This document shows, piece by piece, positions 1-64,000 of a stretch of 64,000 nucleotides of DNA. The translations under genes were made by a program, and so were the position numbers. The notes under the pieces are model-generated. The model saw only the letters and a list, made by a program, of their open reading frames with translations. It was not told where the DNA came from and made no database searches. The DNA is from Anaerobiospirillum sp. (GTDB lineage Bacteria; Pseudomonadota; Gammaproteobacteria; Enterobacterales; Succinivibrionaceae): assembly GCA_029258325.1 (NCBI GenBank), contig JARHZF010000061.1, positions 1 to 64,000 on the forward strand, written 5' to 3'. Each line of letters opens with the position of its first letter. Within the stretch, counting starts at the first letter, position 1.

Positions 1-54
1 CCAGGTATCAAAGTAGGTTCTAGCAAATATAAAGGTAAAGAGTATTTCTATTGA
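1..54 (+). CDS. 3' end of an unidentified gene (partial)
   Basis: The first reading frame is open from the window edge to a TGA at 52-54 and encodes 17 residues ending KGKEYFY. A second frame, open from 17 to a TAA at 116-118, encodes an acidic tail (EEDLYENN...NLFDEVL) that also looks protein-like. The two frames could be one gene joined by a frameshift near 50, or only the first may be real. The fragment is too short to name. It runs convergently with rplS and is followed by a strong bidirectional terminator. Confidence 0.3.
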   Translation, partial: PGIKVGSSKYKGKEYFY

Positions 55-124
55 AGAAGATCTATATGAAAATAACTTGAATGATATGGATATGAACCTA
101 TTTGATGAAGTTTTATAAAATAAA

Positions 125-160
125 AAAGGATCTGTGAACCCAGATCCTTTCTTTGTTTTA
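125..160. terminator. Bidirectional rho-independent terminator after rplS
   Basis: A perfect 10-bp stem (AAAGGATCTG at 125-134, CAGATCCTTT at 141-150) encloses a 6-nt loop and is flanked by T/A-rich tracts on both sides. It lies 64 bases past the rplS stop and just after the convergent gene fragment, so it can serve both transcripts. The stem sequence is identical to that of the pntB terminator at 28386-28412. Confidence 0.85.
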
Positions 161-213
161 CTCGTATATCATAAAAAACTTATAAAATCCGAGTTTTATA
201 TAAGAGGTATATA

Positions 214-564
214 TTATACCTTCTCGCGAATTCTTGCAGACTTACCACTACGTTGACGTAGGTAGTATAGCTTAGCACGACGAACATCACCACGGCGAGT
301 TACTTTAATTGAAGCAATTAAAGGTGAGTGAGTTTGGAATACACGTTCTACACCTTCACCTGAAGAGATCTTACGAACTGTAAATGATGAGTTTAAACCT
401 CTATTGCGCTTTGCAATAACATTACCTTCGTAAGCTTGTAGACGGCTCTTATCGCCTTCAACAACACGTACTTCAACACGAACAGTATCACCTGGGTTGA
501 ATTCTGGAATATCAGCACGAATTTGTTCTTTTTCTAGCTGATCAATAATTGGATGGCTGGCCAT
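214..564 (-). CDS. rplS: 50S ribosomal protein L19
   Basis: The 116-residue product is a full-length L19, a protein of the 30S-50S interface in the large subunit. Diagnostic stretches include the N-terminal helix [14 protein letters not shown], the [14 protein letters not shown] strand and the basic C-terminal block RRAKLYYLR. It is the last gene of the conserved rpsP-rimM-trmD-rplS operon, two bases downstream of trmD, and is followed by a terminator at 125-160. The identification is secure. Confidence 0.98.
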
Positions 565-565
565 A

Positions 566-1351
566 TTATTTACCTACCTGAATTTTATTTAAAATTGTTT
601 CAACAGAACCATCAAGACCTTTGTCTTTAAGGTAAGATGAGATAAGTTCAATCTCATCCTTTTGTAAATTCTTCGATTGCAACAAATCAGGTCTTCTTTC
701 ATAAGTTCGACCTAAAGCTTGTTGTAATCGCCAACGGCGGATTTTTGCATGATCGCCACTTAAAACAATATCAGGAACTCTATCTCCATCTACTATTTCA
801 GGACGTGTGTACTGCGGGAAATGCAGTAAACCTTGAGCAAAAGAATCCTCCTTTGCATTTTGAATGTCACCTAGAACTCCAGGTACCATTCTTGAAACTG
901 CATCGATGACACACATAGCAGGAAGTTCACCGCCCGATAAAACGTAGTCACCGATTGAAACCTCCAGATCAACTTGCCTCTGAAGGACGCGTTCATCAAT
1001 ACCCTCATAGCGACCTGCTACAAGTATGATAGAACCCCAATCATGGAATTTTGTGACCAACGAGTGATCGAGACGTTCTCCTTGAGGAGACATACATACG
1101 ACCTTGGTTCCCAAAGGTGCTGCTTTACGAGCCTGACTTATAGCATCGCTTAGTGGTTGCACTTTCATTAACATACCAGGACCACCACCATAAGGTTTAT
1201 CATCAACGGTCTGGTATTTATCATAAGCGTAATCACGAGGGTTCCATGTATGAACTTCGATAAGTCCTCTTTCACATGCTCTGCGTGTTACACCAGATTC
1301 TGTTACAGCCACGAACATCTCTGGAAATAGCGAAATTACTCCAAACCACAT
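566..1351 (-). CDS. trmD: tRNA (guanine-37-N1)-methyltransferase TrmD
   Basis: TrmD uses S-adenosylmethionine to methylate G37 next to the anticodon, which prevents frameshifting. The SPOUT trefoil-knot motifs [22 protein letters not shown] and the conserved [15 protein letters not shown] are all present. The frame is open to 1372, but the ATG at 1351 ([13 protein letters not shown]) matches the family N-terminus; it lies two bases after the rimM stop, implying translational coupling. The resulting 261-residue length is normal. It sits between rimM and rplS as in other gammaproteobacteria. Confidence 0.97.
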
Positions 1352-1353
1352 GT

Positions 1354-1881
1354 TTAGTAGTCTTCGCCCCATAAAACCCTAATTATGCCAGATTCGAGAT
1401 CAACATCTGTCACTATAGGGCCTCTAACAAAAGGAATTAATCTTTGATTGTGATTACCTTTTGTTTGGTCAGAGGGAGATACGACCATATAAGGTGCAGC
1501 TCCTTGATCCACAACTCTTAGCACTTTGCCAAGACAAACTTCATCATTGCCTATTACTTTGCAACCTTCTAAGTCACATAAATAAAATTCATCATCTGAA
1601 GTTGGGGGCAAGCTTGAACGCTTGATCCCTATATCCATTCCTGTAAGAAGCGCAGCTTCTTCACGAACGTTTACCTCACGTAGTTTTACAATGAAACTAT
1701 CACCGTGTGGTTTCCAAGCTTCTACCTGAACCTCACGCCAGTCTTCTCCACGCCTGCGAATGAACCATGGCGAGTAGTCAAAAAGGTTTTCAGGTTGCTC
1801 GGTAAAGGACTGAACTTTTAAATAGCCCTTAATTCCATAAGTCGAACCAAGTCGACCCATAGAGCGTGGTAAATCACCCAT
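1354..1881 (-). CDS. rimM: 16S rRNA processing factor RimM
   Basis: RimM binds ribosomal protein S19 and helps mature the 30S head. The 175-residue protein has the N-terminal RimM domain ([19 protein letters not shown], then FDYSPWFI) and a C-terminal PRC-barrel ending in [17 protein letters not shown]. The length fits the family. It is second in the rpsP-rimM-trmD-rplS operon and its stop lies two bases before the preferred trmD start. Confidence 0.96.
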
Positions 1882-1900
1882 ATTAATTTATGGTGATAAA

Positions 1901-2251
1901 TTATGCTTCAGCTTCTGCTTTTGCAGCTGCTTCAGCTTCTGCTTTTGCCTTACGACGAGCAACAATTGCTGCGTGCTTATCTTCACGATACTTAGCAACA
2001 GCTTCTGCACCCATCTCGTTCTCCTTAATTAAACGTTGAACGCGATCTGATGGTTGTGCACCATTGCCGATCCAGTGATTAACACGATCTACATCTAAAC
2101 GTAGACGTACTTCTTTACCTTGTGCAATTGGGTTAAAAATACCAACTTGCTCGATGAAACGACCAGTTGCAGCAAAACGTGAATCTGCAACAACAACGTG
2201 ATAGAATGGACGCTTTTTAGCGCCAACACGACGTAAACGAATGACTACCAT
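1901..2251 (-). CDS. rpsP: 30S ribosomal protein S16 with Ala/Glu/Lys-rich tail
   Basis: S16 is an assembly protein of the 30S body. Residues 1 to about 80 ([24 protein letters not shown]..., [23 protein letters not shown]) are typical. The 116-residue protein is about 30 residues longer than E. coli S16 (82), because it ends in a charged [13 protein letters not shown] tail encoded by a 24-bp tandem repeat at 1905-1948. It is the first gene of the operon and has a recognisable promoter at 2320-2347. Confidence 0.97.
1905..1948. repeat. 24-bp-period tandem duplication in the rpsP 3' end
   Basis: The 20-base sequence GCTTCAGCTTCTGCTTTTGC occurs at 1905-1924 and again, identical, at 1929-1948. 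In frame on the minus strand it encodes the AKAEAEA-type tail of S16. Expansion of such a repeat changes tail length without frameshift. Confidence 0.85.
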
Positions 2252-2319
2252 TTCGCTAGTACCTATAAATTATTGACAATCTAAACGCAGATTATCTTGT
2301 TACAAAAAACAATTTTGGA

Positions 2320-2347
2320 ATTTTAACTCATTTTTATAAAAAATCAA
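2320..2347 (-). promoter_or_regulatory. Candidate sigma70 promoter of the rpsP operon
   Basis: On the minus strand a TTGATT -35 (2342-2347) is followed after 16 bases by a TAAAAT -10 (2320-2325). It lies between the ffh stop and rpsP, about 70 bases before the rpsP start. Motif match only. Confidence 0.5.
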
Positions 2348-2364
2348 GTTATTTTAAAAGATTT

Positions 2365-3741
2365 TTATCTTCTAAACATTCCAGACATTGATCCTAAGCC
2401 ACCCATCATGCCACTCATGGCACTTGCCATCTTTTTAATGCCACCTTTACTCATTTTCTTCATCATCTTTTGTGCACCATCAAATTGACGAAGTAAAACA
2501 TTAACTTCTTGCACAGGCACACCAGCACCTAAAGCAATACGTCTTTTTCTTGATGCTTTGATAATTTCAGGATGAGCTCTTTCTTTTGGTGTCATAGATC
2601 TTACTATAGCAATAATTCTATCTAATGATTTGTCATTTACTTTAGATTTTATTTGTTCTGCATATTGATTAGCACCAGGGAGTTTATCAATTAAACCCAT
2701 GACGCCACCCATTTTTTTCATTTGTTCAAGCTGAATAATAAAATCATCTAAAGTAAATTTTTGACCTTCAGTTAATTTCTTTGCTAACTCTTTACTATGC
2801 TTTTCATCTGCTGTTCTTTGAAGTTCTTCAATAAGTGATAACATATCACCCATATCTAAAATTCTAGATGCAATTCTTTCAGGATGGAATGGCTCTAAAG
2901 CCTGAATCTTTTCACCTAAACCTAAAAACTTAATAGGTTTACCTGTAATTTCACGAACAGATAAAGCTGCACCACCACGAGCATCACCATCTGCCTTTGT
3001 TAAAATTACACCTGTTAGATCTAATGCTTCATTAAATGCTTTTGCTGTATTTGCAGCATCCTGACCTGTCATAGCATCAACAACGAAAAGAGTTTCTATA
3101 GGATCTAATATTGAGTGTAAATCCTTAATTTCAGTCATCATCTCTTCGTCTACAGCAAGACGACCTGCTGTATCTATAATAAGAACATCATAAATTCTTG
3201 ATTTTGCATAAGTTAAAGCTTCTTGTGCTAAAACTTGTGGTGTCTTACTTGGATCTGAATGATATACTTCAAGACCAATTTGTTCAGATAAAGTATTTAA
3301 TTGATCAATAGCTGCAGGACGATAAGTATCCACAGAAACCATTAATACTTTCTTTTTTAATCTTTCTTTTATATATAAAGCAAGTTTTGCAGCAGATGTG
3401 GTTTTACCTGCACCTTGTAGACCTGCTAATAAAATTACAGCAGGAGGTTGATGAGCTAAATTTAGCTCACTAACTTGACTACCCATTGTTTCTACAAGTT
3501 GAGCATAAACTCCCTTAATAAACTCCTGACCTGGAGTTAAACTCATAGAAACTTCTTTACCTAAAGCTCTTTCTTTTACTTTTTGAGTGAAACTCTTTAC
3601 TACAGGTAAAGCAACATCAGCCTCTAAAAGAGCTGTTCTTACATCACGTATAGTATCTTTAATATTATCTTCAGTAATACGGCCTTGGCCTGATATATTT
3701 TTTAAAGTTCGATTTAATCTTTCTGTTAAATTATCAAACAT
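2365..3741 (-). CDS. ffh: Signal recognition particle GTPase Ffh
   Basis: Ffh with 4.5S RNA binds hydrophobic signal sequences and targets ribosomes to FtsY at the membrane. The 458-residue protein has an N-terminal four-helix bundle, a GTPase domain (P-loop GLQGAGKTT at 107-115, DTAGR, TKADGDARGG) and a methionine-rich M domain whose end (KMMKKMSKGG, ASAMSGMMGG) carries the signal-peptide groove and RNA-binding helix. It lies directly upstream of the rpsP operon in the same direction, a common gammaproteobacterial arrangement. Confidence 0.98.
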   Translation of the reverse strand: MFDNLTERLNRTLKNISGQGRITEDNIKDTIRDVRTALLEADVALPVVKSFTQKVKERALGKEVSMSLTPGQEFIKGVYAQLVETMGSQVSELNLAHQPPAVILLAGLQGAGKTTSAAKLALYIKERLKKKVLMVSVDTYRPAAIDQLNTLSEQIGLEVYHSDPSKTPQVLAQEALTYAKSRIYDVLIIDTAGRLAVDEEMMTEIKDLHSILDPIETLFVVDAMTGQDAANTAKAFNEALDLTGVILTKADGDARGGAALSVREITGKPIKFLGLGEKIQALEPFHPERIASRILDMGDMLSLIEELQRTADEKHSKELAKKLTEGQKFTLDDFIIQLEQMKKMGGVMGLIDKLPGANQYAEQIKSKVNDKSLDRIIAIVRSMTPKERAHPEIIKASRKRRIALGAGVPVQEVNVLLRQFDGAQKMMKKMSKGGIKKMASAMSGMMGGLGSMSGMFRR

Positions 3742-3832
3742 GTCAAAATCCTCTTTTAAGATTGCTTAATTATACATGTTTTATAAAATTTAAGCTTTAA
3801 AATAGACATTCTATTTATTTTAAGTAAAAAAA

Positions 3833-3856
3833 ATGGAGGTTCTATAAAACCTCCAT
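3833..3856 (-). terminator. Rho-independent terminator after motX
   Basis: An 8-bp stem (ATGGAGGT at 3833-3840, ACCTCCAT at 3849-3856) with an 8-nt loop is followed on the minus strand by a run of eight Ts. It lies about 20 bases past the end of the gene at 3875. Confidence 0.85.
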
Positions 3857-3874
3857 CTTTTAGCTTAAATATTA

Positions 3875-4597
3875 CTAAGCTTGATTTGGAATAGCAATTG
3901 CTCTTGCAATAATATTTGCAGGCATCTTTTGCTCTAATTGAGTCTTTAAATACTCACTCTTTGATCTTGAATATTCTGTACTATATGTTGAATGATATAA
4001 CCAGCTATAAGCTTGCTCATACATAGATGGTGAACCATAACCACGTACTAGCATATCAGCCCAACCTAAACGACCAGCTTCAGAACCTAATGAAGCTGCA
4101 ACTTTCATATAAATTTCAGATTTTGTGACATCTTTACCTACTAGATAACCTTTCTCATAATATCTAGCAAGTCTTTCATAAGCAGGAGCATAAGCATGAT
4201 CAATAGATTTTTGCATATAAGATAGACCTAATGATACATCTTGTTGTACACATGTTCCTGTTAATAACATGTCGCCCCAAACAAATTCAAAAACAGATAC
4301 ACCAACTTTTCTAGCTAAAGCTTCAATATCTGGAGTAAATTGACACTTGTCAGTATCTTTAATTCTGCTTAAATGTGAGTTACTTTCAACTAAGCTGTTC
4401 ATCTCCTCAGATGAATACATAGCAACAGTTGCTGTTTCTTCTGAATACTTTTGTAATGAGTAGTCAAGAGAATTTCTTGCTACTTTTACGCGCTCTTCTA
4501 AATATAACTGCTCTTGTGTAATGCTATATGCATTTAAACTAACTAAACAAGTAGATAGTAAAGAAACAGTAATCATTGTACTTTTGCAAAAGTCCAT
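3875..4597 (-). CDS. motX: MotX-like Sel1-repeat protein of the sodium-type flagellar motor
   Basis: The 240-residue product starts with a signal peptide (about 1-25) and carries Sel1-like repeats in its C-terminal two thirds. The segment from DKCQFTPDIEALARKVGV through EFVWGDMLLTGTCV, LARYYEKGYLV and YGSPSMYEQAYSWLYHS to KMPANIIARA follows, motif by motif, the pattern of Vibrio MotX, the periplasmic T-ring protein that helps anchor PomAB stators. It stands alone here, with its own terminator, between ffh and mdh; no other flagellar gene is in the window. A generic Sel1 lipoprotein is the alternative, but the motif order favours MotX. Confidence 0.75.
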   Translation of the reverse strand: MDFCKSTMITVSLLSTCLVSLNAYSITQEQLYLEERVKVARNSLDYSLQKYSEETATVAMYSSEEMNSLVESNSHLSRIKDTDKCQFTPDIEALARKVGVSVFEFVWGDMLLTGTCVQQDVSLGLSYMQKSIDHAYAPAYERLARYYEKGYLVGKDVTKSEIYMKVAASLGSEAGRLGWADMLVRGYGSPSMYEQAYSWLYHSTYSTEYSRSKSEYLKTQLEQKMPANIIARAIAIPNQA

Positions 4598-4783
4598 GAT
4601 TCCATCCTTTTATTCGTTTAATACGAATTTATAATAATAATATATTTCACCTAACACCCCCTTTAACGTCTTAATTAATTTTTTCTTTATAGATTTTTTT
4701 AATTTTTTTTTAATTTTTACTTTAATAAATAAAAAGAGACCATTTTTTTTCGATATTTATCAAATTTTATACATAAATAAAAA

Positions 4784-4808
4784 GGCAACATATAAAAAAT
4801 ATGTTGCC
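4784..4808 (-). terminator. Rho-independent terminator after mdh
   Basis: A perfect 10-bp stem (GGCAACATAT at 4784-4793, ATATGTTGCC at 4799-4808) with a 5-nt loop is followed on the minus strand by TTTTTATTT. It lies about 30 bases after the mdh stop. Confidence 0.9.
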
Positions 4809-4839
4809 CCTTTTTAAAACATTATCTATATATTAGATA

Positions 4840-5799
4840 TTACTTGTTTTCTGCTGCCCATTTTTGAACAAAAGTAACACCTGTTTCAATATTCTTATTA
4901 ACAACAGGGATTAAATCATCTAGGCATTTTTGCTCATATGCTGATAGAGGACCTAGATCAAGTAATCTTTCCCAACCATTCTTACCAAATACTAAGCCTT
5001 GTGAGAAGAATTGAGTATATTTGCCATCACCTTCAACATAGCCATACTCAACAACACCTGGCTCACCTAGTAAACCACGAACAACCTTAAGTGCAAAACG
5101 AGCACCAGCTGCAGCCATTGATAATGTTGCAGAACCAGCACCAGCCTTAGCCTCAACAACTTCAGTACCAGCATTTTGAATACGTGTTGTTAATTCTGCT
5201 ATTCTGTCATCTGCAATAACTTGTGCACCAATTACTTGTGAAATTAAAGGTAAAATAGTTGTACCTGAGTGACCACCAATTACAGGAACTTTCATGCCTT
5301 CAACTGAAACACCTAGCTCTGCTGCTATAAATGTTTCTGCACGTAGAAGGTCAAGTGTAGTTACACCAAATAGACGGTGTTTATCATATACACCTTCTGC
5401 CTTTAATACTTCAGCTGCAATAGGTACAGTTGAATTTACTGGGTTTGAAATAATACAAATACAAGCTTTAGGACATGCCTTTGCACAGTTTTTAACTAGA
5501 TTTGCAACGATACCTGCATTTACAGCAAATAAATCATCACGAGTCATGCCTGGTTTACGTGCAACACCAGCTGGAATTACAACAACATCTGAATCTTTTA
5601 AAGCTACTTGAAGATCATCACCTGTATAGCCTTCTACAGTCACATCTGTTGGGATGTGGCTTAAATCTTTTGCAACACCAGGTGTAAATGGTGCTACATC
5701 ATATAAAGCTAAAGATGAACCTGATGGTAGTTGATTTTTTAAAATCATTGATAATGGTTGACCGATACCACCAGCAGCTCCAAGAACAGCAACTTTCAT
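4840..5799 (-). CDS. mdh: Malate dehydrogenase (NAD)
   Basis: The enzyme interconverts malate and oxaloacetate with NAD in the TCA cycle, and in succinate-producing fermenters runs in the reductive direction. The 319-residue protein starts with the Rossmann motif GAAGGIG (residues 7-13), contains [13 protein letters not shown] (substrate-binding arginines), NPVNSTVPI, the catalytic-histidine segment [12 protein letters not shown] and [15 protein letters not shown]. It resembles the enterobacterial-type dimeric enzyme in length and motifs. It appears monocistronic, with a terminator at 4784-4808. Confidence 0.98.
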
Positions 5800-6293
5800 A
5801 ATATACTCCTGTAAGTGTAATAAAATAACTTGTCTTTAATATTTAATCATTATAGATAAACTTATAAATCTTTCAAGAAGCTAGAATGCTTTGCTATGCT
5901 TTGACAAAATTTTCCATTATATTTTATTTTTATTGATATTTTTTATTGTCTAAAAAAAACGTTATATTTATCTATATATAGAAATTTAGATAGAATTTTT
6001 CTTAATTTATATAAAAAATAGGTAAAAGTTTTTTCTAAAAATAACATATTGATATATAAAGATTTAATTTTAAAATTTATAAGTAGATCACAAAATTATC
6101 ATAAACTTTATATTTTTTTTTATTTGCCCAATTCTTGCGAATTTTATATAAAATTAAGCATTTTTTTAAAAAATTTTATTATTCTGTATAAAATGATTAT
6201 TAAAAAATTAAAAATTAAATTTAAAAAAATTTATTTACATTATTTTTGTATTTTTATAATAGTCAGCTATATAAATAGCTGACCATTTATTAA
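5800..6293. other. AT-rich intergenic region between mdh and acnB
   Basis: These 494 bases are extremely AT-rich, with long A and T tracts from 5930 to 6250. They must hold the mdh promoter, near 5830-5950. One open frame (6049-6282, plus) is low-complexity Lys/Ile/Phe/Tyr and is not credible as a gene. The only clear structure is the hairpin at 6262-6283 behind acnB. Confidence 0.6.
6262..6283. terminator. Hairpin after acnB, probable terminator
   Basis: A perfect 9-bp stem (GTCAGCTAT at 6262-6270, ATAGCTGAC at 6275-6283) with a 4-nt loop lies 10 bases past the acnB stop. The following tract on the minus strand is only moderately T-rich. Confidence 0.6.
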
Positions 6294-8846
6294 TTATTCT
6301 TTAGAAAAATCTAAAAGTTTATAAAGCTCACTTTCTTTTCCATTTAAAACTTTTATAGCATCTTTATACTCTTCAAAAGTTGGAATACGTCCAAGTTTTG
6401 CACAAATAGATGAAAGCTCTGCACTTGCTAAATATACATTAGCACCTTTGCCTAAACGATTTGGAAAGTTTCTAGTTGATGTGGATACAACTGTTGCATC
6501 ATTATGTACCCTTGCTTGATTTCCCATACATAAAGAACAACCAGGTATCTCAATTCTTGCTCCAACACGTCCAAATATTGAGTACACACCTTCTTTTGTT
6601 AATTGCTCTTTATCCATCTTAGTAGGAGGAGCTATCCATAATCTTGTAGGTACTTCTGTACTCTCATTTTTTAATATCTCAGCTGAAGCTCTATAATGTC
6701 CTATATTAGTCATACAAGAACCTATAAATACTTCATCTATATGAGTATTAGCAACTTCAGATAATAACCTTACATCATCAGGATCATTTGGTGCACATAA
6801 AATAGGCTCTTTTAACTCATTTAGATCAATTTCAAGAACATGTGCATACTCACAATCTGAATCAGCCTCAATTAAAGTACCACTTTCAATCCATTTATCC
6901 ATTTCATCTGCTCTCTTTAAAAGAGCTTCTTTAGATAAATATCCATCATCTGCCATATTTCTTAAAAAAGCACTATTTGATTTTAAATATTTGCAAACAG
7001 ACTCTCTTGATAAACGAATAGCACAAGCTGATGCAGATCTCTCTGCAGATGCATCTGCTAATTCAAAAGCATGTTCAACATCTAAATGCTCTAATCCCTC
7101 AATTTCTAAAATCTTACCTGAAAAAGCATTAATCTTATTTTTCTTATCTACAGTTAATAGATTGTTTTTTATAGCAAAATAAGGAATAGCATGAACTAAA
7201 TCACGTAAGGTTATACCATCTTGCATAGTTCCTTTAAATCTAACTAAGATAGACTCTGGCATATCTAAAGGCATCATACCTGTAGCACCTGCAAAAGCAA
7301 CTAAACCTGATCCTGCAGCAAAAGAAATACCTATTGGCATTCTAGTATGACTATCACCACCTGTACCTACTGTATCAGGTAGAGCCATACGATTTAAAAA
7401 GCAGTGAATAACACCATCTCCAGGTTTTAATGCAATACCACCTCTATTTATAATAAAACTAGGTAAGGTATTATGTGTTTTTACATCAACCTCTTTTGGA
7501 TAAGCTGCTGTATGACAAAAAGATTGCATAAATATTTCTGATGAGAATTTTAAACAAGCTAAATCTTTTAACTCATCTCGTGTCATTGGTCCTGTAGTAT
7601 CTTGAGAACCTACTGTTGATATCTTAACTTCACAATATTCATGTGGTCTTACACCTTTTTTATTACAAGCAAGACCTACAATCTTTTGTGCTCTAGTAAA
7701 GCCTTTAGATGTCTCTTCCACCACGTCAAGTTTAGTAAAAATATTTGGCATGTCTTTTTGTAAATACTCACAGGCCTTTTTAGTTAAACTCTTACCTATA
7801 ATTAAATTAATACGACCTTTTGCTCTAAATTCATCTAATAAAGTTTTTGTTTTTAAAGTAAAAGTAGCTAAAACTTCATCTGAACCATGTTTATAAACCT
7901 TACCTTCATGTATTTTTAAATCAACTAAATCTCCATGGTTTATATTGCTTACATCCATTTCTATAGGCAAAGCACCAGAATCCTCTAAAGTATTATAGAA
8001 AATAGGAGCAATCTTACCACCAAAAACAAAACCACCTTGTTTTTTATTTGGTACAAAAGGAATATCCTCACCAATATGATATAAAAGTGAATTAGTAGCA
8101 CTCTTTCTTGATGAACCAGTACCTACTACATCTCCTACATAAACTAAAGGATAACCATCTTCTTTTAAACTTTGAATTAATTTTATAGGACCACGCACAC
8201 CCTCTTCATCTGCTTTTAATCCATCACGTGAATTTTTAAACATAGATAAAGCATGTAATGGTATGTCAGGACGAGACCATGCATCTGTTGCAGGAGAGAG
8301 ATCGTCTGTTGTAACTTCACCTGTTACTTTAAATACTTTTAAGGTAATACTATCTAATATTGATTCTTGTTTAGTAAACCATGTAGCTAAAGACCATCTT
8401 TGCATTAAATCTTGTGCATACTTATTGCCTTTATCACATAAATCTTTCACTAAATCAAAGGCATCATAAATCATAATAATGCTTTCAAGTGCATCTACTG
8501 CAAATGGAGCTAATGTTTCATCCTCTAGAGCACAAATTAAAGGTTTTACATTATAACCACCTTTCATTGTACCTAATATTTTTATAGCTTTTTCCTTATT
8601 GATAACTGTAGATACTACTTCATCTTTTAAAATTTGTTCTAAAAATTCTGCTTTTACTTTAGCACTATCATCAACACCTGGTAATATTCTATTTTCAAAT
8701 AGATCTAATAGCTCTTGCTCTAAACCTATAGGTGTTTCTTTTAAAAGAGCACATAAACTACTTACCTTTGCAACATCTAAAGGTAAAGCCTCAATTGACA
8801 TACTCTCACGTATTGCATTCTCTTTCTTGTATTGATCTAAAAACAT
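6294..8846 (-). CDS. acnB: Bifunctional aconitate hydratase 2 / 2-methylisocitrate dehydratase AcnB
   Basis: AcnB is the [4Fe-4S] enzyme isomerising citrate to isocitrate. The 850-residue chain has the AcnB domain order, with an N-terminal HEAT-like region, then the swivel domain, then the catalytic domain. Cluster cysteines are visible in FIGSCMTNIGHYRA and in GCSLCMGNQARV near the C-terminus; GTGGDSHTRMPIGIS and TGPMTRDELKDL are further signatures. It lies near mdh but is separated from it by a hairpin and a 494-base gap, so the two are probably transcribed separately. Confidence 0.97.
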   Translation of the reverse strand: MFLDQYKKENAIRESMSIEALPLDVAKVSSLCALLKETPIGLEQELLDLFENRILPGVDDSAKVKAEFLEQILKDEVVSTVINKEKAIKILGTMKGGYNVKPLICALEDETLAPFAVDALESIIMIYDAFDLVKDLCDKGNKYAQDLMQRWSLATWFTKQESILDSITLKVFKVTGEVTTDDLSPATDAWSRPDIPLHALSMFKNSRDGLKADEEGVRGPIKLIQSLKEDGYPLVYVGDVVGTGSSRKSATNSLLYHIGEDIPFVPNKKQGGFVFGGKIAPIFYNTLEDSGALPIEMDVSNINHGDLVDLKIHEGKVYKHGSDEVLATFTLKTKTLLDEFRAKGRINLIIGKSLTKKACEYLQKDMPNIFTKLDVVEETSKGFTRAQKIVGLACNKKGVRPHEYCEVKISTVGSQDTTGPMTRDELKDLACLKFSSEIFMQSFCHTAAYPKEVDVKTHNTLPSFIINRGGIALKPGDGVIHCFLNRMALPDTVGTGGDSHTRMPIGISFAAGSGLVAFAGATGMMPLDMPESILVRFKGTMQDGITLRDLVHAIPYFAIKNNLLTVDKKNKINAFSGKILEIEGLEHLDVEHAFELADASAERSASACAIRLSRESVCKYLKSNSAFLRNMADDGYLSKEALLKRADEMDKWIESGTLIEADSDCEYAHVLEIDLNELKEPILCAPNDPDDVRLLSEVANTHIDEVFIGSCMTNIGHYRASAEILKNESTEVPTRLWIAPPTKMDKEQLTKEGVYSIFGRVGARIEIPGCSLCMGNQARVHNDATVVSTSTRNFPNRLGKGANVYLASAELSSICAKLGRIPTFEEYKDAIKVLNGKESELYKLLDFSKE

Positions 8847-8952
8847 TTAAAACCTCAATCATTAACCATTTTGTTTTAGTATATAAAACTTTCATTTCAA
8901 AAGGCTAAATATAGTGTTTTGCACAAATAAAGGTCATAAATGTTTAAAAGAA

Positions 8953-9480
8953 CTATCTATACCTACTCCAATCAAAGTAAATACCAGGATCTGTTTTCCT
9001 TTTTGGTGCAATTTCACTATGAGCTGCAATATTATCTTTTATATCTATATATGTTTTTTTAAGAAGTTCTATAACTTCATCTAATGTTTTATATTGTTCT
9101 TCTGTATAAGGTAAATCGTCAGATCCCTCTAACTCTATACCAATACCATAGTCATTACATTCTTTTTTATCTTTGTATATAGAACGACCTGCATGCCATG
9201 CTCTATCTAAAAAAGAAACATATTGAGTTATCTTTCCTTGTCTATTTATAAAAAGATGTGTAGATAATTCTACATTATAAATATCTTGAAAATAAGGATG
9301 AGCATCTTTATCTAATTTTCCTAAAAAAAGATCATCTACATAAGGCGTATTAAATGTTTTAGGAGGTAGAGCTATACAATGTATAACTATTAAAGATATA
9401 TCAAGAGGTTTTGGTCTTTTATTAAAAAAAGGAGTTGGCACTTGCCTAACTCCTTCTATCCATCCTGCACGTATGTGCAT
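8953..9480 (-). CDS. ampD: 1,6-anhydro-N-acetylmuramyl-L-alanine amidase AmpD
   Basis: AmpD cleaves the peptide from anhydro-muropeptides in the cytoplasm, so cell wall fragments can be recycled. The 175-residue protein is an amidase_2-fold zinc hydrolase. Ligand regions are VIHCIALPP, AHSEIAPKRKTDPG and the final FDWSRYR; AWHAGRS and YGIGIELEG are typical. No signal peptide is present, as expected for cytoplasmic AmpD. The gene begins one base after the lpxC stop, so it is probably co-transcribed with lpxC, in the place where E. coli has secM-secA. Confidence 0.93.
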   Translation of the reverse strand: MHIRAGWIEGVRQVPTPFFNKRPKPLDISLIVIHCIALPPKTFNTPYVDDLFLGKLDKDAHPYFQDIYNVELSTHLFINRQGKITQYVSFLDRAWHAGRSIYKDKKECNDYGIGIELEGSDDLPYTEEQYKTLDEVIELLKKTYIDIKDNIAAHSEIAPKRKTDPGIYFDWSRYR

Positions 9481-9481
9481 A

Positions 9482-10414
9482 CTAAATTCCTGCAGGTGTT
9501 AATACACCATTATCAATATACTCAATAGCACTCTCTTTAGTTTCTTTCATTATGTTTACTATTTCATAATTTCTACAATCACTAAGAAGTGCTCTTAAAA
9601 GTTTATTATTAAGTGCATGTCCTGTCTTATAAGCAACAAAATCACCTAAAATACTTCTGCCATCCATATATAAATCACCAATTGCATCTAGCATTTTGTG
9701 TTTTACAAATTCATTTGGATAACGAAGACCATCTGGATTTATTACTCTATAATCATCAAGAACAATTGCATTCTCAAGAGAACCACCTAATGCTAGTTGA
9801 TGAGCATGCATATACTCAACATCTTTCATAAAGCAAAAAGTTCTTGCTCTTGATACTTCACGTGCAAAAGATTCACCTGAAAAATCCAAATAAAATCTTT
9901 GACTTTCTTTTTCCATTGCTGGGTGATTAAAATCAATAGTTAAATCTAAAGAGAAACCATTTTCACTTGGATTTAACTCTGCCCATTTATCACCATCTTC
10001 AACTCTTACTTTTCTTAAAACTCTTAAAAATTGTTTAGGAGCATCTAAATCAACAACACCTGTTGATGTAAATAAATAGATAAAAGGTTGAGCTGAACCA
10101 TCCATAACAGGAACTTCAGGAGCATTTACATCTACATAAAGATTATCAATACCTAAAGCTGATAATGCTGCTGTTAAGTGTTCTACTGTTGAAATTCTTA
10201 CGCCATCTAAATTTACTAATGCTGTACAAAGTTGAGTGTCACGCACAGACTCTGCATTACATTTCATAACAACATTAGGATCTAAATCTGTTCTTGTGTA
10301 AACAATTCCAGTATTAGCAGGGGCAGGGCGAAATGTTACATTCACTGCTTTTCCAGAGTGAAGACCTATACCTGTAGTAGAAACTATTTTTGATACAGTG
10401 CGCTGCTTAATCAT
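9482..10414 (-). CDS. lpxC: UDP-3-O-acyl-N-acetylglucosamine deacetylase LpxC
   Basis: LpxC catalyses the committed step of lipid A synthesis. The start ATG at 10414 ([21 protein letters not shown]) matches the family and has an AGGAAGG ribosome site; the frame extends further upstream without homology. Zinc ligands are visible in [10 protein letters not shown] and [14 protein letters not shown], and the product of 310 residues has normal length. It follows ftsZ as in E. coli but is preceded by its own promoter and by a terminator behind ftsZ. Confidence 0.97.
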
Positions 10415-10445
10415 GCAAACTACCTTCCTAAAAGATAAATTTAAT

Positions 10446-10461
10446 CTAGTATTACTACTAG
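10446..10461 (-). promoter_or_regulatory. Small inverted repeat in the lpxC leader
   Basis: CTAGTA (10446-10451) and TACTAG (10456-10461) form a 6-bp hairpin with a 4-nt loop, about 30 bases before the lpxC start. Its role is unknown. Confidence 0.35.
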
Positions 10462-10527
10462 ACACACAAGTTTTTTTTTCCCTAACTAAATTATTGTAAT
10501 TTGCTATAGTGTTTTATTTGAATGTAG

Positions 10528-10555
10528 AGTATACATTACTTAGGTAAAATGTAAA
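10528..10555 (-). promoter_or_regulatory. Candidate sigma70 promoter of lpxC
   Basis: On the minus strand TTTACA (10550-10555) and TATACT (10528-10533) are separated by 16 bases. Transcription from here would give lpxC a leader of about 100 nt. It is the best promoter match in the ftsZ-lpxC gap. Confidence 0.55.
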
Positions 10556-10620
10556 GTAATTAACTTGAGCTAATCTTGTAATTTATGAATATATAGGAAA
10601 TTATTATCATATTAATCTAT

Positions 10621-10668
10621 TTAAAATTATACTTTTGTATAATTTTAAACATACATACATGTATGTAT
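10621..10668. repeat. Two adjacent perfect inverted repeats between ftsZ and lpxC
   Basis: TTAAAATTATAC (10621-10632) and GTATAATTTTAA (10637-10648) form a perfect 12-bp stem with a TTTT loop. Two bases further, 10651-10668 is the perfect 18-bp palindrome ATACATACATGTATGTAT. They lie between the ftsZ terminator and the lpxC promoter, where an operator could sit. Confidence 0.7.
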
Positions 10669-10676
10669 TATTAATA

Positions 10677-10706
10677 AAAAATGGTGCCTTTTTAAGCACC
10701 ATTTTT
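10677..10706 (-). terminator. Rho-independent terminator after ftsZ
   Basis: An 11-bp stem (AAAAATGGTGC at 10677-10687, GCACCATTTTT at 10696-10706) lies about 20 bases after the ftsZ stop and ends in A/T tracts on either strand. It separates the dcw cluster from lpxC. Confidence 0.85.
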
Positions 10707-10727
10707 ATTTAAAGCTTTATTAATTTA

Positions 10728-12101
10728 TTAGTCAGCTTTATTTCTTAAAATATTTGGAACTTCCCAAAGATCTGCTGGTTCGTCTTTTGTAGATAATCCA
10801 CTTTGACCAACTCTCATTTCACCATTTGATACAGATAACTCTTGAGGAGTTGCACCAGAACCACCAATAGATACAGTTCTATGTTGATTATTTGGTGTTG
10901 CTGTAAATGGATTTGGAGCTGAAGATTGTAAAGATACTTCAGGTGTTTTACTTCCATCTTGTGTCATACTAAAGAAATGACCTTGACCACCTTCAGAACT
11001 TAAACCAACTGGTGATTGTGTTATAGCATTATTTCTTCTAATAGATGCTTGTGCACGAGCAACAGCTGCAGAACTATCTAAACCTGGAGTATCAGAACCT
11101 GAGAAACCAGTAATTAAAATTGTAATAGAAATTTGATCTTCACCTAACTTATCGTCAAATGCTAAACCAAACTTACAATCTGCATTTTCATCAGCATAGC
11201 TTTGAATTGCATTATTAACCTCTTCCCATTTTGCAATAGGGAAGTTTGGATTTATACGAGAATGTACTAGAAGACCTGCTGCAGATGAAATATCAACTTG
11301 CTCAATTAATGGAGAGTGAATAGCCTTTTGAATAGCATCTTCTACAAAGTTTGCACCTTGACCTATACCAGTACCGATCATAGCATGACCACGATCTCTC
11401 ATAATTGCTTCAACGTCTGCTAAGTCTAGGTTTATATAACCTGGCTTAATTGCATCAATGATACCACGTACTGAATTGTAAAGAACATCATTAGCTTCAT
11501 GGAAAGCATTTACAATTGAAATATTTGCACCTAAGTTCTTTAATAGTTTATCGTTATCAACAACAATTAAAGAATCAACATGCTTTGAAAGCTCTGTGAT
11601 ACCTGCTTCTGCGTTTACTCTATGTCTCTTGCCCTCAAACTTAAATGGTTTTGTAACAACAGCAATAGTTAAAGCACCTGTCTCTTTAGCAACTTCAGCA
11701 ATAATAGGTGATGCACCAGTACCAGTACCACCGCCCATACCTGCTGTAATAAAGACAATCTTTGAGTTTTGAAGAAGCTTCTTAACATCTTCTCTTGACT
11801 CTTCAGCAGCTTTCCTACCCTTGTTAGGATCACAACCTGAACCTAAACCATTAGTTAGCTTTACACCAATTTGAACAACTTTGTGAGCAGTAGATCTTGA
11901 AAGTGCAATAGCATCAGTGTTAACAGCAATAAATTGAACATCAGCTAAACTCTGATTAATCATATGCTGAACGGAGTTGCCACCGCCACCACCAACACCT
12001 ACAACACGAATTGTACATTTGCAAGGTGTGTGAATACCTATCTCATTGCTAATCTCGTCGTTTTCGGTATCTGAAACCGACTCTACTTGAAAATCGCTCA
12101 T
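10728..12101 (-). CDS. ftsZ: Cell division protein FtsZ
   Basis: FtsZ is the tubulin-like GTPase that forms the division ring. The tubulin signature GGGTGTGASP, the GVGGGGGNSV nucleotide-binding loop and the T7-loop-containing C-terminal domain are clear. A linker rich in Ser/Gln/Pro leads to the C-terminal tail (ADLWEVPNILRNKAD), which fits the FtsA/ZipA-binding consensus (D-x-x-x-P-x-x-L-R). An alternative GTG start at 12113 exists; the ATG at 12101 is preferred because AAGTGAGAT precedes it at normal spacing. It ends the dcw cluster and is followed by a terminator. Confidence 0.98.
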   Translation of the reverse strand: MSDFQVESVSDTENDEISNEIGIHTPCKCTIRVVGVGGGGGNSVQHMINQSLADVQFIAVNTDAIALSRSTAHKVVQIGVKLTNGLGSGCDPNKGRKAAEESREDVKKLLQNSKIVFITAGMGGGTGTGASPIIAEVAKETGALTIAVVTKPFKFEGKRHRVNAEAGITELSKHVDSLIVVDNDKLLKNLGANISIVNAFHEANDVLYNSVRGIIDAIKPGYINLDLADVEAIMRDRGHAMIGTGIGQGANFVEDAIQKAIHSPLIEQVDISSAAGLLVHSRINPNFPIAKWEEVNNAIQSYADENADCKFGLAFDDKLGEDQISITILITGFSGSDTPGLDSSAAVARAQASIRRNNAITQSPVGLSSEGGQGHFFSMTQDGSKTPEVSLQSSAPNPFTATPNNQHRTVSIGGSGATPQELSVSNGEMRVGQSGLSTKDEPADLWEVPNILRNKAD

Positions 12102-12190
12102 TTTATATCTCACTTAAAGATCGGTAATCTAATACCAATACACTATCAAATTATATATATTATAAACAAAAATTATTTTTTTTTGCTAAT

Positions 12191-13540
12191 TTAAAATTCT
12201 TTTGATAGCCAATCTTTGATCGCTTTCAAAGTCCTTTTACCTTTTCCCTTAGGAATGTCTTCCTCTTTTGCACTATTTTCATCACTTGCAAATTTGGAAA
12301 AACGTAATAAACCTATAGATACAGCATGATCTGGATCTCTTATTTGAGGATCATCACCTGTAACTCCAATACATCTTCCTATCTTAACTTTAGCAGGAAC
12401 ACCATTATGTCTTGGATTTAAACAAGAGGCTACTAATTTATCTACACCTCTAAGTTTTGCCATACCACCTGTAATTACAAAACCTGCACCTAAATTTAAG
12501 TGACCTGATTGTAATTCTCTTACATGTCTTTCAATTGAATTACAAATACTATTACAGATATCACCTATACCTCTAGCAATAACATCTGCCATTACTATAG
12601 TATCAATAAATACATCTTCTTCAAGACCATCTTCTATTCTTGCAGGTATTTTATATAAATGATTTTGATATTCCTCTTCTGTCATTAAATCTCTATGTGC
12701 TACACCATGACGAGTCTTTAAAAGCTCTGCCATATATAAAGGCACATGAAACTCAGATGCAATAGCTTCTGTAATTTTATTTCCACCTCTATCAATAGAA
12801 AAGGATATAACTAATTTCTTTTTATCATAAACGCAAACATCAACTGTACCACCACCAAAATCAATTAGACAAACACCAATTTCCTTTTCAGCTTCAGTTA
12901 AAACAGCATCAGCTGCAGCAATACCTGAAAATACTACCTGATCTACTGCTACATTTGAAGATAAAGATGTTATAGCAGATCTAAAATTTTGTTCTTGATC
13001 TTTTGAACAAGTAATTAAATGTACAGCTACACCTAAACGCATAGCATGAAGACCTATAGGATTTATAACATCTGCATTATTTTCAACTATGTAATTTTGA
13101 GGAATTACATGAATAATGTGATTACCCTCAGGTGGTCTTACAGATCGTGCATTTTCAATAGCCTTATTTTTATCTATTACACTAACTACTCTTGACTGTA
13201 CAGTAGCATTTCCTTCATCATTATATGATTTTATATGAAAACCTGTAATATTTATAACACAATGTTCTAAACTAGTTTGTGTTTGTGTTTCATACTCATT
13301 TACAAATGTTGATAAAGCATTAGATAAAGCAGGTAAATCACAAACAGAACCTGCAATAATACCTATAGATGGTATTTGATTGTAATAAGTTATAGTTACT
13401 TGTCCATCATTTTGAACTTCACCTGCAACTATACGAATAACACTTGAGCCTAAATCAATAGCTACTAAGGTAGAACTTTGCTTTTGTTTTTTATGTCCAC
13501 CACTATTAGTTTTTTTTTCTTTAGCCATTGAAAAAATCAT
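12191..13540 (-). CDS. ftsA: Cell division protein FtsA
   Basis: FtsA is the actin-like ATPase that anchors FtsZ filaments to the inner face of the membrane. Actin-fold phosphate loops (VAIDLGSSVIRIVAGE, CLIDFGGGTVDVCVYD) and the adenosine motif (GFVITGGMAKLRGVDKL) are present. The C-terminus KDWLSKEF is the expected amphipathic membrane-targeting helix. The ATG at 13540 has an AAGAGG ribosome site. It lies between ftsQ and ftsZ, in canonical order. Confidence 0.97.
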   Translation of the reverse strand: MIFSMAKEKKTNSGGHKKQKQSSTLVAIDLGSSVIRIVAGEVQNDGQVTITYYNQIPSIGIIAGSVCDLPALSNALSTFVNEYETQTQTSLEHCVINITGFHIKSYNDEGNATVQSRVVSVIDKNKAIENARSVRPPEGNHIIHVIPQNYIVENNADVINPIGLHAMRLGVAVHLITCSKDQEQNFRSAITSLSSNVAVDQVVFSGIAAADAVLTEAEKEIGVCLIDFGGGTVDVCVYDKKKLVISFSIDRGGNKITEAIASEFHVPLYMAELLKTRHGVAHRDLMTEEEYQNHLYKIPARIEDGLEEDVFIDTIVMADVIARGIGDICNSICNSIERHVRELQSGHLNLGAGFVITGGMAKLRGVDKLVASCLNPRHNGVPAKVKIGRCIGVTGDDPQIRDPDHAVSIGLLRFSKFASDENSAKEEDIPKGKGKRTLKAIKDWLSKEF

Positions 13541-13561
13541 GACAAATGCCTCTTAAACCAT

Positions 13562-14320
13562 TTATTTTTTATCGTGCTTTTTAATTGCAAAACCAACATC
13601 ATATCTTAAATCGATATATTCTACATCAGTTTGCAAAAATCCTGTTTTAGAAAAAGATTCTAAAAAAAGATCTAACCTTTTTAAAAGATTATTATTACCG
13701 ACATCTCGTCCTAATATAATCCACATGCCACTTTGTAGTTTTATTCTATAACTTCTTACACTATCTAAAAAAACAGCCTCAATATGATAAGGCGTACCTT
13801 TTAGCTTATTTAAGAATATTACAGCATGCTCAAATACCTCATGAGCTAAATCATCATGATTTGCACCTAACTTTACAAGAGGATCTTTAAAGTTTGACAT
13901 ATCAGGATAAAAAACTGTCTTACTTTTAGCATCATATATACCATTATCATTCCAAAAGGCTGTAGCCATATGCTCTACTATAGAAACAACAACAGTATCA
14001 GGCATTTTCTTTTTAACAGAAACATTTGCAACCCAAGGCAGTTGTAAAAGCTCATTATGTAATGGTGTTAGATCTAATGTTGCTATATTTTTATTTGCAA
14101 TTAAAGGACTTGCTGTAGCAACAATTTCTTTTTTAGTAAGCCTTTTTAAAGATCCCTCAATTTCAATTGCTTTAACAGGTAACACACTATCAGATTGTAT
14201 ATTACTTTTTAGATAAAAGTAAACATAAGATACTGCAGTTATAGAGATAAAAAAGAAAGCTATAGAAAAAAGGATATAACCCCTTGTTTTTCCTCTTTTA
14301 TGATTTCTTGTAACTGCCAC
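13562..14320 (-). CDS. ftsQ: Cell division protein FtsQ
   Basis: FtsQ is a bitopic membrane protein bridging early and late divisome proteins. The 252-residue chain has a short basic cytoplasmic N-terminus, one membrane helix (about 15-36), a POTRA domain (PVKAIEIEGSLKRLTKKEI...LPWVANVSVKKKMPDTVVVSIVEH) and a beta domain. The start directly abuts the murC stop at 14321. In E. coli ddlB separates these two genes; it is missing here. Confidence 0.93.
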   Translation of the reverse strand: MAVTRNHKRGKTRGYILFSIAFFFISITAVSYVYFYLKSNIQSDSVLPVKAIEIEGSLKRLTKKEIVATASPLIANKNIATLDLTPLHNELLQLPWVANVSVKKKMPDTVVVSIVEHMATAFWNDNGIYDAKSKTVFYPDMSNFKDPLVKLGANHDDLAHEVFEHAVIFLNKLKGTPYHIEAVFLDSVRSYRIKLQSGMWIILGRDVGNNNLLKRLDLFLESFSKTGFLQTDVEYIDLRYDVGFAIKKHDKK

Positions 14321-15751
14321 TTATTTACCTTTACTTATTGATGATAGCTCTCGTGCTATAGAAACAACATTACCTGCACCTTGTGTAATAACAATATCAT
14401 CTTCTTTACATAAAGATTTTAAGAGCTCTATTGCTTCTTCTTGATTTTCTACAAAATGAGGCTCTATTTTACCTAAATCTCTAATAGATCTACATAAGTG
14501 TCTACTGTCTATATTAGCAATAGGCTTTTCACCTGCTGAATAAACCTCAAGTAATAAAAGAACATCAACATTTTGTAATACTTTAATAAAGTCTTCATAA
14601 AGATCACGTGTTCTTGTATATCTATGAGGTTGAAAAATCATAACAAGACGTTTTGTAGGAAAAGCATCTCTTGCAGCTTTAATTGTAGCTAAAACTTCTG
14701 TTGGATGATGGCCATAATCATCAATAACAGTTATATTTTTATTATTTAAACTTATGCCATCATAACGCTGAAAACGTCTACCTACACCTTCAAATTCACG
14801 TAAAGCTTCAATAATAGCATCTTTTGAAATCCCCTCTTCCATTGCTACTGCAACAGCTGCTGTTGCATTCTTTGCCATATGAAGACCAGGTAGAGATAGC
14901 TCTATATCAATAACTTCTTGATTTTTACAAATAATAGAAAATTGAGAGCCAAGACCTTTTGCTTTATAGTTTATAAGCCTAAAATCTGCCTTTTCATTTT
15001 CACCATAAGTAATAATACTTCTATGAATAGATGGTATTATTTCTTCTATTGAAGCATCATCAATACAAACTACACAAACTCCATAAAAAGGAAGATTATG
15101 TGCAAATTCTACAAATGTTTCTTGTAACTTTCTAAAATCACCACCATAGGTCTCTAAATGATCAGGCTCTATATTAGTGATAATAGACATCATAGGTTGT
15201 AAATGTAAAAAAGAAGCGTCAGATTCATCTGCCTCTGCTATTAAATATCTTGATGTACCTAATCTTGCATTAGTACCTGCTGAATTTAATAAACCACCTA
15301 TAACAAAAGTAGGATCTAAATTAGCTTTAGCAAAAATACTTGCAATTAAACTTGTAGTTGTAGTTTTACCATGTGTTCCTGCTATAGCAATACCATAACG
15401 ATAACGCATAAGCTCAGCTAACATCTCTGCACGACGTACTACAGGAATTCTATTTTGTAATGCATATGCAATTTCAGGGTTTTCTTGAGATATTGCAGAT
15501 GATATTACAACAACACTTGCACCCTCTACATGTTCTGATTTATGACCTATAAAAACAGTTATGCCTTTATTTTCAAGTCTTTGTGTTGTTTGAGATTTAG
15601 CAATATCAGATCCTGATACTATATAACCTTCATTATGTAAAACCTCAGCAATACCACACATACCTGTACCACCAATACCCACAAAGTGTATTCTTTTAAT
15701 CTTATGCATAAGTGGCACAGCAAGTTTAATTTCAGAACAAATTTCTCTCAT
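14321..15751 (-). CDS. murC: UDP-N-acetylmuramate--L-alanine ligase MurC
   Basis: MurC adds L-alanine to UDP-MurNAc, the first stem-peptide step. The 476-residue Mur ligase has [17 protein letters not shown] at its N-terminus, the ATP loop [26 protein letters not shown] and the C-terminal [17 protein letters not shown]. The long N-terminus before HFVGIGG is shared with enterobacterial MurC, so the ATG at 15751 is kept. Confidence 0.98.
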
Positions 15752-15801
15752 TTTTTATACCTAAGTTCTAAGAACATGTATTGTACAAAATTAAACAAAT
15801 T

Positions 15802-16857
15802 TTATAAATTATCAATAATTGATAATATTTTATCTGTTGAATCTATAATTGCTATTTCATGTGTTTTTAAAGACATTTTTTCTAATTTATCTTTATTTTC
15901 TAATAAATCATCTAAAATATCTTTCATCTTTGTATCTATATCCTTTTGTGGTACTAATAAAGATGCTTTTTCATTTACCATAGACATAGCATTTAAAGTT
16001 TGATGATCATCAACTGCTGTTGGTAGCGGCACAAAAACAGCAGGAAGATTACAAGCACTAACTTCAGCTACTGTTAAAGCACCTGCTCTACATACTATTA
16101 AATGAGCATTATCAAGCTCTTTATCCATATCTTTTATAAATTCAAGGACACGTACTTCAAAATCAGCATCTTTATAAAGTTCTTTTACAGACTCTTCGTT
16201 ACCTTTGCCTGTTTGATGTAAAAGACAAAAATCTTTATTTTTTAAACTTTTAAAAATAGCTGGTAATTTATCATTTAATGCTTTAGCACCTAAAGAACCA
16301 CCTACAACTAAAATATTTATCTTACCTTTAAAATCTTTTTCTTTATTATATAAAGATACAATACTCTCACGTACAGGATTTCCTACATAAGAGACATTAC
16401 TACCCTCAAAAGCACCTTTAAAACCTAATAAAATCTTAGTTGCAAATTTAGCTAATATTTTATTAGTAAGACCTGCTTTGGCATTTTGCTCATGAAGTAT
16501 TAGAGGAATATTTAAAAGCTTTGCAGAAAGACCACCGGGACCTGAGGCATAACCCCCCATACCTATACAAAGATCAGGCTTAAATTCTTTTATAATTTTT
16601 TTAGATTGATTTACAGATTTTAAAATCATAAATGGTGCTTTTAATAATCTTAAAATACCATTGCCTCTAATACCTTGTACATCTATATACTTAATATTAA
16701 AGCCATGCTCTGGTACTAGTTTTTCTTCCATACGACCTCTAGTACCAAGCCATAAAATTTCACATCCTCTTTGCTCTAATTTTTTTGCAATAGCTATAGC
16801 TGGAAATACATGTCCACCAGTACCACCTGCCATAATTAAAACCCTATTTAACTTCAT
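15802..16857 (-). CDS. murG: Lipid II synthase MurG
   Basis: MurG transfers GlcNAc from UDP-GlcNAc to lipid I at the inner face of the membrane. The 351-residue GT-B glycosyltransferase shows GGTGGHVFPAIAIA, the GMGGYASGPGG and LHEQNAKAGLTNKIL motifs, VVGGSLGAKALN and the UDP-GlcNAc site CRAGALTVAEV with LPTAVDDHQTLNA. It lies four bases after ftsW in the usual order. Confidence 0.97.
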   Translation of the reverse strand: MKLNRVLIMAGGTGGHVFPAIAIAKKLEQRGCEILWLGTRGRMEEKLVPEHGFNIKYIDVQGIRGNGILRLLKAPFMILKSVNQSKKIIKEFKPDLCIGMGGYASGPGGLSAKLLNIPLILHEQNAKAGLTNKILAKFATKILLGFKGAFEGSNVSYVGNPVRESIVSLYNKEKDFKGKINILVVGGSLGAKALNDKLPAIFKSLKNKDFCLLHQTGKGNEESVKELYKDADFEVRVLEFIKDMDKELDNAHLIVCRAGALTVAEVSACNLPAVFVPLPTAVDDHQTLNAMSMVNEKASLLVPQKDIDTKMKDILDDLLENKDKLEKMSLKTHEIAIIDSTDKILSIIDNL

Positions 16858-16861
16858 TTAC

Positions 16862-18025
16862 TCAAGCCTCTTTTTGCTTTTTGTAATCAATTAATTTATT
16901 ACGCCACTCATAATCAATACGCATTAATATACCAATACCAACCATAGTAACCATAAGTGATGAACCACCATAACTTATAAGTGGTAAGGTTAAACCCTTA
17001 GTAGGTAAAGCTCCTGATGCAGCACCTATATTAATTACTGTTTGCAAACAAAACCAAAGTCCAATACCAAAAGCAACATAACCTTGAAAAATTGAACCTT
17101 TTTTCAAAATTTTAAAAGATAAAAATATAGCTTTTACTACAATTATAAATTCAAGAAAAATAACAAAAGCCATACCTAAAAAGCCAAATTCTTCACCTAA
17201 AATTGAAGTAACAAAATCGGTGTGAGCCTCTGGGAGATAACCTAACTTTTGAACTGAATTACCTAGACCCTCACCACTTAAACCACCTCGACCAAAAGCC
17301 ATTAGAGATTGAGTTAACTGATAGCCAGAACCAAACTCATCTTGCCATGGATCTAAAAATGAAGTAACACGTGCTACTCTATATGGTTGAAAGATAATTA
17401 GGAAAATTGCAATTACAGCAATAGATGCTGATGTTATTATATATTTTGTAAGACCTGCACCTGCTACAAATAATATACCTAAAGTTATTGAAGTTACTAC
17501 CACAAGAGAACCAAAGTCTGGTTGTAATAGAAGTAAAAGAGCAATAACAGCTACAAAAAGCATTGGTTTTATAAAGCCAATCTTAGTAAATCTTACTTCT
17601 AAGATCTTTCTATCTGTATAATTTGAAAAATATATAATCCAAAAAAGTTTTAAAACTTCAGCAGGCTGTATATTAAAAAAACCAAACTCAATCCATCTTT
17701 TTGCTTGATTAATTTCACGACCTATTATAAGAACCAAAATTAATAAAAATAAGGTAAAAACTAAGCCATGAATAGCATAGCTCTCCCATACTTTAGATGG
17801 AATTCCTATAGTAACAAGACCTATAAATAAACCTATAGCTACATAAACTAATTGTCTTTTCATGTAGTGTTGCTCATCACCAAATCTTGTTAAAGCCTCC
17901 ATTACAGAGGCTGATGATATTAAGATAACACTTATACCTAATAAGGCTAAAGTACATAATAGTAAAACTCTATCATAACCTATAGGTGTCTTATCTTTTC
18001 TATAGTAAGAACTATTAAAAGCCAT
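16862..18025 (-). CDS. ftsW: Septal peptidoglycan glycosyltransferase FtsW
   Basis: FtsW is a SEDS-family polytopic membrane protein that polymerises lipid II at the septum with FtsI. The 387-residue chain has about ten membrane helices and the SEDS signatures LQPDFGS, PWQDEFGSGYQLTQSLMA, GLGNSVQKLGYLPEAHTDF and LPLISYGGSS. Its ATG overlaps the murD stop by one base (TAATG), so translation is coupled. Confidence 0.97.
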   Translation of the reverse strand: MAFNSSYYRKDKTPIGYDRVLLLCTLALLGISVILISSASVMEALTRFGDEQHYMKRQLVYVAIGLFIGLVTIGIPSKVWESYAIHGLVFTLFLLILVLIIGREINQAKRWIEFGFFNIQPAEVLKLFWIIYFSNYTDRKILEVRFTKIGFIKPMLFVAVIALLLLLQPDFGSLVVVTSITLGILFVAGAGLTKYIITSASIAVIAIFLIIFQPYRVARVTSFLDPWQDEFGSGYQLTQSLMAFGRGGLSGEGLGNSVQKLGYLPEAHTDFVTSILGEEFGFLGMAFVIFLEFIIVVKAIFLSFKILKKGSIFQGYVAFGIGLWFCLQTVINIGAASGALPTKGLTLPLISYGGSSLMVTMVGIGILMRIDYEWRNKLIDYKKQKEA

Positions 18026-19374
18026 TATGATTTTGACTCTAAGTTATTCACCATATTTGCAAAAACACGTCCTCTTTCTTCATAACCTGTAAATTGATCA
18101 AAAGATGAACATGATGGTGATAATAAAATAGCACTGCCTCTAGGTGCTTTTTCAAAAGCATTGTTTAAAGCCATCTTTAAATTTAATAGCTGTGTACACT
18201 TATCCTCTGATAAAACTTTAAATAAAGCTGCATCTTTACCATAACAGTAAATATGCTTTACTTCTTTATTTAAATATTTCTTTAAAGGTGAAAAATCTTG
18301 CCCCTTACCAATACCACCTGCTAAAAGATAAATACCATTTTTATATTTATTAGCCAAACCTTCAATTGCAGCTATAGTTGATGCAACATTTGTAGCTTTT
18401 GAATCATTGAAAAAATCAATACCATCTAAAGTTCTTACTTTTTGACATCTATGATCAAGACCTACAAAAGATGTTAATGCACCTTTTATAACATCATCAT
18501 CAATATTTAAACTTTTAACTAAAGCAATAGCAGCAAGAGCATTTAACTCATTATGCTTACCTACAATTGTAAGTAAATCTATATTTAGATACTCTTTTTT
18601 ATCTACTGTTAAGAAATGACCTTTAGATATATGCTCTGTACCATAATCTTCATTAGAAAAACCAAAAGATGCCTTTATTTTTGCTTTATCTTGAGGATAT
18701 GTTTCTTTATCTTCTCTATTTACTACTACATAATTACAATTTAAGAAAATTCTTTCTTTTGCTTTTTTATATAGATTTATGTCGCCATCATATCTATCTA
18801 AATGATCTTCTGAAATATTTAAAATAGTACATGCAGTTAAATTTAATGATTTAGTAGTCTCAAGCTCAAAAGATGATAGTTCAAGTACATAAACTTCAAC
18901 ATCATCAGCTAAAATATCAAAAACAGCATTACCAAAATTTGCACCAATAACAGCTCTTTTATTAGCCATATTTAAAATATGACCAACTAATGCTGTTACT
19001 GTAGATTTTCCATTTGAACCTGTTATACCAATAATTTTAGTATTTTTATGATTTAAATTTATTTCACGAGCAAAAAGCTCAATATCGCCTACAACTTCAA
19101 CACCTTTTTCTATAGCATAAGCTATTTCTTTTGTTTGTAGGGATATGCCAGGACTTACAACTAACATGTCATATTGAGATAAAAGATCTTTATCTAGTGG
19201 TCCTAACTTAATATCAAGACCATGTGGCATCTCCTCAATATGTGGTGGGTTTAATCTTGTATCAAAAATAGATAATTGCTTTAAATCATGCTTTAAAAGA
19301 TAACCTACTGTTGCAATATTTGAAATGCCAATACCAATAACAGCTATCTTAAGACCATTTAAATTTGCATTCAT
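18025..19374 (-). CDS. murD: UDP-MurNAc-L-alanine--D-glutamate ligase MurD
   Basis: MurD adds D-glutamate to UDP-MurNAc-L-Ala in the cytoplasm. The 449-residue Mur ligase has the N-terminal Rossmann motif VIGIGISNIATV, the ATP loop GITGSNGKSTV, VLELSSFELE, the LDHRCQKVRTLDGIDFFNDSKATN stretch and a C-terminal LSPSCSSFDQF(T)GYEERG motif. It is in canonical position between mraY and ftsW. Confidence 0.97.
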   Translation of the reverse strand: MNANLNGLKIAVIGIGISNIATVGYLLKHDLKQLSIFDTRLNPPHIEEMPHGLDIKLGPLDKDLLSQYDMLVVSPGISLQTKEIAYAIEKGVEVVGDIELFAREINLNHKNTKIIGITGSNGKSTVTALVGHILNMANKRAVIGANFGNAVFDILADDVEVYVLELSSFELETTKSLNLTACTILNISEDHLDRYDGDINLYKKAKERIFLNCNYVVVNREDKETYPQDKAKIKASFGFSNEDYGTEHISKGHFLTVDKKEYLNIDLLTIVGKHNELNALAAIALVKSLNIDDDVIKGALTSFVGLDHRCQKVRTLDGIDFFNDSKATNVASTIAAIEGLANKYKNGIYLLAGGIGKGQDFSPLKKYLNKEVKHIYCYGKDAALFKVLSEDKCTQLLNLKMALNNAFEKAPRGSAILLSPSCSSFDQFTGYEERGRVFANMVNNLESKS

Positions 19375-19384
19375 ATATTATCCT

Positions 19385-20467
19385 CTAACGTAGCTTTAAT
19401 GTTATTAAACCAATTAATACTAATACTATAGTTATAATCCAAAATCTCATAAAGACACGAGGCTCTGGCCAACCACCTTTTTCAAAGTGATGATGTATAG
19501 GAGCCATCTTAAAGATACGCTTGCCTCTCATCTTAAATGAACCAACTTGTAAAATAACACTTATTGTTTCTATTACAAAAATACCACCCATAATAAATAG
19601 AAGTATTTCTTGACGAATTAAAATAGCAATAATACCTAAAACAGCACCTAAAGCTAATGAACCTACATCACCCATAAATACTTCAGCTGGATATGTATTA
19701 AACCAAAGGAAACCTAAGCCTGCACCTACAATACAAGTACATGCCACAACAAGTTCTGATGCTTGTGGAATATATGGAATATATAAATAACTTGCAAAGT
19801 TAGAGTTTGATGTTACCCATGCAATAATGCCAAGACCTGCAGCTACTGTAATTGTAGTTGTAATAGCAAGACCATCTAAACCATCTGTTAGATTTACTGC
19901 ATTTGAAGAACCTGTTAATACAAAATAAGCAAGAGGAATTATTAAAAAGCCTATATCTGGCATAAACTCTTTAAAGAAAGGAATAACTAAAGTAGTTTCT
20001 TGTGGAGTTTTTGCAAAGCCATAAATACAACAAGCAAGAGTAATAGCTACAGCTGATTGCCAAAAATACTTATATTTAGCACGAAGACCACCTGTGTCTT
20101 TTCTTGATATTTTTAAATAGTCATCTGCAAAACCAATAGCACCATAGGCTATAACAGTTGCTATAGTGTAAAGTGTATATAAAGAATCAAGTCTACACCA
20201 TAAAAGCATTGTAAGAACAATACTTCCATTAATTAAAATACCACCCATAGTAGGTGTACCTTGCTTCTTTAAATGACTTTCAGGACCATCTTTTCTTATA
20301 ACTTGACCAAAGTGTAACACTTGTAATCTACGAATAATCTTAGGACCTATCCATAAAGATATTAATAGTGCTGTAAAAAGTGCCATTGCAGATCTGAAAG
20401 TTAAATATTCAACAACACGTAAAGATGGAACATATTGTGAAAAATATTCAGATAGTAATACTATCAT
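19385..20467 (-). CDS. mraY: Phospho-MurNAc-pentapeptide transferase MraY
   Basis: MraY makes lipid I from UDP-MurNAc-pentapeptide and undecaprenyl phosphate. The 360-residue protein has about ten membrane helices, [39 protein letters not shown] and the HHHFE loop ([17 protein letters not shown]). Its ATG overlaps the murF stop (ATGA). Confidence 0.98.
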
Positions 20468-21840
20468 TTATTTTTGCCTCTTAATCTTAACTCATTTGTA
20501 ATAATATCCATATGCATAGCATGAGATCCCTTTACAACAATAGTACAATTTTTATGATTATCTATAATTGTATTTATATAGGTTAAAATAGATTTATGAT
20601 CTGCAAAATGTGTAGCATGATGACCCATAGCCTTTACTGAATTTAAAGATTGAGGTCCTATACATAAAAGTTTATCTACCTTATCTGTACAGAATTTACC
20701 TACCTTTTGATGTAAGGCAACAGATTCTTGTCCAAGTTCACCCATATCACCAAAAACCATAACTTTAAATCCATCATATTTATTTAAAGTATTAATAGCA
20801 GCTATAACAGCATTGTAACTTGCATTATAAGCATCATCTATTAAAGTAAAATCATCAAACTTTTCTACATTAAAACGACCTGCTATAGATACTGTATCAT
20901 TAAGACCTTTCTCAATAGCATCTTTTGTAGCTCCTGCAAGATAAGCAAGAGAGGCTGCAGCTGCTGCATTTTGAGCATTATGTGAGCCTATTAAATTTAA
21001 GTGAATATCTACACTAAAATCCTTATGCACTAAAGTAAAATCTGTACTTTCTGTACTTTCTTTTAAATTAGTTATAGAGAAAAGACAGTCTTTTGCTGTA
21101 CCATAATATTGTAGTGCTTTATTTTCAATATATTCTTTATAGTCTTTACACCAGCGAGGAAACCATTCACTATCATATGGTATTAAAGATTTACCACCTG
21201 CTTTTAAAACACAATCTAAAATTTCACTTTTACCCTTATATACACCCTCATAAGAGCCAAAACCCTCGATATGTGCTCCACCTACATTTGTAATTAAAGA
21301 AATTTCACTTTGCACAAATTCACAAGTTCTTTTTAAATCATTTAAATGACTTGCACCTTGCTCAATAACTGCATACTCTGTATCTTTATCTATAGTAAGT
21401 AAGGTTAGTGGTACGCCTATATCATTATTAAAATTGCCTTGTGTAGCTATTGTTTTACCCATCTTTGATAAGATAGATAAAGTCATCTCTTTTACAGTAG
21501 TCTTACCACAAGAACCTGTTATAGATACTACTTTAGCCTTTGACTTTTCAACAACTAAAGCACCACATAAACCTAAAAGTCTTTGTGTATCTTCACATAT
21601 GATATAAGGTTCTTTTAAACCATCTACCTTTTTTGATACAGCAATAAAAGAAGCTCCATTATTTATAGCATCTAATACAAAGTTATGAGCATCAAACTTT
21701 TCGCCTATTAATGCTATAAATAAAGTATTTTTATCAGCACAATTTTTAGAATTAGTGCTGACATTTAACACAGTGCTATCTTCACCTACTAAGGTAGCAT
21801 TAGCTTTTTTACAAAGCTCGCTTAATGTAAATTCTATCAA
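20464..21840 (-). CDS. murF: UDP-MurNAc-tripeptide--D-alanyl-D-alanine ligase MurF
   Basis: MurF attaches D-Ala-D-Ala to complete the pentapeptide precursor. The 458-residue Mur ligase has the ATP loop [37 protein letters not shown] and [11 protein letters not shown]. It starts with TTG ([15 protein letters not shown] aligns with the family start), preceded by AGAGGTG inside the murE end; murE stops two bases before it. The TTG start may set a lower expression level than its neighbours. Confidence 0.96.
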
Positions 21841-21842
21841 GA

Positions 21843-23342
21843 TTACACCTCTAATAATTTTTGAGCTTCTTCTCTATCTGAAAAATGTATAGTCTTATCT
21901 TTAAAAATCTGATAATCCTCATGACCCTTACCTGCAATTAAGATAATATCTTTTTCATTTGCAAGAGAGTAAGCTTTATTTATAGCCTCATGTCTATCTA
22001 AAATTATTTCAACATTTTTAGCTAAAGATACACCTGTTTTCATATCCTCAATAATATCAAGAGGATTTTCTGTACGTGGATTATCTTCTGTAAAAATAGC
22101 CATATCAGAATAAATAGATGCTTTCATAGCCATTTGTGGTCTCTTACCTTTATCCCTATCACCACCACAACCAACTACACATATAACCTTACCTGAATTG
22201 CAATGCTCTTTACATGCTACTAAGGCTTTTTCAACACCATCTGGAGTATGAGCATAATCAACAATAATGCGAGGCTTACCCTCTTTTAAATAACATTCCA
22301 TACGTCCTGGAATTGCTTTTATCTTATCAACAACACTAGAAATATCTTTGAGGGAAATATTTAATGTTTGTAAAATAGCAACAGCACATAAGAAATTAGA
22401 TACATTGATCTTACCTAAAAGATTTACCTCAACATTATCTAATATTCCTGATGAAGCATTAGCACTTATAATAAAACCATTTTCTTTATATGTTACTTTT
22501 TTAAGTTCTACAAAAGGACTTGAGGTAATACTCTTTAACTCTGATTTCTTTGTAGTATAAAGAACAGAACAACCTGTCTTTCTTAAATAAGCACTACCTA
22601 CAGAATCTTCTTCGTTAATTACAACTTTATGTGGATTTACTCTATCTAAAAAGCTCTCTTTAGCATTTTGATAATCTTCCATAGTCTCATGATAATCTAA
22701 GTGATCACGAGTTAAATTAGTAAAAGCACCACAAGAGAAACTTAAACCATCAATGCGACCTTCACATACACCAATAGATGAAACCTCAAGAGTTGCAAAT
22801 TGAGCTCCATCTTTTTGATATTCATCTAAAGCACGACAGAGATAAACAAGATCAAGTGTTGTATTACTACTTTTATTTAAATTAGGTAAAAATCCATAAC
22901 CTAATGTACCAAAAACTGCACATTTAAAGCCAAGAGCATCAAGCATAGTTGCAACAAGATGAGTTACAGTACTCTTACCATTTGTACCTGTTACACCTAT
23001 TAATCTTAATTTTTTAGATGGGTAGTCGTAAAACCAATTTATAAACTCACCTTCAGTTACTGTAGATGGTATATAGAAAAAGGTAATATCTTTATCATTA
23101 AAGCGACTTTGTACACCTTTTTTAGAGTAATTTTCAGATAATATTACAAGCTTAACGCCTTTTTTAATAACTTCATCTAAAAAATCTAAAGCATCATGAT
23201 TCTTGCCCTTTCTTGCAAGGAAAATATCATCTTTAGTTACTTTGCGTGAATCTATCTCTATATTTTCAAATGAAATTTTTTTATCTGCAACTAAAGATTG
23301 TTTCTTTAATTTTTTCTTAATTTCAAATAATGTTTTAGCCAT
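21843..23342 (-). CDS. murE: UDP-MurNAc-dipeptide--meso-diaminopimelate ligase MurE
   Basis: MurE adds the third stem residue. The 499-residue protein has GVTGTNGKSTVTHL, TLEVSSIGV, the LTRDHLDYH motif and DYAHTPDGVEKAL. The motif TEDNPRTENP contains DNPR, which in this family marks meso-diaminopimelate rather than lysine specificity, as expected for a Gram-negative. It is separated from ftsI by 167 bases holding a terminator-like hairpin, which is unusual inside a dcw operon. Confidence 0.97.
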   Translation of the reverse strand: MAKTLFEIKKKLKKQSLVADKKISFENIEIDSRKVTKDDIFLARKGKNHDALDFLDEVIKKGVKLVILSENYSKKGVQSRFNDKDITFFYIPSTVTEGEFINWFYDYPSKKLRLIGVTGTNGKSTVTHLVATMLDALGFKCAVFGTLGYGFLPNLNKSSNTTLDLVYLCRALDEYQKDGAQFATLEVSSIGVCEGRIDGLSFSCGAFTNLTRDHLDYHETMEDYQNAKESFLDRVNPHKVVINEEDSVGSAYLRKTGCSVLYTTKKSELKSITSSPFVELKKVTYKENGFIISANASSGILDNVEVNLLGKINVSNFLCAVAILQTLNISLKDISSVVDKIKAIPGRMECYLKEGKPRIIVDYAHTPDGVEKALVACKEHCNSGKVICVVGCGGDRDKGKRPQMAMKASIYSDMAIFTEDNPRTENPLDIIEDMKTGVSLAKNVEIILDRHEAINKAYSLANEKDIILIAGKGHEDYQIFKDKTIHFSDREEAQKLLEV

Positions 23343-23465
23343 TTTTCTTCTCTTATTTTAATTTACTTAAGGTCATAAAGTTATTCATTATACAACCTAT
23401 AAAATAAACCTTATAACTTCTTGTTAGATTTTTTACAATTAAACTTTATTTAATTGTATAGTCAT

Positions 23466-23496
23466 AAAGAAAGCCTTTTTAAATAAGGCTCTCTTT
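23466..23496. terminator. Hairpin between ftsI and murE, terminator-like
   Basis: AAAGAAAGCCTT (23466-23477) pairs with AAGGCTCTCTTT (23485-23496) with one mismatch and a 7-nt loop. On the minus strand a short T-rich stretch follows (TTTCTTTAT); on the plus strand the T tract is better. It may terminate or attenuate dcw transcription after ftsI, or only stabilise mRNA ends. Confidence 0.6.
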
Positions 23497-23509
23497 ATTT
23501 TAATATTTT

Positions 23510-25177
23510 TTATTTATCAGGTGGAACATTATATAGTTGTAAAGCTCGTGTCATGACTTCTCTAAAGATAGGTCCTGATACTGTACCACCATAAATACTT
23601 CCTTTCTTTGGATCTTTTACTATAGCAACAAGTGCAAAGCGAGGATTTGAAATAGGAGCAAAACCTGCAAAGCTTGATATATAGTTATTTGAATAACCAC
23701 CTACAGAGGCTATTTTAGCTGTACCTGTTTTACCTGCAATTCTATATTTGTTAATAGTAGCACGTCCACCTGTACCTGCCTCAACTACAGTCTCTAAAGC
23801 ATCATGCATTCTCTTTATTTCTTTGACATTTGCAATTTGAATTGCATTGCTTTTATCATACATTCTAAGAATAGATACAGGATGATATTGACCATAATTT
23901 GCTAAAGTTGCATAAGCTGATGTTAATTGTAAAGCAGTAACTGCAATACCATAACCAAAACCTATAGTAGCTTTATCAATTTCAGACCAAAACTTTCTAT
24001 GCTCATTTAATCTACCTGATACCTCACCTACTAAACCTGAAGATGTAGCAGCACCAAAACCAAATCTTTGTAAGGTTTTTATAATATCTTGAGGTCCTTC
24101 ACGAAGTGCAATTCTAGCCATACCTGTATTTGATGAATACTTAATGATATCTTGTAAAGTACCTGTACTCATATAGTGAGTATCTTTTATAGTTTTACCA
24201 TTTACAATAAAAGGTCTAGTATCAAAAACTTCATTCCATGATATTAAATTATGCTCAAGGGCTGATAAGGATACAAAAGGTTTTAAAGTAGAACCAGGCT
24301 CAAGTGTATCAGTTACAGCTCTATTTGTTGCATTTTTACTATCAAATACACTTCTATCATTTGGATCAAAAGAAGGATAATTTACCATAACTAAAACTTC
24401 ACCTGTTTTAACATCCATTAAAACACATGTTGCAGATTCAGCATCAAAATCAGAGACTACCTTTTCAAGTGTAGTATAAGCAAAAGCTTGTAATCTATCA
24501 TCTACAGATAAACGTAAATTACCACCAGCACGACCTTCTTCTAGTACTTGAATATTTTCAATAACATGTCCAAGTCTATCTTTTTTAGCTACATGACGTG
24601 TTGCATGAGCTGTAAGATAACTATTAAAACTTTGCTCTACACCATAAATACCATTACCCTCTGAGTTTAAAATTCCAACTAAATGGGCATTTATATTACC
24701 TGTAGGATAATATCTTTGATAATTATCATTAATTAAAATACCTTGAATTTTTAAAGCCTCAAGTTCTGATGCTTTATCTAATGGCATATATTGTTTTAAT
24801 TTAACATGTCTTTTTTTAGGATCTTTAATCTTCGCAATTAGCTCTTCTTTATCCATATTAAGAAGATTAGCTATTTTTTCTATTTTTTCTTTATTTTGTA
24901 AGATGTTTTCTTGATGTAATAATTGAGAGTCTGCATAAATAGTTTTTACAGGCACAGAAATGGCAAGAGGTTTACCAAATCTATCAGTAATAATTCCTCT
25001 TGCAGGTTCAAAAGTATAATGACGTATAACTCTATTATTGCCCTCTTTAATTAAATACTCAGGATGCCATACTTGAATCCATAAAAGTCTTGTAATTAAA
25101 AAGGCAAAAGATACTAATACAACTATACATACAATGATAATACGAAAGTTGCTTATACCATAATCAGTATTTTTCAC
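23510..25177 (-). CDS. ftsI: Septal D,D-transpeptidase FtsI (PBP3)
   Basis: FtsI crosslinks septal peptidoglycan in the periplasm with FtsW. The 555-residue protein has one N-terminal membrane helix (about 13-34), a PBP dimerisation domain and a transpeptidase domain with STLK at 296-299 (active-site serine), SSN at 348-350 and KTG at 483-485. The start is a GTG preceded by AAAAGGTG, 15 bases after ftsL. Confidence 0.97.
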   Translation of the reverse strand: MKNTDYGISNFRIIIVCIVVLVSFAFLITRLLWIQVWHPEYLIKEGNNRVIRHYTFEPARGIITDRFGKPLAISVPVKTIYADSQLLHQENILQNKEKIEKIANLLNMDKEELIAKIKDPKKRHVKLKQYMPLDKASELEALKIQGILINDNYQRYYPTGNINAHLVGILNSEGNGIYGVEQSFNSYLTAHATRHVAKKDRLGHVIENIQVLEEGRAGGNLRLSVDDRLQAFAYTTLEKVVSDFDAESATCVLMDVKTGEVLVMVNYPSFDPNDRSVFDSKNATNRAVTDTLEPGSTLKPFVSLSALEHNLISWNEVFDTRPFIVNGKTIKDTHYMSTGTLQDIIKYSSNTGMARIALREGPQDIIKTLQRFGFGAATSSGLVGEVSGRLNEHRKFWSEIDKATIGFGYGIAVTALQLTSAYATLANYGQYHPVSILRMYDKSNAIQIANVKEIKRMHDALETVVEAGTGGRATINKYRIAGKTGTAKIASVGGYSNNYISSFAGFAPISNPRFALVAIVKDPKKGSIYGGTVSGPIFREVMTRALQLYNVPPDK

Positions 25178-25192
25178 ATAACACCTTTTGTA

Positions 25193-25696
25193 TTATCTAT
25201 TTAAATTAATAACAAGTTCAGCTTCAGTTTTTGTTGTCATCATACCAAGCCTTTCAACTGCAGCCTTTTTTATCTCTGTATGTTCAGATAACTTTTGTTT
25301 AGTTGCTATTAATTCAAGCCATTTTTTATGTAGGTTTTCATTATCTGTTAAAACCTGATTGTATTTAGCTACTATATTACGTGTTTCTTGTACTTGATGG
25401 ATCTTGTAAACACATAAAACACAAAGAACAAAAGCAAGTATATAGGTTAAGATGTGCTCTTGTATATCTAAAACAATAGATTTGAATAAAGAGTGCTTAT
25501 GCACAACTAAATTCTTATCAATACCACAACTTGCACCATATATTCTATTTTGAATATGTTCTTTTATATCTATTTCCTGAATTTTTTTAGAAGTCTTTAA
25601 AACCTCTTCTTCCTTTTCAGATTCAAATAGAATTATATTCTCATCATCTTTATTGAGATCGTTATCAAAATCATCTATAGGTTTAGTATTTGTCAT
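25193..25696 (-). CDS. ftsL: Cell division protein FtsL
   Basis: FtsL is a small bitopic protein that forms a coiled-coil complex with FtsB and FtsQ. The product (167 residues from the ATG at 25696, which has AGAGGTGG before it; a GTG two codons upstream is less likely) has an acidic cytoplasmic N-terminus of about 85 residues, one membrane helix (LTYILAFVLCVLCVYKI) and a periplasmic coiled coil (NQVLTDNENLHKKWLEL...ERLGM). The N-terminus is much longer than in E. coli FtsL (121 residues in total). Identity rests on the topology and the position between rsmH and ftsI. Confidence 0.88.
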   Translation of the reverse strand: MTNTKPIDDFDNDLNKDDENIILFESEKEEEVLKTSKKIQEIDIKEHIQNRIYGASCGIDKNLVVHKHSLFKSIVLDIQEHILTYILAFVLCVLCVYKIHQVQETRNIVAKYNQVLTDNENLHKKWLELIATKQKLSEHTEIKKAAVERLGMMTTKTEAELVINLNR

Positions 25697-25705
25697 ACCC
25701 ACCTC

Positions 25706-26650
25706 TTATCTTGCATTACGTCTTGCTACGCGTAAAGTAGCAGAACGTGAACGGATGTTTTCTGATAACTCTTGTTCTGATGCCTTTATAGCTTTACCTA
25801 CAATAGTAAGTTTTGCATGTTCTTTCTTTAACTTTTCAAGCTCACTATCAGTAATTGGTAAACCACGAGGTATATCAGGACCTTGAGATTTTTCCTTGTA
25901 AAAATGCTTTACAATTCTATCTTCTAGAGAATGGAATGTAATTACACATAAAAGACCATTGTCAGATAAAACATCTAAAGCATCATTTAATGCTGTTTTA
26001 AGCTCATCTAACTCATGATTTACTTCTATACGCAGTGCTTGAAAACAACGTGTTGCTTTATGTTTAGGACCAACTTTACCAGGAATTGCACCTGCAATAA
26101 TATTAGCAAGTCTTTTGGTAGATACTATATCTTCAGTTTCTCTATATCTAACAATAGTTGAAGCTACACGATTTGCAAATTTCTCCTCGCCATATACTTT
26201 AAAGATATAAGCAAGTTCACTTTGTGAATATGTATCAATAATAGTCTTAGCTGAAAAAGAAGATGTTCTATCCATACGCATATCTAAAGGACCATCTTTA
26301 TCAAAAGAAAATCCTCTTTCACCATCATCTAATTGAGGTGATGATACACCTATATCCATCAATATGCCGTCAACTTTTCCTGTAATATTTAAACTATCAC
26401 AAACTTCTTTTAATTTAGAAAATGCACTATGAGTAATGGAAAAACGGCTATCTGTAATCTCTTTTGCAGACTCAATTGCAGTCAAATCTCTATCTATAGC
26501 ATAAAGATGACCATTTGCACCCAATTTTTGCAATATTGCACGTGAGTGTCCACCACGGCCAAATGTAGCATCTAAATAGATACCGTCTGTTTTTATTTCT
26601 AAAGCCTCAATTGTTGGCTCTAGTAAAACAGGTACGTGTTTAAATGACAT
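25706..26650 (-). CDS. rsmH: 16S rRNA m4C1402 methyltransferase RsmH
   Basis: RsmH (MraW) methylates N4 of C1402 in the ribosomal P site. The 314-residue protein has HVPVLLEPTIEAL, the SAM motif DATFGRGGHSRAIL, MDIGVSSPQLDDGERGFSF and the C-terminal ITFHSLEDRIVKHF. It is the first dcw gene here; mraZ, which normally precedes it, is absent from the 500 bases upstream. Confidence 0.97.
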   Translation of the reverse strand: MSFKHVPVLLEPTIEALEIKTDGIYLDATFGRGGHSRAILQKLGANGHLYAIDRDLTAIESAKEITDSRFSITHSAFSKLKEVCDSLNITGKVDGILMDIGVSSPQLDDGERGFSFDKDGPLDMRMDRTSSFSAKTIIDTYSQSELAYIFKVYGEEKFANRVASTIVRYRETEDIVSTKRLANIIAGAIPGKVGPKHKATRCFQALRIEVNHELDELKTALNDALDVLSDNGLLCVITFHSLEDRIVKHFYKEKSQGPDIPRGLPITDSELEKLKKEHAKLTIVGKAIKASEQELSENIRSRSATLRVARRNAR

Positions 26651-27156
26651 ATATCTCTCACAATTAGTAAATTGTCAAAGGACAAAAATTTCACCAACAA
26701 AAAGGATACAAGTAATTCTTTGAGTTTTTATAACCTCAAATTTATATTAATTAAAACTAAGACTAACTTTTTATTTACCACTACATATTGTTATTATTTT
26801 TTTATTATTTTGTAGTGTTTGTGTAGAACACATTTTTTATAATTTTAATTATAACTTTTAACTTATGTTATTTTTATGATCTAAATCATATAAAAGCCCA
26901 TAATTTTTGCTTAACAATTCTATCACAGATAAAAAGCATAAATTAAAATAATATAAATAAAGTTCAAAATAAAACAAATTGTTAAGTAAAACTTTATATG
27001 TAAAATTTTTTTTCATTTAAAAATCAAATATTTTATCTAAAAAATAACATTATTATGATAATACGTATTACATATATAAAAATTTTTTTTAACTAAAATT
27101 AATACTGAAATATTAAATGTATAGATGTTTTTTACATCTATACATAATATTAAAAA
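26651..27156. other. AT-rich intergenic region upstream of rsmH
   Basis: These 506 bases hold no credible gene and no mraZ. They should carry the dcw promoter(s). A 10-bp inverted repeat (CTTAACAATT at 26910-26919, AATTGTTAAG at 26977-26986) and an FNR/CRP-like TGAT-N4-ATCA (26877-26888) are the only structures noticed. Confidence 0.6.
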
Positions 27157-28239
27157 TTATTTATCCTTATTTTTTTTATTCTTAACTTCATTTAAAACAC
27201 TATTAAATTTTTTACTATCACTACTTTTTTCTTTCTCTTTTTCATTAAAATCCTGTAGCAATGCCTCAATATCTTCATCATCTTGCTCCTTTATTTTTTG
27301 TCTATTTATAGGTAAATCTTTTTTTAAGACTATATGTATAAAGGTAAAAATACTTGAAAATATAAAGATAATAGCAAAGATAATAAGAAATATAACTCCT
27401 ATAAAAGGAATCTCATTAAAATCATCTGTTAAAAAATAAGCTCCTATTATATAAATAAGTCCACCTGTAAAAACAAACATCATAATAACTAAAAGATATG
27501 GGACTATATGATCACGCAAAAATATAATATGTCTTATAATAAAAAAAGAAATTTGTCCAAAAAAAGCATAACTTGCAAAGGCTGTAAAAAAATAAAATAA
27601 GATAAAAGCCATAAATAAAGTTAAAACTTGTTGTATGTAAAAAGAATCTCCTTTAACTAAAAAATCATCTGTATATTTTGAGTAAAATACATTAACACTA
27701 TCACCTACTTCTACTTTCTCACTTGTATATATATTTGATTCTTTTATAACCTTTTTATCATCTACATAAAAAGATACCTTTGGTGCATATAAAGTAGAAT
27801 AATATTGATGATTACTATCATATGATTTTGTAGTTAAAACTTCATCTACATGTGCTTTATATTCATTAGATGTTGTTAGTGTTATATAGAAATTTACTAA
27901 AAATAATAAAGTTAAATAGAAAAATAGATTTATTAAAAATAAAAAAATAAAAGCATAAGCTTTTTTATAAAAGGCAAATTCTCGTACATTGTCATTAAAA
28001 GTTTTATCTACTAAATTATAAATAGATAAATTAGAGAACTTTTCTTTAAAAGTATCTGTATCTATTCTCTTTAATAAATACATATACTCAACAATACTAA
28101 ATACTATAAAAGTAAGAGCTATATAATCCCTTAAAGATAAAGCATTATTTAATAAATAATCAAAATATGAATAGGTAAAAAAGAGTAAAAATATAATAAA
28201 TAAACCTATAAAAAACTTTGATAAAAATCGTACTAACAT
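27157..28239 (-). CDS. Multi-pass membrane protein with a DUF3592-like domain
   Basis: The 360-residue product has about seven predicted membrane helices. Between two of them lies a soluble segment (about 120-200) with the DUF3592-like pattern: Y-x-P-K-V-S-F-Y, a short lysine-rich turn, then VGDSVNVFYSKYTDDFLV. A lysine/glutamate-rich cytoplasmic tail of about 60 residues follows the last helix. Function is unknown. It is monocistronic, between pntB and rsmH, with very AT-rich codon use like the accessory genes nearby. Confidence 0.6.
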   Translation of the reverse strand: MLVRFLSKFFIGLFIIFLLFFTYSYFDYLLNNALSLRDYIALTFIVFSIVEYMYLLKRIDTDTFKEKFSNLSIYNLVDKTFNDNVREFAFYKKAYAFIFLFLINLFFYLTLLFLVNFYITLTTSNEYKAHVDEVLTTKSYDSNHQYYSTLYAPKVSFYVDDKKVIKESNIYTSEKVEVGDSVNVFYSKYTDDFLVKGDSFYIQQVLTLFMAFILFYFFTAFASYAFFGQISFFIIRHIIFLRDHIVPYLLVIMMFVFTGGLIYIIGAYFLTDDFNEIPFIGVIFLIIFAIIFIFSSIFTFIHIVLKKDLPINRQKIKEQDDEDIEALLQDFNEKEKEKSSDSKKFNSVLNEVKNKKNKDK

Positions 28240-28384
28240 ATAGACCCCTTATAAGCTTATTTACTTTATTTTTTATTGTCATACTTTTATAAGTCTTATA
28301 TAAGCTCATCATAAATACAACAAGTTAATTTGTAAAATTTATATCATATTTTATACAAAACATTTAACAAAATTTGATAAATAA

Positions 28385-28413
28385 AAAAGGATCTGTTTTT
28401 TACAGATCCTTTT
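28385..28413. terminator. Rho-independent terminator after pntB
   Basis: An 11-bp stem (AAAAGGATCTG at 28385-28395, CAGATCCTTTT at 28403-28413) with a 7-nt loop follows the pntB stop by about 30 bases. The core stem is the same as in the rplS terminator at 125-150. Confidence 0.85.
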
Positions 28414-28446
28414 ACCTTAATTTAATTTATTTAAAGTTGAAAACAA

Positions 28447-29946
28447 TTAGATGTTTGCAACGATTTCTTCAACAGTCTTCTTACAATCGCCAAAGCACAT
28501 GAAAGAATTTTCTTTAAAGAATAGAGGGTTTTGAACACCAGCATAACCTGCATTCATTGATCTCTTGAATACTACAACATTACGTGCATGCCATACTTCA
28601 AGTACAGGCATACCTGCAATTGGGCTGTTTGGATTTTCAAGAGCTGATGGGTTTACTGTGTCATTTGCACCTATAACTAGAACTGTATCAGTATCTGCAA
28701 AGTCCTCATTGATTTCGTCCATTTCTAATACGATATCATATGGAACTTTAGCTTCTGCTAATAATACGTTCATGTGACCTGGTAGACGGCCAGCTACAGG
28801 GTGAATAGCAAAACGTACTGTTGAACCACGAGCTTTTAACTTCTCTGTTAATTGAGCAACAGCTGTTTGTGCTTGTGCTACAGCCATACCATAACCTGGA
28901 GCAATGATAACAGTTGATGAGTTCTTTAATAAATCAGCAACTTCAGGAGCTTTTAATTCACGATACTCGCCCATTTCTTCATCTTCAACAGCTGCACCTT
29001 CATTACCAAAGCCACCTGCGATAACAGAAATAAATGAACGGTTCATTGCCTTACACATAATGTAAGAAAGAATAGCACCTGATGAACCTACTAAAGCACC
29101 TACTACGATTAATAGGTCATTATTTAACATGAAGCCTGATGCAGCTGCTGCCCAACCTGAGTATGAGTTTAGCATTGAGATAACAACTGGCATATCAGCA
29201 CCACCAATTGCTGCTACTAGGTGAATACCAAAAGCAAAAGCAATTAATGTCATGATAATAAGTGGAGTCATTGGAGCTACATCAGCTGCCATGAACCATA
29301 TTAATAATAGTAATGAAACTACTAAAGCTAATAGATTCCATAAGTGACCCATTGGTAATACTAATGGAGCTGACTTAAAGATCTTTAACTTGTAAGTACC
29401 ATTTAACTTACCGTATGCAACAATAGAACCTGTGAATGTTACAGCACCAATGAAGATACCTAAGAAGATTTCAACTAGGTGTGTATTTAATTCAGCAGCT
29501 GACATCTCATGAAGAGATTCGCCTGAAGCTTGTGCTGCAGCTGCTAAAATAGCTGCTGCTTCATCTGCTGTTGTACCTACAGTCATAGTAACAGTTTCAA
29601 CTGCTGATGAACCACCTAGCTCGAAGAAAGTGTTATAACCAACTAAAACAGCAGCAAGACCTACAAAGCTGTGTAAACAAGCAATAAGTTCTGGCATTTC
29701 TGTCATTGCAACGCGACGTGCTACATAGATACCTATAATAGCACCAATAACCATTGCAACAATGATTAGAACGAAACCAAAGCCTGATTCTACTTGAGCA
29801 AATGTTGCAAGTAGAGCAATGGTCATACCAACCATACCTGATAAACAACCAAACTTAGCTGTTTCTTGTTTTGATAAACCTGCTAATGAAAGAATGAATA
29901 GCACGGCGGCCATAATATAGGCCATATGTATTAGACCAAAATCCAT
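28447..29946 (-). CDS. pntB: NAD(P) transhydrogenase subunit beta
   Basis: PntB is the NADP-binding and membrane subunit of the proton-translocating transhydrogenase that makes NADPH from NADH. The 499-residue protein has about nine membrane helices and a C-terminal domain III ([67 protein letters not shown]). It is about 37 residues longer than E. coli PntB because of an Ala/Glu-rich insertion around residues 110-155, between FFELGG and [12 protein letters not shown]. It lies 24 bases after pntA and is followed by a terminator. Confidence 0.97.
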
Positions 29947-29970
29947 TTTTTTAATTCCCCCTGGCCTAAA

Positions 29971-31509
29971 TTATTGTTTTCTAAACATTGCTAACATACG
30001 GCGTGTAACAGCAAAACCACCAAAAATATTGATAGAAGCAATTAAAACACCTATGAATGCAAATAGACTAACAATGAAGCTACCTGAACTAATTTGTAGT
30101 ATGGCACCTACAACGATAATACCTGAAATTGCATTAGTTACTGACATAAGCGGAGTATGCAATGAGTGTGTAACATTCCATACAACATAATAACCAACTA
30201 CGCATGATAGTACGAATACTGTGAAGTGAGGTAAGAACTTCTCAGGGGCAAACATACCAATTAAAGCAAATAAAGCCACAATTAAACCAACAGAGAACAT
30301 CTTTAGTTTAGGTGACATTTGTTTTTGCTCAATCTTTGGAGGCTCTGCAGGAGCTGCAGGTTGTGCAGGAGCTGCTGATACGCTGATCTTTGGAGGTGGG
30401 AAGGTTATTTCACCATCTTTAGTAACAGTCATGTTACGTAAAACAACATCTTCAAAGTCTACATTTATCTTGCCATCTTTTTCTTTGCAAAGAAGCTTAG
30501 TTAAGTTTACTAAGTTTGTTGCATATAATTGAGATGATTGAGCAGGTAGTCTTGCTGCAAGATCAGAATAACCAATAATCTTAACACCATTATTAGTTGT
30601 TACAATCTTACCCTCTTGAGTAAGTTCACAGTTACCACCAGTAGCTGCAGCTAAGTCAACAATTACAGAACCAGCCTTCATTGACTCAACCATTTCTTTA
30701 GTGATTAAGCGAGGAGCTGCTTTACCTGGAATTGCTGCTGTTGTAATGATGATATCTACTTCTTTTGCTTGTTTTGCAAATAATTCCATCTCAGCTTTGA
30801 TGAACTCATCTGACATAACCTTAGCATAACCATCATTTACGCCACCATCATCTTTCTCTTTGAAATCAAGAACTAAGAACTCACCGCCCATTGATTTAAT
30901 TTGGTCTGCAACTTCAAGTCTTGTATCAAAAGCTCTTACGATAGCACCTAAAGAGTTAGCAGCACCAATAGCAGCAAGACCTGCAACACCAGCACCAATT
31001 ACTAACACTTTTGCAGGAGGTACTTTACCTGCAGCTGTAACTTGACCTGTAAAGAAACGGCCAAATACGTGAGCTGCCTCAACAACTGCTCTATATCCTG
31101 AAATATTAGCTGTTGATGATAAAGCATCTAAAGATTGAGCACGTGAAATACGTGGAACCATGTCCATTGCTAAAACATTTACTTTTTTAGCATTTAATTT
31201 TTTAACTAAAGCTTCATTTTGAGCAGGACGAATAAAACTTACTAAAGTTTGACCTTCCTTTAATAACTCAACTTCTGCATCAGTTGGAGCATTTAGCTTG
31301 TAAATAATCTCACTATGCCAAATATCACGGCCTTTAACGATCTTAGCACCAGCTTGCTCATAAGCTGCATCATCAAAACTTGAATCTGCACCTGCACCGC
31401 TTTGAACTGCAACATCAAAGCCTAATTTTATAAGCTTCTCTACGGTATCTGGGGTTGCTGCAACCCTAGTTTCACCGCGTAAGCTTTCCTTTGGAATACC
31501 TATTAACAT
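29971..31509 (-). CDS. pntA: NAD(P) transhydrogenase subunit alpha
   Basis: PntA binds NAD(H) and contributes membrane helices to the transhydrogenase. The 512-residue protein starts with the alanine-dehydrogenase-like [18 protein letters not shown], has the Rossmann motif [36 protein letters not shown], then a proline/alanine linker (about 375-395) and three to four C-terminal membrane helices. It is translated with pntB as one operon. In a fermenting cell it would supply NADPH. Confidence 0.98.
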
Positions 31510-31804
31510 GGCTCTTTCCTGTTACTGTGGCAATATGCCTTTGTTATTGGATAACAGATGAAATATCTGAATTTACTTTCAACATTATATTATCTTACAA
31601 AAATTTTATATGTGATATGTACATAAAAATATTGATAAATTTTTAATTTTTTTAAAAATCCTTTATAAATCATGGAAAGAATATATTAACTTATTATAAA
31701 TAAAGGATTTTTATAAATAAAAATAAAAGTGAAAATTTTAATCAGTTATTAATTTTTAAACAGATATTACAAATTACTTAAATATGTAAATATATTTTTT
31801 AAAT

Positions 31805-32269
31805 TTATAAATCTAGTTGCATGGTAAGTGCATCATCTAAATCTTCGTATTTTGTTTTAGGATAATAAGCTTTTCTTAAACCTATTTTTACAAAACCTAC
31901 ACTTTTATATAGATTAATTGCAACTTCATTTTTAGTTCTAACTTCTAAAAATACTTTTGTTGCATTTAAATCTTTTGCAACTTCTAAAGTCTTATTTAAT
32001 AAAGCTCGTCCCTGCCCATTGCCCCTATGCTCTGAGACAACACCTATAGATAAAAGCTCACAATCTTCAAAAATAACACTAATTAAACTATATCCTACAA
32101 GCTTACCCTTATATAAAAGACCTATAACATGATAGTTGTAAGAAAATGAAGCTTTGATTTCATCATAAGTCCAAGGTGATTTATGTGATTTCACCTCAAC
32201 TTCATATAACTCATCAAAAATGCCCTCTCTATAACTTAATAATTCACAAGAGTAATCATTACCTTTCAT
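31805..32269 (-). CDS. rimI: Ribosomal protein S18 alanine N-acetyltransferase RimI
   Basis: The 154-residue protein is a single GNAT domain. The acetyl-CoA loop reads VVSEHRGNGQGRALL (Q/R-x-x-G-x-G/A pattern), and EVRTKNEVAINLYKSVGFVKIGLRKAYYP matches RimI. It starts one base after the gene at 32271-32738; in E. coli holD precedes rimI, which supports the name. A generic GNAT enzyme is the alternative. Confidence 0.88.
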   Translation of the reverse strand: MKGNDYSCELLSYREGIFDELYEVEVKSHKSPWTYDEIKASFSYNYHVIGLLYKGKLVGYSLISVIFEDCELLSIGVVSEHRGNGQGRALLNKTLEVAKDLNATKVFLEVRTKNEVAINLYKSVGFVKIGLRKAYYPKTKYEDLDDALTMQLDL

Positions 32270-32270
32270 C

Positions 32271-32738
32271 TTAGTTTATTCTCTCTTTAAAATTATCTTT
32301 TAAAAAAGCAAAAAGCTCTTTTTTTCTATTTAAATCTTCTGATATTACAAAAGTCTTGGCATTTTTAACAAAATCGTCATCTGCACAAAGTAAGATAACA
32401 TCAGTATCTAAATAAAGAGCATTAGGATCATATTTGCCTATAGTTATATTTTTAGAAATCAAAAAGAAAATCATGTTTAAAACATAACTTATATTTTTGC
32501 TTGTATCTAAATATAGATCAACATCTTTATCTCTTAACTTTTTAACTTCTTGAATAGCTTTAGCTTCTATATTTTCTTTAGTTTTAGTAACTTTAGATAC
32601 AATAGTTTCTTTTTTTTGTTCTTCAATAAGGTTATCTTTTAACTCTTCTTTATTTTCTGTAAAAGATACCTTATCTCCAGCATAAAAAGGAAAGTTCATT
32701 TCCTTTTTTGCTTCCCAAACTAACTTAATATCATACAT
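32271..32738 (-). CDS. Uncharacterised protein in the holD position (possible DNA polymerase III psi)
   Basis: The 155-residue product has a lysine/glutamate-rich middle (about 30-75) and a C-terminal segment with short strands (DALYLDTDVILL-like, FVISEDLNRKKELFAFLKDNF). No catalytic motif is visible. Its place directly before rimI, one base apart, is that of holD in enterobacteria, and psi subunits are poorly conserved small proteins whose C-terminus has a similar R-x-x-L/W pattern. The assignment is an inference from context. Confidence 0.4.
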   Translation of the reverse strand: MYDIKLVWEAKKEMNFPFYAGDKVSFTENKEELKDNLIEEQKKETIVSKVTKTKENIEAKAIQEVKKLRDKDVDLYLDTSKNISYVLNMIFFLISKNITIGKYDPNALYLDTDVILLCADDDFVKNAKTFVISEDLNRKKELFAFLKDNFKERIN

Positions 32739-32746
32739 ACTATGTT

Positions 32747-33127
32747 CTATCTTTTTAATGGTAGAATTTCAATCCAATAATCATCAGGATCGTGAATAAA
32801 GTAAAGACCCATCTTGTCATTTACATAACATACACATCCCATTTTCTCATGGAATTTAAAACACTCATCATAATCACAATCTACTCTAAAACATAGATGA
32901 CTTTCATTGTCTCCAAGCTCATATGGCTCTGTTCTATCTTTTAAATAGGTAAGCTCTAGCTGAAATGTTGTAAATTTATCCTTTAGATATACTAAGGTAA
33001 AAGAGCCATCACTTGCTTCTTTACGTCTATACTCTTCAAGACCTAAAGCTTCTTTATAAAACTTAAGAGAGTTCTCTAAGTTAGTAACATTTATATTAAA
33101 ATGATCAAAACGTGCATTAATTTCCAT
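32747..33127 (-). CDS. gloA: Glyoxalase I (lactoylglutathione lyase)
   Basis: GloA converts the hemithioacetal of methylglyoxal and glutathione to lactoylglutathione. The VOC-fold protein shows the four metal ligands in FDHFNINV (His), QLELTY (Glu), ESHLCFRV (His) and YWIEILP (Glu). The ATG at 33127 follows AAGGA at good spacing; a TTG two codons upstream is less likely. The 126-residue length is slightly short of E. coli GloA (135). Confidence 0.88.
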   Translation of the reverse strand: MEINARFDHFNINVTNLENSLKFYKEALGLEEYRRKEASDGSFTLVYLKDKFTTFQLELTYLKDRTEPYELGDNESHLCFRVDCDYDECFKFHEKMGCVCYVNDKMGLYFIHDPDDYWIEILPLKR

Positions 33128-33179
33128 GTGCAATCCTTATTTTTATAAAAATACCTTTATATTTTACAATAAATAAGCT

Positions 33180-33914
33180 TTATGCTTCCATTATTGTAAA
33201 ACCTCTTTTATTTACTTCTATGAAGTTTACTCCTAAAGCTTGAAATTTATCTTTACAAGCATTTGTCTTATCAAACTCACGACAAGCATGAATAGGAATT
33301 AATGTCTTAACCTTAAAAGTATTACAAAACATTAAAGCTCCTTCATCAATTTTAACTTCAAGTCTTGGATCTATAGGAAAGAATATATAATCAAAATCAC
33401 TTTCAGTCTTCTTTATAAAATTAAGTTCTTTTGTATACATCTTTAAATAAGTAGATACTTCACTTACTGTTGATTCATTAATCCAATGCCAATAATTTAA
33501 ATCACCTGCATGGAAAAACTTTATATTATCTATATAAAGAGCAAAAGATACACCAAGATCTGTAGAGCCAAATGCTCTTAGTTCTATATGCTCACTACCA
33601 TCATAAGATAAATTTATAACTTCTCCCTTTTTTATATAAGTAATATTTAAATCGTCTCTATTTCCTATTTCATCTTTAATATCAGATGATAGGATAAATC
33701 TTGCTAAAGAAAAATTTAAAATCTCTTTATCAAAATGATCATAATGTTTGTGTGAGGATAAGAAGAAAAAGTTTAAATCATGTTTAAACTTATTATAAAG
33801 CTCATGTAAATAGCCATTTTCTTTATCTAAAGAGTCTTCATAAAAATCAAAAATAAAAACATTTTTATTAAACTCTAAAACTATACCACTATGATGTAAA
33901 AAAGTAATTTTCAT
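33180..33914 (-). CDS. Metallo-beta-lactamase-fold metal-dependent hydrolase
   Basis: The 244-residue protein is a compact MBL-fold hydrolase of the UlaG/YtkL-like type. Metal-binding motifs are SSHKHYDHFDKEI (H-x-H-x-D-H), FHAGDLNYWHW and the late IPIHACREFD histidine. The substrate cannot be told from the sequence. It is monocistronic or a promoter-proximal partner of gloA, 46 bases upstream of it. Confidence 0.75.
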   Translation of the reverse strand: MKITFLHHSGIVLEFNKNVFIFDFYEDSLDKENGYLHELYNKFKHDLNFFFLSSHKHYDHFDKEILNFSLARFILSSDIKDEIGNRDDLNITYIKKGEVINLSYDGSEHIELRAFGSTDLGVSFALYIDNIKFFHAGDLNYWHWINESTVSEVSTYLKMYTKELNFIKKTESDFDYIFFPIDPRLEVKIDEGALMFCNTFKVKTLIPIHACREFDKTNACKDKFQALGVNFIEVNKRGFTIMEA

Positions 33915-34017
33915 AAAAGAGCCTTATAAAAAAGTAGTTTACCTAAGTATTTAGATTAGCATATATATTTAATATAATGCTAAATATTTAAAGATGAGAT
34001 CATAAAATTTATAAAAA

Positions 34018-34048
34018 AAGCCCATTTGTTTCTTTTACAAATGAGCTT
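34018..34048. terminator. Terminator downstream of the HicB-like gene
   Basis: AAGCCCATTTGT (34018-34029) pairs with ACAAATGAGCTT (34037-34048) with one mismatch. On the minus strand it is followed by seven Ts, so it can end transcription from the gene at 34164; the plus-strand T tract is weaker. Confidence 0.75.
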
Positions 34049-34163
34049 ATTTTGTTTGTAATAATTTAAAAAAATAGTATTTGTGATTTTTGCTTTATTT
34101 CTTAAAAATAACACTGTTATCTTTTATGTATAAAAACATAAATACACATAAACTCAAAAATTA

Positions 34164-34607
34164 TTACCCAACACTACACTTAACATCTAAATCTAGAGCA
34201 TTTAAGCATTTCTCAATCATTTCTACCTTGCTTGCATATCTAAAATTAGCAATACGACTCATTTGTGTTACATTTAAATCAACCATTTTACCAAGTTCAG
34301 ACCATGTCATTTGTCTTTTTAAAAGTTCATTCCATAACATAACTTTTAATGCGGCATTACAAGGTATTCTTAATTTGCCATTATACTCATCAGATGCTCG
34401 CTCAAAAATATTTATTAATCTTTTATTATGTCTATAGGTATTACATTCATCGAGAAGTGAATTTAATAATTGATGTTTAAAAGGCTCATCTTGCATAATA
34501 ACGCCACCTTCTAAAAATCCATCAATATCAAAAGTTCGTTCAATATGAGCAATCTCAATAATAATCTTGGAACCCGAGACGGCTAAAACTTTATATCTAA
34601 TAAGCAT
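34164..34607 (-). CDS. Orphan HicB-like / XRE-type helix-turn-helix protein
   Basis: The 147-residue product has a beta-rich N-terminal half and a C-terminal helix-turn-helix (about 85-145): LRIPCNAALKVMLWNELLKRQMTWSELGKMV and NVTQMSRIANFRYASKVEMIEKCLNALDLDV. The pattern resembles the DNA-binding domain of HicB antitoxins. No small hicA-like toxin gene is seen next to it, so it may be a stand-alone regulator. It has its own terminator and sits beside tRNA-Trp. Confidence 0.55.
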   Translation of the reverse strand: MLIRYKVLAVSGSKIIIEIAHIERTFDIDGFLEGGVIMQDEPFKHQLLNSLLDECNTYRHNKRLINIFERASDEYNGKLRIPCNAALKVMLWNELLKRQMTWSELGKMVDLNVTQMSRIANFRYASKVEMIEKCLNALDLDVKCSVG

Positions 34608-34894
34608 ATAGTAAGACTCTTAATTTTTCTAGTATAAACATCAAGATCAATATTAATATAAAATTCAAAAATATATAGATATTAAAGCACTTTTATTAAT
34701 AAGTGATCTTTTTTTGCTCATTTTAAATCATATTTTTATCAGTAACAAATATTATTTTTAATCAAGAGAATATAAAAAGTATTTTTATATTAAAAACATA
34801 AAATATAATACGCAATTAAATATTACTATTTAACCAATATATATAAAATTAAGGGAAAACTTAGAGATAATTTATAAGATAGGATGTTTACAGA

Positions 34895-34970
34895 TGGCAG
34901 GAGCAGAAGGACTCGAACCCTCAACCGTCGGTTTTGGAGACCGCTGTTCTACCATTAGAACTATGCTCCT
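34895..34970 (-). tRNA. tRNA-Trp (anticodon CCA)
   Basis: The 76-nt cloverleaf folds cleanly: acceptor AGGAGCA pairs with TGCTCCT, the anticodon arm reads CGGTC-TCCAAAA-ccg with anticodon CCA, and the T arm contains GGTTCGAGTC. The CCA 3' end is encoded. It lies alone between the HicB-like gene and an unknown gene. Confidence 0.96.
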
Positions 34971-35116
34971 GCAAACATGGAGCGTATTATATAGAATAAA
35001 TTTTTATATGTAAAGAATTTTTTTATCTTTTTATATAAATGTTTCTCTTATTTTTAGAATATATAGGATAAAGATATAAGACATATTAAATGTCTATATA
35101 TCTTTATCTATAACAT

Positions 35117-36595
35117 TTAAAGTTTTAATTTATTACTTTTAGATTTTTCTTTTTTATTACTTTTATCAAGAAGTAACATCTTAACATTAGTTAAATTATG
35201 CTCTATAGCTATATCTAAAAGCTTTTTTATAGAGTTTTTATTAGTGAGTAAATTATGCTTTATAAAAATATTTATATAGTTTTCATCTATAAAAAGAGCA
35301 TCCTTTAAAAATACAAAGGCTGAAAACTTAGATAAATCTAAATTATCTACTATCTTATCAAAAGTATTAGCATCATAATCATTAGCTCTTATAATGCTTA
35401 TAATACTTTCTTTTAGTTGAAGCTTAATTAAATTCTCTTTGCAAAAAGATAAAAATAAGTTTACATAATTTACATCATTTTTAGGGTTAAAGACAAAAGA
35501 TAAAATCATATTCCTTAAATATCTAGCTTTATTTGTTATAGTAAGAACTTCTTTTAATAAACTTGCCATGTTCTTATCTTTATCATATAAATAAATAGCT
35601 ATATCGTAAAAGCCATTTACAAAAGCACGAGCAAGATAAGTTTCTACATGAGTAACAGCTATTGCTTTATACTCATAAAGCAATTTGAAATTATTAAAAC
35701 GCTCTTTTTCATTATTAAAAGATAAGAGGCTTAAATTATTATTATTTACAATCTTAAGAATACCACGTGTAAAATAAGATAAACCTAAAAAGTTTTTAGA
35801 TACTACTAAATTTTGAAAATCAATAGAACATATACAAAGCTTTGCTTCATCTAAATTTTTTAATCTTAATTTATCTAATTTATTTTGTAAGATCTCATCT
35901 TCAAAATTCATCTTTACTATATAAAAAAGAGTATCTATCTCCTCATAAGTAAAGGTATTTTCTATAGTACTTAAATAGAATTTAAAACCCTCATCTAAAA
36001 GAATTTTTACAATACTTACATCCCTAAAAACACTAGCAAATGCAAGTAACCTTTCTTTATCTTTACACTCTAATTTATGAAAATATGGAATAAAATTTAT
36101 AATCTCTTCTTTTGTTGCAAATAAGATCTTATTTTGAGATATTTCTAAAATTTCACTATAGTTTAGTGTATCTAATAAGTCATTATTGCAAGATGCTATA
36201 TTATTTTCTTTAAAGAAAATATCTATTTCTTTTATATTTAAGATATTTGCTAAGATTTCTATCTTATATTTAACTCTCTTTAAATATGAAAAATAAAGCT
36301 CTTTTGCCTTTTTTGAATATAGATCTTGATACAAAAGAAAACCTAAAGCAAATCTTTGCTTATAAAAACTATCTTTAACTTCACTTAATTTTATATTTGG
36401 AAAAACAAAAAGCGTATTTATATGACTATCATCAGGCTCTACAAAGAAAATCTTAGATATATTTAAATCTTTTACAATAATCAAATCATCTTTATACTTT
36501 GCATCTATTTTAAAACTTGATGAAAATATAATATCTTGTTTTGGTGTTTGATATTGTATATCTATATCTTTAAATTCAAGTTCTACACGCTTCAT
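35117..36595 (-). CDS. Large hypothetical protein, helical repeats likely
   Basis: The 492-residue product is not recognised. It has a beta-rich N-terminal part (1-75) and then a mainly helical region with short ankyrin-like stretches (VSIVKILLDEGFKFY, GFYDIAIYLYDKDKN, HNLTNVKMLLLDKSN) and a lysine-rich C-terminal tail. No signal peptide, membrane helix or catalytic motif is seen. The start has AAAGGG before it. It is divergent from the dynamin-like gene across a 277-base gap. Confidence 0.6.
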   Translation of the reverse strand: MKRVELEFKDIDIQYQTPKQDIIFSSSFKIDAKYKDDLIIVKDLNISKIFFVEPDDSHINTLFVFPNIKLSEVKDSFYKQRFALGFLLYQDLYSKKAKELYFSYLKRVKYKIEILANILNIKEIDIFFKENNIASCNNDLLDTLNYSEILEISQNKILFATKEEIINFIPYFHKLECKDKERLLAFASVFRDVSIVKILLDEGFKFYLSTIENTFTYEEIDTLFYIVKMNFEDEILQNKLDKLRLKNLDEAKLCICSIDFQNLVVSKNFLGLSYFTRGILKIVNNNNLSLLSFNNEKERFNNFKLLYEYKAIAVTHVETYLARAFVNGFYDIAIYLYDKDKNMASLLKEVLTITNKARYLRNMILSFVFNPKNDVNYVNLFLSFCKENLIKLQLKESIISIIRANDYDANTFDKIVDNLDLSKFSAFVFLKDALFIDENYINIFIKHNLLTNKNSIKKLLDIAIEHNLTNVKMLLLDKSNKKEKSKSNKLKL

Positions 36596-36738
36596 ATAAA
36601 CCCTTTGACCATACTATAAAACTTTTTATTTTTTTATAAGCTTTAAAGTGTATCTTTTTAAGAACTAAAGATCTTTTATGAAAAGAAGTATAAAACAATT
36701 TTATATATTCTTTTTTATAAACAACTATATAACAAAAC

Positions 36739-36767
36739 TTGACTAAGTTCAAAATAAAAATATATAA
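36739..36767 (+). promoter_or_regulatory. Candidate promoter of the dynamin-like gene
   Basis: TTGACT (36739-36744) and TATATA (36761-36766) are 16 bases apart on the plus strand, about 105 bases before the ATG. The -35 lies inside a small inverted repeat (AACTT-GACT-AAGTT). Motif match only. Confidence 0.45.
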
Positions 36768-36872
36768 ATTACTTATGTTCTTTAATATGTTTTATAATTG
36801 ATATTAATATAAAAATGTTATTTTTTATAAAATTACATAAACTTTTGTTAATTTTAATAAGTAGGTAGCATT

Positions 36873-38549
36873 ATGATTAATTTTAAAGCACAAAAACAAT
36901 TTACTAATTTTGTTAGTCAATTAGATGAAACTATTGGGGATATTTCTTTTTTATCTAATACAAAAGAATTATTAAAATGCCTATCTACAAAAATAGAAAA
37001 TAAGAACATTATTATTCCTATTATTGGTACATTTAATTGTGGTAAATCTACCCTTTTAAATTCTTTAATACAAAGAAGTATTCTTCCTACAAGTATTTAT
37101 CCTGAAACTTCTATTGCAATGGAAATACACTATTCTTGTAAAGAATATATCCTAGGTATTAAAGAAAATAATGGAGAATGTGAGTTTTCTATTGATGAAA
37201 TTCATGAGCTATCAAGTAAATATGAAGATTATGTTTACTTTAAAGTCTTTTTAAATAGCCCTATTTTAAAAGATCTAAAACCTATTGTTTTAGTAGATAT
37301 GCCAGGCTTTAACTCATCAAGTAAAGTACACAATAGAGCTATTAATGACTATCTATTAAAAGCAGATCACTTTGTAATATTAAGTGCCTCAAATCAAGAT
37401 AATATTGATATGAGCTTAATAGATAGAGTTAATGAAATAAAAGCTATAAATAAAGACTTTGATTTCTTCTTAAGCAAAGGCGATTTAATTGAAGCTGATA
37501 AACTTACTGAAGTTATTAATAATCATGAAATGACTTTAGCAAAGTACTGTAATTTAAAGAAAAACTTCTACACAACAAGTAGAACAAATTCACCTGAACA
37601 ACTAATGGCAATACTTGAAAATATTAACCCTAATATTTTATTTATAGATTGCTTTAGAAATTCTTTTGATGACATTTGTAATGATGCTTTAAATAATATC
37701 AACTTAATTATTAAGACTATAAAAAGTCAAAATGATGATATTGATAAGATTATTGTAGAACTTAATAAGGCTATAAGTAATATTAAGGAAACTACAGATG
37801 ATCAATTAAGCTTATATAAGAGTAAGTACACAGATACTATATTAGATAATATAAGCTTAGAGATTAAAAATAACTTTAATGATAATTTAAATATCTTAAT
37901 CTCTCTTATTAAAAATGAAAGCTATGAAGATTTAACTCAAAAAATCTACAATATCATACGCTTTAGCCTTTTACATGTGCTAAATGTAGATATTGAGAGA
38001 ATATCAAATATTATAAATAATGAGTTATCTCAATCTATGAGTGATGTAAACTCTCAAATGTTCTATTTAAATTTTGATGACAATTTCACTCAATCAATTA
38101 AAAAACAAATTAATTTTACTTTTGATAGTAATTTTGATGGTATCTATAGTAAAGATCAAAGTAACTTAATTTTAAATCAAGTCTTTGAGCTTACTAATGC
38201 TAGTTACAATAGTGCTTTTAAAGAAGTAAAAGATGTTCTTTTACGTATTTTTGCTCACAATGAAAATACAAATGATAGCCTTATTAAAGAACATATTGAA
38301 AATGATTTCTTAAAAGAAATTATCTCTATTGTTGCAAATAGCCTTAAGGATAATTTAAATAAGAAAATTGAGGATATTATCAATCTTATTAGCCATGAAT
38401 TTATAAAAAATATAAAGGATAAAATTCATATTATTGAAAATATAGAAAAAGATAGCGATTATCTAGATAATTTTAACAATGAGGAACTTGAAAAATTATC
38501 TAATGATATACTTGAAATTTATGAGAATTTCTTAAAAGAGTTTAACTAA
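36873..38549 (+). CDS. Bacterial dynamin-like GTPase
   Basis: The 558-residue protein has a dynamin-family GTPase domain: P-loop GTFNCGKST at 52-60, a switch I threonine around 73-79, DMPG at 142-145 and SKGD at 201-204 in place of the usual N/TKxD. The rest is long helical stalk-like sequence (about 270-558) rich in Asn, Ile, Lys and Asp, as in bacterial dynamin-like proteins that remodel or protect membranes. No membrane helix is evident. It is a single gene with its own promoter and terminator, not in the paired arrangement of many such proteins. Role (membrane repair, phage tolerance, chromosome-associated) cannot be told. Confidence 0.8.
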   Translation: MINFKAQKQFTNFVSQLDETIGDISFLSNTKELLKCLSTKIENKNIIIPIIGTFNCGKSTLLNSLIQRSILPTSIYPETSIAMEIHYSCKEYILGIKENNGECEFSIDEIHELSSKYEDYVYFKVFLNSPILKDLKPIVLVDMPGFNSSSKVHNRAINDYLLKADHFVILSASNQDNIDMSLIDRVNEIKAINKDFDFFLSKGDLIEADKLTEVINNHEMTLAKYCNLKKNFYTTSRTNSPEQLMAILENINPNILFIDCFRNSFDDICNDALNNINLIIKTIKSQNDDIDKIIVELNKAISNIKETTDDQLSLYKSKYTDTILDNISLEIKNNFNDNLNILISLIKNESYEDLTQKIYNIIRFSLLHVLNVDIERISNIINNELSQSMSDVNSQMFYLNFDDNFTQSIKKQINFTFDSNFDGIYSKDQSNLILNQVFELTNASYNSAFKEVKDVLLRIFAHNENTNDSLIKEHIENDFLKEIISIVANSLKDNLNKKIEDIINLISHEFIKNIKDKIHIIENIEKDSDYLDNFNNEELEKLSNDILEIYENFLKEFN

Positions 38550-38559
38550 AAGTAATACT

Positions 38560-38596
38560 TTGAAAGTGTTTTTAATGTTTTTAAAAACACTTTCAA
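38560..38596. terminator. Strong terminator after the dynamin-like gene
   Basis: A perfect 15-bp stem (TTGAAAGTGTTTTTA at 38560-38574, TAAAAACACTTTCAA at 38582-38596) with a 7-nt loop lies 11 bases after the stop codon. Confidence 0.9.
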
Positions 38597-38900
38597 TTTT
38601 AAATATAGGAAAAATGTCTTAATAAAATTCATCTAAAATAGTTATTAATAAAACTATGTGCTTTATATATTATCACTTTAATAGCATTATTTTGCTAAAT
38701 TTAGTAATACTCTTTAAACAAGATCTTTTGACTTTTACAAAAAAGACTATTTTTAAATAACCACACTTTTTGAAGAGTTAGATATTTGTACATTATTTAA
38801 TAAAATAAACATTTTTTAAGTAAAAATAAACTTATTTATTTTTTTTAGTGCAAAATAAAAAAAGTAGATTTTTTTATTGTAAAAATCTTTTGCTTTTCTG
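38597..38900. other. Non-coding AT-rich stretch before pyrB
   Basis: About 300 bases with long A/T tracts and no gene or RNA that I recognise. The pyrB promoter begins at its right-hand end. Confidence 0.5.
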
Positions 38901-38906
38901 TATAAT
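38877..38906 (+). promoter_or_regulatory. pyrBI promoter
   Basis: TTGTAA (38877-38882) and a perfect TATAAT (38901-38906) are 18 bases apart. The expected start near 38912 lies in AGTTTCC, a short T tract of the kind used for UTP-sensitive initiation at the E. coli pyrBI promoter. Confidence 0.7.
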
Positions 38907-38930
38907 TTAGTTTCCAGGAATAGCACTAAA

Positions 38931-38975
38931 ATGTGTACCTGGACGTTTATACGTCCTTTTCCATACTATCAGTAG
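38931..38975 (+). promoter_or_regulatory. Candidate pyrBI leader: 14-codon leader peptide and attenuator hairpin
   Basis: ATG at 38931 opens a 14-codon frame ([14 protein letters not shown]) ending in TAG at 38973-38975. Within it a perfect 6-bp hairpin (GGACGT at 38941-38946, ACGTCC at 38951-38956) is followed by TTTT. The ACGTCCTTTT segment could instead pair with AAAAGGGAC (38981-38989), which holds the pyrB ribosome site. This resembles a UTP-sensing attenuator, although it is smaller than that of E. coli. Confidence 0.45.
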
Positions 38976-38998
38976 TCTGCAAAAGGGACCTATTAATT

Positions 38999-39922
38999 AT
39001 GACTAATCCCCTCTTTCAAAAAGACGTAATCTCCGTTTCCGAGTTTACTCGTGATCATATTGAACTTATCTTAGATACAGCTAAATCATTAAAAGAAAAT
39101 CCACGTGACGATTTACTAAAAGGTAAATTAGTGGGTGTTACTTTCTTTGAAGGCTCAACTAGAACTCGCTTATCATTTGAAACAGCTATCAATCGCTTAG
39201 GTGGTAGAGTTATTGGTTTTGCTGATTCTGCTAATACATCTTTAGGTAAGAAAGGCGAAACTTTAATAGACTCAGTTAAAATTATTACCTCATATACTGA
39301 TGCTTTAGTTATGAGACATCCAATGGAAGGTGCTTCAAGACTTGCAGCTGATGTTTCTCCTGTACCTGTAATTAACGCAGGTGATGGTGCAAATCAACAC
39401 CCTTCTCAAACAATGCTAGATTTATTTACTATTAAAGAGACACAAGGTCACTTAGATGGTATAAATATAGCTTTTGTAGGTGACTTAAAGTATGGTAGAA
39501 CTGTTCACTCTCTAGCTGAAGCTTTATCTCTATACGGTGCAAGAATATATTTAGTATCACCTGATTCTCTTGCAATGCCTCAATATATCTTAAAACATTT
39601 AGATAAAGCTGGTATTGAATACTCAATTCATCAAACTATAGAAGAAGTCTTACCTAAGATTGATATTCTTTACATGACACGTGTACAAAAAGAAAGATTT
39701 GATGAAACTGAATATCAACACTTAAGAGCTAAGTACATATTACAAGGAAATATGTTTGCTGAAGCAAAGAGTAATATGAAGATATTACACCCATTGCCAC
39801 GTATTGATGAAATAACTTTAGATGTTGATGATACTCAACATGCTTACTATTTCCAACAAGCTGCAAATGGTGTATATGCTCGTCAAGCAATACTTTCTTT
39901 AGTTCTAAATAAGGAGATCTAA
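38999..39922 (+). CDS. pyrB: Aspartate carbamoyltransferase catalytic subunit
   Basis: PyrB condenses carbamoyl phosphate and aspartate in pyrimidine synthesis. The ATG at 38999 ([25 protein letters not shown]) fits the family and follows AAAAGGG; the frame stays open upstream to a GTG at 38933 but without homology. The 308-residue chain has the carbamoyl-phosphate loop [29 protein letters not shown], and HPLPRIDEI. It is one base from pyrI, which encodes its regulatory partner. Confidence 0.98.
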
Positions 39923-39923
39923 A

Positions 39924-40442
39924 ATGAGTGATAAACAACAACAAGAAAATGAGATCTCAAAAGAAAAATTATTAGTTGAAGCTATTTCAAACGGTACTGT
40001 TATTGATCATATCGCCCCTGGTATGGCAATGAACATCCTACGTTTATTTAACTTCTTAGGTAACAAGAATAATCACATAACAGTTGGTTTTAATTTAAGA
40101 TCAGGCACTCAAGGTGCTAAAGACATTATTAAAATTGCTGATGTTACTTTCTCTCCAAATCAAACACAACAACTTGCTATTTTAGCTCCTAATGCAACTA
40201 TTAACCTAATCTCAAATTATAAAGTAGTTGATAAATATCCATTAAGACTACCTGCAGAGACAATTGGTGCGTTTGATTGCCCTAATAGCAACTGTATTAC
40301 TCATGTTGAAAAAGGTGCAACTCCAAGATTTAAGATTGTTGTAGAAGATAATGAAATCTTAATGCGTTGCCACTACTGTGAAAGAGTTTTCAATAGAGAA
40401 ATTGTACTTGAATATAATGGTATGAAATCTCTTGAAGATTAG
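39924..40442 (+). CDS. pyrI: Aspartate carbamoyltransferase regulatory subunit
   Basis: PyrI binds CTP and ATP and gives the dodecameric enzyme its allostery. The 172-residue protein has VEAISNGTVIDHIAPGMA at the nucleotide-binding end and four zinc cysteines in CPNSNC and CHYC that contact PyrB. It is longer than E. coli PyrI (153) by a short polar N-terminal extension. It is co-transcribed with pyrB and followed by a terminator. Confidence 0.97.
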   Translation: MSDKQQQENEISKEKLLVEAISNGTVIDHIAPGMAMNILRLFNFLGNKNNHITVGFNLRSGTQGAKDIIKIADVTFSPNQTQQLAILAPNATINLISNYKVVDKYPLRLPAETIGAFDCPNSNCITHVEKGATPRFKIVVEDNEILMRCHYCERVFNREIVLEYNGMKSLED

Positions 40443-40472
40443 TAAAATATTCATAAAACCTTAATAAAATAC

Positions 40473-40502
40473 AAAGGGCTATCTTTAAAGATGGCCTTTT
40501 TT
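40473..40502. terminator. Terminator between pyrI and the transposase-like gene
   Basis: AAAGGGCTATCTTT and AAGATGGCCTTTT form an imperfect stem with G-U pairs, followed on the plus strand by TTTTTTA. It ends pyrBI and overlaps the stop of the convergent gene. Confidence 0.75.
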
Positions 40503-41592
40503 ATTCTAGATAATCTTCAATATCATCTAGTAAGTTATCAAATCTATAAACAAAAGGACATGAGTTTAAATTTTCAAAAAACTCATCTATTTTTTCTACA
40601 AGTTGTTCTTTTGAATCTGCCATTATTCCATTTAAACCTACACGAATAAATTTAGATAAAAAAGTTTCAAAAAGATTTATAAAATAACTATGCTTTGGAT
40701 TAAAAATAAAATTAAATTTGATTTTCTTTGTTTTTAAATACTCTACTGTTTCATGCATAGCATGTATTCTATTATTATCTAGAATAATATTAACCTTGCT
40801 TTTATCTGTACTTTTACTTTCAAGTAAATCTAAAAAGCTAAAAAAATCATCACGACTATGAGATAGACACACTTTGTGATAAACAATACCTGTAACTAAA
40901 TCAACACCAAGCATTAAAGATAATATTGTATTACTCATAATAAATTTACAATTAAAATTACTCTTGCTTGTTTGTGGCTTATCATCATAAGCTATTGAGA
41001 CATAACTTTTGCCTTGACTATAGTCTTGCTTTAAAGAAAGCAAAAATTCAATTCTTTTATATAAAAATAAATTAGCTTTATAGTTGCCTTTATTTACATT
41101 TAATTTTTCTAAATTTAGTTTTAATTCAGTCTTATTTAAGATATTAAAAATAGATGTCTTTACAATAGTACTAAGTTCTGGAAAACCTGCTTTCTTACAG
41201 TTTTTATGAATATAATTAACTAAACTATCTAAAGACCAAATACTTTCTTTTAAACTCTTATCTAAATTATATGGTTTTTGACATGCTATTTGTCTTATAT
41301 AAATTTTAGCATCCTCACTAAAAATAGCAGGACGACCTATTCTTTTTAAATCATGCAAAGCACCATCAAGACCTAAACTTAAATATTTGCGTATTACACG
41401 ATAACAAAGAGATTTAGAGCTTTCTGTCCTTTCAATAATATCCTTAATATCAACATTAAGACTTGCAAACTCTAAGATCAAAGCTCTTTGCTTTAATTTA
41501 TACGATGATTTTTCATCAGATAAAATGTTCTTTATACTCTCCTTATCAGAGCTTGATAAATTTATAGAATATACTTTAGGTCTGCCACGCAT
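40501..41592 (-). CDS. IS630-type DDE transposase-like protein
   Basis: The 363-residue protein has an N-terminal helix-turn-helix region (KLKQRALILEFASLNVDIKDI, LCYRVIRKYLSLGLDGALHD) and an IS630-like DDE nuclease domain. Candidate acidic residues are in SIAYDDKP, NIILDNNRIH and NPKHSYFINLFETFLSK. No flanking terminal inverted repeats or TA target duplication are seen, and the frame is intact, so it may be an immobilised or domesticated copy. It is the only transposase in the window, between pyrI and the sialic-acid cassette. Confidence 0.7.
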   Translation of the reverse strand: MRGRPKVYSINLSSSDKESIKNILSDEKSSYKLKQRALILEFASLNVDIKDIIERTESSKSLCYRVIRKYLSLGLDGALHDLKRIGRPAIFSEDAKIYIRQIACQKPYNLDKSLKESIWSLDSLVNYIHKNCKKAGFPELSTIVKTSIFNILNKTELKLNLEKLNVNKGNYKANLFLYKRIEFLLSLKQDYSQGKSYVSIAYDDKPQTSKSNFNCKFIMSNTILSLMLGVDLVTGIVYHKVCLSHSRDDFFSFLDLLESKSTDKSKVNIILDNNRIHAMHETVEYLKTKKIKFNFIFNPKHSYFINLFETFLSKFIRVGLNGIMADSKEQLVEKIDEFFENLNSCPFVYRFDNLLDDIEDYLE

Positions 41593-41713
41593 AATAATAC
41601 CTTTTTTTATTTAGTATCGTTATTTTTTAAATTTTACTTTTTGTAGTTAATACAAGTAATTATACTTAATTTAAAAATAAATTTCGTTATTTAAAAGATG
41701 TAAATACATCTAT

Positions 41714-41762
41714 AGTGATAGAGATCACATTTAAGCAAAATATTAACGTGATTTAGTTCACA
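41714..41762 (+). promoter_or_regulatory. Two CRP-type sites before the 2,7-anhydro-sialic-acid cassette
   Basis: AGTGA-N6-TCACA (41714-41729) and CGTGA-N6-TCACA (41747-41762) each match the CRP palindrome TGTGA-N6-TCACA with one mismatch in the left half. Their centres are 33 bp apart, about three helical turns. The downstream site is centred 41.5 bp before a start predicted from the CATAAT -10 at 41784-41789, the geometry of a class II CRP promoter. Confidence 0.7.
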
Positions 41763-41783
41763 ATTTCAATGACTAGTTACAAC

Positions 41784-41789
41784 CATAAT
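41784..41789 (+). promoter_or_regulatory. -10 element of the cassette promoter
   Basis: CATAAT has no good -35 partner at 17 bases, which is typical of activator-dependent promoters. With initiation near 41796 the leader is about 32 nt, and an AGGAG ribosome site at 41816-41820 precedes the ATG. Confidence 0.5.
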
Positions 41790-41827
41790 AAGTACATAGA
41801 AAATATTTTTTAATTAGGAGTTTTTGT

Positions 41828-42931
41828 ATGATTAACTATGGTGTAGTTGGTGTAGGCTATTTTGGTGCCGATTTAGCAAGAATTGTTAATGGTTTTGACA
41901 ATGCTAAAGTAACTAATGTCTTTGATTTAGAAAATGGCAAAACTATTTCAGAGGAGCTTAACTGTAAAAATTGTAGCTCACTTTTAGAATTAGTATCTGC
42001 AAAAGACGTTGATTGTGTCATTGTAGCTACACCAAATTATTTACATAAAGAGCCTGTAATTGAGGCTGCAAAGCATAAAAAGCATGTATTTTGTGAAAAG
42101 CCAATTGCCCTAAGTTATCAAGATTGTGATGAAATGGTAAAAACATGTAAAGAGAATAATGTGATCTTCTTCGCAGGTCATATTATGAACTTCTTCCATG
42201 GCGTTCGTCACGCTAAAGATTTAATCAATAAAGGTACTATTGGCGATATTTTATATATTCACACAGCAAGAAATGGTTGGGAAGATGTACAACCTTCAAT
42301 TTCTTGGAAGAAAATAAGAGCAAAGTCAGGTGGTCACTTATATCATCATATTCATGAATTAGATTGCGTACAATTTTTAATGGGCGATATTCCTGATACA
42401 GTTATGATGATGGGTGGTAATGTAGCTCATCAAGGCGAAGCTTTTGGTGATGAAGATGATCTCTTAATTGTTAACTTAAAATTTAAAAATAATAGATATG
42501 CTCTTTGTGAGTGGGGTAGTGCTTTCCGTTATGGTGAACACTATGTGTTAATTCAAGGTACTAAAGGTGCTATTAAACTTGATATGTTCCACTGTGGTGG
42601 TACTTTACGCGTAGATGGTGTAGATACTCACTTTACAGTTCATGAAAATCAAAAAGAAGATGATGATAGAACAAGAATCTATACATCAACTGAAATGGAT
42701 GGTGCTATTCAATATGGCCATCCAGGTAAAAGAACTCCTCTTTGGTTGCACAGCATAATGGTAAATGAAATGAAATATTTAAATGAAATTATGCATGGTG
42801 CTAAACCTAGCGTAGAGTTTGAAAAACTTCTTACAGGTGAAGCTGCTAGAAATGCAATAGCTACAGCTGATGCTCTAACCTTATCTATTAAGGAAAATAG
42901 AGTTGTAAGCCTTAGTGAAATTATTAAATAA
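41828..42931 (+). CDS. nanY: 2,7-anhydro-Neu5Ac oxidoreductase, first copy (NanY/YjhC type)
   Basis: This Gfo/Idh/MocA family enzyme is very like E. coli YjhC, which converts 2,7-anhydro-N-acetylneuraminate to Neu5Ac with a bound NAD cofactor. The 367-residue chain has the Rossmann motif VVGVGYFG (6-13), VATPNYLHKEPV, CEKPIAL (EKP at 90-92) and the catalytic-pocket stretch GGHLYHHIHELDCVQ (168-182). It is followed after 31 bases by a YjhB-like transporter, and a near-identical paralogue lies beyond that. The match to YjhC runs from the first residue (MINYGVVGVGYFGA) to the last block (GEAARNAIATADA). Confidence 0.85.
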   Translation: MINYGVVGVGYFGADLARIVNGFDNAKVTNVFDLENGKTISEELNCKNCSSLLELVSAKDVDCVIVATPNYLHKEPVIEAAKHKKHVFCEKPIALSYQDCDEMVKTCKENNVIFFAGHIMNFFHGVRHAKDLINKGTIGDILYIHTARNGWEDVQPSISWKKIRAKSGGHLYHHIHELDCVQFLMGDIPDTVMMMGGNVAHQGEAFGDEDDLLIVNLKFKNNRYALCEWGSAFRYGEHYVLIQGTKGAIKLDMFHCGGTLRVDGVDTHFTVHENQKEDDDRTRIYTSTEMDGAIQYGHPGKRTPLWLHSIMVNEMKYLNEIMHGAKPSVEFEKLLTGEAARNAIATADALTLSIKENRVVSLSEIIK

Positions 42932-42962
42932 GCTAAAGCTTTTTAACTTTTAGGAGGATCAT

Positions 42963-44204
42963 ATGGAACAAAGCATAAAATTACCTTGGTATAAAGAGGT
43001 TAGCCCTACACAGAAAAAAGCTTTATTTTCAGCATGGCTAGGTTATGTATTTGATGGTTTTGACTTTATGTTAATTACCTATATCTTGTTTGCAATTCAA
43101 CAAGATTTACATATTAGTAATGTTGAAACTTCCTCATTATTTATGGCAGCTTTTATAGCCCGCCCTATAGGTGGTGCTATCTTTGGATCTCTTTGTGATA
43201 GGTTTGGTAGAAAACCTATTATGATAGCGGCAATTTTAGTGTACTCAGTTGGTACTGCTCTTTGTGGCTTTGCTGTAAACTACATATCTCTATTTTGCTT
43301 TAGACTTATAGTAGGTATAGGTATGGCAGGTGAGTATGCTTGCTCTGCTCCATATGCTGTAGAAAGTTGGCCAAAACATCTTCGCACACTTGCAGGAGCA
43401 ATCCTCGTATCAGGTTTTTCGGTCGGTAATATCTTAGCTTCAAATTTAATGCCTTATGTTGTAGAACATTACTCATGGCGTGTAGCTTTCTTCTTAGGTC
43501 TACTCCCTGTTGCTATAGTTTTATACATAAGACGTCACGCACCAGAGTCTGATGAGTGGCAACAATCTGAGGCAAAAGGTAATACCAAGTCATTTTCACT
43601 TACAAAATTATTTAAAGGAGCTCAACTTCCTGTAACTTTAATTGTATTTCTCATAATGTTCTCTGTATTTTCTGCAAACTGGCCAATTCCAGGTCTAATG
43701 CCAAAATATTTAGCTGAAAATGGCTTTAAAGATTCCATATCTACATTAATGACTTTTGCAGGTCTTGGAATCATGACAGGTGTATTAGTTTCAGGATATC
43801 TTGCAGATAAAATTGGTATAGTAAAAGTATTTATAGGTGGTCTTGTTATCTCCTTAATCTTAGTATTCCCAACATTTATGCTAAAAGAAGGTCAAGAACC
43901 ATTACTAGGCTTACTACTATTCTTACTACTTGCAACTAATCTAGGCGTAGGTGGACTAATTCCTAAGTATTTATCAACATACTTTAGTGTTGATATGCGT
44001 GGAGCAGCTTTTGGTTTCATCTATAACTTAGCAGCTGTAGGTGGTGGTATAGCTCCTGTAGTATGTGCATACTTTACAGATCAATTTGGTCTTGGAATGT
44101 CACTAGTTTATGTAACATCTTTCTGGACATTACTACTAGTTATCTTAGTTGGTTGTAAGATTCCAGATATAGTACAAAGAAAATTTCAAGGACAAAACTC
44201 TTAA
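42963..44204 (+). CDS. nanX: MFS transporter, 2,7-anhydro-sialic-acid type (NanX/YjhB)
   Basis: The 413-residue protein has 12 predicted membrane helices and belongs to the sialate:H+ symporter branch of the MFS. WYKEVSPTQKKALFSAWLGY and VFDGFDFMLI match E. coli YjhB closely; FGSLCDRFGRKP is the MFS loop 2-3 motif and GEYACSAPYAVESWPKHLR and VSGFSVGNILA are family signatures. It has an AGGAGG-type ribosome site and lies between the two oxidoreductase genes. NanT, the Neu5Ac transporter, is the alternative, but YjhB is the closer match by eye. Confidence 0.82.
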   Translation: MEQSIKLPWYKEVSPTQKKALFSAWLGYVFDGFDFMLITYILFAIQQDLHISNVETSSLFMAAFIARPIGGAIFGSLCDRFGRKPIMIAAILVYSVGTALCGFAVNYISLFCFRLIVGIGMAGEYACSAPYAVESWPKHLRTLAGAILVSGFSVGNILASNLMPYVVEHYSWRVAFFLGLLPVAIVLYIRRHAPESDEWQQSEAKGNTKSFSLTKLFKGAQLPVTLIVFLIMFSVFSANWPIPGLMPKYLAENGFKDSISTLMTFAGLGIMTGVLVSGYLADKIGIVKVFIGGLVISLILVFPTFMLKEGQEPLLGLLLFLLLATNLGVGGLIPKYLSTYFSVDMRGAAFGFIYNLAAVGGGIAPVVCAYFTDQFGLGMSLVYVTSFWTLLLVILVGCKIPDIVQRKFQGQNS

Positions 44205-44227
44205 ACAATTCTTCTACTAACAATACT

Positions 44228-44257
44228 AAGGAGGGGCAAAAAACCCTCCTTTTATTT
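44228..44257 (+). terminator. Terminator after nanX
   Basis: AAGGAGGG (44228-44235) pairs with CCCTCCTT (44244-44251), followed by TTATTTTT. It separates the second oxidoreductase from the first two genes, so that copy needs read-through or its own promoter. Confidence 0.85.
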
Positions 44258-44344
44258 TTCTTATAAAAGACAAATAAACTTATTTAAAATTAATAAAATA
44301 TCTCTACAATAATAAAGATTAAATTAAATTTAGGAGATTTATTT

Positions 44345-45448
44345 ATGATTAATTATGGTATTGTTGGTGCAGGTTACTTTGGAGCTGATTTAGCTCGTAT
44401 CTTAAATAAAATTGAAAATGCTAAAGTTACTAATATTTTTGATTTAGAAAATGGTTTAGCTATAGCAAATGAACTTAATTGTAAAAATTGCTCATCACTT
44501 GATGAACTTGTTAGTGCTAAAGATGTAGATTGTGTCGTAGTTGCAACTCCAAATTATTTACATAAAGAACCTGTAGTTAAAGCAGCTCAAAATAAAAAGC
44601 ATGTATTTTGTGAAAAACCTATTGCTCTAAATTATAAAGATTGTGATGAAATGGTACAAATATGTAAAGAAAATGATGTAGTTTTCTTTGCAGGCCATAT
44701 TATGAACTTCTTTCATGGTGTACAACATGCAAAAGATCTAATCAATAAAGGCACTATTGGTGATATCTTATTTATTCATACTGCAAGAAATGGTTGGGAA
44801 GATGCTCAACCTACAATTTCTTGGAAGAAAATAAGAGCAAAATCAGGTGGTCACTTATATCATCATATTCATGAACTAGACTGTGTTCAATATCTTATGA
44901 ATGATATACCTGATACTGTTATGATGATGGGTGGTAATGTAGCACATAAAGGTGAAGCTTTTGGTGATGAAGACGATCTTTTAATTGCTAATTTAAAATT
45001 TAAAAATAATAAATATGCTCTTTGTGAATGGGGTAATGCATTTCGCTATGGTGAACATTATGTATTAATTCAAGGTACAAAGGGTGCTATTAAACTTGAT
45101 ATGTTCCATTGTGGTGGTACTTTGCGTGTAGATGGTGTAGATACACACTTTAATATACATAGAAATCAAGAAGAAGATGATGATAGAACAAGAATATACA
45201 CTTCATCAAAAATAGAAGGTGCTATTAGATATGGTCATCCAGGTAGCGAAGTTCCTCTTTGGCTACGCAATTTAATGATTGATGAAATGCAATACTTAAA
45301 TGATATTATGTTAGGTGCAAGACCTAAAGAAGAATTTAAACAATTACTTACAGGTGAAGCTGCAAGAAATGCTATTGCAACAGCTGATGCTCTAACTTTA
45401 TCTTTAAAAGAAAATCGTGTTGTAAACTTAAGTGAAATAATTAAATAA
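44345..45448 (+). CDS. 2,7-anhydro-Neu5Ac oxidoreductase, second copy
   Basis: The 367-residue product is a paralogue of the gene at 41828, about 80-85% identical by eye and of equal length, with the same VVGAGYFG-type Rossmann loop (IVGAGYFG), CEKPIAL and GGHLYHHIHELDCVQ. Substitutions are scattered rather than clustered, so both copies look functional. The ribosome site TTAGGAG is the same as in the first copy. No CRP site is seen before it; a weak TACAAT (44305-44310) could be its -10. Confidence 0.85.
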   Translation: MINYGIVGAGYFGADLARILNKIENAKVTNIFDLENGLAIANELNCKNCSSLDELVSAKDVDCVVVATPNYLHKEPVVKAAQNKKHVFCEKPIALNYKDCDEMVQICKENDVVFFAGHIMNFFHGVQHAKDLINKGTIGDILFIHTARNGWEDAQPTISWKKIRAKSGGHLYHHIHELDCVQYLMNDIPDTVMMMGGNVAHKGEAFGDEDDLLIANLKFKNNKYALCEWGNAFRYGEHYVLIQGTKGAIKLDMFHCGGTLRVDGVDTHFNIHRNQEEDDDRTRIYTSSKIEGAIRYGHPGSEVPLWLRNLMIDEMQYLNDIMLGARPKEEFKQLLTGEAARNAIATADALTLSLKENRVVNLSEIIK

Positions 45449-45454
45449 AACTAA

Positions 45455-45478
45455 AAAGGAGGACTTACGCCCTCCTTT
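45455..45478. terminator. Terminator between the second oxidoreductase and the MATE-kinase gene
   Basis: AAAGGAGG (45455-45462) pairs with CCTCCTTT (45471-45478) with an 8-nt loop, just after the plus-strand stop and just past the end of the convergent minus-strand gene. Confidence 0.75.
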
Positions 45479-45501
45479 GCTTAACATCTTTATAGTTTCT
45501 T

Positions 45502-47508
45502 TTATTTTTTGAAATTGTTTAAATAAGATTCTATAAGATTTACTGTATTTTCAACTCCTATTGAAGTATCAACACAAAGATTATAATTTATAGAATCTCT
45601 CCATTTTCTACCTGTTATATTTTCATAATAAGAAGAACGTGCCTCATCTGATCTTATTAAATGAGCTAAAGCTTCCTCTTTTGTATCTCCATACATTTCC
45701 ATAATATTTTTAATTCTATAATCATTAGGAGCATATAAGAATATAGACTTTAATGACTTATTATTACGTAATACATAGTCAGCAGCTCTTCCTACTATTA
45801 CACAAGATCCTTTTTCAGCTATCTTACTAATAATCTTTTCTTGAGCAATAACAGCTTGTTGAATAACTTCTGAACTTAAATAAAGCTCATGAAATATCCT
45901 ATTTTGATTTTCATTTATCTTAGATACAAATTCCTCTGCAAGACCACTTTCTTTAGCAGCAAGTGCAGTCATCTCTTTATAGTAGAATGGAATATTTAGT
46001 CTATTTGCAAGATGACGACCAATCTCCTTACCCTTAGAACCATGTTCACGAGCAATAGTAATAATAAATCCTTCTTTTGATTCTTGTATGATAGGTGTTT
46101 CTTTAGCAATATTTGATTGTTCTTTTGCTTGTAATTTATCTAAATGCTTAAAGAACTTAGTAGTTAATACAATAATAGTAATACCAGCTACAAAATCAGA
46201 TAAAGGAGCTGCAATTAAAACACCATAAATACCAAGACCATCTTCATGTCTTTCAAAAAGATAGGCTATAGATAATGTGAAAATTACTATGCATATAATG
46301 TCACGAATAACTGATGCAAGTATAGCTTGAAATGACTTACCAATAGATTGGAAAAATACTGCAGTCATTTTAACTAGACAAGTAATAACACATAAAGATA
46401 AATAGACTCTAAAAGTATAAAGAGCAAACTCTTGATAAAGAGCATTTCCAGAACCAAAAATATTAATAATAAGATTTGGAGTAAATTCAAAAATTAAAGT
46501 AGCAATAATACCTACTATAATTGAGTATTTTAAAACTAATTTATAAGTGGCTCTTACCCTATCATATTTTTGAGCACCATAGTTAAATCCTAAAATAGGT
46601 TGGGCACCAAGAGCTATACCTGTCACAATAGCAACAACAATTGTATAAACCTTAGTTTGAATACTAAAAACAGAAATTGCTATGTCACTGCCAAATTTTG
46701 ATAAATTACCATAATGAAATAAAGCCATATTGCTAAGTAAGGTCATAACAACTATACCTATTTGCGTGGTAAATGTAGCACCACCTAAACTTATAAGGCT
46801 TTTTAAAATTTGAAAATCTATATAAAAACTCTTTAAAGTTAAAATAAAACTCTTTGGTTTTCTTAAATAAATAATACAAACTAAAAAAGATAATACTTGA
46901 CCTATAATAGTTGCATAAGCTGCACCTTTTATTCCTAGATCTAAAACAAAGATGAAGATAGGATCTAATATAAGATTAATAATAGCACCAGTTACCATAG
47001 CAATCATGGCATAAGATGGACTTCCATCTGCTCTTATTATGCTATTTATAACATTTAAAAGAAGATAAAAAGGAAAACAACTAACAACAATAACAAAATA
47101 ATCTACAGCGAGGGCTAAAGTTTTATCTGATGCTCCAAATAGCAACATTAAAGGCTCTGCAAATACTATACAGATAATAGTTAAAATGATACTTATAATA
47201 AAAGAACTAGTAATACCTGTTCCTACACATTTATGAGCTCTATCTTTATCATTTCTACCTGCACATATGCTTAAATAAGATGCAGCACCATCACCTACAC
47301 ACCAAGCAAAAGCATTTGCAATGCATATAATAGGAAAAGATACACCTGTAGCTGCATTACCTAAATAGCCAAGAGAACTATTTCCGATAAAAATTTGATC
47401 TACGATATTATATAAAGCACTAATTAAAAGTCCCATTACACAAGGTATTGAGAATTTAAAAAGCAATTTTGAAATATCGCCCTCACCTAAAAGTTTAGAG
47501 TTTTCCAT
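45502..47508 (-). CDS. MATE-family transporter fused to a cytidylate-kinase-like domain
   Basis: The 668-residue protein has an N-terminal MATE exporter of about 12 membrane helices (1-455; GDISKLLFKFSIPCVMG, YNIVDQIFIG, ADGSPSYAM, GAQPILGFNYGA) of the MepA-like branch. After a polar linker it carries a soluble cytidylate-kinase-like domain (about 480-668; IITIAREHGSKGKEIGRHLA with a P-loop variant, VIVGRAADYVL, RSDEARSSYYENITGRKW). Similar fusions occur in gut Firmicutes; the kinase substrate is unknown. It lies 24 bases after guaD and is probably in one transcript with it, so it would fall under the purine riboswitch. Purine or purine-analogue export is a reasonable guess only. Confidence 0.85.
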   Translation of the reverse strand: MENSKLLGEGDISKLLFKFSIPCVMGLLISALYNIVDQIFIGNSSLGYLGNAATGVSFPIICIANAFAWCVGDGAASYLSICAGRNDKDRAHKCVGTGITSSFIISIILTIICIVFAEPLMLLFGASDKTLALAVDYFVIVVSCFPFYLLLNVINSIIRADGSPSYAMIAMVTGAIINLILDPIFIFVLDLGIKGAAYATIIGQVLSFLVCIIYLRKPKSFILTLKSFYIDFQILKSLISLGGATFTTQIGIVVMTLLSNMALFHYGNLSKFGSDIAISVFSIQTKVYTIVVAIVTGIALGAQPILGFNYGAQKYDRVRATYKLVLKYSIIVGIIATLIFEFTPNLIINIFGSGNALYQEFALYTFRVYLSLCVITCLVKMTAVFFQSIGKSFQAILASVIRDIICIVIFTLSIAYLFERHEDGLGIYGVLIAAPLSDFVAGITIIVLTTKFFKHLDKLQAKEQSNIAKETPIIQESKEGFIITIAREHGSKGKEIGRHLANRLNIPFYYKEMTALAAKESGLAEEFVSKINENQNRIFHELYLSSEVIQQAVIAQEKIISKIAEKGSCVIVGRAADYVLRNNKSLKSIFLYAPNDYRIKNIMEMYGDTKEEALAHLIRSDEARSSYYENITGRKWRDSINYNLCVDTSIGVENTVNLIESYLNNFKK

Positions 47509-47532
47509 TCTTTATCTTCATTATTTAAGAAA

Positions 47533-48810
47533 TTAAAATAATTGAGTACCTTTTACATATTTTGCAAATACTTCACGTTCATCTGCTAAATAAATCATGC
47601 GTTCTAAACGCTTTTCAAGATCTTGAAGTTCACTATGATTAATTCTAGTATCATCTAAAACTAATATGTCAGACTCATAACCTTGCTCAAAACTACCTAC
47701 TTTACCAAAGAACTCACCACCACCTTTAGTTGCAAGATAAAAGCCTTCAGCTACAGTTAAAGGATTTAAAGAGCTATCTTGTAATCTCCAACGTATTTTT
47801 GATGCTTGAATTGCATAAGCTATAGCTTTAAAAAGATTTAAAGTTGTACCTGCAGCTACATCACTACCTAAGCCTATATGCATATCTTTATCTAAGAAAG
47901 TACGAATAGGAGCAATACCTGAACTTAGATTTATATTTGATTCAGGGCAATGTGCTATAAAAACACCATTTTCTTTCATTCTTTCAATTTCAATAGATGG
48001 TGAGTAAACACAGTGAGCCATAATAGTTTTAGTATTGCGACCAAACATATTAAATTTATCGTAGGCATCACCATAGAAACTAGACCAAGGACAGAGTTCT
48101 TGAACCCATGCTATTTCTGATGGATTTTCAGATAAATGTGATTGCACACATAAATCATATTTATCCTTTAAACTTTGAAGTTTAGTCATTAACTCATCAG
48201 AGCAACTTGGAATAAAGCGTGGGGTTAAAATAGCTTTAGTATTTTTATAATTTTTATCTAAAACATTTAAAATAAATTTTTCTGTATTTGAAAAAGCAAT
48301 AGATGCAGATTCTTCTCTTAAGCTATCAGGGCTATTTCTATCCATATTAACCTTACCTACTAAGGTAGATAAGTTAGATTTCTCTAGCATATCCATTAAA
48401 AGTAAGGTTGAATCTTCATGAATAGTAGCAAAGATACAAGCTCTTGTTGTTGTGCTTTTTCTTAATCTTTCAACAAAGTTTGTATAAGCTTTTTGTGCAT
48501 AAGTTAAAGAGCTATATTTAGACTCTTCAGGAAAAGTATATGTATTAAGCCAATCAAGTAGCTCTAAATCCATGCCAATACCTTGAAATGCGTATTGAGG
48601 AGCATGAATATGTAGATCTGTCATGCCTGGTATTATGATCCTATCACCATAATCTTTATAGACATAATCTTTTAAATGTGGAGGAATTTCATTATATATT
48701 GCGTCAATAAGACCATTTATGGAAACTAAATAACTATCTTTATGAATTGAAAGTTCTTTACTATTTTTACTAAAAAGAATGTTTCCATGTAAAACTAAAA
48801 TATTGTCCAT
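47533..48810 (-). CDS. guaD: Guanine deaminase (amidohydrolase family)
   Basis: The enzyme hydrolyses guanine to xanthine and ammonia. The 425-residue TIM-barrel amidohydrolase has DLHIHAPQ (zinc HxH at 67-69), LLDWLNTYTFPEE (a guanine-deaminase signature), GKVNMDRNSPD, QSHLSENPSEIAWV, MAHCVYSPS and LGSDVAAGT. The ATG at 48810 is chosen because AAAAGGAA precedes it and the homology starts there; an upstream in-frame start at 48879 would run through the leader terminator. Related 8-oxoguanine deaminases share these motifs, so substrate identity is not fixed. The leader carries a purine-riboswitch-like element. Confidence 0.88.
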   Translation of the reverse strand: MDNILVLHGNILFSKNSKELSIHKDSYLVSINGLIDAIYNEIPPHLKDYVYKDYGDRIIIPGMTDLHIHAPQYAFQGIGMDLELLDWLNTYTFPEESKYSSLTYAQKAYTNFVERLRKSTTTRACIFATIHEDSTLLLMDMLEKSNLSTLVGKVNMDRNSPDSLREESASIAFSNTEKFILNVLDKNYKNTKAILTPRFIPSCSDELMTKLQSLKDKYDLCVQSHLSENPSEIAWVQELCPWSSFYGDAYDKFNMFGRNTKTIMAHCVYSPSIEIERMKENGVFIAHCPESNINLSSGIAPIRTFLDKDMHIGLGSDVAAGTTLNLFKAIAYAIQASKIRWRLQDSSLNPLTVAEGFYLATKGGGEFFGKVGSFEQGYESDILVLDDTRINHSELQDLEKRLERMIYLADEREVFAKYVKGTQLF

Positions 48811-48853
48811 AACAAAATAATTCCTTTTTAAAAGATATTGTTTATGCAGGGAC

Positions 48854-48900
48854 AAAAAAAACAGCCTGCTATACATCAATTATGTCTTATAGCTAAACTG
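48854..48900 (-). terminator. Intrinsic terminator of the guaD leader (riboswitch expression platform)
   Basis: On the minus strand CAGUUU-(A)-GCUAU-(AAG)-ACAU pairs with AUGU-AUAGC-AGGCUG around a 5-nt loop and is followed immediately by eight Us (48861-48854). The 5' arm of the stem (48900-48881) is made of the P3 and P1 3' strands and J3/1 of the aptamer, so aptamer and terminator exclude each other. This predicts ligand-induced antitermination. Confidence 0.8.
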
Positions 48901-48950
48901 TTTACGGTAGTTTGTAGAAACATTCCCCCAATTGGGAATTTATATAAGTC
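48884..48950 (-). ncRNA. Purine-riboswitch-like aptamer (variant guanine class)
   Basis: Read on the minus strand, P1 (48950-48943 with 48891-48884), J1/2 UAA, P2 AUUCCC/GGGAAU with loop AAUUGG, J2/3 GUUUCUAC (48921-48914), P3 AAACU/AGUUU with loop CCGUAAA (48907-48901) and J3/1 A-G-C reproduce the purine aptamer. U22, U47, U51, A52 and C74 equivalents are present, as are the GG of L2 and CC of L3 that form the loop-loop contact. Departures from the consensus are a P2/L2 arm 3 nt short and one extra G between A73 and C74. Ligand may be guanine or another purine. Confidence 0.85.
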
Positions 48951-48982
48951 ATCTTCATATAAATGCTAACACTCTTTTTTTT

Positions 48983-49068
48983 AAATGTGAAGATGCTTTT
49001 TATACTTTTATTAGACTTGTCTAAGTTTTAATAAAAAAATTTTAAAAAGCATGCCTTTTATCACATTT
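48983..49068. repeat. Long imperfect inverted repeat with a TTAGAC palindrome at its centre
   Basis: AAATGTGA (48983-48990) mirrors TCACATTT (49061-49068); ATGCTTTTTA mirrors TAAAAAGCAT; TTATTA mirrors TAATAA; the centre is TTAGACTTGTCTAA (49011-49024). Gaps and mismatches separate the blocks. It sits upstream of the aptamer, at or near the guaD promoter, and a further TTAGAC occurs at 49212-49217 by the punA promoter. Confidence 0.65.
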
Positions 49069-49181
49069 ATAAAATAAAATAAATAAAAGTATTTATAATC
49101 AATAAGTTATTTACTTTAAAAAAATTTAACAAGTAGGATTAAATATTGATTTTTATATGTTTTTTTTATATAAGAGTGTAA

Positions 49182-49210
49182 TTGACAAAAAATATTTAGC
49201 TCTATACAGT
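49182..49210 (+). promoter_or_regulatory. Candidate promoter of punA-nupC
   Basis: A perfect TTGACA (49182-49187) is followed after 17 bases by TACAGT (49205-49210). A TTAGAC half-site of the nearby palindrome lies just downstream. The leader would be about 140 nt. Confidence 0.55.
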
Positions 49211-49315
49211 ATTAGACAGGTATATTTAACAAGATAAATATTGTGTTTTTTATTGAAAAATAGATTAAATATATTTTGTTAAACTATATCAAAAATAAAA
49301 CTATCCTAAAAATAT

Positions 49316-49334
49316 CAACAAGTTAATCTTGTTG
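49316..49334 (+). promoter_or_regulatory. Hairpin in the punA leader
   Basis: CAACAAG (49316-49322) and CTTGTTG (49328-49334) form a perfect 7-bp stem 24 bases before the start codon. No U tract follows, so it is not a terminator. Confidence 0.5.
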
Positions 49335-49358
49335 TCTATATAGCTAAAAGGTGGATGT

Positions 49359-50186
49359 ATGGAAAACCCTATTTTTGCAAAATTAGTAACTTGTGCTGAA
49401 TGCGTTAAGAAAAAAATTTCTTTTAAACCAAAAGTAGGTTTAATTCTAGGTTCAGGTTTGGGCAATTATGCAGATAAAATAAAAATTGTCGAAACTCTTG
49501 ATTATTCAGATATTGATGGATTCCCAATTTCAACTGTAAAAGGTCATAAAGGTAGATTTGTTTTTGGTTATGTAGGAGAGACTCCTATTGTTGCTATGCA
49601 AGGTAGAGTTCACTACTATGAAGGTTACTCAATGTCAGATGTTGTTCTTCCTACACGTCTTATGGCTATTATGGGTATAAAAGTATTAGTTCTAACTAAT
49701 GCTGCAGGTGGTGTTAATGTATCCTACAAAGCTGGTGACTTTATGATGATTACAGATCATATTGCAACATCAGTTCCAAATCCATTAATTGGTCCTAATG
49801 TTGAAGATTTAGGCACACGCTTCCCTGATATGAGCGAAGTTTATAGTGTTCGTCTTCAAAGTATTATAAGAAAATGTGCTTTAAATTGTGATATCCCTAT
49901 TCAAGAAGGTATTTACGTCCAATTTACAGGTCCAAGTTATGAAACTCCAGCTGAAGTTAGAATGGCTAGAGCTTTAGGTGGTGATGCTGTTGGTATGAGC
50001 ACAGCTTGTGAAGCTATTGCAGCTCGTCATATGGGTATTGAAGTTTGTGGTATATCTTGTATTACTAATATGGCAGCAGGTATTTCAGATCAAGCTTTAG
50101 ATCATAAAGAAGTTCAAGAAACAGCTGATAGAGTAGCTTCTCAATTTGAACTATTAATAACTGATTTATTAAAAGAATTAGCTTAA
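49359..50186 (+). CDS. punA: Purine nucleoside phosphorylase (trimeric, PunA/XapA type)
   Basis: The enzyme splits guanosine, inosine or xanthosine with phosphate into base and ribose-1-phosphate. The 275-residue protein has LILGSGLGNYADKI (phosphate loop), VKGHKGRFVFG, MQGRVHYYEGYS, LTNAAGGVN and the purine-site segment STACEAIAARHMG with TNMAAGISDQALDHKEV. These are features of the low-molecular-mass trimeric family. An AAAAGGTGG ribosome site precedes the ATG. It lies 12 bases before a nucleoside transporter gene, forming a salvage operon. Confidence 0.92.
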   Translation: MENPIFAKLVTCAECVKKKISFKPKVGLILGSGLGNYADKIKIVETLDYSDIDGFPISTVKGHKGRFVFGYVGETPIVAMQGRVHYYEGYSMSDVVLPTRLMAIMGIKVLVLTNAAGGVNVSYKAGDFMMITDHIATSVPNPLIGPNVEDLGTRFPDMSEVYSVRLQSIIRKCALNCDIPIQEGIYVQFTGPSYETPAEVRMARALGGDAVGMSTACEAIAARHMGIEVCGISCITNMAAGISDQALDHKEVQETADRVASQFELLITDLLKELA

Positions 50187-50198
50187 AAGGTATGTGCT

Positions 50199-51398
50199 AT
50201 GGTACAGATCATACTTAACTTATTAGGCGTTGCAGTAGTTGTTGCTTGCTGCTTTTTGCTTTCTTGGAATAAAAAACAAATTAATTGGAAACTTGTAATA
50301 AAAGCTCTTGTATTCCAATTTATTATTGCTTTCTTTATAGTTAAAGTTCCTATTGGTCAAAAAGTCATTACTACACTTTCAGATGGTTTAACCTCTATTG
50401 TAAATTGTGGTAATGAAGGTCTTGCCTTTGTATTTGGTGATCTTGCAAACAGAGATAAGATGTGGGTATTTATAGTACAAGGTCTTGGTAACATTATCTT
50501 TGTTTCTGCACTTGTTGGTCTACTTTATTACTTGGGTGTCATTGGCTTTATTGTTAAATGGATTGGTATTGCTGTAGGTAAACTATTAGGTACTACTGAA
50601 GTTGAAAGTTTCGTATCTGTTGCAAACTTATTCTTAGGTCATACTGATAGCCCTATCCTAGTTAGACGCTATATAAGATATTTAACAGACAGTGAGCTTT
50701 TTGTAATTTTAGTATCAGGCATGGGTTCAATGTCAGCATCTATCTTAGGTGGTTATCATGCTTTAGGTATTCCTATGGAATATTTATTAATAGCAAGTGC
50801 TATGGTACCTATTGGTAGTATGATGATTGCTAAGATTATCCTACCTCAAGTAGATGAAGTTAAATCTATTACTGATGTAAAAATGGATAGTAAAGGTGAA
50901 CACAATAATATGATTGATGCCCTAACAGAGGGTGCTACTACTGGTATGAAAATGGTTATATCCATTGCAGCATCAATTGTAGGCTTTGTGGGTGTTGTAG
51001 CATTAGTTAATATGATTTTATCTCCAACAGGTGTTACCTTATCTAATATATTCTCATATATATTTGCTCCATTTGGCTTCTTTATGGGTTTAGATGGTAA
51101 AGATATATTATTAGAAGGTGCTTTACTTGGTAATAAATTAATATTAAATGAATTTGTTGCATTTAAAGATTTAGCAGGTGAGTTAAGTACACTTGATCCT
51201 CGTGTAGGTATGATCTGTGCAATCTCATTATGTGGTTTTGCTAACTTATCAAGTATGGGTATGTGTGTAGGTGGTATTGGTGTTTTATGTCCTGAAAAAC
51301 GCCATGTTATCTCAAGATTAATTGTACGTGCAACCTTAGGTGGTATGTTTGTAAGTATCTTAAGTGCTTTACTTGTAAGTATTGTAATGTTGATTTAA
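50199..51398 (+). CDS. nupC: Concentrative nucleoside transporter (NupC/CNT family)
   Basis: The 399-residue membrane protein imports nucleosides with protons or sodium. It shows the CNT features QGLGNIIFVSALVGLLYYLG, the ESFVSVANLFLGHTDSPILVRRY motif, SGMGSMSASILGGYHALG and the late LCGFANLSSMGMCVGGIG. The number and spacing of helices fit NupC. It is translated directly after punA and ends at a strong terminator. Confidence 0.94.
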   Translation: MVQIILNLLGVAVVVACCFLLSWNKKQINWKLVIKALVFQFIIAFFIVKVPIGQKVITTLSDGLTSIVNCGNEGLAFVFGDLANRDKMWVFIVQGLGNIIFVSALVGLLYYLGVIGFIVKWIGIAVGKLLGTTEVESFVSVANLFLGHTDSPILVRRYIRYLTDSELFVILVSGMGSMSASILGGYHALGIPMEYLLIASAMVPIGSMMIAKIILPQVDEVKSITDVKMDSKGEHNNMIDALTEGATTGMKMVISIAASIVGFVGVVALVNMILSPTGVTLSNIFSYIFAPFGFFMGLDGKDILLEGALLGNKLILNEFVAFKDLAGELSTLDPRVGMICAISLCGFANLSSMGMCVGGIGVLCPEKRHVISRLIVRATLGGMFVSILSALLVSIVMLI

Positions 51399-51415
51399 AA
51401 ATAAATAAAACTAAT

Positions 51416-51455
51416 AAAAAGACCTTTTTAGACTTACTAAAAAGGTCTTTTTTTT
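51416..51455. terminator. Bidirectional terminator between nupC and the ygjP-like gene
   Basis: GACCTTTTTAG (51421-51431) and CTAAAAAGGTC (51437-51447) form a perfect 11-bp stem with a 5-nt loop, extended by A and T tracts on the two sides. Confidence 0.9.
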
Positions 51456-52149
51456 AACCATAATTTTGAGAGTTTAAATCATCTTTAACTAAACGCCAAT
51501 TAGGATAAAACTTATCCATTAATGCATGAAATCGAGCATTATGACTTGCCTCAAGCAAATGAACTAGCTCATGAGTTACAACATAACTTAAGCATTTAGG
51601 TGGTTTTTTAGCAAGTTGTAAGTTAAGCCAAATTCTTTTTTTCAAAACATTACAAGAACCCCATCTTGTTTTCATATTTTTAATATGAAATTCATTACAT
51701 TTAACTCCAACAATATTTTCGCAATGTTCAACAATTTTAGGTAAAACACTATCTAACTCTTTTTTATATAGTTTTTGTAAAAGTTTAGCTCTATCTACAT
51801 CTGCATTTTTAGCAATTTGCATAACTATCTTTTGTCCATCTACAAAAATATCAGTCCTATAACTATTTACAACAACATCTAAAGTATATGCCATACCCCA
51901 TAAATAATGAGTTGAATTATCTTCATAACTTTCATTTTTTATAAAGTTCTCATTATTAATACATTCTTTAAGTTTTGTATGTATCCAATCTTTTTTGGAC
52001 TCTAAAAATTTTAAAATAAAGTTATTAGGTGTTCTTAAAGGAACACTTAAAAAAACTTTTTTATCTAGATGTCTTATTTTTAAATAAATCTTTTTTATAG
52101 CTTTTTTAGATACAAAAACTTCAATATTATCAATCTTTACTGTTTGCAT
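51454..52149 (-). CDS. YgjP-like zinc metallopeptidase-fold protein (DUF45)
   Basis: The 231-residue protein has the family order: an N-terminal beta region (KIYLKIRHLDKKVFLSVP), then KTRWGSC (MKTRWGSCNVLKKRIWLNLQLA) and the zinc motif VTHELVHLLEASHNARFHALM. The HELVH plus later histidine are the metal ligands. Its substrate is unknown, although relatives are linked to DNA or UTP-related functions. It lies four bases after rlmD in one operon. Confidence 0.82.
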   Translation of the reverse strand: MQTVKIDNIEVFVSKKAIKKIYLKIRHLDKKVFLSVPLRTPNNFILKFLESKKDWIHTKLKECINNENFIKNESYEDNSTHYLWGMAYTLDVVVNSYRTDIFVDGQKIVMQIAKNADVDRAKLLQKLYKKELDSVLPKIVEHCENIVGVKCNEFHIKNMKTRWGSCNVLKKRIWLNLQLAKKPPKCLSYVVTHELVHLLEASHNARFHALMDKFYPNWRLVKDDLNSQNYG

Positions 52150-52153
52150 AGTA

Positions 52154-53497
52154 CTACTTTTCTAAAATAACTAAGGTTTCAAAATGCATGGTATTTGGGA
52201 ACATATCAATACCCTCTACACTTAAAACTTTAAAGCCATTATCACTTAAATATTTAATATCACGTAAAAAAGCTTTTTGCGAACAAAATATAAGTGCAAT
52301 CTTACATTTATCTTTTAACTTTAAAAAAGATTTTAAATTATTATCCCCTAAACCTGTACGAGCTGGATCTGCAATAATAGCATCTACATCTTTATTTACT
52401 ATATTAGTTAAAACATTTTTAATATCATCTAAGATAAAGGTAACATTAGAAATATTATTTAAATTTTTATTTAAATTAGCACTTTCTATAGAGCTTTTAT
52501 TAATTTCAACTCCAATAACTTTATTAAATTTATGAGCTAAAGCTAAGGTCATAGTACCCACACCACAACATAAATCTAAAGCAAGATTTTTATTACTTAC
52601 ATTAGATACAGCATCAATAGCTTTTTTATAAAGATATTCCATTGCTTTATTATTAACTTGCATAAAGGTATAGGCATCAATTAAAAAAGTATTATCTAAA
52701 ATTTGCATTTTTATATTTTTAGCAGTAGATAAATATTCAATATCTCCATCTACTATCTTATTGCCTATATTTTTATTTTTTAAGATAGATAAAGATGTTA
52801 TTGAAAATTTACTTGCTAAAGTTTTAAGACTAAGCTTAACATCATCAGCTAAATTATCAAAAATAGATAAACATACTAATTTTTCTATAATGCAATCACG
52901 CATAATAAGATTACGAACCACACCTCTATTTTGACTTTCATCATATAAAGGTACTTTATATTTATTTAAAATATCACAAAGCTCATTTGCAAAATCACTC
53001 ATCCAAGATACTTCTTGTAAACATTCTTTTATAGGTATGGTCTTATGTGAAAAACTCTCATAAAATCCTTGATAAATAAGACCACCTTTATCATAAGAGA
53101 AAGAACGTATAGATTTATTGCGACAATTATTTACAATATCCTTATCATAAAGATTATAAAAATCACAAACTTTAATATTTAAATTAAGTTTATCTACATT
53201 ACTTTGTAAAATATTCTTTTTAAAATTTAATTGTTCTTTATATTTTAAAAATCTAAAAGAACAAGATCCACATAAGTCCTCATATTGACAAGAGCTTTCT
53301 ATACGATGGATATTAGGTGTAACTATAGATTCTAAAATGCCCTCACGCCTATTTGATCCTTTTGCAAAATAATCTTTTAATGTAACTAAGACATCTTCAT
53401 TTAAATATGTATTTTTTACAAAAACTAAATCATTTTCAAATGTAGCAATACCTACACCTTTATCAGAAATATCTTGAATCTTAACCTTTACTACCAC
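52154..53497 (-). CDS. rlmD: 23S rRNA (uracil-1939-C5)-methyltransferase RlmD-like
   Basis: The 447-residue protein has an N-terminal TRAM domain, a [4Fe-4S] cluster site (C70, C76, C79 in CQYEDLCGSC, plus a later cysteine), a SAM-binding motif LDLCCGVGTMTLALA and DPARTGLG with the catalytic-cysteine segment IFCSQKAFLRD. These fit the m5U methyltransferases. RlmD is preferred over TrmA or RlmC because of the iron-sulfur site and TRAM domain, but RlmC cannot be excluded. Confidence 0.85.
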   Translation of the reverse strand: MVVKVKIQDISDKGVGIATFENDLVFVKNTYLNEDVLVTLKDYFAKGSNRREGILESIVTPNIHRIESSCQYEDLCGSCSFRFLKYKEQLNFKKNILQSNVDKLNLNIKVCDFYNLYDKDIVNNCRNKSIRSFSYDKGGLIYQGFYESFSHKTIPIKECLQEVSWMSDFANELCDILNKYKVPLYDESQNRGVVRNLIMRDCIIEKLVCLSIFDNLADDVKLSLKTLASKFSITSLSILKNKNIGNKIVDGDIEYLSTAKNIKMQILDNTFLIDAYTFMQVNNKAMEYLYKKAIDAVSNVSNKNLALDLCCGVGTMTLALAHKFNKVIGVEINKSSIESANLNKNLNNISNVTFILDDIKNVLTNIVNKDVDAIIADPARTGLGDNNLKSFLKLKDKCKIALIFCSQKAFLRDIKYLSDNGFKVLSVEGIDMFPNTMHFETLVILEK

Positions 53498-53634
53498 TTT
53501 ATTTTCCTAATAAACAGACAATAATACAATTATAATTTTACATAATAATAAAGACTTTGATAAACTCTTATTTGTTAAAATAAGAAACTATAATGAACTT
53601 ATTTTATTTCTCAAAAATTTAGAAAGGATAAAAA

Positions 53635-54003
53635 ATGAAGTTTTCAAAAAAAGCTATTATACCTATTTCAATAATTGCAGCTTTATCTCTTAACGCATGT
53701 ACCAATCCTACCTCAACAGCTGGTGCACACTCTTCATTTACTGAAGGTATTATTATGGATTATGAAAAAATCTCTATTAATAAAGATCAGTATAATGATA
53801 TGAAATCAGCAGGTGTTGCTGCAATGGCTGGTGCTGGTATTGGTCAAATTATAGGTAAAGACACAAAATCTACGCTTGTTGGTGCAATAATAGGTGGTCT
53901 TGTTGGTAATACTGTTTCAAAACTAGGTAACAGCTACTCAGATGGTATGCGTGTGACTGTACAAACAGCAAAAGGTCCAATTATTGTTGATACTTTATAC
54001 TAA
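53635..54003 (+). CDS. Glycine-zipper lipoprotein (SlyB/Pcp-like), apparently truncated
   Basis: The 122-residue frame has a lipoprotein signal peptide with lipobox LNAC (cysteine 22) and a glycine-zipper 2TM segment (GVAAMAGAGIGQIIGKDTKS, then VGAIIGGLVGNTVSKLG). This is typical of outer-membrane SlyB-like lipoproteins. The frame stops at a TAA (54001-54003) but continues in the same frame to 54129 with lipoprotein-like sequence. An AGAAAGGA ribosome site precedes the ATG. It is a single gene with a terminator after 54129. Confidence 0.8.
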   Translation: MKFSKKAIIPISIIAALSLNACTNPTSTAGAHSSFTEGIIMDYEKISINKDQYNDMKSAGVAAMAGAGIGQIIGKDTKSTLVGAIIGGLVGNTVSKLGNSYSDGMRVTVQTAKGPIIVDTLY

Positions 54004-54129
54004 TGTTTATATAGAAAAAATGCAAAAGTACGTATGATTAATCGTAATGGCAAAGTAACAATGCAAGTATTAACTACAGAGGGTTATAGAACAGCAGTTG
54101 AAGATAGTCCTTCAAAATGCCCAATGTAA
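54004..54129 (+). pseudogene. In-frame continuation of the glycine-zipper lipoprotein after an ochre codon
   Basis: Directly after the TAA at 54001-54003 the same frame stays open to a TAA at 54127-54129 and encodes CLYRKNAKVRMINRNGKV and TMQVLTTEGYRTAVEDSPSKCPM. The KVRMINRNGKV and YRTAVEDSPSKC stretches look like the C-terminal beta domain of this lipoprotein family. The codons TAC-TAA-TGT would read Y-S-C if the stop were TCA. It is a nonsense mutation, a base-call error or a readthrough site. Confidence 0.65.
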
Positions 54130-54142
54130 GATAAGTAAAAAG

Positions 54143-54167
54143 AAGGTGATGCAAAGTCACCTTTTTT
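54143..54167 (+). terminator. Terminator after the lipoprotein gene
   Basis: AAGGTGA (54143-54149) and TCACCTT (54157-54163) form a 7-bp stem with a 7-nt loop followed by TTTT. It lies after the second stop (54129), not after the first, which supports the longer frame as the ancestral gene. Confidence 0.85.
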
Positions 54168-54180
54168 ATGGGCAAAAAAA

Positions 54181-54200
54181 AAAGCATCTCAAGATGCTTT
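54181..54200 (-). terminator. Terminator of tRNA-Ile2
   Basis: AAAGCATC (54181-54188) and GATGCTTT (54193-54200) form a stem with a TCAA loop. On the minus strand it is followed by a run of Ts and lies just past the tRNA 3' end. Confidence 0.8.
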
Positions 54201-54212
54201 TATTTTTTTGGA

Positions 54213-54289
54213 TGGTGGCCCATTCCCGGCTCGAACGGGAGACCCAACGATTATGAGTCGTTTGCTCTAACCAACTGAGCTAATGGGCC
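54213..54289 (-). tRNA. tRNA with anticodon CAU, probably tRNA-Ile2
   Basis: The 77-nt tRNA folds with acceptor GGCCCAT/ATGGGCC, D arm AGCTCAGTTGGTTAGAGC, anticodon loop CTCATAA and T arm with GTTCGAGCC, and an encoded CCA. Acceptor pairs C4-G69 and C5-G68 and the anticodon stem are like E. coli IleX, whose C34 becomes lysidine, rather than elongator tRNA-Met. Initiator tRNA is excluded by its normal first base pair. Confidence 0.85.
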
Positions 54290-54614
54290 AACGTGCGACA
54301 TTTTACAAGAAGAATATTAATATGTAAAGTACTTTTTTATTTTTTTAGTAGTTATATGCAAAAATAATATCATTATCATGTAATTAAAAGAAAATATTCC
54401 TATATAAAAAGAAATAGCTATAATTGTAAATTTACAACTCATAGCTATATTTTGCCTTAAAATTTCTTATTACTTATAAAATATTTTCCCTATTATAAGC
54501 CTTATAGTGACATATTTTGTTATTAAAAGAATACTACTTACTATATAAATATATTTCTCTATATTTGTAATAAAAAAGAGATCTACACTAACAAATCTTT
54601 TAAAACTCACATTA
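54290..54614. other. AT-rich stretch between tRNA-Ile2 and dnaG
   Basis: These 325 bases have no gene or RNA that I recognise. A weak A-rich/T-rich stem near 54568-54600 could be the dnaG terminator. Confidence 0.5.
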
Positions 54615-56399
54615 CTAGTTTTTATTTATAAAAGTTTGTATTAATTCATACTCTCGCATTAAATTGTCAGTCATATAATTATTTAAATTAGATATAGTGT
54701 TGCACCTTAATTTTAAGATATCAAATAAATTAAGCTTTATTAAATCATAAAAATGCGATACTTTGTGCTCAAAAGATAAATTTGTAATCTTAGTTAAACT
54801 AACATCAATTAAGAGATTTACTATTTTTTCATAAGGTGTATCTCTATATTTTTCTATTAAAGTTGCAGTATTTTCATTTCTATTTTCTTTTATATTTAAA
54901 AGTAAACTACATAAAAAATCTACACCCTTAATATTACCCTTTTGAATAAGTTTAATAAATTTATCTAAAGCAAAGTCATCATACTTTCTTGCAACAATAG
55001 TTGGCTCTTGCAAAATAAAAGATATGATTTTACGTATAGGTGTCATCTCTAATTTATTTTGTCTATTAATATAATTCCTTTGTGCCTCCCTATTAATAGC
55101 TTTATCTTGTAATTGTTCTAAATGATTTTGTAAATAACTTACATCAACATTAATTTTCTTTGATAACACATTTAAACAAACTAAACGTAAAGCATCATCT
55201 TTTATATGTGAAATTAATTCTAAAACAGTATTTATATACTTAGGACCATTACCTAAATCAGTTAAATCATATTTTAAAGATGGGGCATAAACTATAAATT
55301 CAGGATAAGACATAGAGTCATCTACAATAGAATTTATAGCATCTATACCGTGTTCTCTAACTAAAGAATCTGGATCATGCTCTTTTGGTAGAAATGCAAA
55401 TCTAACTTCCTTTTGTCCACTAACAACAGAAGCTACAGTACTACATGCTTTTAAAGCTGCATTTTGACCTGCATTATCTCCATCATATAAACAGATAATT
55501 TTATCTGTATATCTAAACATGGTTTTAAAATGCTCTTCAGTTGTAGCTGTACCTAAGGATGCAACAGACTTATTAAAATTAGCTTGTTCTAAAGAGATAA
55601 CATCCATATATCCCTCAACAATAACTATCTTATCAGGTCTATTGTTATTTTTAGTTAAAACATTGTAAAGACCATATAATTCTTTACTCTTTTTAAATAA
55701 ACGTGTTTCTGCTGTATTTAGATATTTTGGAAGTTCATTATTTAAAGTTCTACCACCAAAAGCTATAACCCTACCTTTTATATCTAAAATAGGAATAATT
55801 ACTCTATTTCTCATAAAAGGATAATAAGAGTTATATTTATCACTTTTCTTTAAAACACCAAGTTCTACTAAAAGTTTTTTCTCATCATCTGAAAATGCTG
55901 CAAGATGATCATTTTCTAAAGGAGCAAAACCTAAACGTGATTTAGTTATAGTATTAAAACTTAAACCTCTTTTATCTTTAAAATAAGAAAAAGCCTCCTT
56001 ATTCTCATTTAAATATCTAATATAGAGTTGGCATACTCTATCCATAAGTTCATAATATTGAGCATAATTTGTATTGTATTTACTACTATGAAGACTTTCT
56101 TCATACTCAACAGTAGAACCTACTAAACGAGCAAGCTCCTCAACACCATCAACAAAGGTTAAATTTTTGTATTTAACAACAAAATCAAGAGCATTTCCAC
56201 TAACACCACAACCAAAGCATTTAAAAATACCTTTACTTGGACTGACCACAAATGAAGGTGTTTTTTCATTATGAAATGGACAACAGCATGTATAATTTAC
56301 ACCTTGCTTTTTCAACTTAACATAGTGTTCTATAACTTCTTCAATTGAAACAGCTGGTAATAACTTGTTTTGTATATAGTCTTTTTTTATAAATGGCAT
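54615..56399 (-). CDS. dnaG: DNA primase
   Basis: DnaG makes RNA primers at the replication fork. The 594-residue protein has the N-terminal zinc finger (CCPFH near 39-43 and CFGC at 61-64), the catalytic core with TOPRIM motif (VEGYMDVISL, CLYDGDNAGQNAAL), RVIIPILDIKGRVIAFGGR and a C-terminal DnaB-interacting helical domain. Unlike in E. coli, no rpsU or rpoD neighbours it within this window; upstream is the divergent apaH. Confidence 0.97.
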   Translation of the reverse strand: MPFIKKDYIQNKLLPAVSIEEVIEHYVKLKKQGVNYTCCCPFHNEKTPSFVVSPSKGIFKCFGCGVSGNALDFVVKYKNLTFVDGVEELARLVGSTVEYEESLHSSKYNTNYAQYYELMDRVCQLYIRYLNENKEAFSYFKDKRGLSFNTITKSRLGFAPLENDHLAAFSDDEKKLLVELGVLKKSDKYNSYYPFMRNRVIIPILDIKGRVIAFGGRTLNNELPKYLNTAETRLFKKSKELYGLYNVLTKNNNRPDKIVIVEGYMDVISLEQANFNKSVASLGTATTEEHFKTMFRYTDKIICLYDGDNAGQNAALKACSTVASVVSGQKEVRFAFLPKEHDPDSLVREHGIDAINSIVDDSMSYPEFIVYAPSLKYDLTDLGNGPKYINTVLELISHIKDDALRLVCLNVLSKKINVDVSYLQNHLEQLQDKAINREAQRNYINRQNKLEMTPIRKIISFILQEPTIVARKYDDFALDKFIKLIQKGNIKGVDFLCSLLLNIKENRNENTATLIEKYRDTPYEKIVNLLIDVSLTKITNLSFEHKVSHFYDLIKLNLFDILKLRCNTISNLNNYMTDNLMREYELIQTFINKN

Positions 56400-56532
56400 A
56401 ATATAATATTTCTTTCGTGTTATTATTGTATAATTTATTGTGATTTATCTTAAGATAACTACCTAAATTATGGATTTAATTTTCCATAACATAATAACAT
56501 AATTCATATTTTTTTATTTTAAATTTTTCTCT

Positions 56533-57378
56533 ATGGCTACATATTGTATAGGTGACGTGCATGCTTGCTACGATGAGCTTATTGCACTTTTAAATTTAAT
56601 AAAATTTGATGATACAAAAGATCATCTTATTTTTACAGGCGATCTTATTGGTCGTGGACCTAAACCTCTTGAAACTATGAACTTCATGCTTGAACATAAA
56701 CATTGTGTTAATGCAACTATGGGCAATCATGATTTAAATTTTCTTGCTATTGTAAATAATGTAGTAAAGGCAAAAGAAATAGATAATTTACAAATTCTTT
56801 TAGACTCTGAAAATCTAAATGAAATTGTAAAATTTATAAAAAATATGCCTTTTATGTATGTAAATAAAAAACTATCTTTATGTGTAACACATGCAGGTTT
56901 ATACCCTTTTTGGTCTTTTTCTTATGCAAAAGAAGTAGCAAGTGAACTATCTTCTGTTTTAAAGGACAAATATAGATCAAGGGTACTTTTACAAAATATG
57001 TATTCTAATATACCTGTTATGTATGACCCTAATATGCAAGGTCTAAATCTTTGGCGTTTTGGAGTTAATGCTTTTACACGTATGCGTCTTCTTTATAGAT
57101 CAGGTATATTAGATTATAAAAGTACATCTATAAATCCAAAAGATGCTCAAACATCAGGTCTATTTCCTTGGTATGATCTTGGTGATATTGGTCGTGGTAA
57201 AAATAAACAATTTAAAGTTATTTTTGGACATTGGGCAGCCTTAAATGGTCAATGTCAAAGACCTTTTGTTAAAGCTATAGATACAGGATGTGTATGGGGT
57301 GATAGACTTACAGCCTATAGTGTTGATGAAGATAAACTTTATAGCGTTAAGTCAAAAGGTTATAGTCAAATAGGATAA
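56533..57378 (+). CDS. apaH: Symmetrical diadenosine tetraphosphatase ApaH
   Basis: ApaH hydrolyses Ap4A to two ADP and removes NpnN caps. The 281-residue calcineurin-like phosphatase has GDVHACYDEL, GDLIGRGPKPLE, MGNHDLNFLAI, THAGLYPFW and VIFGHWAALNG with the closing AIDTGCVWG. It is convergent with folA and divergent from dnaG; apaH next to folA is also found in enterobacteria. Confidence 0.95.
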   Translation: MATYCIGDVHACYDELIALLNLIKFDDTKDHLIFTGDLIGRGPKPLETMNFMLEHKHCVNATMGNHDLNFLAIVNNVVKAKEIDNLQILLDSENLNEIVKFIKNMPFMYVNKKLSLCVTHAGLYPFWSFSYAKEVASELSSVLKDKYRSRVLLQNMYSNIPVMYDPNMQGLNLWRFGVNAFTRMRLLYRSGILDYKSTSINPKDAQTSGLFPWYDLGDIGRGKNKQFKVIFGHWAALNGQCQRPFVKAIDTGCVWGDRLTAYSVDEDKLYSVKSKGYSQIG

Positions 57379-57409
57379 AAAAGGCTAATAATTATCTTAC
57401 TAGCCTTTT
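57379..57409. terminator. Bidirectional terminator between apaH and folA
   Basis: AAAAGGCTA (57379-57387) pairs with TAGCCTTTT (57401-57409) around a 13-nt AT-rich loop, between the two convergent stop codons. Confidence 0.75.
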
Positions 57410-57416
57410 ATCAATA

Positions 57417-57902
57417 TTAAGAGCGTTTCCATGTTTCAAAATGAAACTTTAAATTGCTCTTTTCATCTGTAAAGGTTTTAGATTTATCTACTAAATCAAA
57501 ACCTTTACCTTCCCATGATGGGAAGTATGTATCACCGTTAAAAGTCTTTTCAACAACAGTAATGTGCAATACATTAGCAAGATCTAATGTCTCTTTATAT
57601 ATATGACCACCACCTATTATCATAATCTTAGGTGAATCATGGACAAGATTTAAAGCACTTTCTATACTATCTACACATTCAATATTATCTTGTGATTTCA
57701 TAGTTTTACTAATAACTATATTACGTCTATTAGGTAATGCTCTACCTATAGATAAAAATGTATTTTTACCCATTAAAATAGGATATGTAGAAGTTATTTC
57801 CTTAAAATGTTTTAAATCTGCACTTATATGCCATGGCATCTTATTATCAATGCCAATGACTAAGTTTTCAGATACACAAACAACTATCTCAATTGATGGC
57901 AT
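57417..57902 (-). CDS. folA: Dihydrofolate reductase
   Basis: FolA reduces dihydrofolate with NADPH. The 161-residue enzyme has SIEIVVCVSENLVIGIDNKMPWH, the active-site DLKHFKEIT, MGKNTFLSIGRALPNRRNIV and IIGGGHIYKETLDLANVLHIT. The catalytic acid is the aspartate in SADLKHF. It starts eight bases after obgE ends, in the same direction. Confidence 0.96.
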   Translation of the reverse strand: MPSIEIVVCVSENLVIGIDNKMPWHISADLKHFKEITSTYPILMGKNTFLSIGRALPNRRNIVISKTMKSQDNIECVDSIESALNLVHDSPKIMIIGGGHIYKETLDLANVLHITVVEKTFNGDTYFPSWEGKGFDLVDKSKTFTDEKSNLKFHFETWKRS

Positions 57903-57910
57903 ATAAAGAC

Positions 57911-59107
<1,197 letters not shown>

Positions 59108-59169
59108 TTAAGTAACAAATAGATTATATGATAAAAATCAAAAAACTTTTTCTATTTATACAAAAAAAA

Positions 59170-59188
59170 GCCCCGTGTAATACGGGGC
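59170..59188 (-). terminator. Terminator after rpmA
   Basis: A perfect 7-bp GC-rich stem (GCCCCGT at 59170-59176, ACGGGGC at 59182-59188) with a 5-nt loop is followed on the minus strand by eight Ts. It partly insulates obgE from rplU-rpmA. Confidence 0.9.
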
Positions 59189-59211
59189 AAATTCTTTATA
59201 GATAAGTTAGA

Positions 59212-59481
59212 TTATGCAGCAATTTCTTGCTCAATAATCTCAACAAACTTGCGACCTTTTGGACCACGAGTTACAAAAGCAACTTTACCAGTCTTCTTCG
59301 CAAATAGAGTATCGTCACGACCTAAACCAACATTTGCACCAGCGTGAAAATGTGTACCACGTTGACGAACAATAATGCTACCTGCTGATACTAACTCACC
59401 AGCATAGCGCTTTACGCCTAAACGCTGAGCCTGGGAATCGCGACCGTTACGTACGGAACCGCCAGCTTTCTTGTGTGCCAT
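59212..59481 (-). CDS. rpmA: 50S ribosomal protein L27
   Basis: The 89-residue protein begins [24 protein letters not shown], the N-terminal tail that reaches the peptidyl transferase centre, followed by [26 protein letters not shown]. No N-terminal cleavage extension is present, in contrast to many Firmicutes. It is 13 bases after rplU. Confidence 0.98.
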
Positions 59482-59494
59482 TTATTCCTTACTC

Positions 59495-59806
59495 CTAACC
59501 TGTTATACCAGTAATCTTTAAATCAGTATACCACTGACGATGACCTGTAACTTTTTGATGGTGCTTACGACGACGGAATTTAACAATCTTAATTTTCTCG
59601 CCACCGTGCTCGCCTAGTACTTCAGCAGTAACCTTAGCACCCTCTACGTATGGTGCACCAACTTTAATGTTGGTACCATCTGAAAGCAGTAATACCTTAT
59701 CTAAATCGATCTTATCACCAGCTTTGTTATTTAGAAGCTCAACGCTTAAAACGTCGCCTTCTTTAACTTTGTGCTGTTTACCGCCGCAAAAAATAACTGC
59801 GTACAT
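59495..59806 (-). CDS. rplU: 50S ribosomal protein L21
   Basis: The 103-residue protein is full length: [18 protein letters not shown] at the start and [19 protein letters not shown] near the end, which contacts 23S rRNA. Its ribosome site lies in the stem of a leader hairpin (59811-59836). It is divergent from ispB, as in enterobacteria. Confidence 0.98.
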
Positions 59807-59810
59807 AGTT

Positions 59811-59836
59811 CAAACTCCGGAAACAGCAGGAGTTTG
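59811..59836 (-). promoter_or_regulatory. Leader hairpin that sequesters the rplU ribosome site
   Basis: On the minus strand CAAACUCC (59836-59829) pairs with GGAGUUUG (59818-59811) around a 10-nt loop. The GGAG of the 3' arm is the rplU ribosome-binding site, eight bases before the AUG. Folding would block initiation, a common way for ribosomal proteins to control their own mRNA. Confidence 0.6.
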
Positions 59837-59902
59837 ATTCTCCCGCATATAAACCTGTGAATAATTAATTAGAATCTACCCTCTCGGGAATATTGAGTGC
59901 GA

Positions 59903-59931
59903 ATTATATACCAAAAAATATAAAATAGCAA
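59903..59931 (-). promoter_or_regulatory. rplU-rpmA promoter
   Basis: TTGCTA (59926-59931) and a perfect TATAAT (59903-59908) are 17 bases apart on the minus strand. Transcription would start near 59896, giving a leader of about 90 nt. Confidence 0.75.
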
Positions 59932-60125
59932 TATTTTATATAAATTGTTACATTGTATTTATGTAATATTTTTTATTTTTCCTATTTTAGATTCTAACAT
60001 TATGTTTTTATAAAAAAGTGCTTAAATTTAGTGTTCTTGATTAATTTTTTTAAATTTTAAATTTTGTCAAAATGATTTGCAGTGTTACAATTATTAGAAT
60101 AAAAGATTTGTTTGGAATTATTTCA

Positions 60126-61106
60126 ATGTCAACTACAGAAAATGCAATGCAAATTATTGATAAAGATATGCTTCAAGTAGAGCAACTTTTATCAAAAACA
60201 GTTACAGACTCTAAAATAGAAAAACATGTGAATGAAATGTGTCAATATGTTGTAAGTGCAGGTGGTAAAAGATTAAGACCAAGATTAGTACTAACAATAG
60301 CAAGAGCTTTACCTTCTTTTAAAGAAGAGTATTTAAGTAAAGCATATGATATTGCCACATCACTAGAATTATTACACACAGCTACATTAGTTCATGATGA
60401 TGTTATAGATGTATCACCTGTAAGACGTGGTCAACCTACATTGCATGAAATAGAAAGTAATCATATTGCAGTGTTGACTGGAGATTATTTATTTACTAAA
60501 TGCTTTTTAGCAATTGAAACTTTTGTTGATGCTAAATTAATCTTATCTATAAATAGAACTCTATCAAAACTAGTTGCAGGTGAAATCTTTCAACTAGAAC
60601 ATCAAGGCGATCTAAATATTAGTATAGAAGAATATGAAAATATTATTTATTGCAAGACAGGTGCTTTATTTGAGCTTTGCTCATATACCTTTGCAGATCA
60701 TATAAATGAAGATGCTAATATTATTGAAAATCTAAAGACTTTTGGTCGCAAGATTGGTAGTGCCTTTCAAATTGTTGATGATATCTTAGATTACACCTCA
60801 GATTCAGAGTGTTTAGGTAAATCTATAGGTGAAGATTTAGAAGATAAGAGAATAACTCTACCTTTAATCTTAACTTTAAATAGTCTTGATAATTCTAAAA
60901 AAGAAGATTTCATCAAAGCTTTTGATGATGCAAATTTAGATAAAGTTATAGCTTATATGAAAGATGCTGATGCTTTTAATAAAACTAAAAATTATGCAAA
61001 AGAGCTTATAGATGATGCAAAGAAGTGTTTAGATATTCTTTCAGATAGTTCTTATAAACAACTATTATTAGCTCTTTGTGACAAAATTATTGATAGAAAG
61101 AATTAA
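60126..61106 (+). CDS. ispB: Octaprenyl diphosphate synthase (IspB-type)
   Basis: The enzyme elongates isoprenoid diphosphates for quinone side chains. The first aspartate-rich motif LVHDDVIDVSPVRRG and the second QIVDDILDYTSD are present, as are GGKRLRPRLVL and GEIFQLEHQ. The open frame begins at 60072; the ATG at 60126 (MSTTENAMQIID) gives 326 residues, the usual size. Divergence from rplU supports the name; chain length of the product cannot be read from sequence alone. Confidence 0.92.
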   Translation: MSTTENAMQIIDKDMLQVEQLLSKTVTDSKIEKHVNEMCQYVVSAGGKRLRPRLVLTIARALPSFKEEYLSKAYDIATSLELLHTATLVHDDVIDVSPVRRGQPTLHEIESNHIAVLTGDYLFTKCFLAIETFVDAKLILSINRTLSKLVAGEIFQLEHQGDLNISIEEYENIIYCKTGALFELCSYTFADHINEDANIIENLKTFGRKIGSAFQIVDDILDYTSDSECLGKSIGEDLEDKRITLPLILTLNSLDNSKKEDFIKAFDDANLDKVIAYMKDADAFNKTKNYAKELIDDAKKCLDILSDSSYKQLLLALCDKIIDRKN

Positions 61107-61121
61107 TCTAAATATTATAAA

Positions 61122-61143
61122 AAAGGGCATTTACATGCCCTTT
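61122..61143. terminator. Bidirectional terminator between ispB and purA
   Basis: A perfect 9-bp stem (AAAGGGCAT at 61122-61130, ATGCCCTTT at 61135-61143) with a 4-nt loop lies between the two convergent genes. Confidence 0.9.
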
Positions 61144-61162
61144 GACCTATTGAAATTAAATA

Positions 61163-62524
<1,362 letters not shown>

Positions 62525-62555
62525 TTAATATTATTTAAATTTATTTTCAATAATA

Positions 62556-63518
62556 CTATTTTTCGCCCTTAGCATCTTTAAAGTACTTAAAGAATTCACT
62601 ATCTGGGTTTAAAACCATAACATTATTACTATCTTTCATTGCCTTTTTATAAGCATCCATAGAGCGTAAAAAGTCAAATAGTTCAGGGTTTTGTGAGTAA
62701 GCATTAGCATAAATCTTAGTAGCCTCAGCATCACCTTCACCCTTTAACATTCTAGCTTCTCTTTCAGCTTGTGCTATTTTAACTACAACTTCTCTATCAG
62801 CTTGTGCTCTAATTGCTTCAGCCTCTTGACGACCTTGTGATCTATGTAATTTAGCAACAGCATCACGTTCTGCTCTCATTCTTTGATAGATAGAATTTGA
62901 TACTTCTAAAGGTAAATTAATTTGCTTAATTCTTACATCAATTATTTCTATGCCCAATTCTGTAGCAGATGAACCAATATCACGCAAAGCATTTTGCATA
63001 ACTTCATCACGCTTTGATGCACCAATAACAGCAGGCTCATGAGTTGAATCAAAATCATTTACAAGAGCATCAGAACCTTGACCTGATACAATTTCATGAA
63101 TTGTAAGTTTACCAATTTGTGAACGTAGAGAGTTTGTAATACGACGACGTAATAATTCCTCTGCTTGTAACTTATTACCACCTGCTGTAGTTAAGAAATA
63201 AGTTGTAGGATCTAAAACACGCCATTTTACATATGAATCAATAATTAAGTCTTTCTTCTCTGCTGTTACAAATCTATCTGCAGTTGAACTTAATGTTTGT
63301 ATTCTTGCATCTAAAACTTTAATTTTATCAACAAAAGGTAATTTAAAATGTAAACCTGGTTTTGATATGCTTAGTTTTTTATCTGCATCACGTACAACTT
63401 TACCAAAACGAGTAACAATACCAACATTACCCTCTGTTATAACAAAAAGAGAATTAAAACCTATAATAGCAGCAAAGAAAGTTCCTGCTAAAATTGTATT
63501 TAAAGTTGAACCTTTCAT
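62556..63518 (-). CDS. hflC: FtsH modulator HflC (SPFH-domain protein)
   Basis: HflC with HflK forms a periplasmic cage around the FtsH protease. The 320-residue protein has one N-terminal membrane helix (about 5-27) and a SPFH/band-7 domain (VRFGKV-type VTRFGKVVRD, GLHFKLPFVDKIKVLDARIQ, YVKWRVLDPTTYFL), followed by a helical arm (MRAERDAVAKLHRSQGRQEAEAIRAQADREVVVKIAQAER, cut here). It is 12 bases after hflK. Confidence 0.95.
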   Translation of the reverse strand: MKGSTLNTILAGTFFAAIIGFNSLFVITEGNVGIVTRFGKVVRDADKKLSISKPGLHFKLPFVDKIKVLDARIQTLSSTADRFVTAEKKDLIIDSYVKWRVLDPTTYFLTTAGGNKLQAEELLRRRITNSLRSQIGKLTIHEIVSGQGSDALVNDFDSTHEPAVIGASKRDEVMQNALRDIGSSATELGIEIIDVRIKQINLPLEVSNSIYQRMRAERDAVAKLHRSQGRQEAEAIRAQADREVVVKIAQAEREARMLKGEGDAEATKIYANAYSQNPELFDFLRSMDAYKKAMKDSNNVMVLNPDSEFFKYFKDAKGEK

Positions 63519-63530
63519 TATATCTTTCCT

Positions 63531-64000
63531 TTAGTAATTTGTACCATAACTGCTATTGTAGTTATATGATTTACCATAATGTTCTACACTTTGTCTTTTA
63601 TTTGTATTTATTGTCTTTGTCTCTGTATTTACTACAGGAATTTCAACTGTATTTGGAGTTGAATCTACCCCATATTGGCTCTTTTCATCTTTTAATGAAG
63701 AAGTATCCTTTTTATCTGTCATCTGTGGAAATGGCATATATAAAACTGGAGATTGACCATTTTTAGTATCTACAATAACTTTAGATGAACTACCTAAAAC
63801 TTCTTGCATAGTATCAAGATAAATACGAGTACGTGTAATATCAGGAGCTGCATTAAATTCTGGTAAAAGTTTTTGGAAACGAGCAACCTCACCTTCTGCA
63901 TTTAAAACAACTTGTGATCTATAAGCTTCAGCTTCTTGTCTTATACGTTGTACTTGACCTTCTGCTCTTGGAATAACCTCATTTGCATAAGCTTCAGCTT
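63531..64000 (-). CDS. hflK: FtsH modulator HflK, C-terminal part (runs off the window)
   Basis: Reading past the first methionine (63809) the frame stays open to the window edge: AEAYANEVIPRAEGQVQRI, RQEAEAYRSQVVLNAEGEVARF and LLPEFNAAPDITRTRIYLDTM. This is the helical C-terminal arm of HflK, followed by a low-complexity Ser/Asn/Tyr/Thr tail. The SPFH domain and N-terminus lie beyond 64000. Confidence 0.93.
   Translation of the reverse strand, partial: AEAYANEVIPRAEGQVQRIRQEAEAYRSQVVLNAEGEVARFQKLLPEFNAAPDITRTRIYLDTMQEVLGSSSKVIVDTKNGQSPVLYMPFPQMTDKKDTSSLKDEKSQYGVDSTPNTVEIPVVNTETKTINTNKRQSVEHYGKSYNYNSSYGTNY

Follow-up and report, generated by a model that had tools for sequence, protein, structure and literature searches.

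A predicted guanine-class riboswitch with ON-type anatomy precedes a guanine deaminase gene in Anaerobiospirillum sp.

We analysed a 64,000-nucleotide stretch of contig JARHZF010000061.1 from Anaerobiospirillum sp. (hereafter, the window). On its minus strand, the leader of a guanine deaminase gene (guaD) contains an aptamer that is a true member of the known guanine-class family (RF00167). The leader is probably a guanine-responsive riboswitch that turns ON transcription of guaD. Textbook guanine riboswitches turn OFF genes that make or take up purines. Here, the same aptamer would do the opposite job, as an ON switch for guanine breakdown, an arrangement shared with spirochaetes and Clostridia and seemingly brought to this host by transfer.

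We searched the whole 64-kb window with the Rfam purine model, RF00167, which matched positions 48967-48870 (minus strand) at 56.3 bits (E 5.5e-7). The alignment covers the full-length model (1-102) and scores 19 bits above the curated cut-off of 37 bits. Our own covariance model of the aptamer gave 64.7 bits for the window sequence, which is itself in the training set. The aptamer spans 48882..48952 on the minus strand from P1 to P1, as delimited by RF00167, our own model, a pair-by-pair check and covariation. P1 (48952-48943/48891-48882) comprises nine pairs and one A-A mismatch, P2 (AUUCCC/GGGAAU, 48939-48934/48927-48922) six pairs, and P3 (AAACU/AGUUU, 48913-48909/48899-48895) five pairs followed by an A-C mismatch. 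The helices are joined by J1/2 UAA (48942-48940), the eight-nucleotide J2/3 GUUUCUAC (48921-48914) and J3/1 AGC (48894-48892), and are capped by L2 AAUUGG (48933-48928) and L3 CCGUAAA (48907-48901). Within J3/1, A73 is 48894, an extra G is 48893, and C74, the presumed ligand-pairing C, is 48892.

The conserved motifs of purine aptamers are all present (UNUCUAC in J2/3, GG in L2, CC in L3 and UA in J1/2), and the pocket bases U22, U47, C50, U51, A52, C53 and C74 all match the guanine class. Every feature that the original prediction described for a guanine-class three-way junction is found in the sequence, with its pairs verified one by one, and the minus-strand covariance search places it above the cut-off. 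This includes the A-U pair at the base of P2, the extra G at 48893 and the P2/L2 arm that is 3 nt short (18 nt, usually 21). The base-of-P2 pair varies freely among relatives, as GC, GU, UA or AU.

The folding energy of the aptamer alone is unexceptional relative to shuffled sequences (z -0.48), so the case for the aptamer rests on the covariance score and the relatives. The fold of the whole leader is better than that of shuffles (z -2.74), with 2 of 200 shuffles equally good. P3 is weak, consisting of five A-U-rich pairs and the A-C mismatch, and there is no second copy of the aptamer in the family, as might be expected if a decayed aptamer stood before an ordinary attenuator and no longer responded to ligand. 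We regard such decay as very improbable, because J2/3, L3, J1/2 and C74 retain every universally conserved base, the match lies 19 bits over the cut-off and other phyla also have this aptamer paired with this gene.

The aptamer overlaps an intrinsic terminator hairpin (48860..48902, minus strand), which has a local folding energy of -13.7 kcal/mol, is contained in the minimum-free-energy fold of the whole leader and ends in a run of eight Us (48854..48861). The 5' arm (48902-48888) comprises the end of L3, the P3 3' strand, J3/1 and the start of the P1 3' strand, and the 3' arm lies at 48873-48860. The outer stem has 14 pairs, in which A73 is bulged and the extra G and C74 are both paired. Thus, fold and sequence bear out the earlier description of a terminator that shares the P3/P1 3' strands and J3/1 with the aptamer. 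In the predicted structures the terminator and the aptamer are mutually exclusive. Since the terminator 5' arm consumes P3, J3/1 and P1, a bound ligand should turn transcription ON. The ON logic and the downstream guanine deaminase proposed at the outset are both supported.

We found no separate, aptamer-independent terminator in the leader. Most guanine riboswitches that control biosynthesis or uptake genes are of the OFF kind (PMC9295807), and an OFF switch here would require the ligand-bound aptamer to favour termination. We consider this hardly credible, since the sole terminator found needs the P3 3', J3/1 and P1 3' strands, which the bound aptamer would lock.

The predicted folding energies are -11.3 kcal/mol for the aptamer state and -22.7 kcal/mol for the terminator state, and in the absence of ligand the leader is predicted to fold as P2 plus terminator. 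When the transcript was lengthened in steps, the minimum-energy fold included P1 and P2 of the aptamer for 3' ends at 48886-48871, and both helices gave way as soon as the RNA reached 48868 and beyond. With 11 kcal/mol between the states and a weak P3, the switch must work kinetically.

We propose that RNA polymerase would first transcribe the aptamer in full, to about 48871. Guanine bound through C74 would then hold the P1 and P3 helices and lock the terminator 5' arm, allowing read-through into guaD and probably also into the following transporter gene. In the unbound case, P1 and P3 would be invaded by the 3' arm as it emerges, the far more stable terminator would form and transcription would stop. 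Guanine deaminase would thus be made only with guanine in excess. The extra G and the short P2 would be tolerated variations, possibly tuning affinity.

This predicted platform resembles that of adenine ON riboswitches, in that the 3' side of P1, J3/1 and P3 is invaded when unbound. Of the adenine ON riboswitches, pbuE is transcriptional and Vibrio add translational, and the window riboswitch would work like pbuE. The window aptamer differs from the adenine class in having C74 rather than U74, and is therefore guanine-type. A possible sigma-70-type promoter (TTCACA-17-TAGCAT with TG before the -10, 48963..48991, minus strand) was identified by consensus scan and would place the RNA start near 48956, immediately before P1. 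Promoter-like sites are no more frequent in the region than in shuffles, and it is the position alone that is suggestive.

The guaD gene (47533..48810, minus strand) encodes a 425-residue guanine deaminase of the amidohydrolase type and is preceded by a ribosome-binding site, AAGGAA (48821..48826), 10 nt before the ATG at 48810. The product scores 364 bits against the NCBIfam guanine deaminase model TIGR02967, just under its cut-off of 375, and 104 bits against the 8-oxoguanine deaminase model, which has a cut-off of 532. These scores support the initial assignment of guanine deaminase. The closest solved chain is 2i9u, followed by human guanine deaminase, 2uz9. A gene for a MATE-type transporter fused to a cytidylate-kinase-like domain (45502..47508, minus strand; Pfam MatE, Cytidylate_kin2) begins 24 bases after guaD and is probably co-transcribed with it. 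Genes for a purine nucleoside phosphorylase (pnp) and a NupC-type transporter (49359-51398, plus strand) are divergent from guaD. Elsewhere in the window, two near-alike Gfo/Idh-type dehydrogenases (41828-42931 and 44345-45448, plus strand) lie on either side of a sialate-type MFS transporter.

A protein-pattern scan of a collection of genome contigs for GuaD relatives found none, and we used instead a DNA pattern for the unusual J3/1 and whole-genome searches. GuaD homologues occur in Clostridia and in one spirochaete order, most of them 44-56% identical to the window protein. Rfam purine aptamers lie directly upstream of guaD in two Clostridia (L094 and L097) and in many spirochaetes (L143-L171), while some other Clostridia have an aptamer in front of an operon that joins a permease gene to guaD (L312, L313, L318 and L319). 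Within the spirochaete order, 34 of 139 genomes have the aptamer, and most of these aptamers are directly before guaD. Across 43 guaD-linked aptamers, 16 of the 18 model pairs have changed on both sides, a covariation score reached by no shuffle. Thus, the aptamer-guaD pairing recurs in relatives and the junction structure covaries. In the GuaD tree, one spirochaete clade has the aptamer in all 17 members, and the window GuaD belongs to a clade of 14 rows that includes the clostridial aptamer-bearing genes (97/96). In the literature collection searched, no paper linked a guanine riboswitch with guaD.

The leaders of L094 and L097 have a terminator with its 5' arm inside P3/L3. Among leaders with a terminator, it overlaps the aptamer in 25 deaminase-linked cases vs 1 that does not; before permease and biosynthesis genes, the corresponding numbers are 22 vs 59 (Fisher p 1.7e-10, with kinship ignored). 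The overlap test is imperfect, in that half of the purE leaders (10 of 20) were likewise called overlapping. In the spirochaete leaders the start codon is close behind P1, and the 3' strand of P3 matches the ribosome-binding region in complementarity beyond chance (87 of 10000 permutations were as good), which fits translational ON switches. The guaD-linked aptamers of spirochaetes and Clostridia, permease-guaD operons included, share with the window aptamer the gene, the fold, a short P2, often a G before C74 and, where guaD follows directly, ON-type anatomy. They differ in that most P2/L2 arms are 19 nt, and the spirochaete examples apparently act on the ribosome-binding site and not on a terminator. 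As judged from sequence, guaD-linked purine aptamers with ON-type anatomy are a recurrent arrangement of spirochaetes and Clostridia. At L312 (3519-3598, minus strand, and downstream), a very long terminator-like hairpin (-55 kcal/mol) overlaps P3 and J3/1 on one side of the aptamer in front of the permease-guaD operon.

We compared the window aptamer to the known classes. It shares with Guanine-I (xpt type, RF00167) the three-way junction, the GG/CC loop-loop contact, J2/3 GUUUCUAC, U51 and C74, and the class marks C74, U51 and U47 are unchanged. It differs in J3/1, which is AGC and not AC, in the P2/L2 arm of 18 and not 21 nt, and in a platform that is ON-type by anatomy, whereas xpt is OFF. 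The usual 2-nt J3/1 of A73-C74, which is not strictly defining for Guanine-I, is absent, and the window has 3 nt. Xanthine-II is characterized by U51G and insertions in J2/3 (PMC9295807), whereas the window keeps U51 and an 8-nt J2/3. The 2'-dG classes have altered J2/3 pocket bases, in contrast to the consensus J2/3 of the window. From its sequence, the most likely ligand of the window aptamer is guanine. The original prediction had presented the aptamer as a variant whose ligand was open. That view is weakened by the unchanged ligand-switch bases U22, U47, U51 and C74, yet part of it stands, as a G 5' of C74 is common to an aptamer set linked to 8-oxoguanine deaminase.

The DNA pattern for the window J3/1 was found in 41 contigs, most of them real aptamers and mainly from Bacillota, and uniqueness of the extra G to the window was rejected on this basis. 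A G lies directly 5' of C74 in 17 of 102 distinct clostridial aptamers, in 22 of the 32 spirochaete guaD-linked aptamers (p 7e-8, for sequences that are related) and in all 14 distinct Paenibacillaceae aptamers located before 8-oxoguanine deaminase, and is rare in the biosynthesis and salvage aptamers of Clostridia (4/49). Similarly, a short P2 (18-19 nt) is present in 30 of the 32 spirochaete guaD-linked aptamers vs 14/106 in Clostridia. The higher frequency of both features in guaD-linked aptamers would suit a guanine aptamer that has been retuned, in which the extra G and the short P2 weaken binding or hasten ligand release and the enzyme is made only at high guanine. We advance this tentatively, as a refinement compatible with the guanine-responsive ON switch. 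The spirochaete sequences are close kin, so that their counts are not independent, and the guaB aptamers of some Clostridia also have a 19-nt P2. Furthermore, short P2 and G are unlinked within Clostridia (p 1.0), where we rejected the two as one linked subtype. Hence, of the features called unusual, the extra G and short P2 are real but not unique to the locus, since they recur in relatives.

The J3/1 form of the window, an A54-U72 pair and then AGC, also occurs in clostridial aptamers before NCS2 permeases (L035 and L065) and before purL (L282), which are typical targets of guanine riboswitches, in leaders whose terminators are separate from the aptamer, and hence OFF-type. An AGC J3/1 is therefore compatible with ordinary guanine sensing. 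A G beside C74 was seen before purL, NCS2 permeases, xpt and other genes, and in the purL leader with G a PRPP-type aptamer sequence comes next, as judged by eye. Among the spirochaete aptamers linked to guaD, some have A and others G in front of the same gene. Position 73 is U in L094, which has the clostridial GuaD nearest to the window, and A in L097, so the extra G is not conserved in the closest relatives. Most simply, the extra G can be reconciled with guanine sensing, which it may adjust, and a change of ligand is conceivable but need not be invoked.

The existence of a variant class that selectively recognizes 8-oxoguanine has been stated (PMC9295807), and we infer that the Paenibacillaceae set linked to 8-oxoguanine deaminase corresponds to it. 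Many members share the AAUUGG kind of L2 with the window, and the set has a G directly 5' of C74, an ON terminator that overlaps the aptamer and an amidohydrolase gene downstream. Because the J2/3 and C74 of this set are otherwise guanine-like, the G is its consistent difference, and its invariance makes a ligand other than guanine conceivable. The window aptamer could accordingly be a variant that senses 8-oxoguanine and switches on the amidohydrolase that removes it, with the G beside C74 reshaping the pocket. In line with this, the J2/3, J1/2 and C74 forms of the Paenibacillaceae aptamers also occur in ordinary guanine aptamers. We nevertheless think an 8-oxoguanine sensor decidedly unlikely: the window enzyme is a guanine deaminase and scores poorly with the 8-oxoguanine deaminase model. 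In addition, the window aptamer retains A73 and inserts the G, giving a J3/1 one nucleotide longer than the 2 nt of Paenibacillaceae. The occurrence of G before purL, NCS2 permeases and xpt, and its alternation with A in spirochaetes, argue in the same direction. The window aptamer further differs from the Paenibacillaceae set in having J1/2 UAA and not UAU, and its host is unrelated.

A broader form of this idea treats a G immediately 5' of C74, whether inserted or substituted, as the hallmark of a subtype of altered specificity or affinity that switches on purine-degrading genes, covering guaD in spirochaetes, Clostridia and this host as well as 8-oxoguanine deaminase in Paenibacillaceae, with the window aptamer preferring 8-oxoguanine or another purine over guanine. 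Taken as a whole, we consider this unlikely. The recurrent G beside the ligand-pairing C may link one pocket-side nucleotide to either ligand choice or sensitivity.

Other aptamers with this G were observed. Two loci in Bacillaceae, L033 and L041 (Evansella and Alkalicoccobacillus), outside Paenibacillaceae, have a G before C74 and 8-oxoguanine-deaminase-like genes. Separately, a FAD-dependent oxidoreductase is the first gene behind purine aptamers at L038, L072, L043, L302 and L309, in Lachnospiraceae, Paenibacillus and other Clostridia. Most of these aptamers have a G before C74 and an overlapping terminator (ON anatomy).

Finally, we examined the lineage of the host. The purine aptamer is the single one in its genome, and both the aptamer and guaD are found in 1 of 57 family genomes, so the riboswitch and guaD look horizontally acquired. 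The window GuaD groups in the tree with clostridial homologues bearing riboswitches. Thus, this lineage appears to have acquired the aptamer and guaD jointly through horizontal transfer, with Bacillota as the likeliest donors. The pnp of the window stands alone among 56 family genomes, with no close counterpart in the 55 others, and the acquired part of the purine gene cluster may therefore extend further. No co-transfer of MATE, pnp or nupC with guaD was seen around the guaD homologues. The dnaG on the same contig is found family-wide and its best match, the top of the family at 47%, is from a same-genus genome. The contig therefore fits the family, which speaks against contamination of the assembly.

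The gammaproteobacterial host had also been called unusual, a claim that does not survive comparison with its order. Purine aptamers are present in 60 of 395 genomes of the order. The 30 top-scoring ones are adenine-type (U74), and the adenine-type aptamers of the order precede an add-like gene, which suggests that the order includes bacteria resembling Vibrio. Most of a further 20 lower-scoring aptamers that we read are guanine-type with C74. We therefore rejected the idea that a guanine-type aptamer is out of place in this host, and its possession of one is no surprise.
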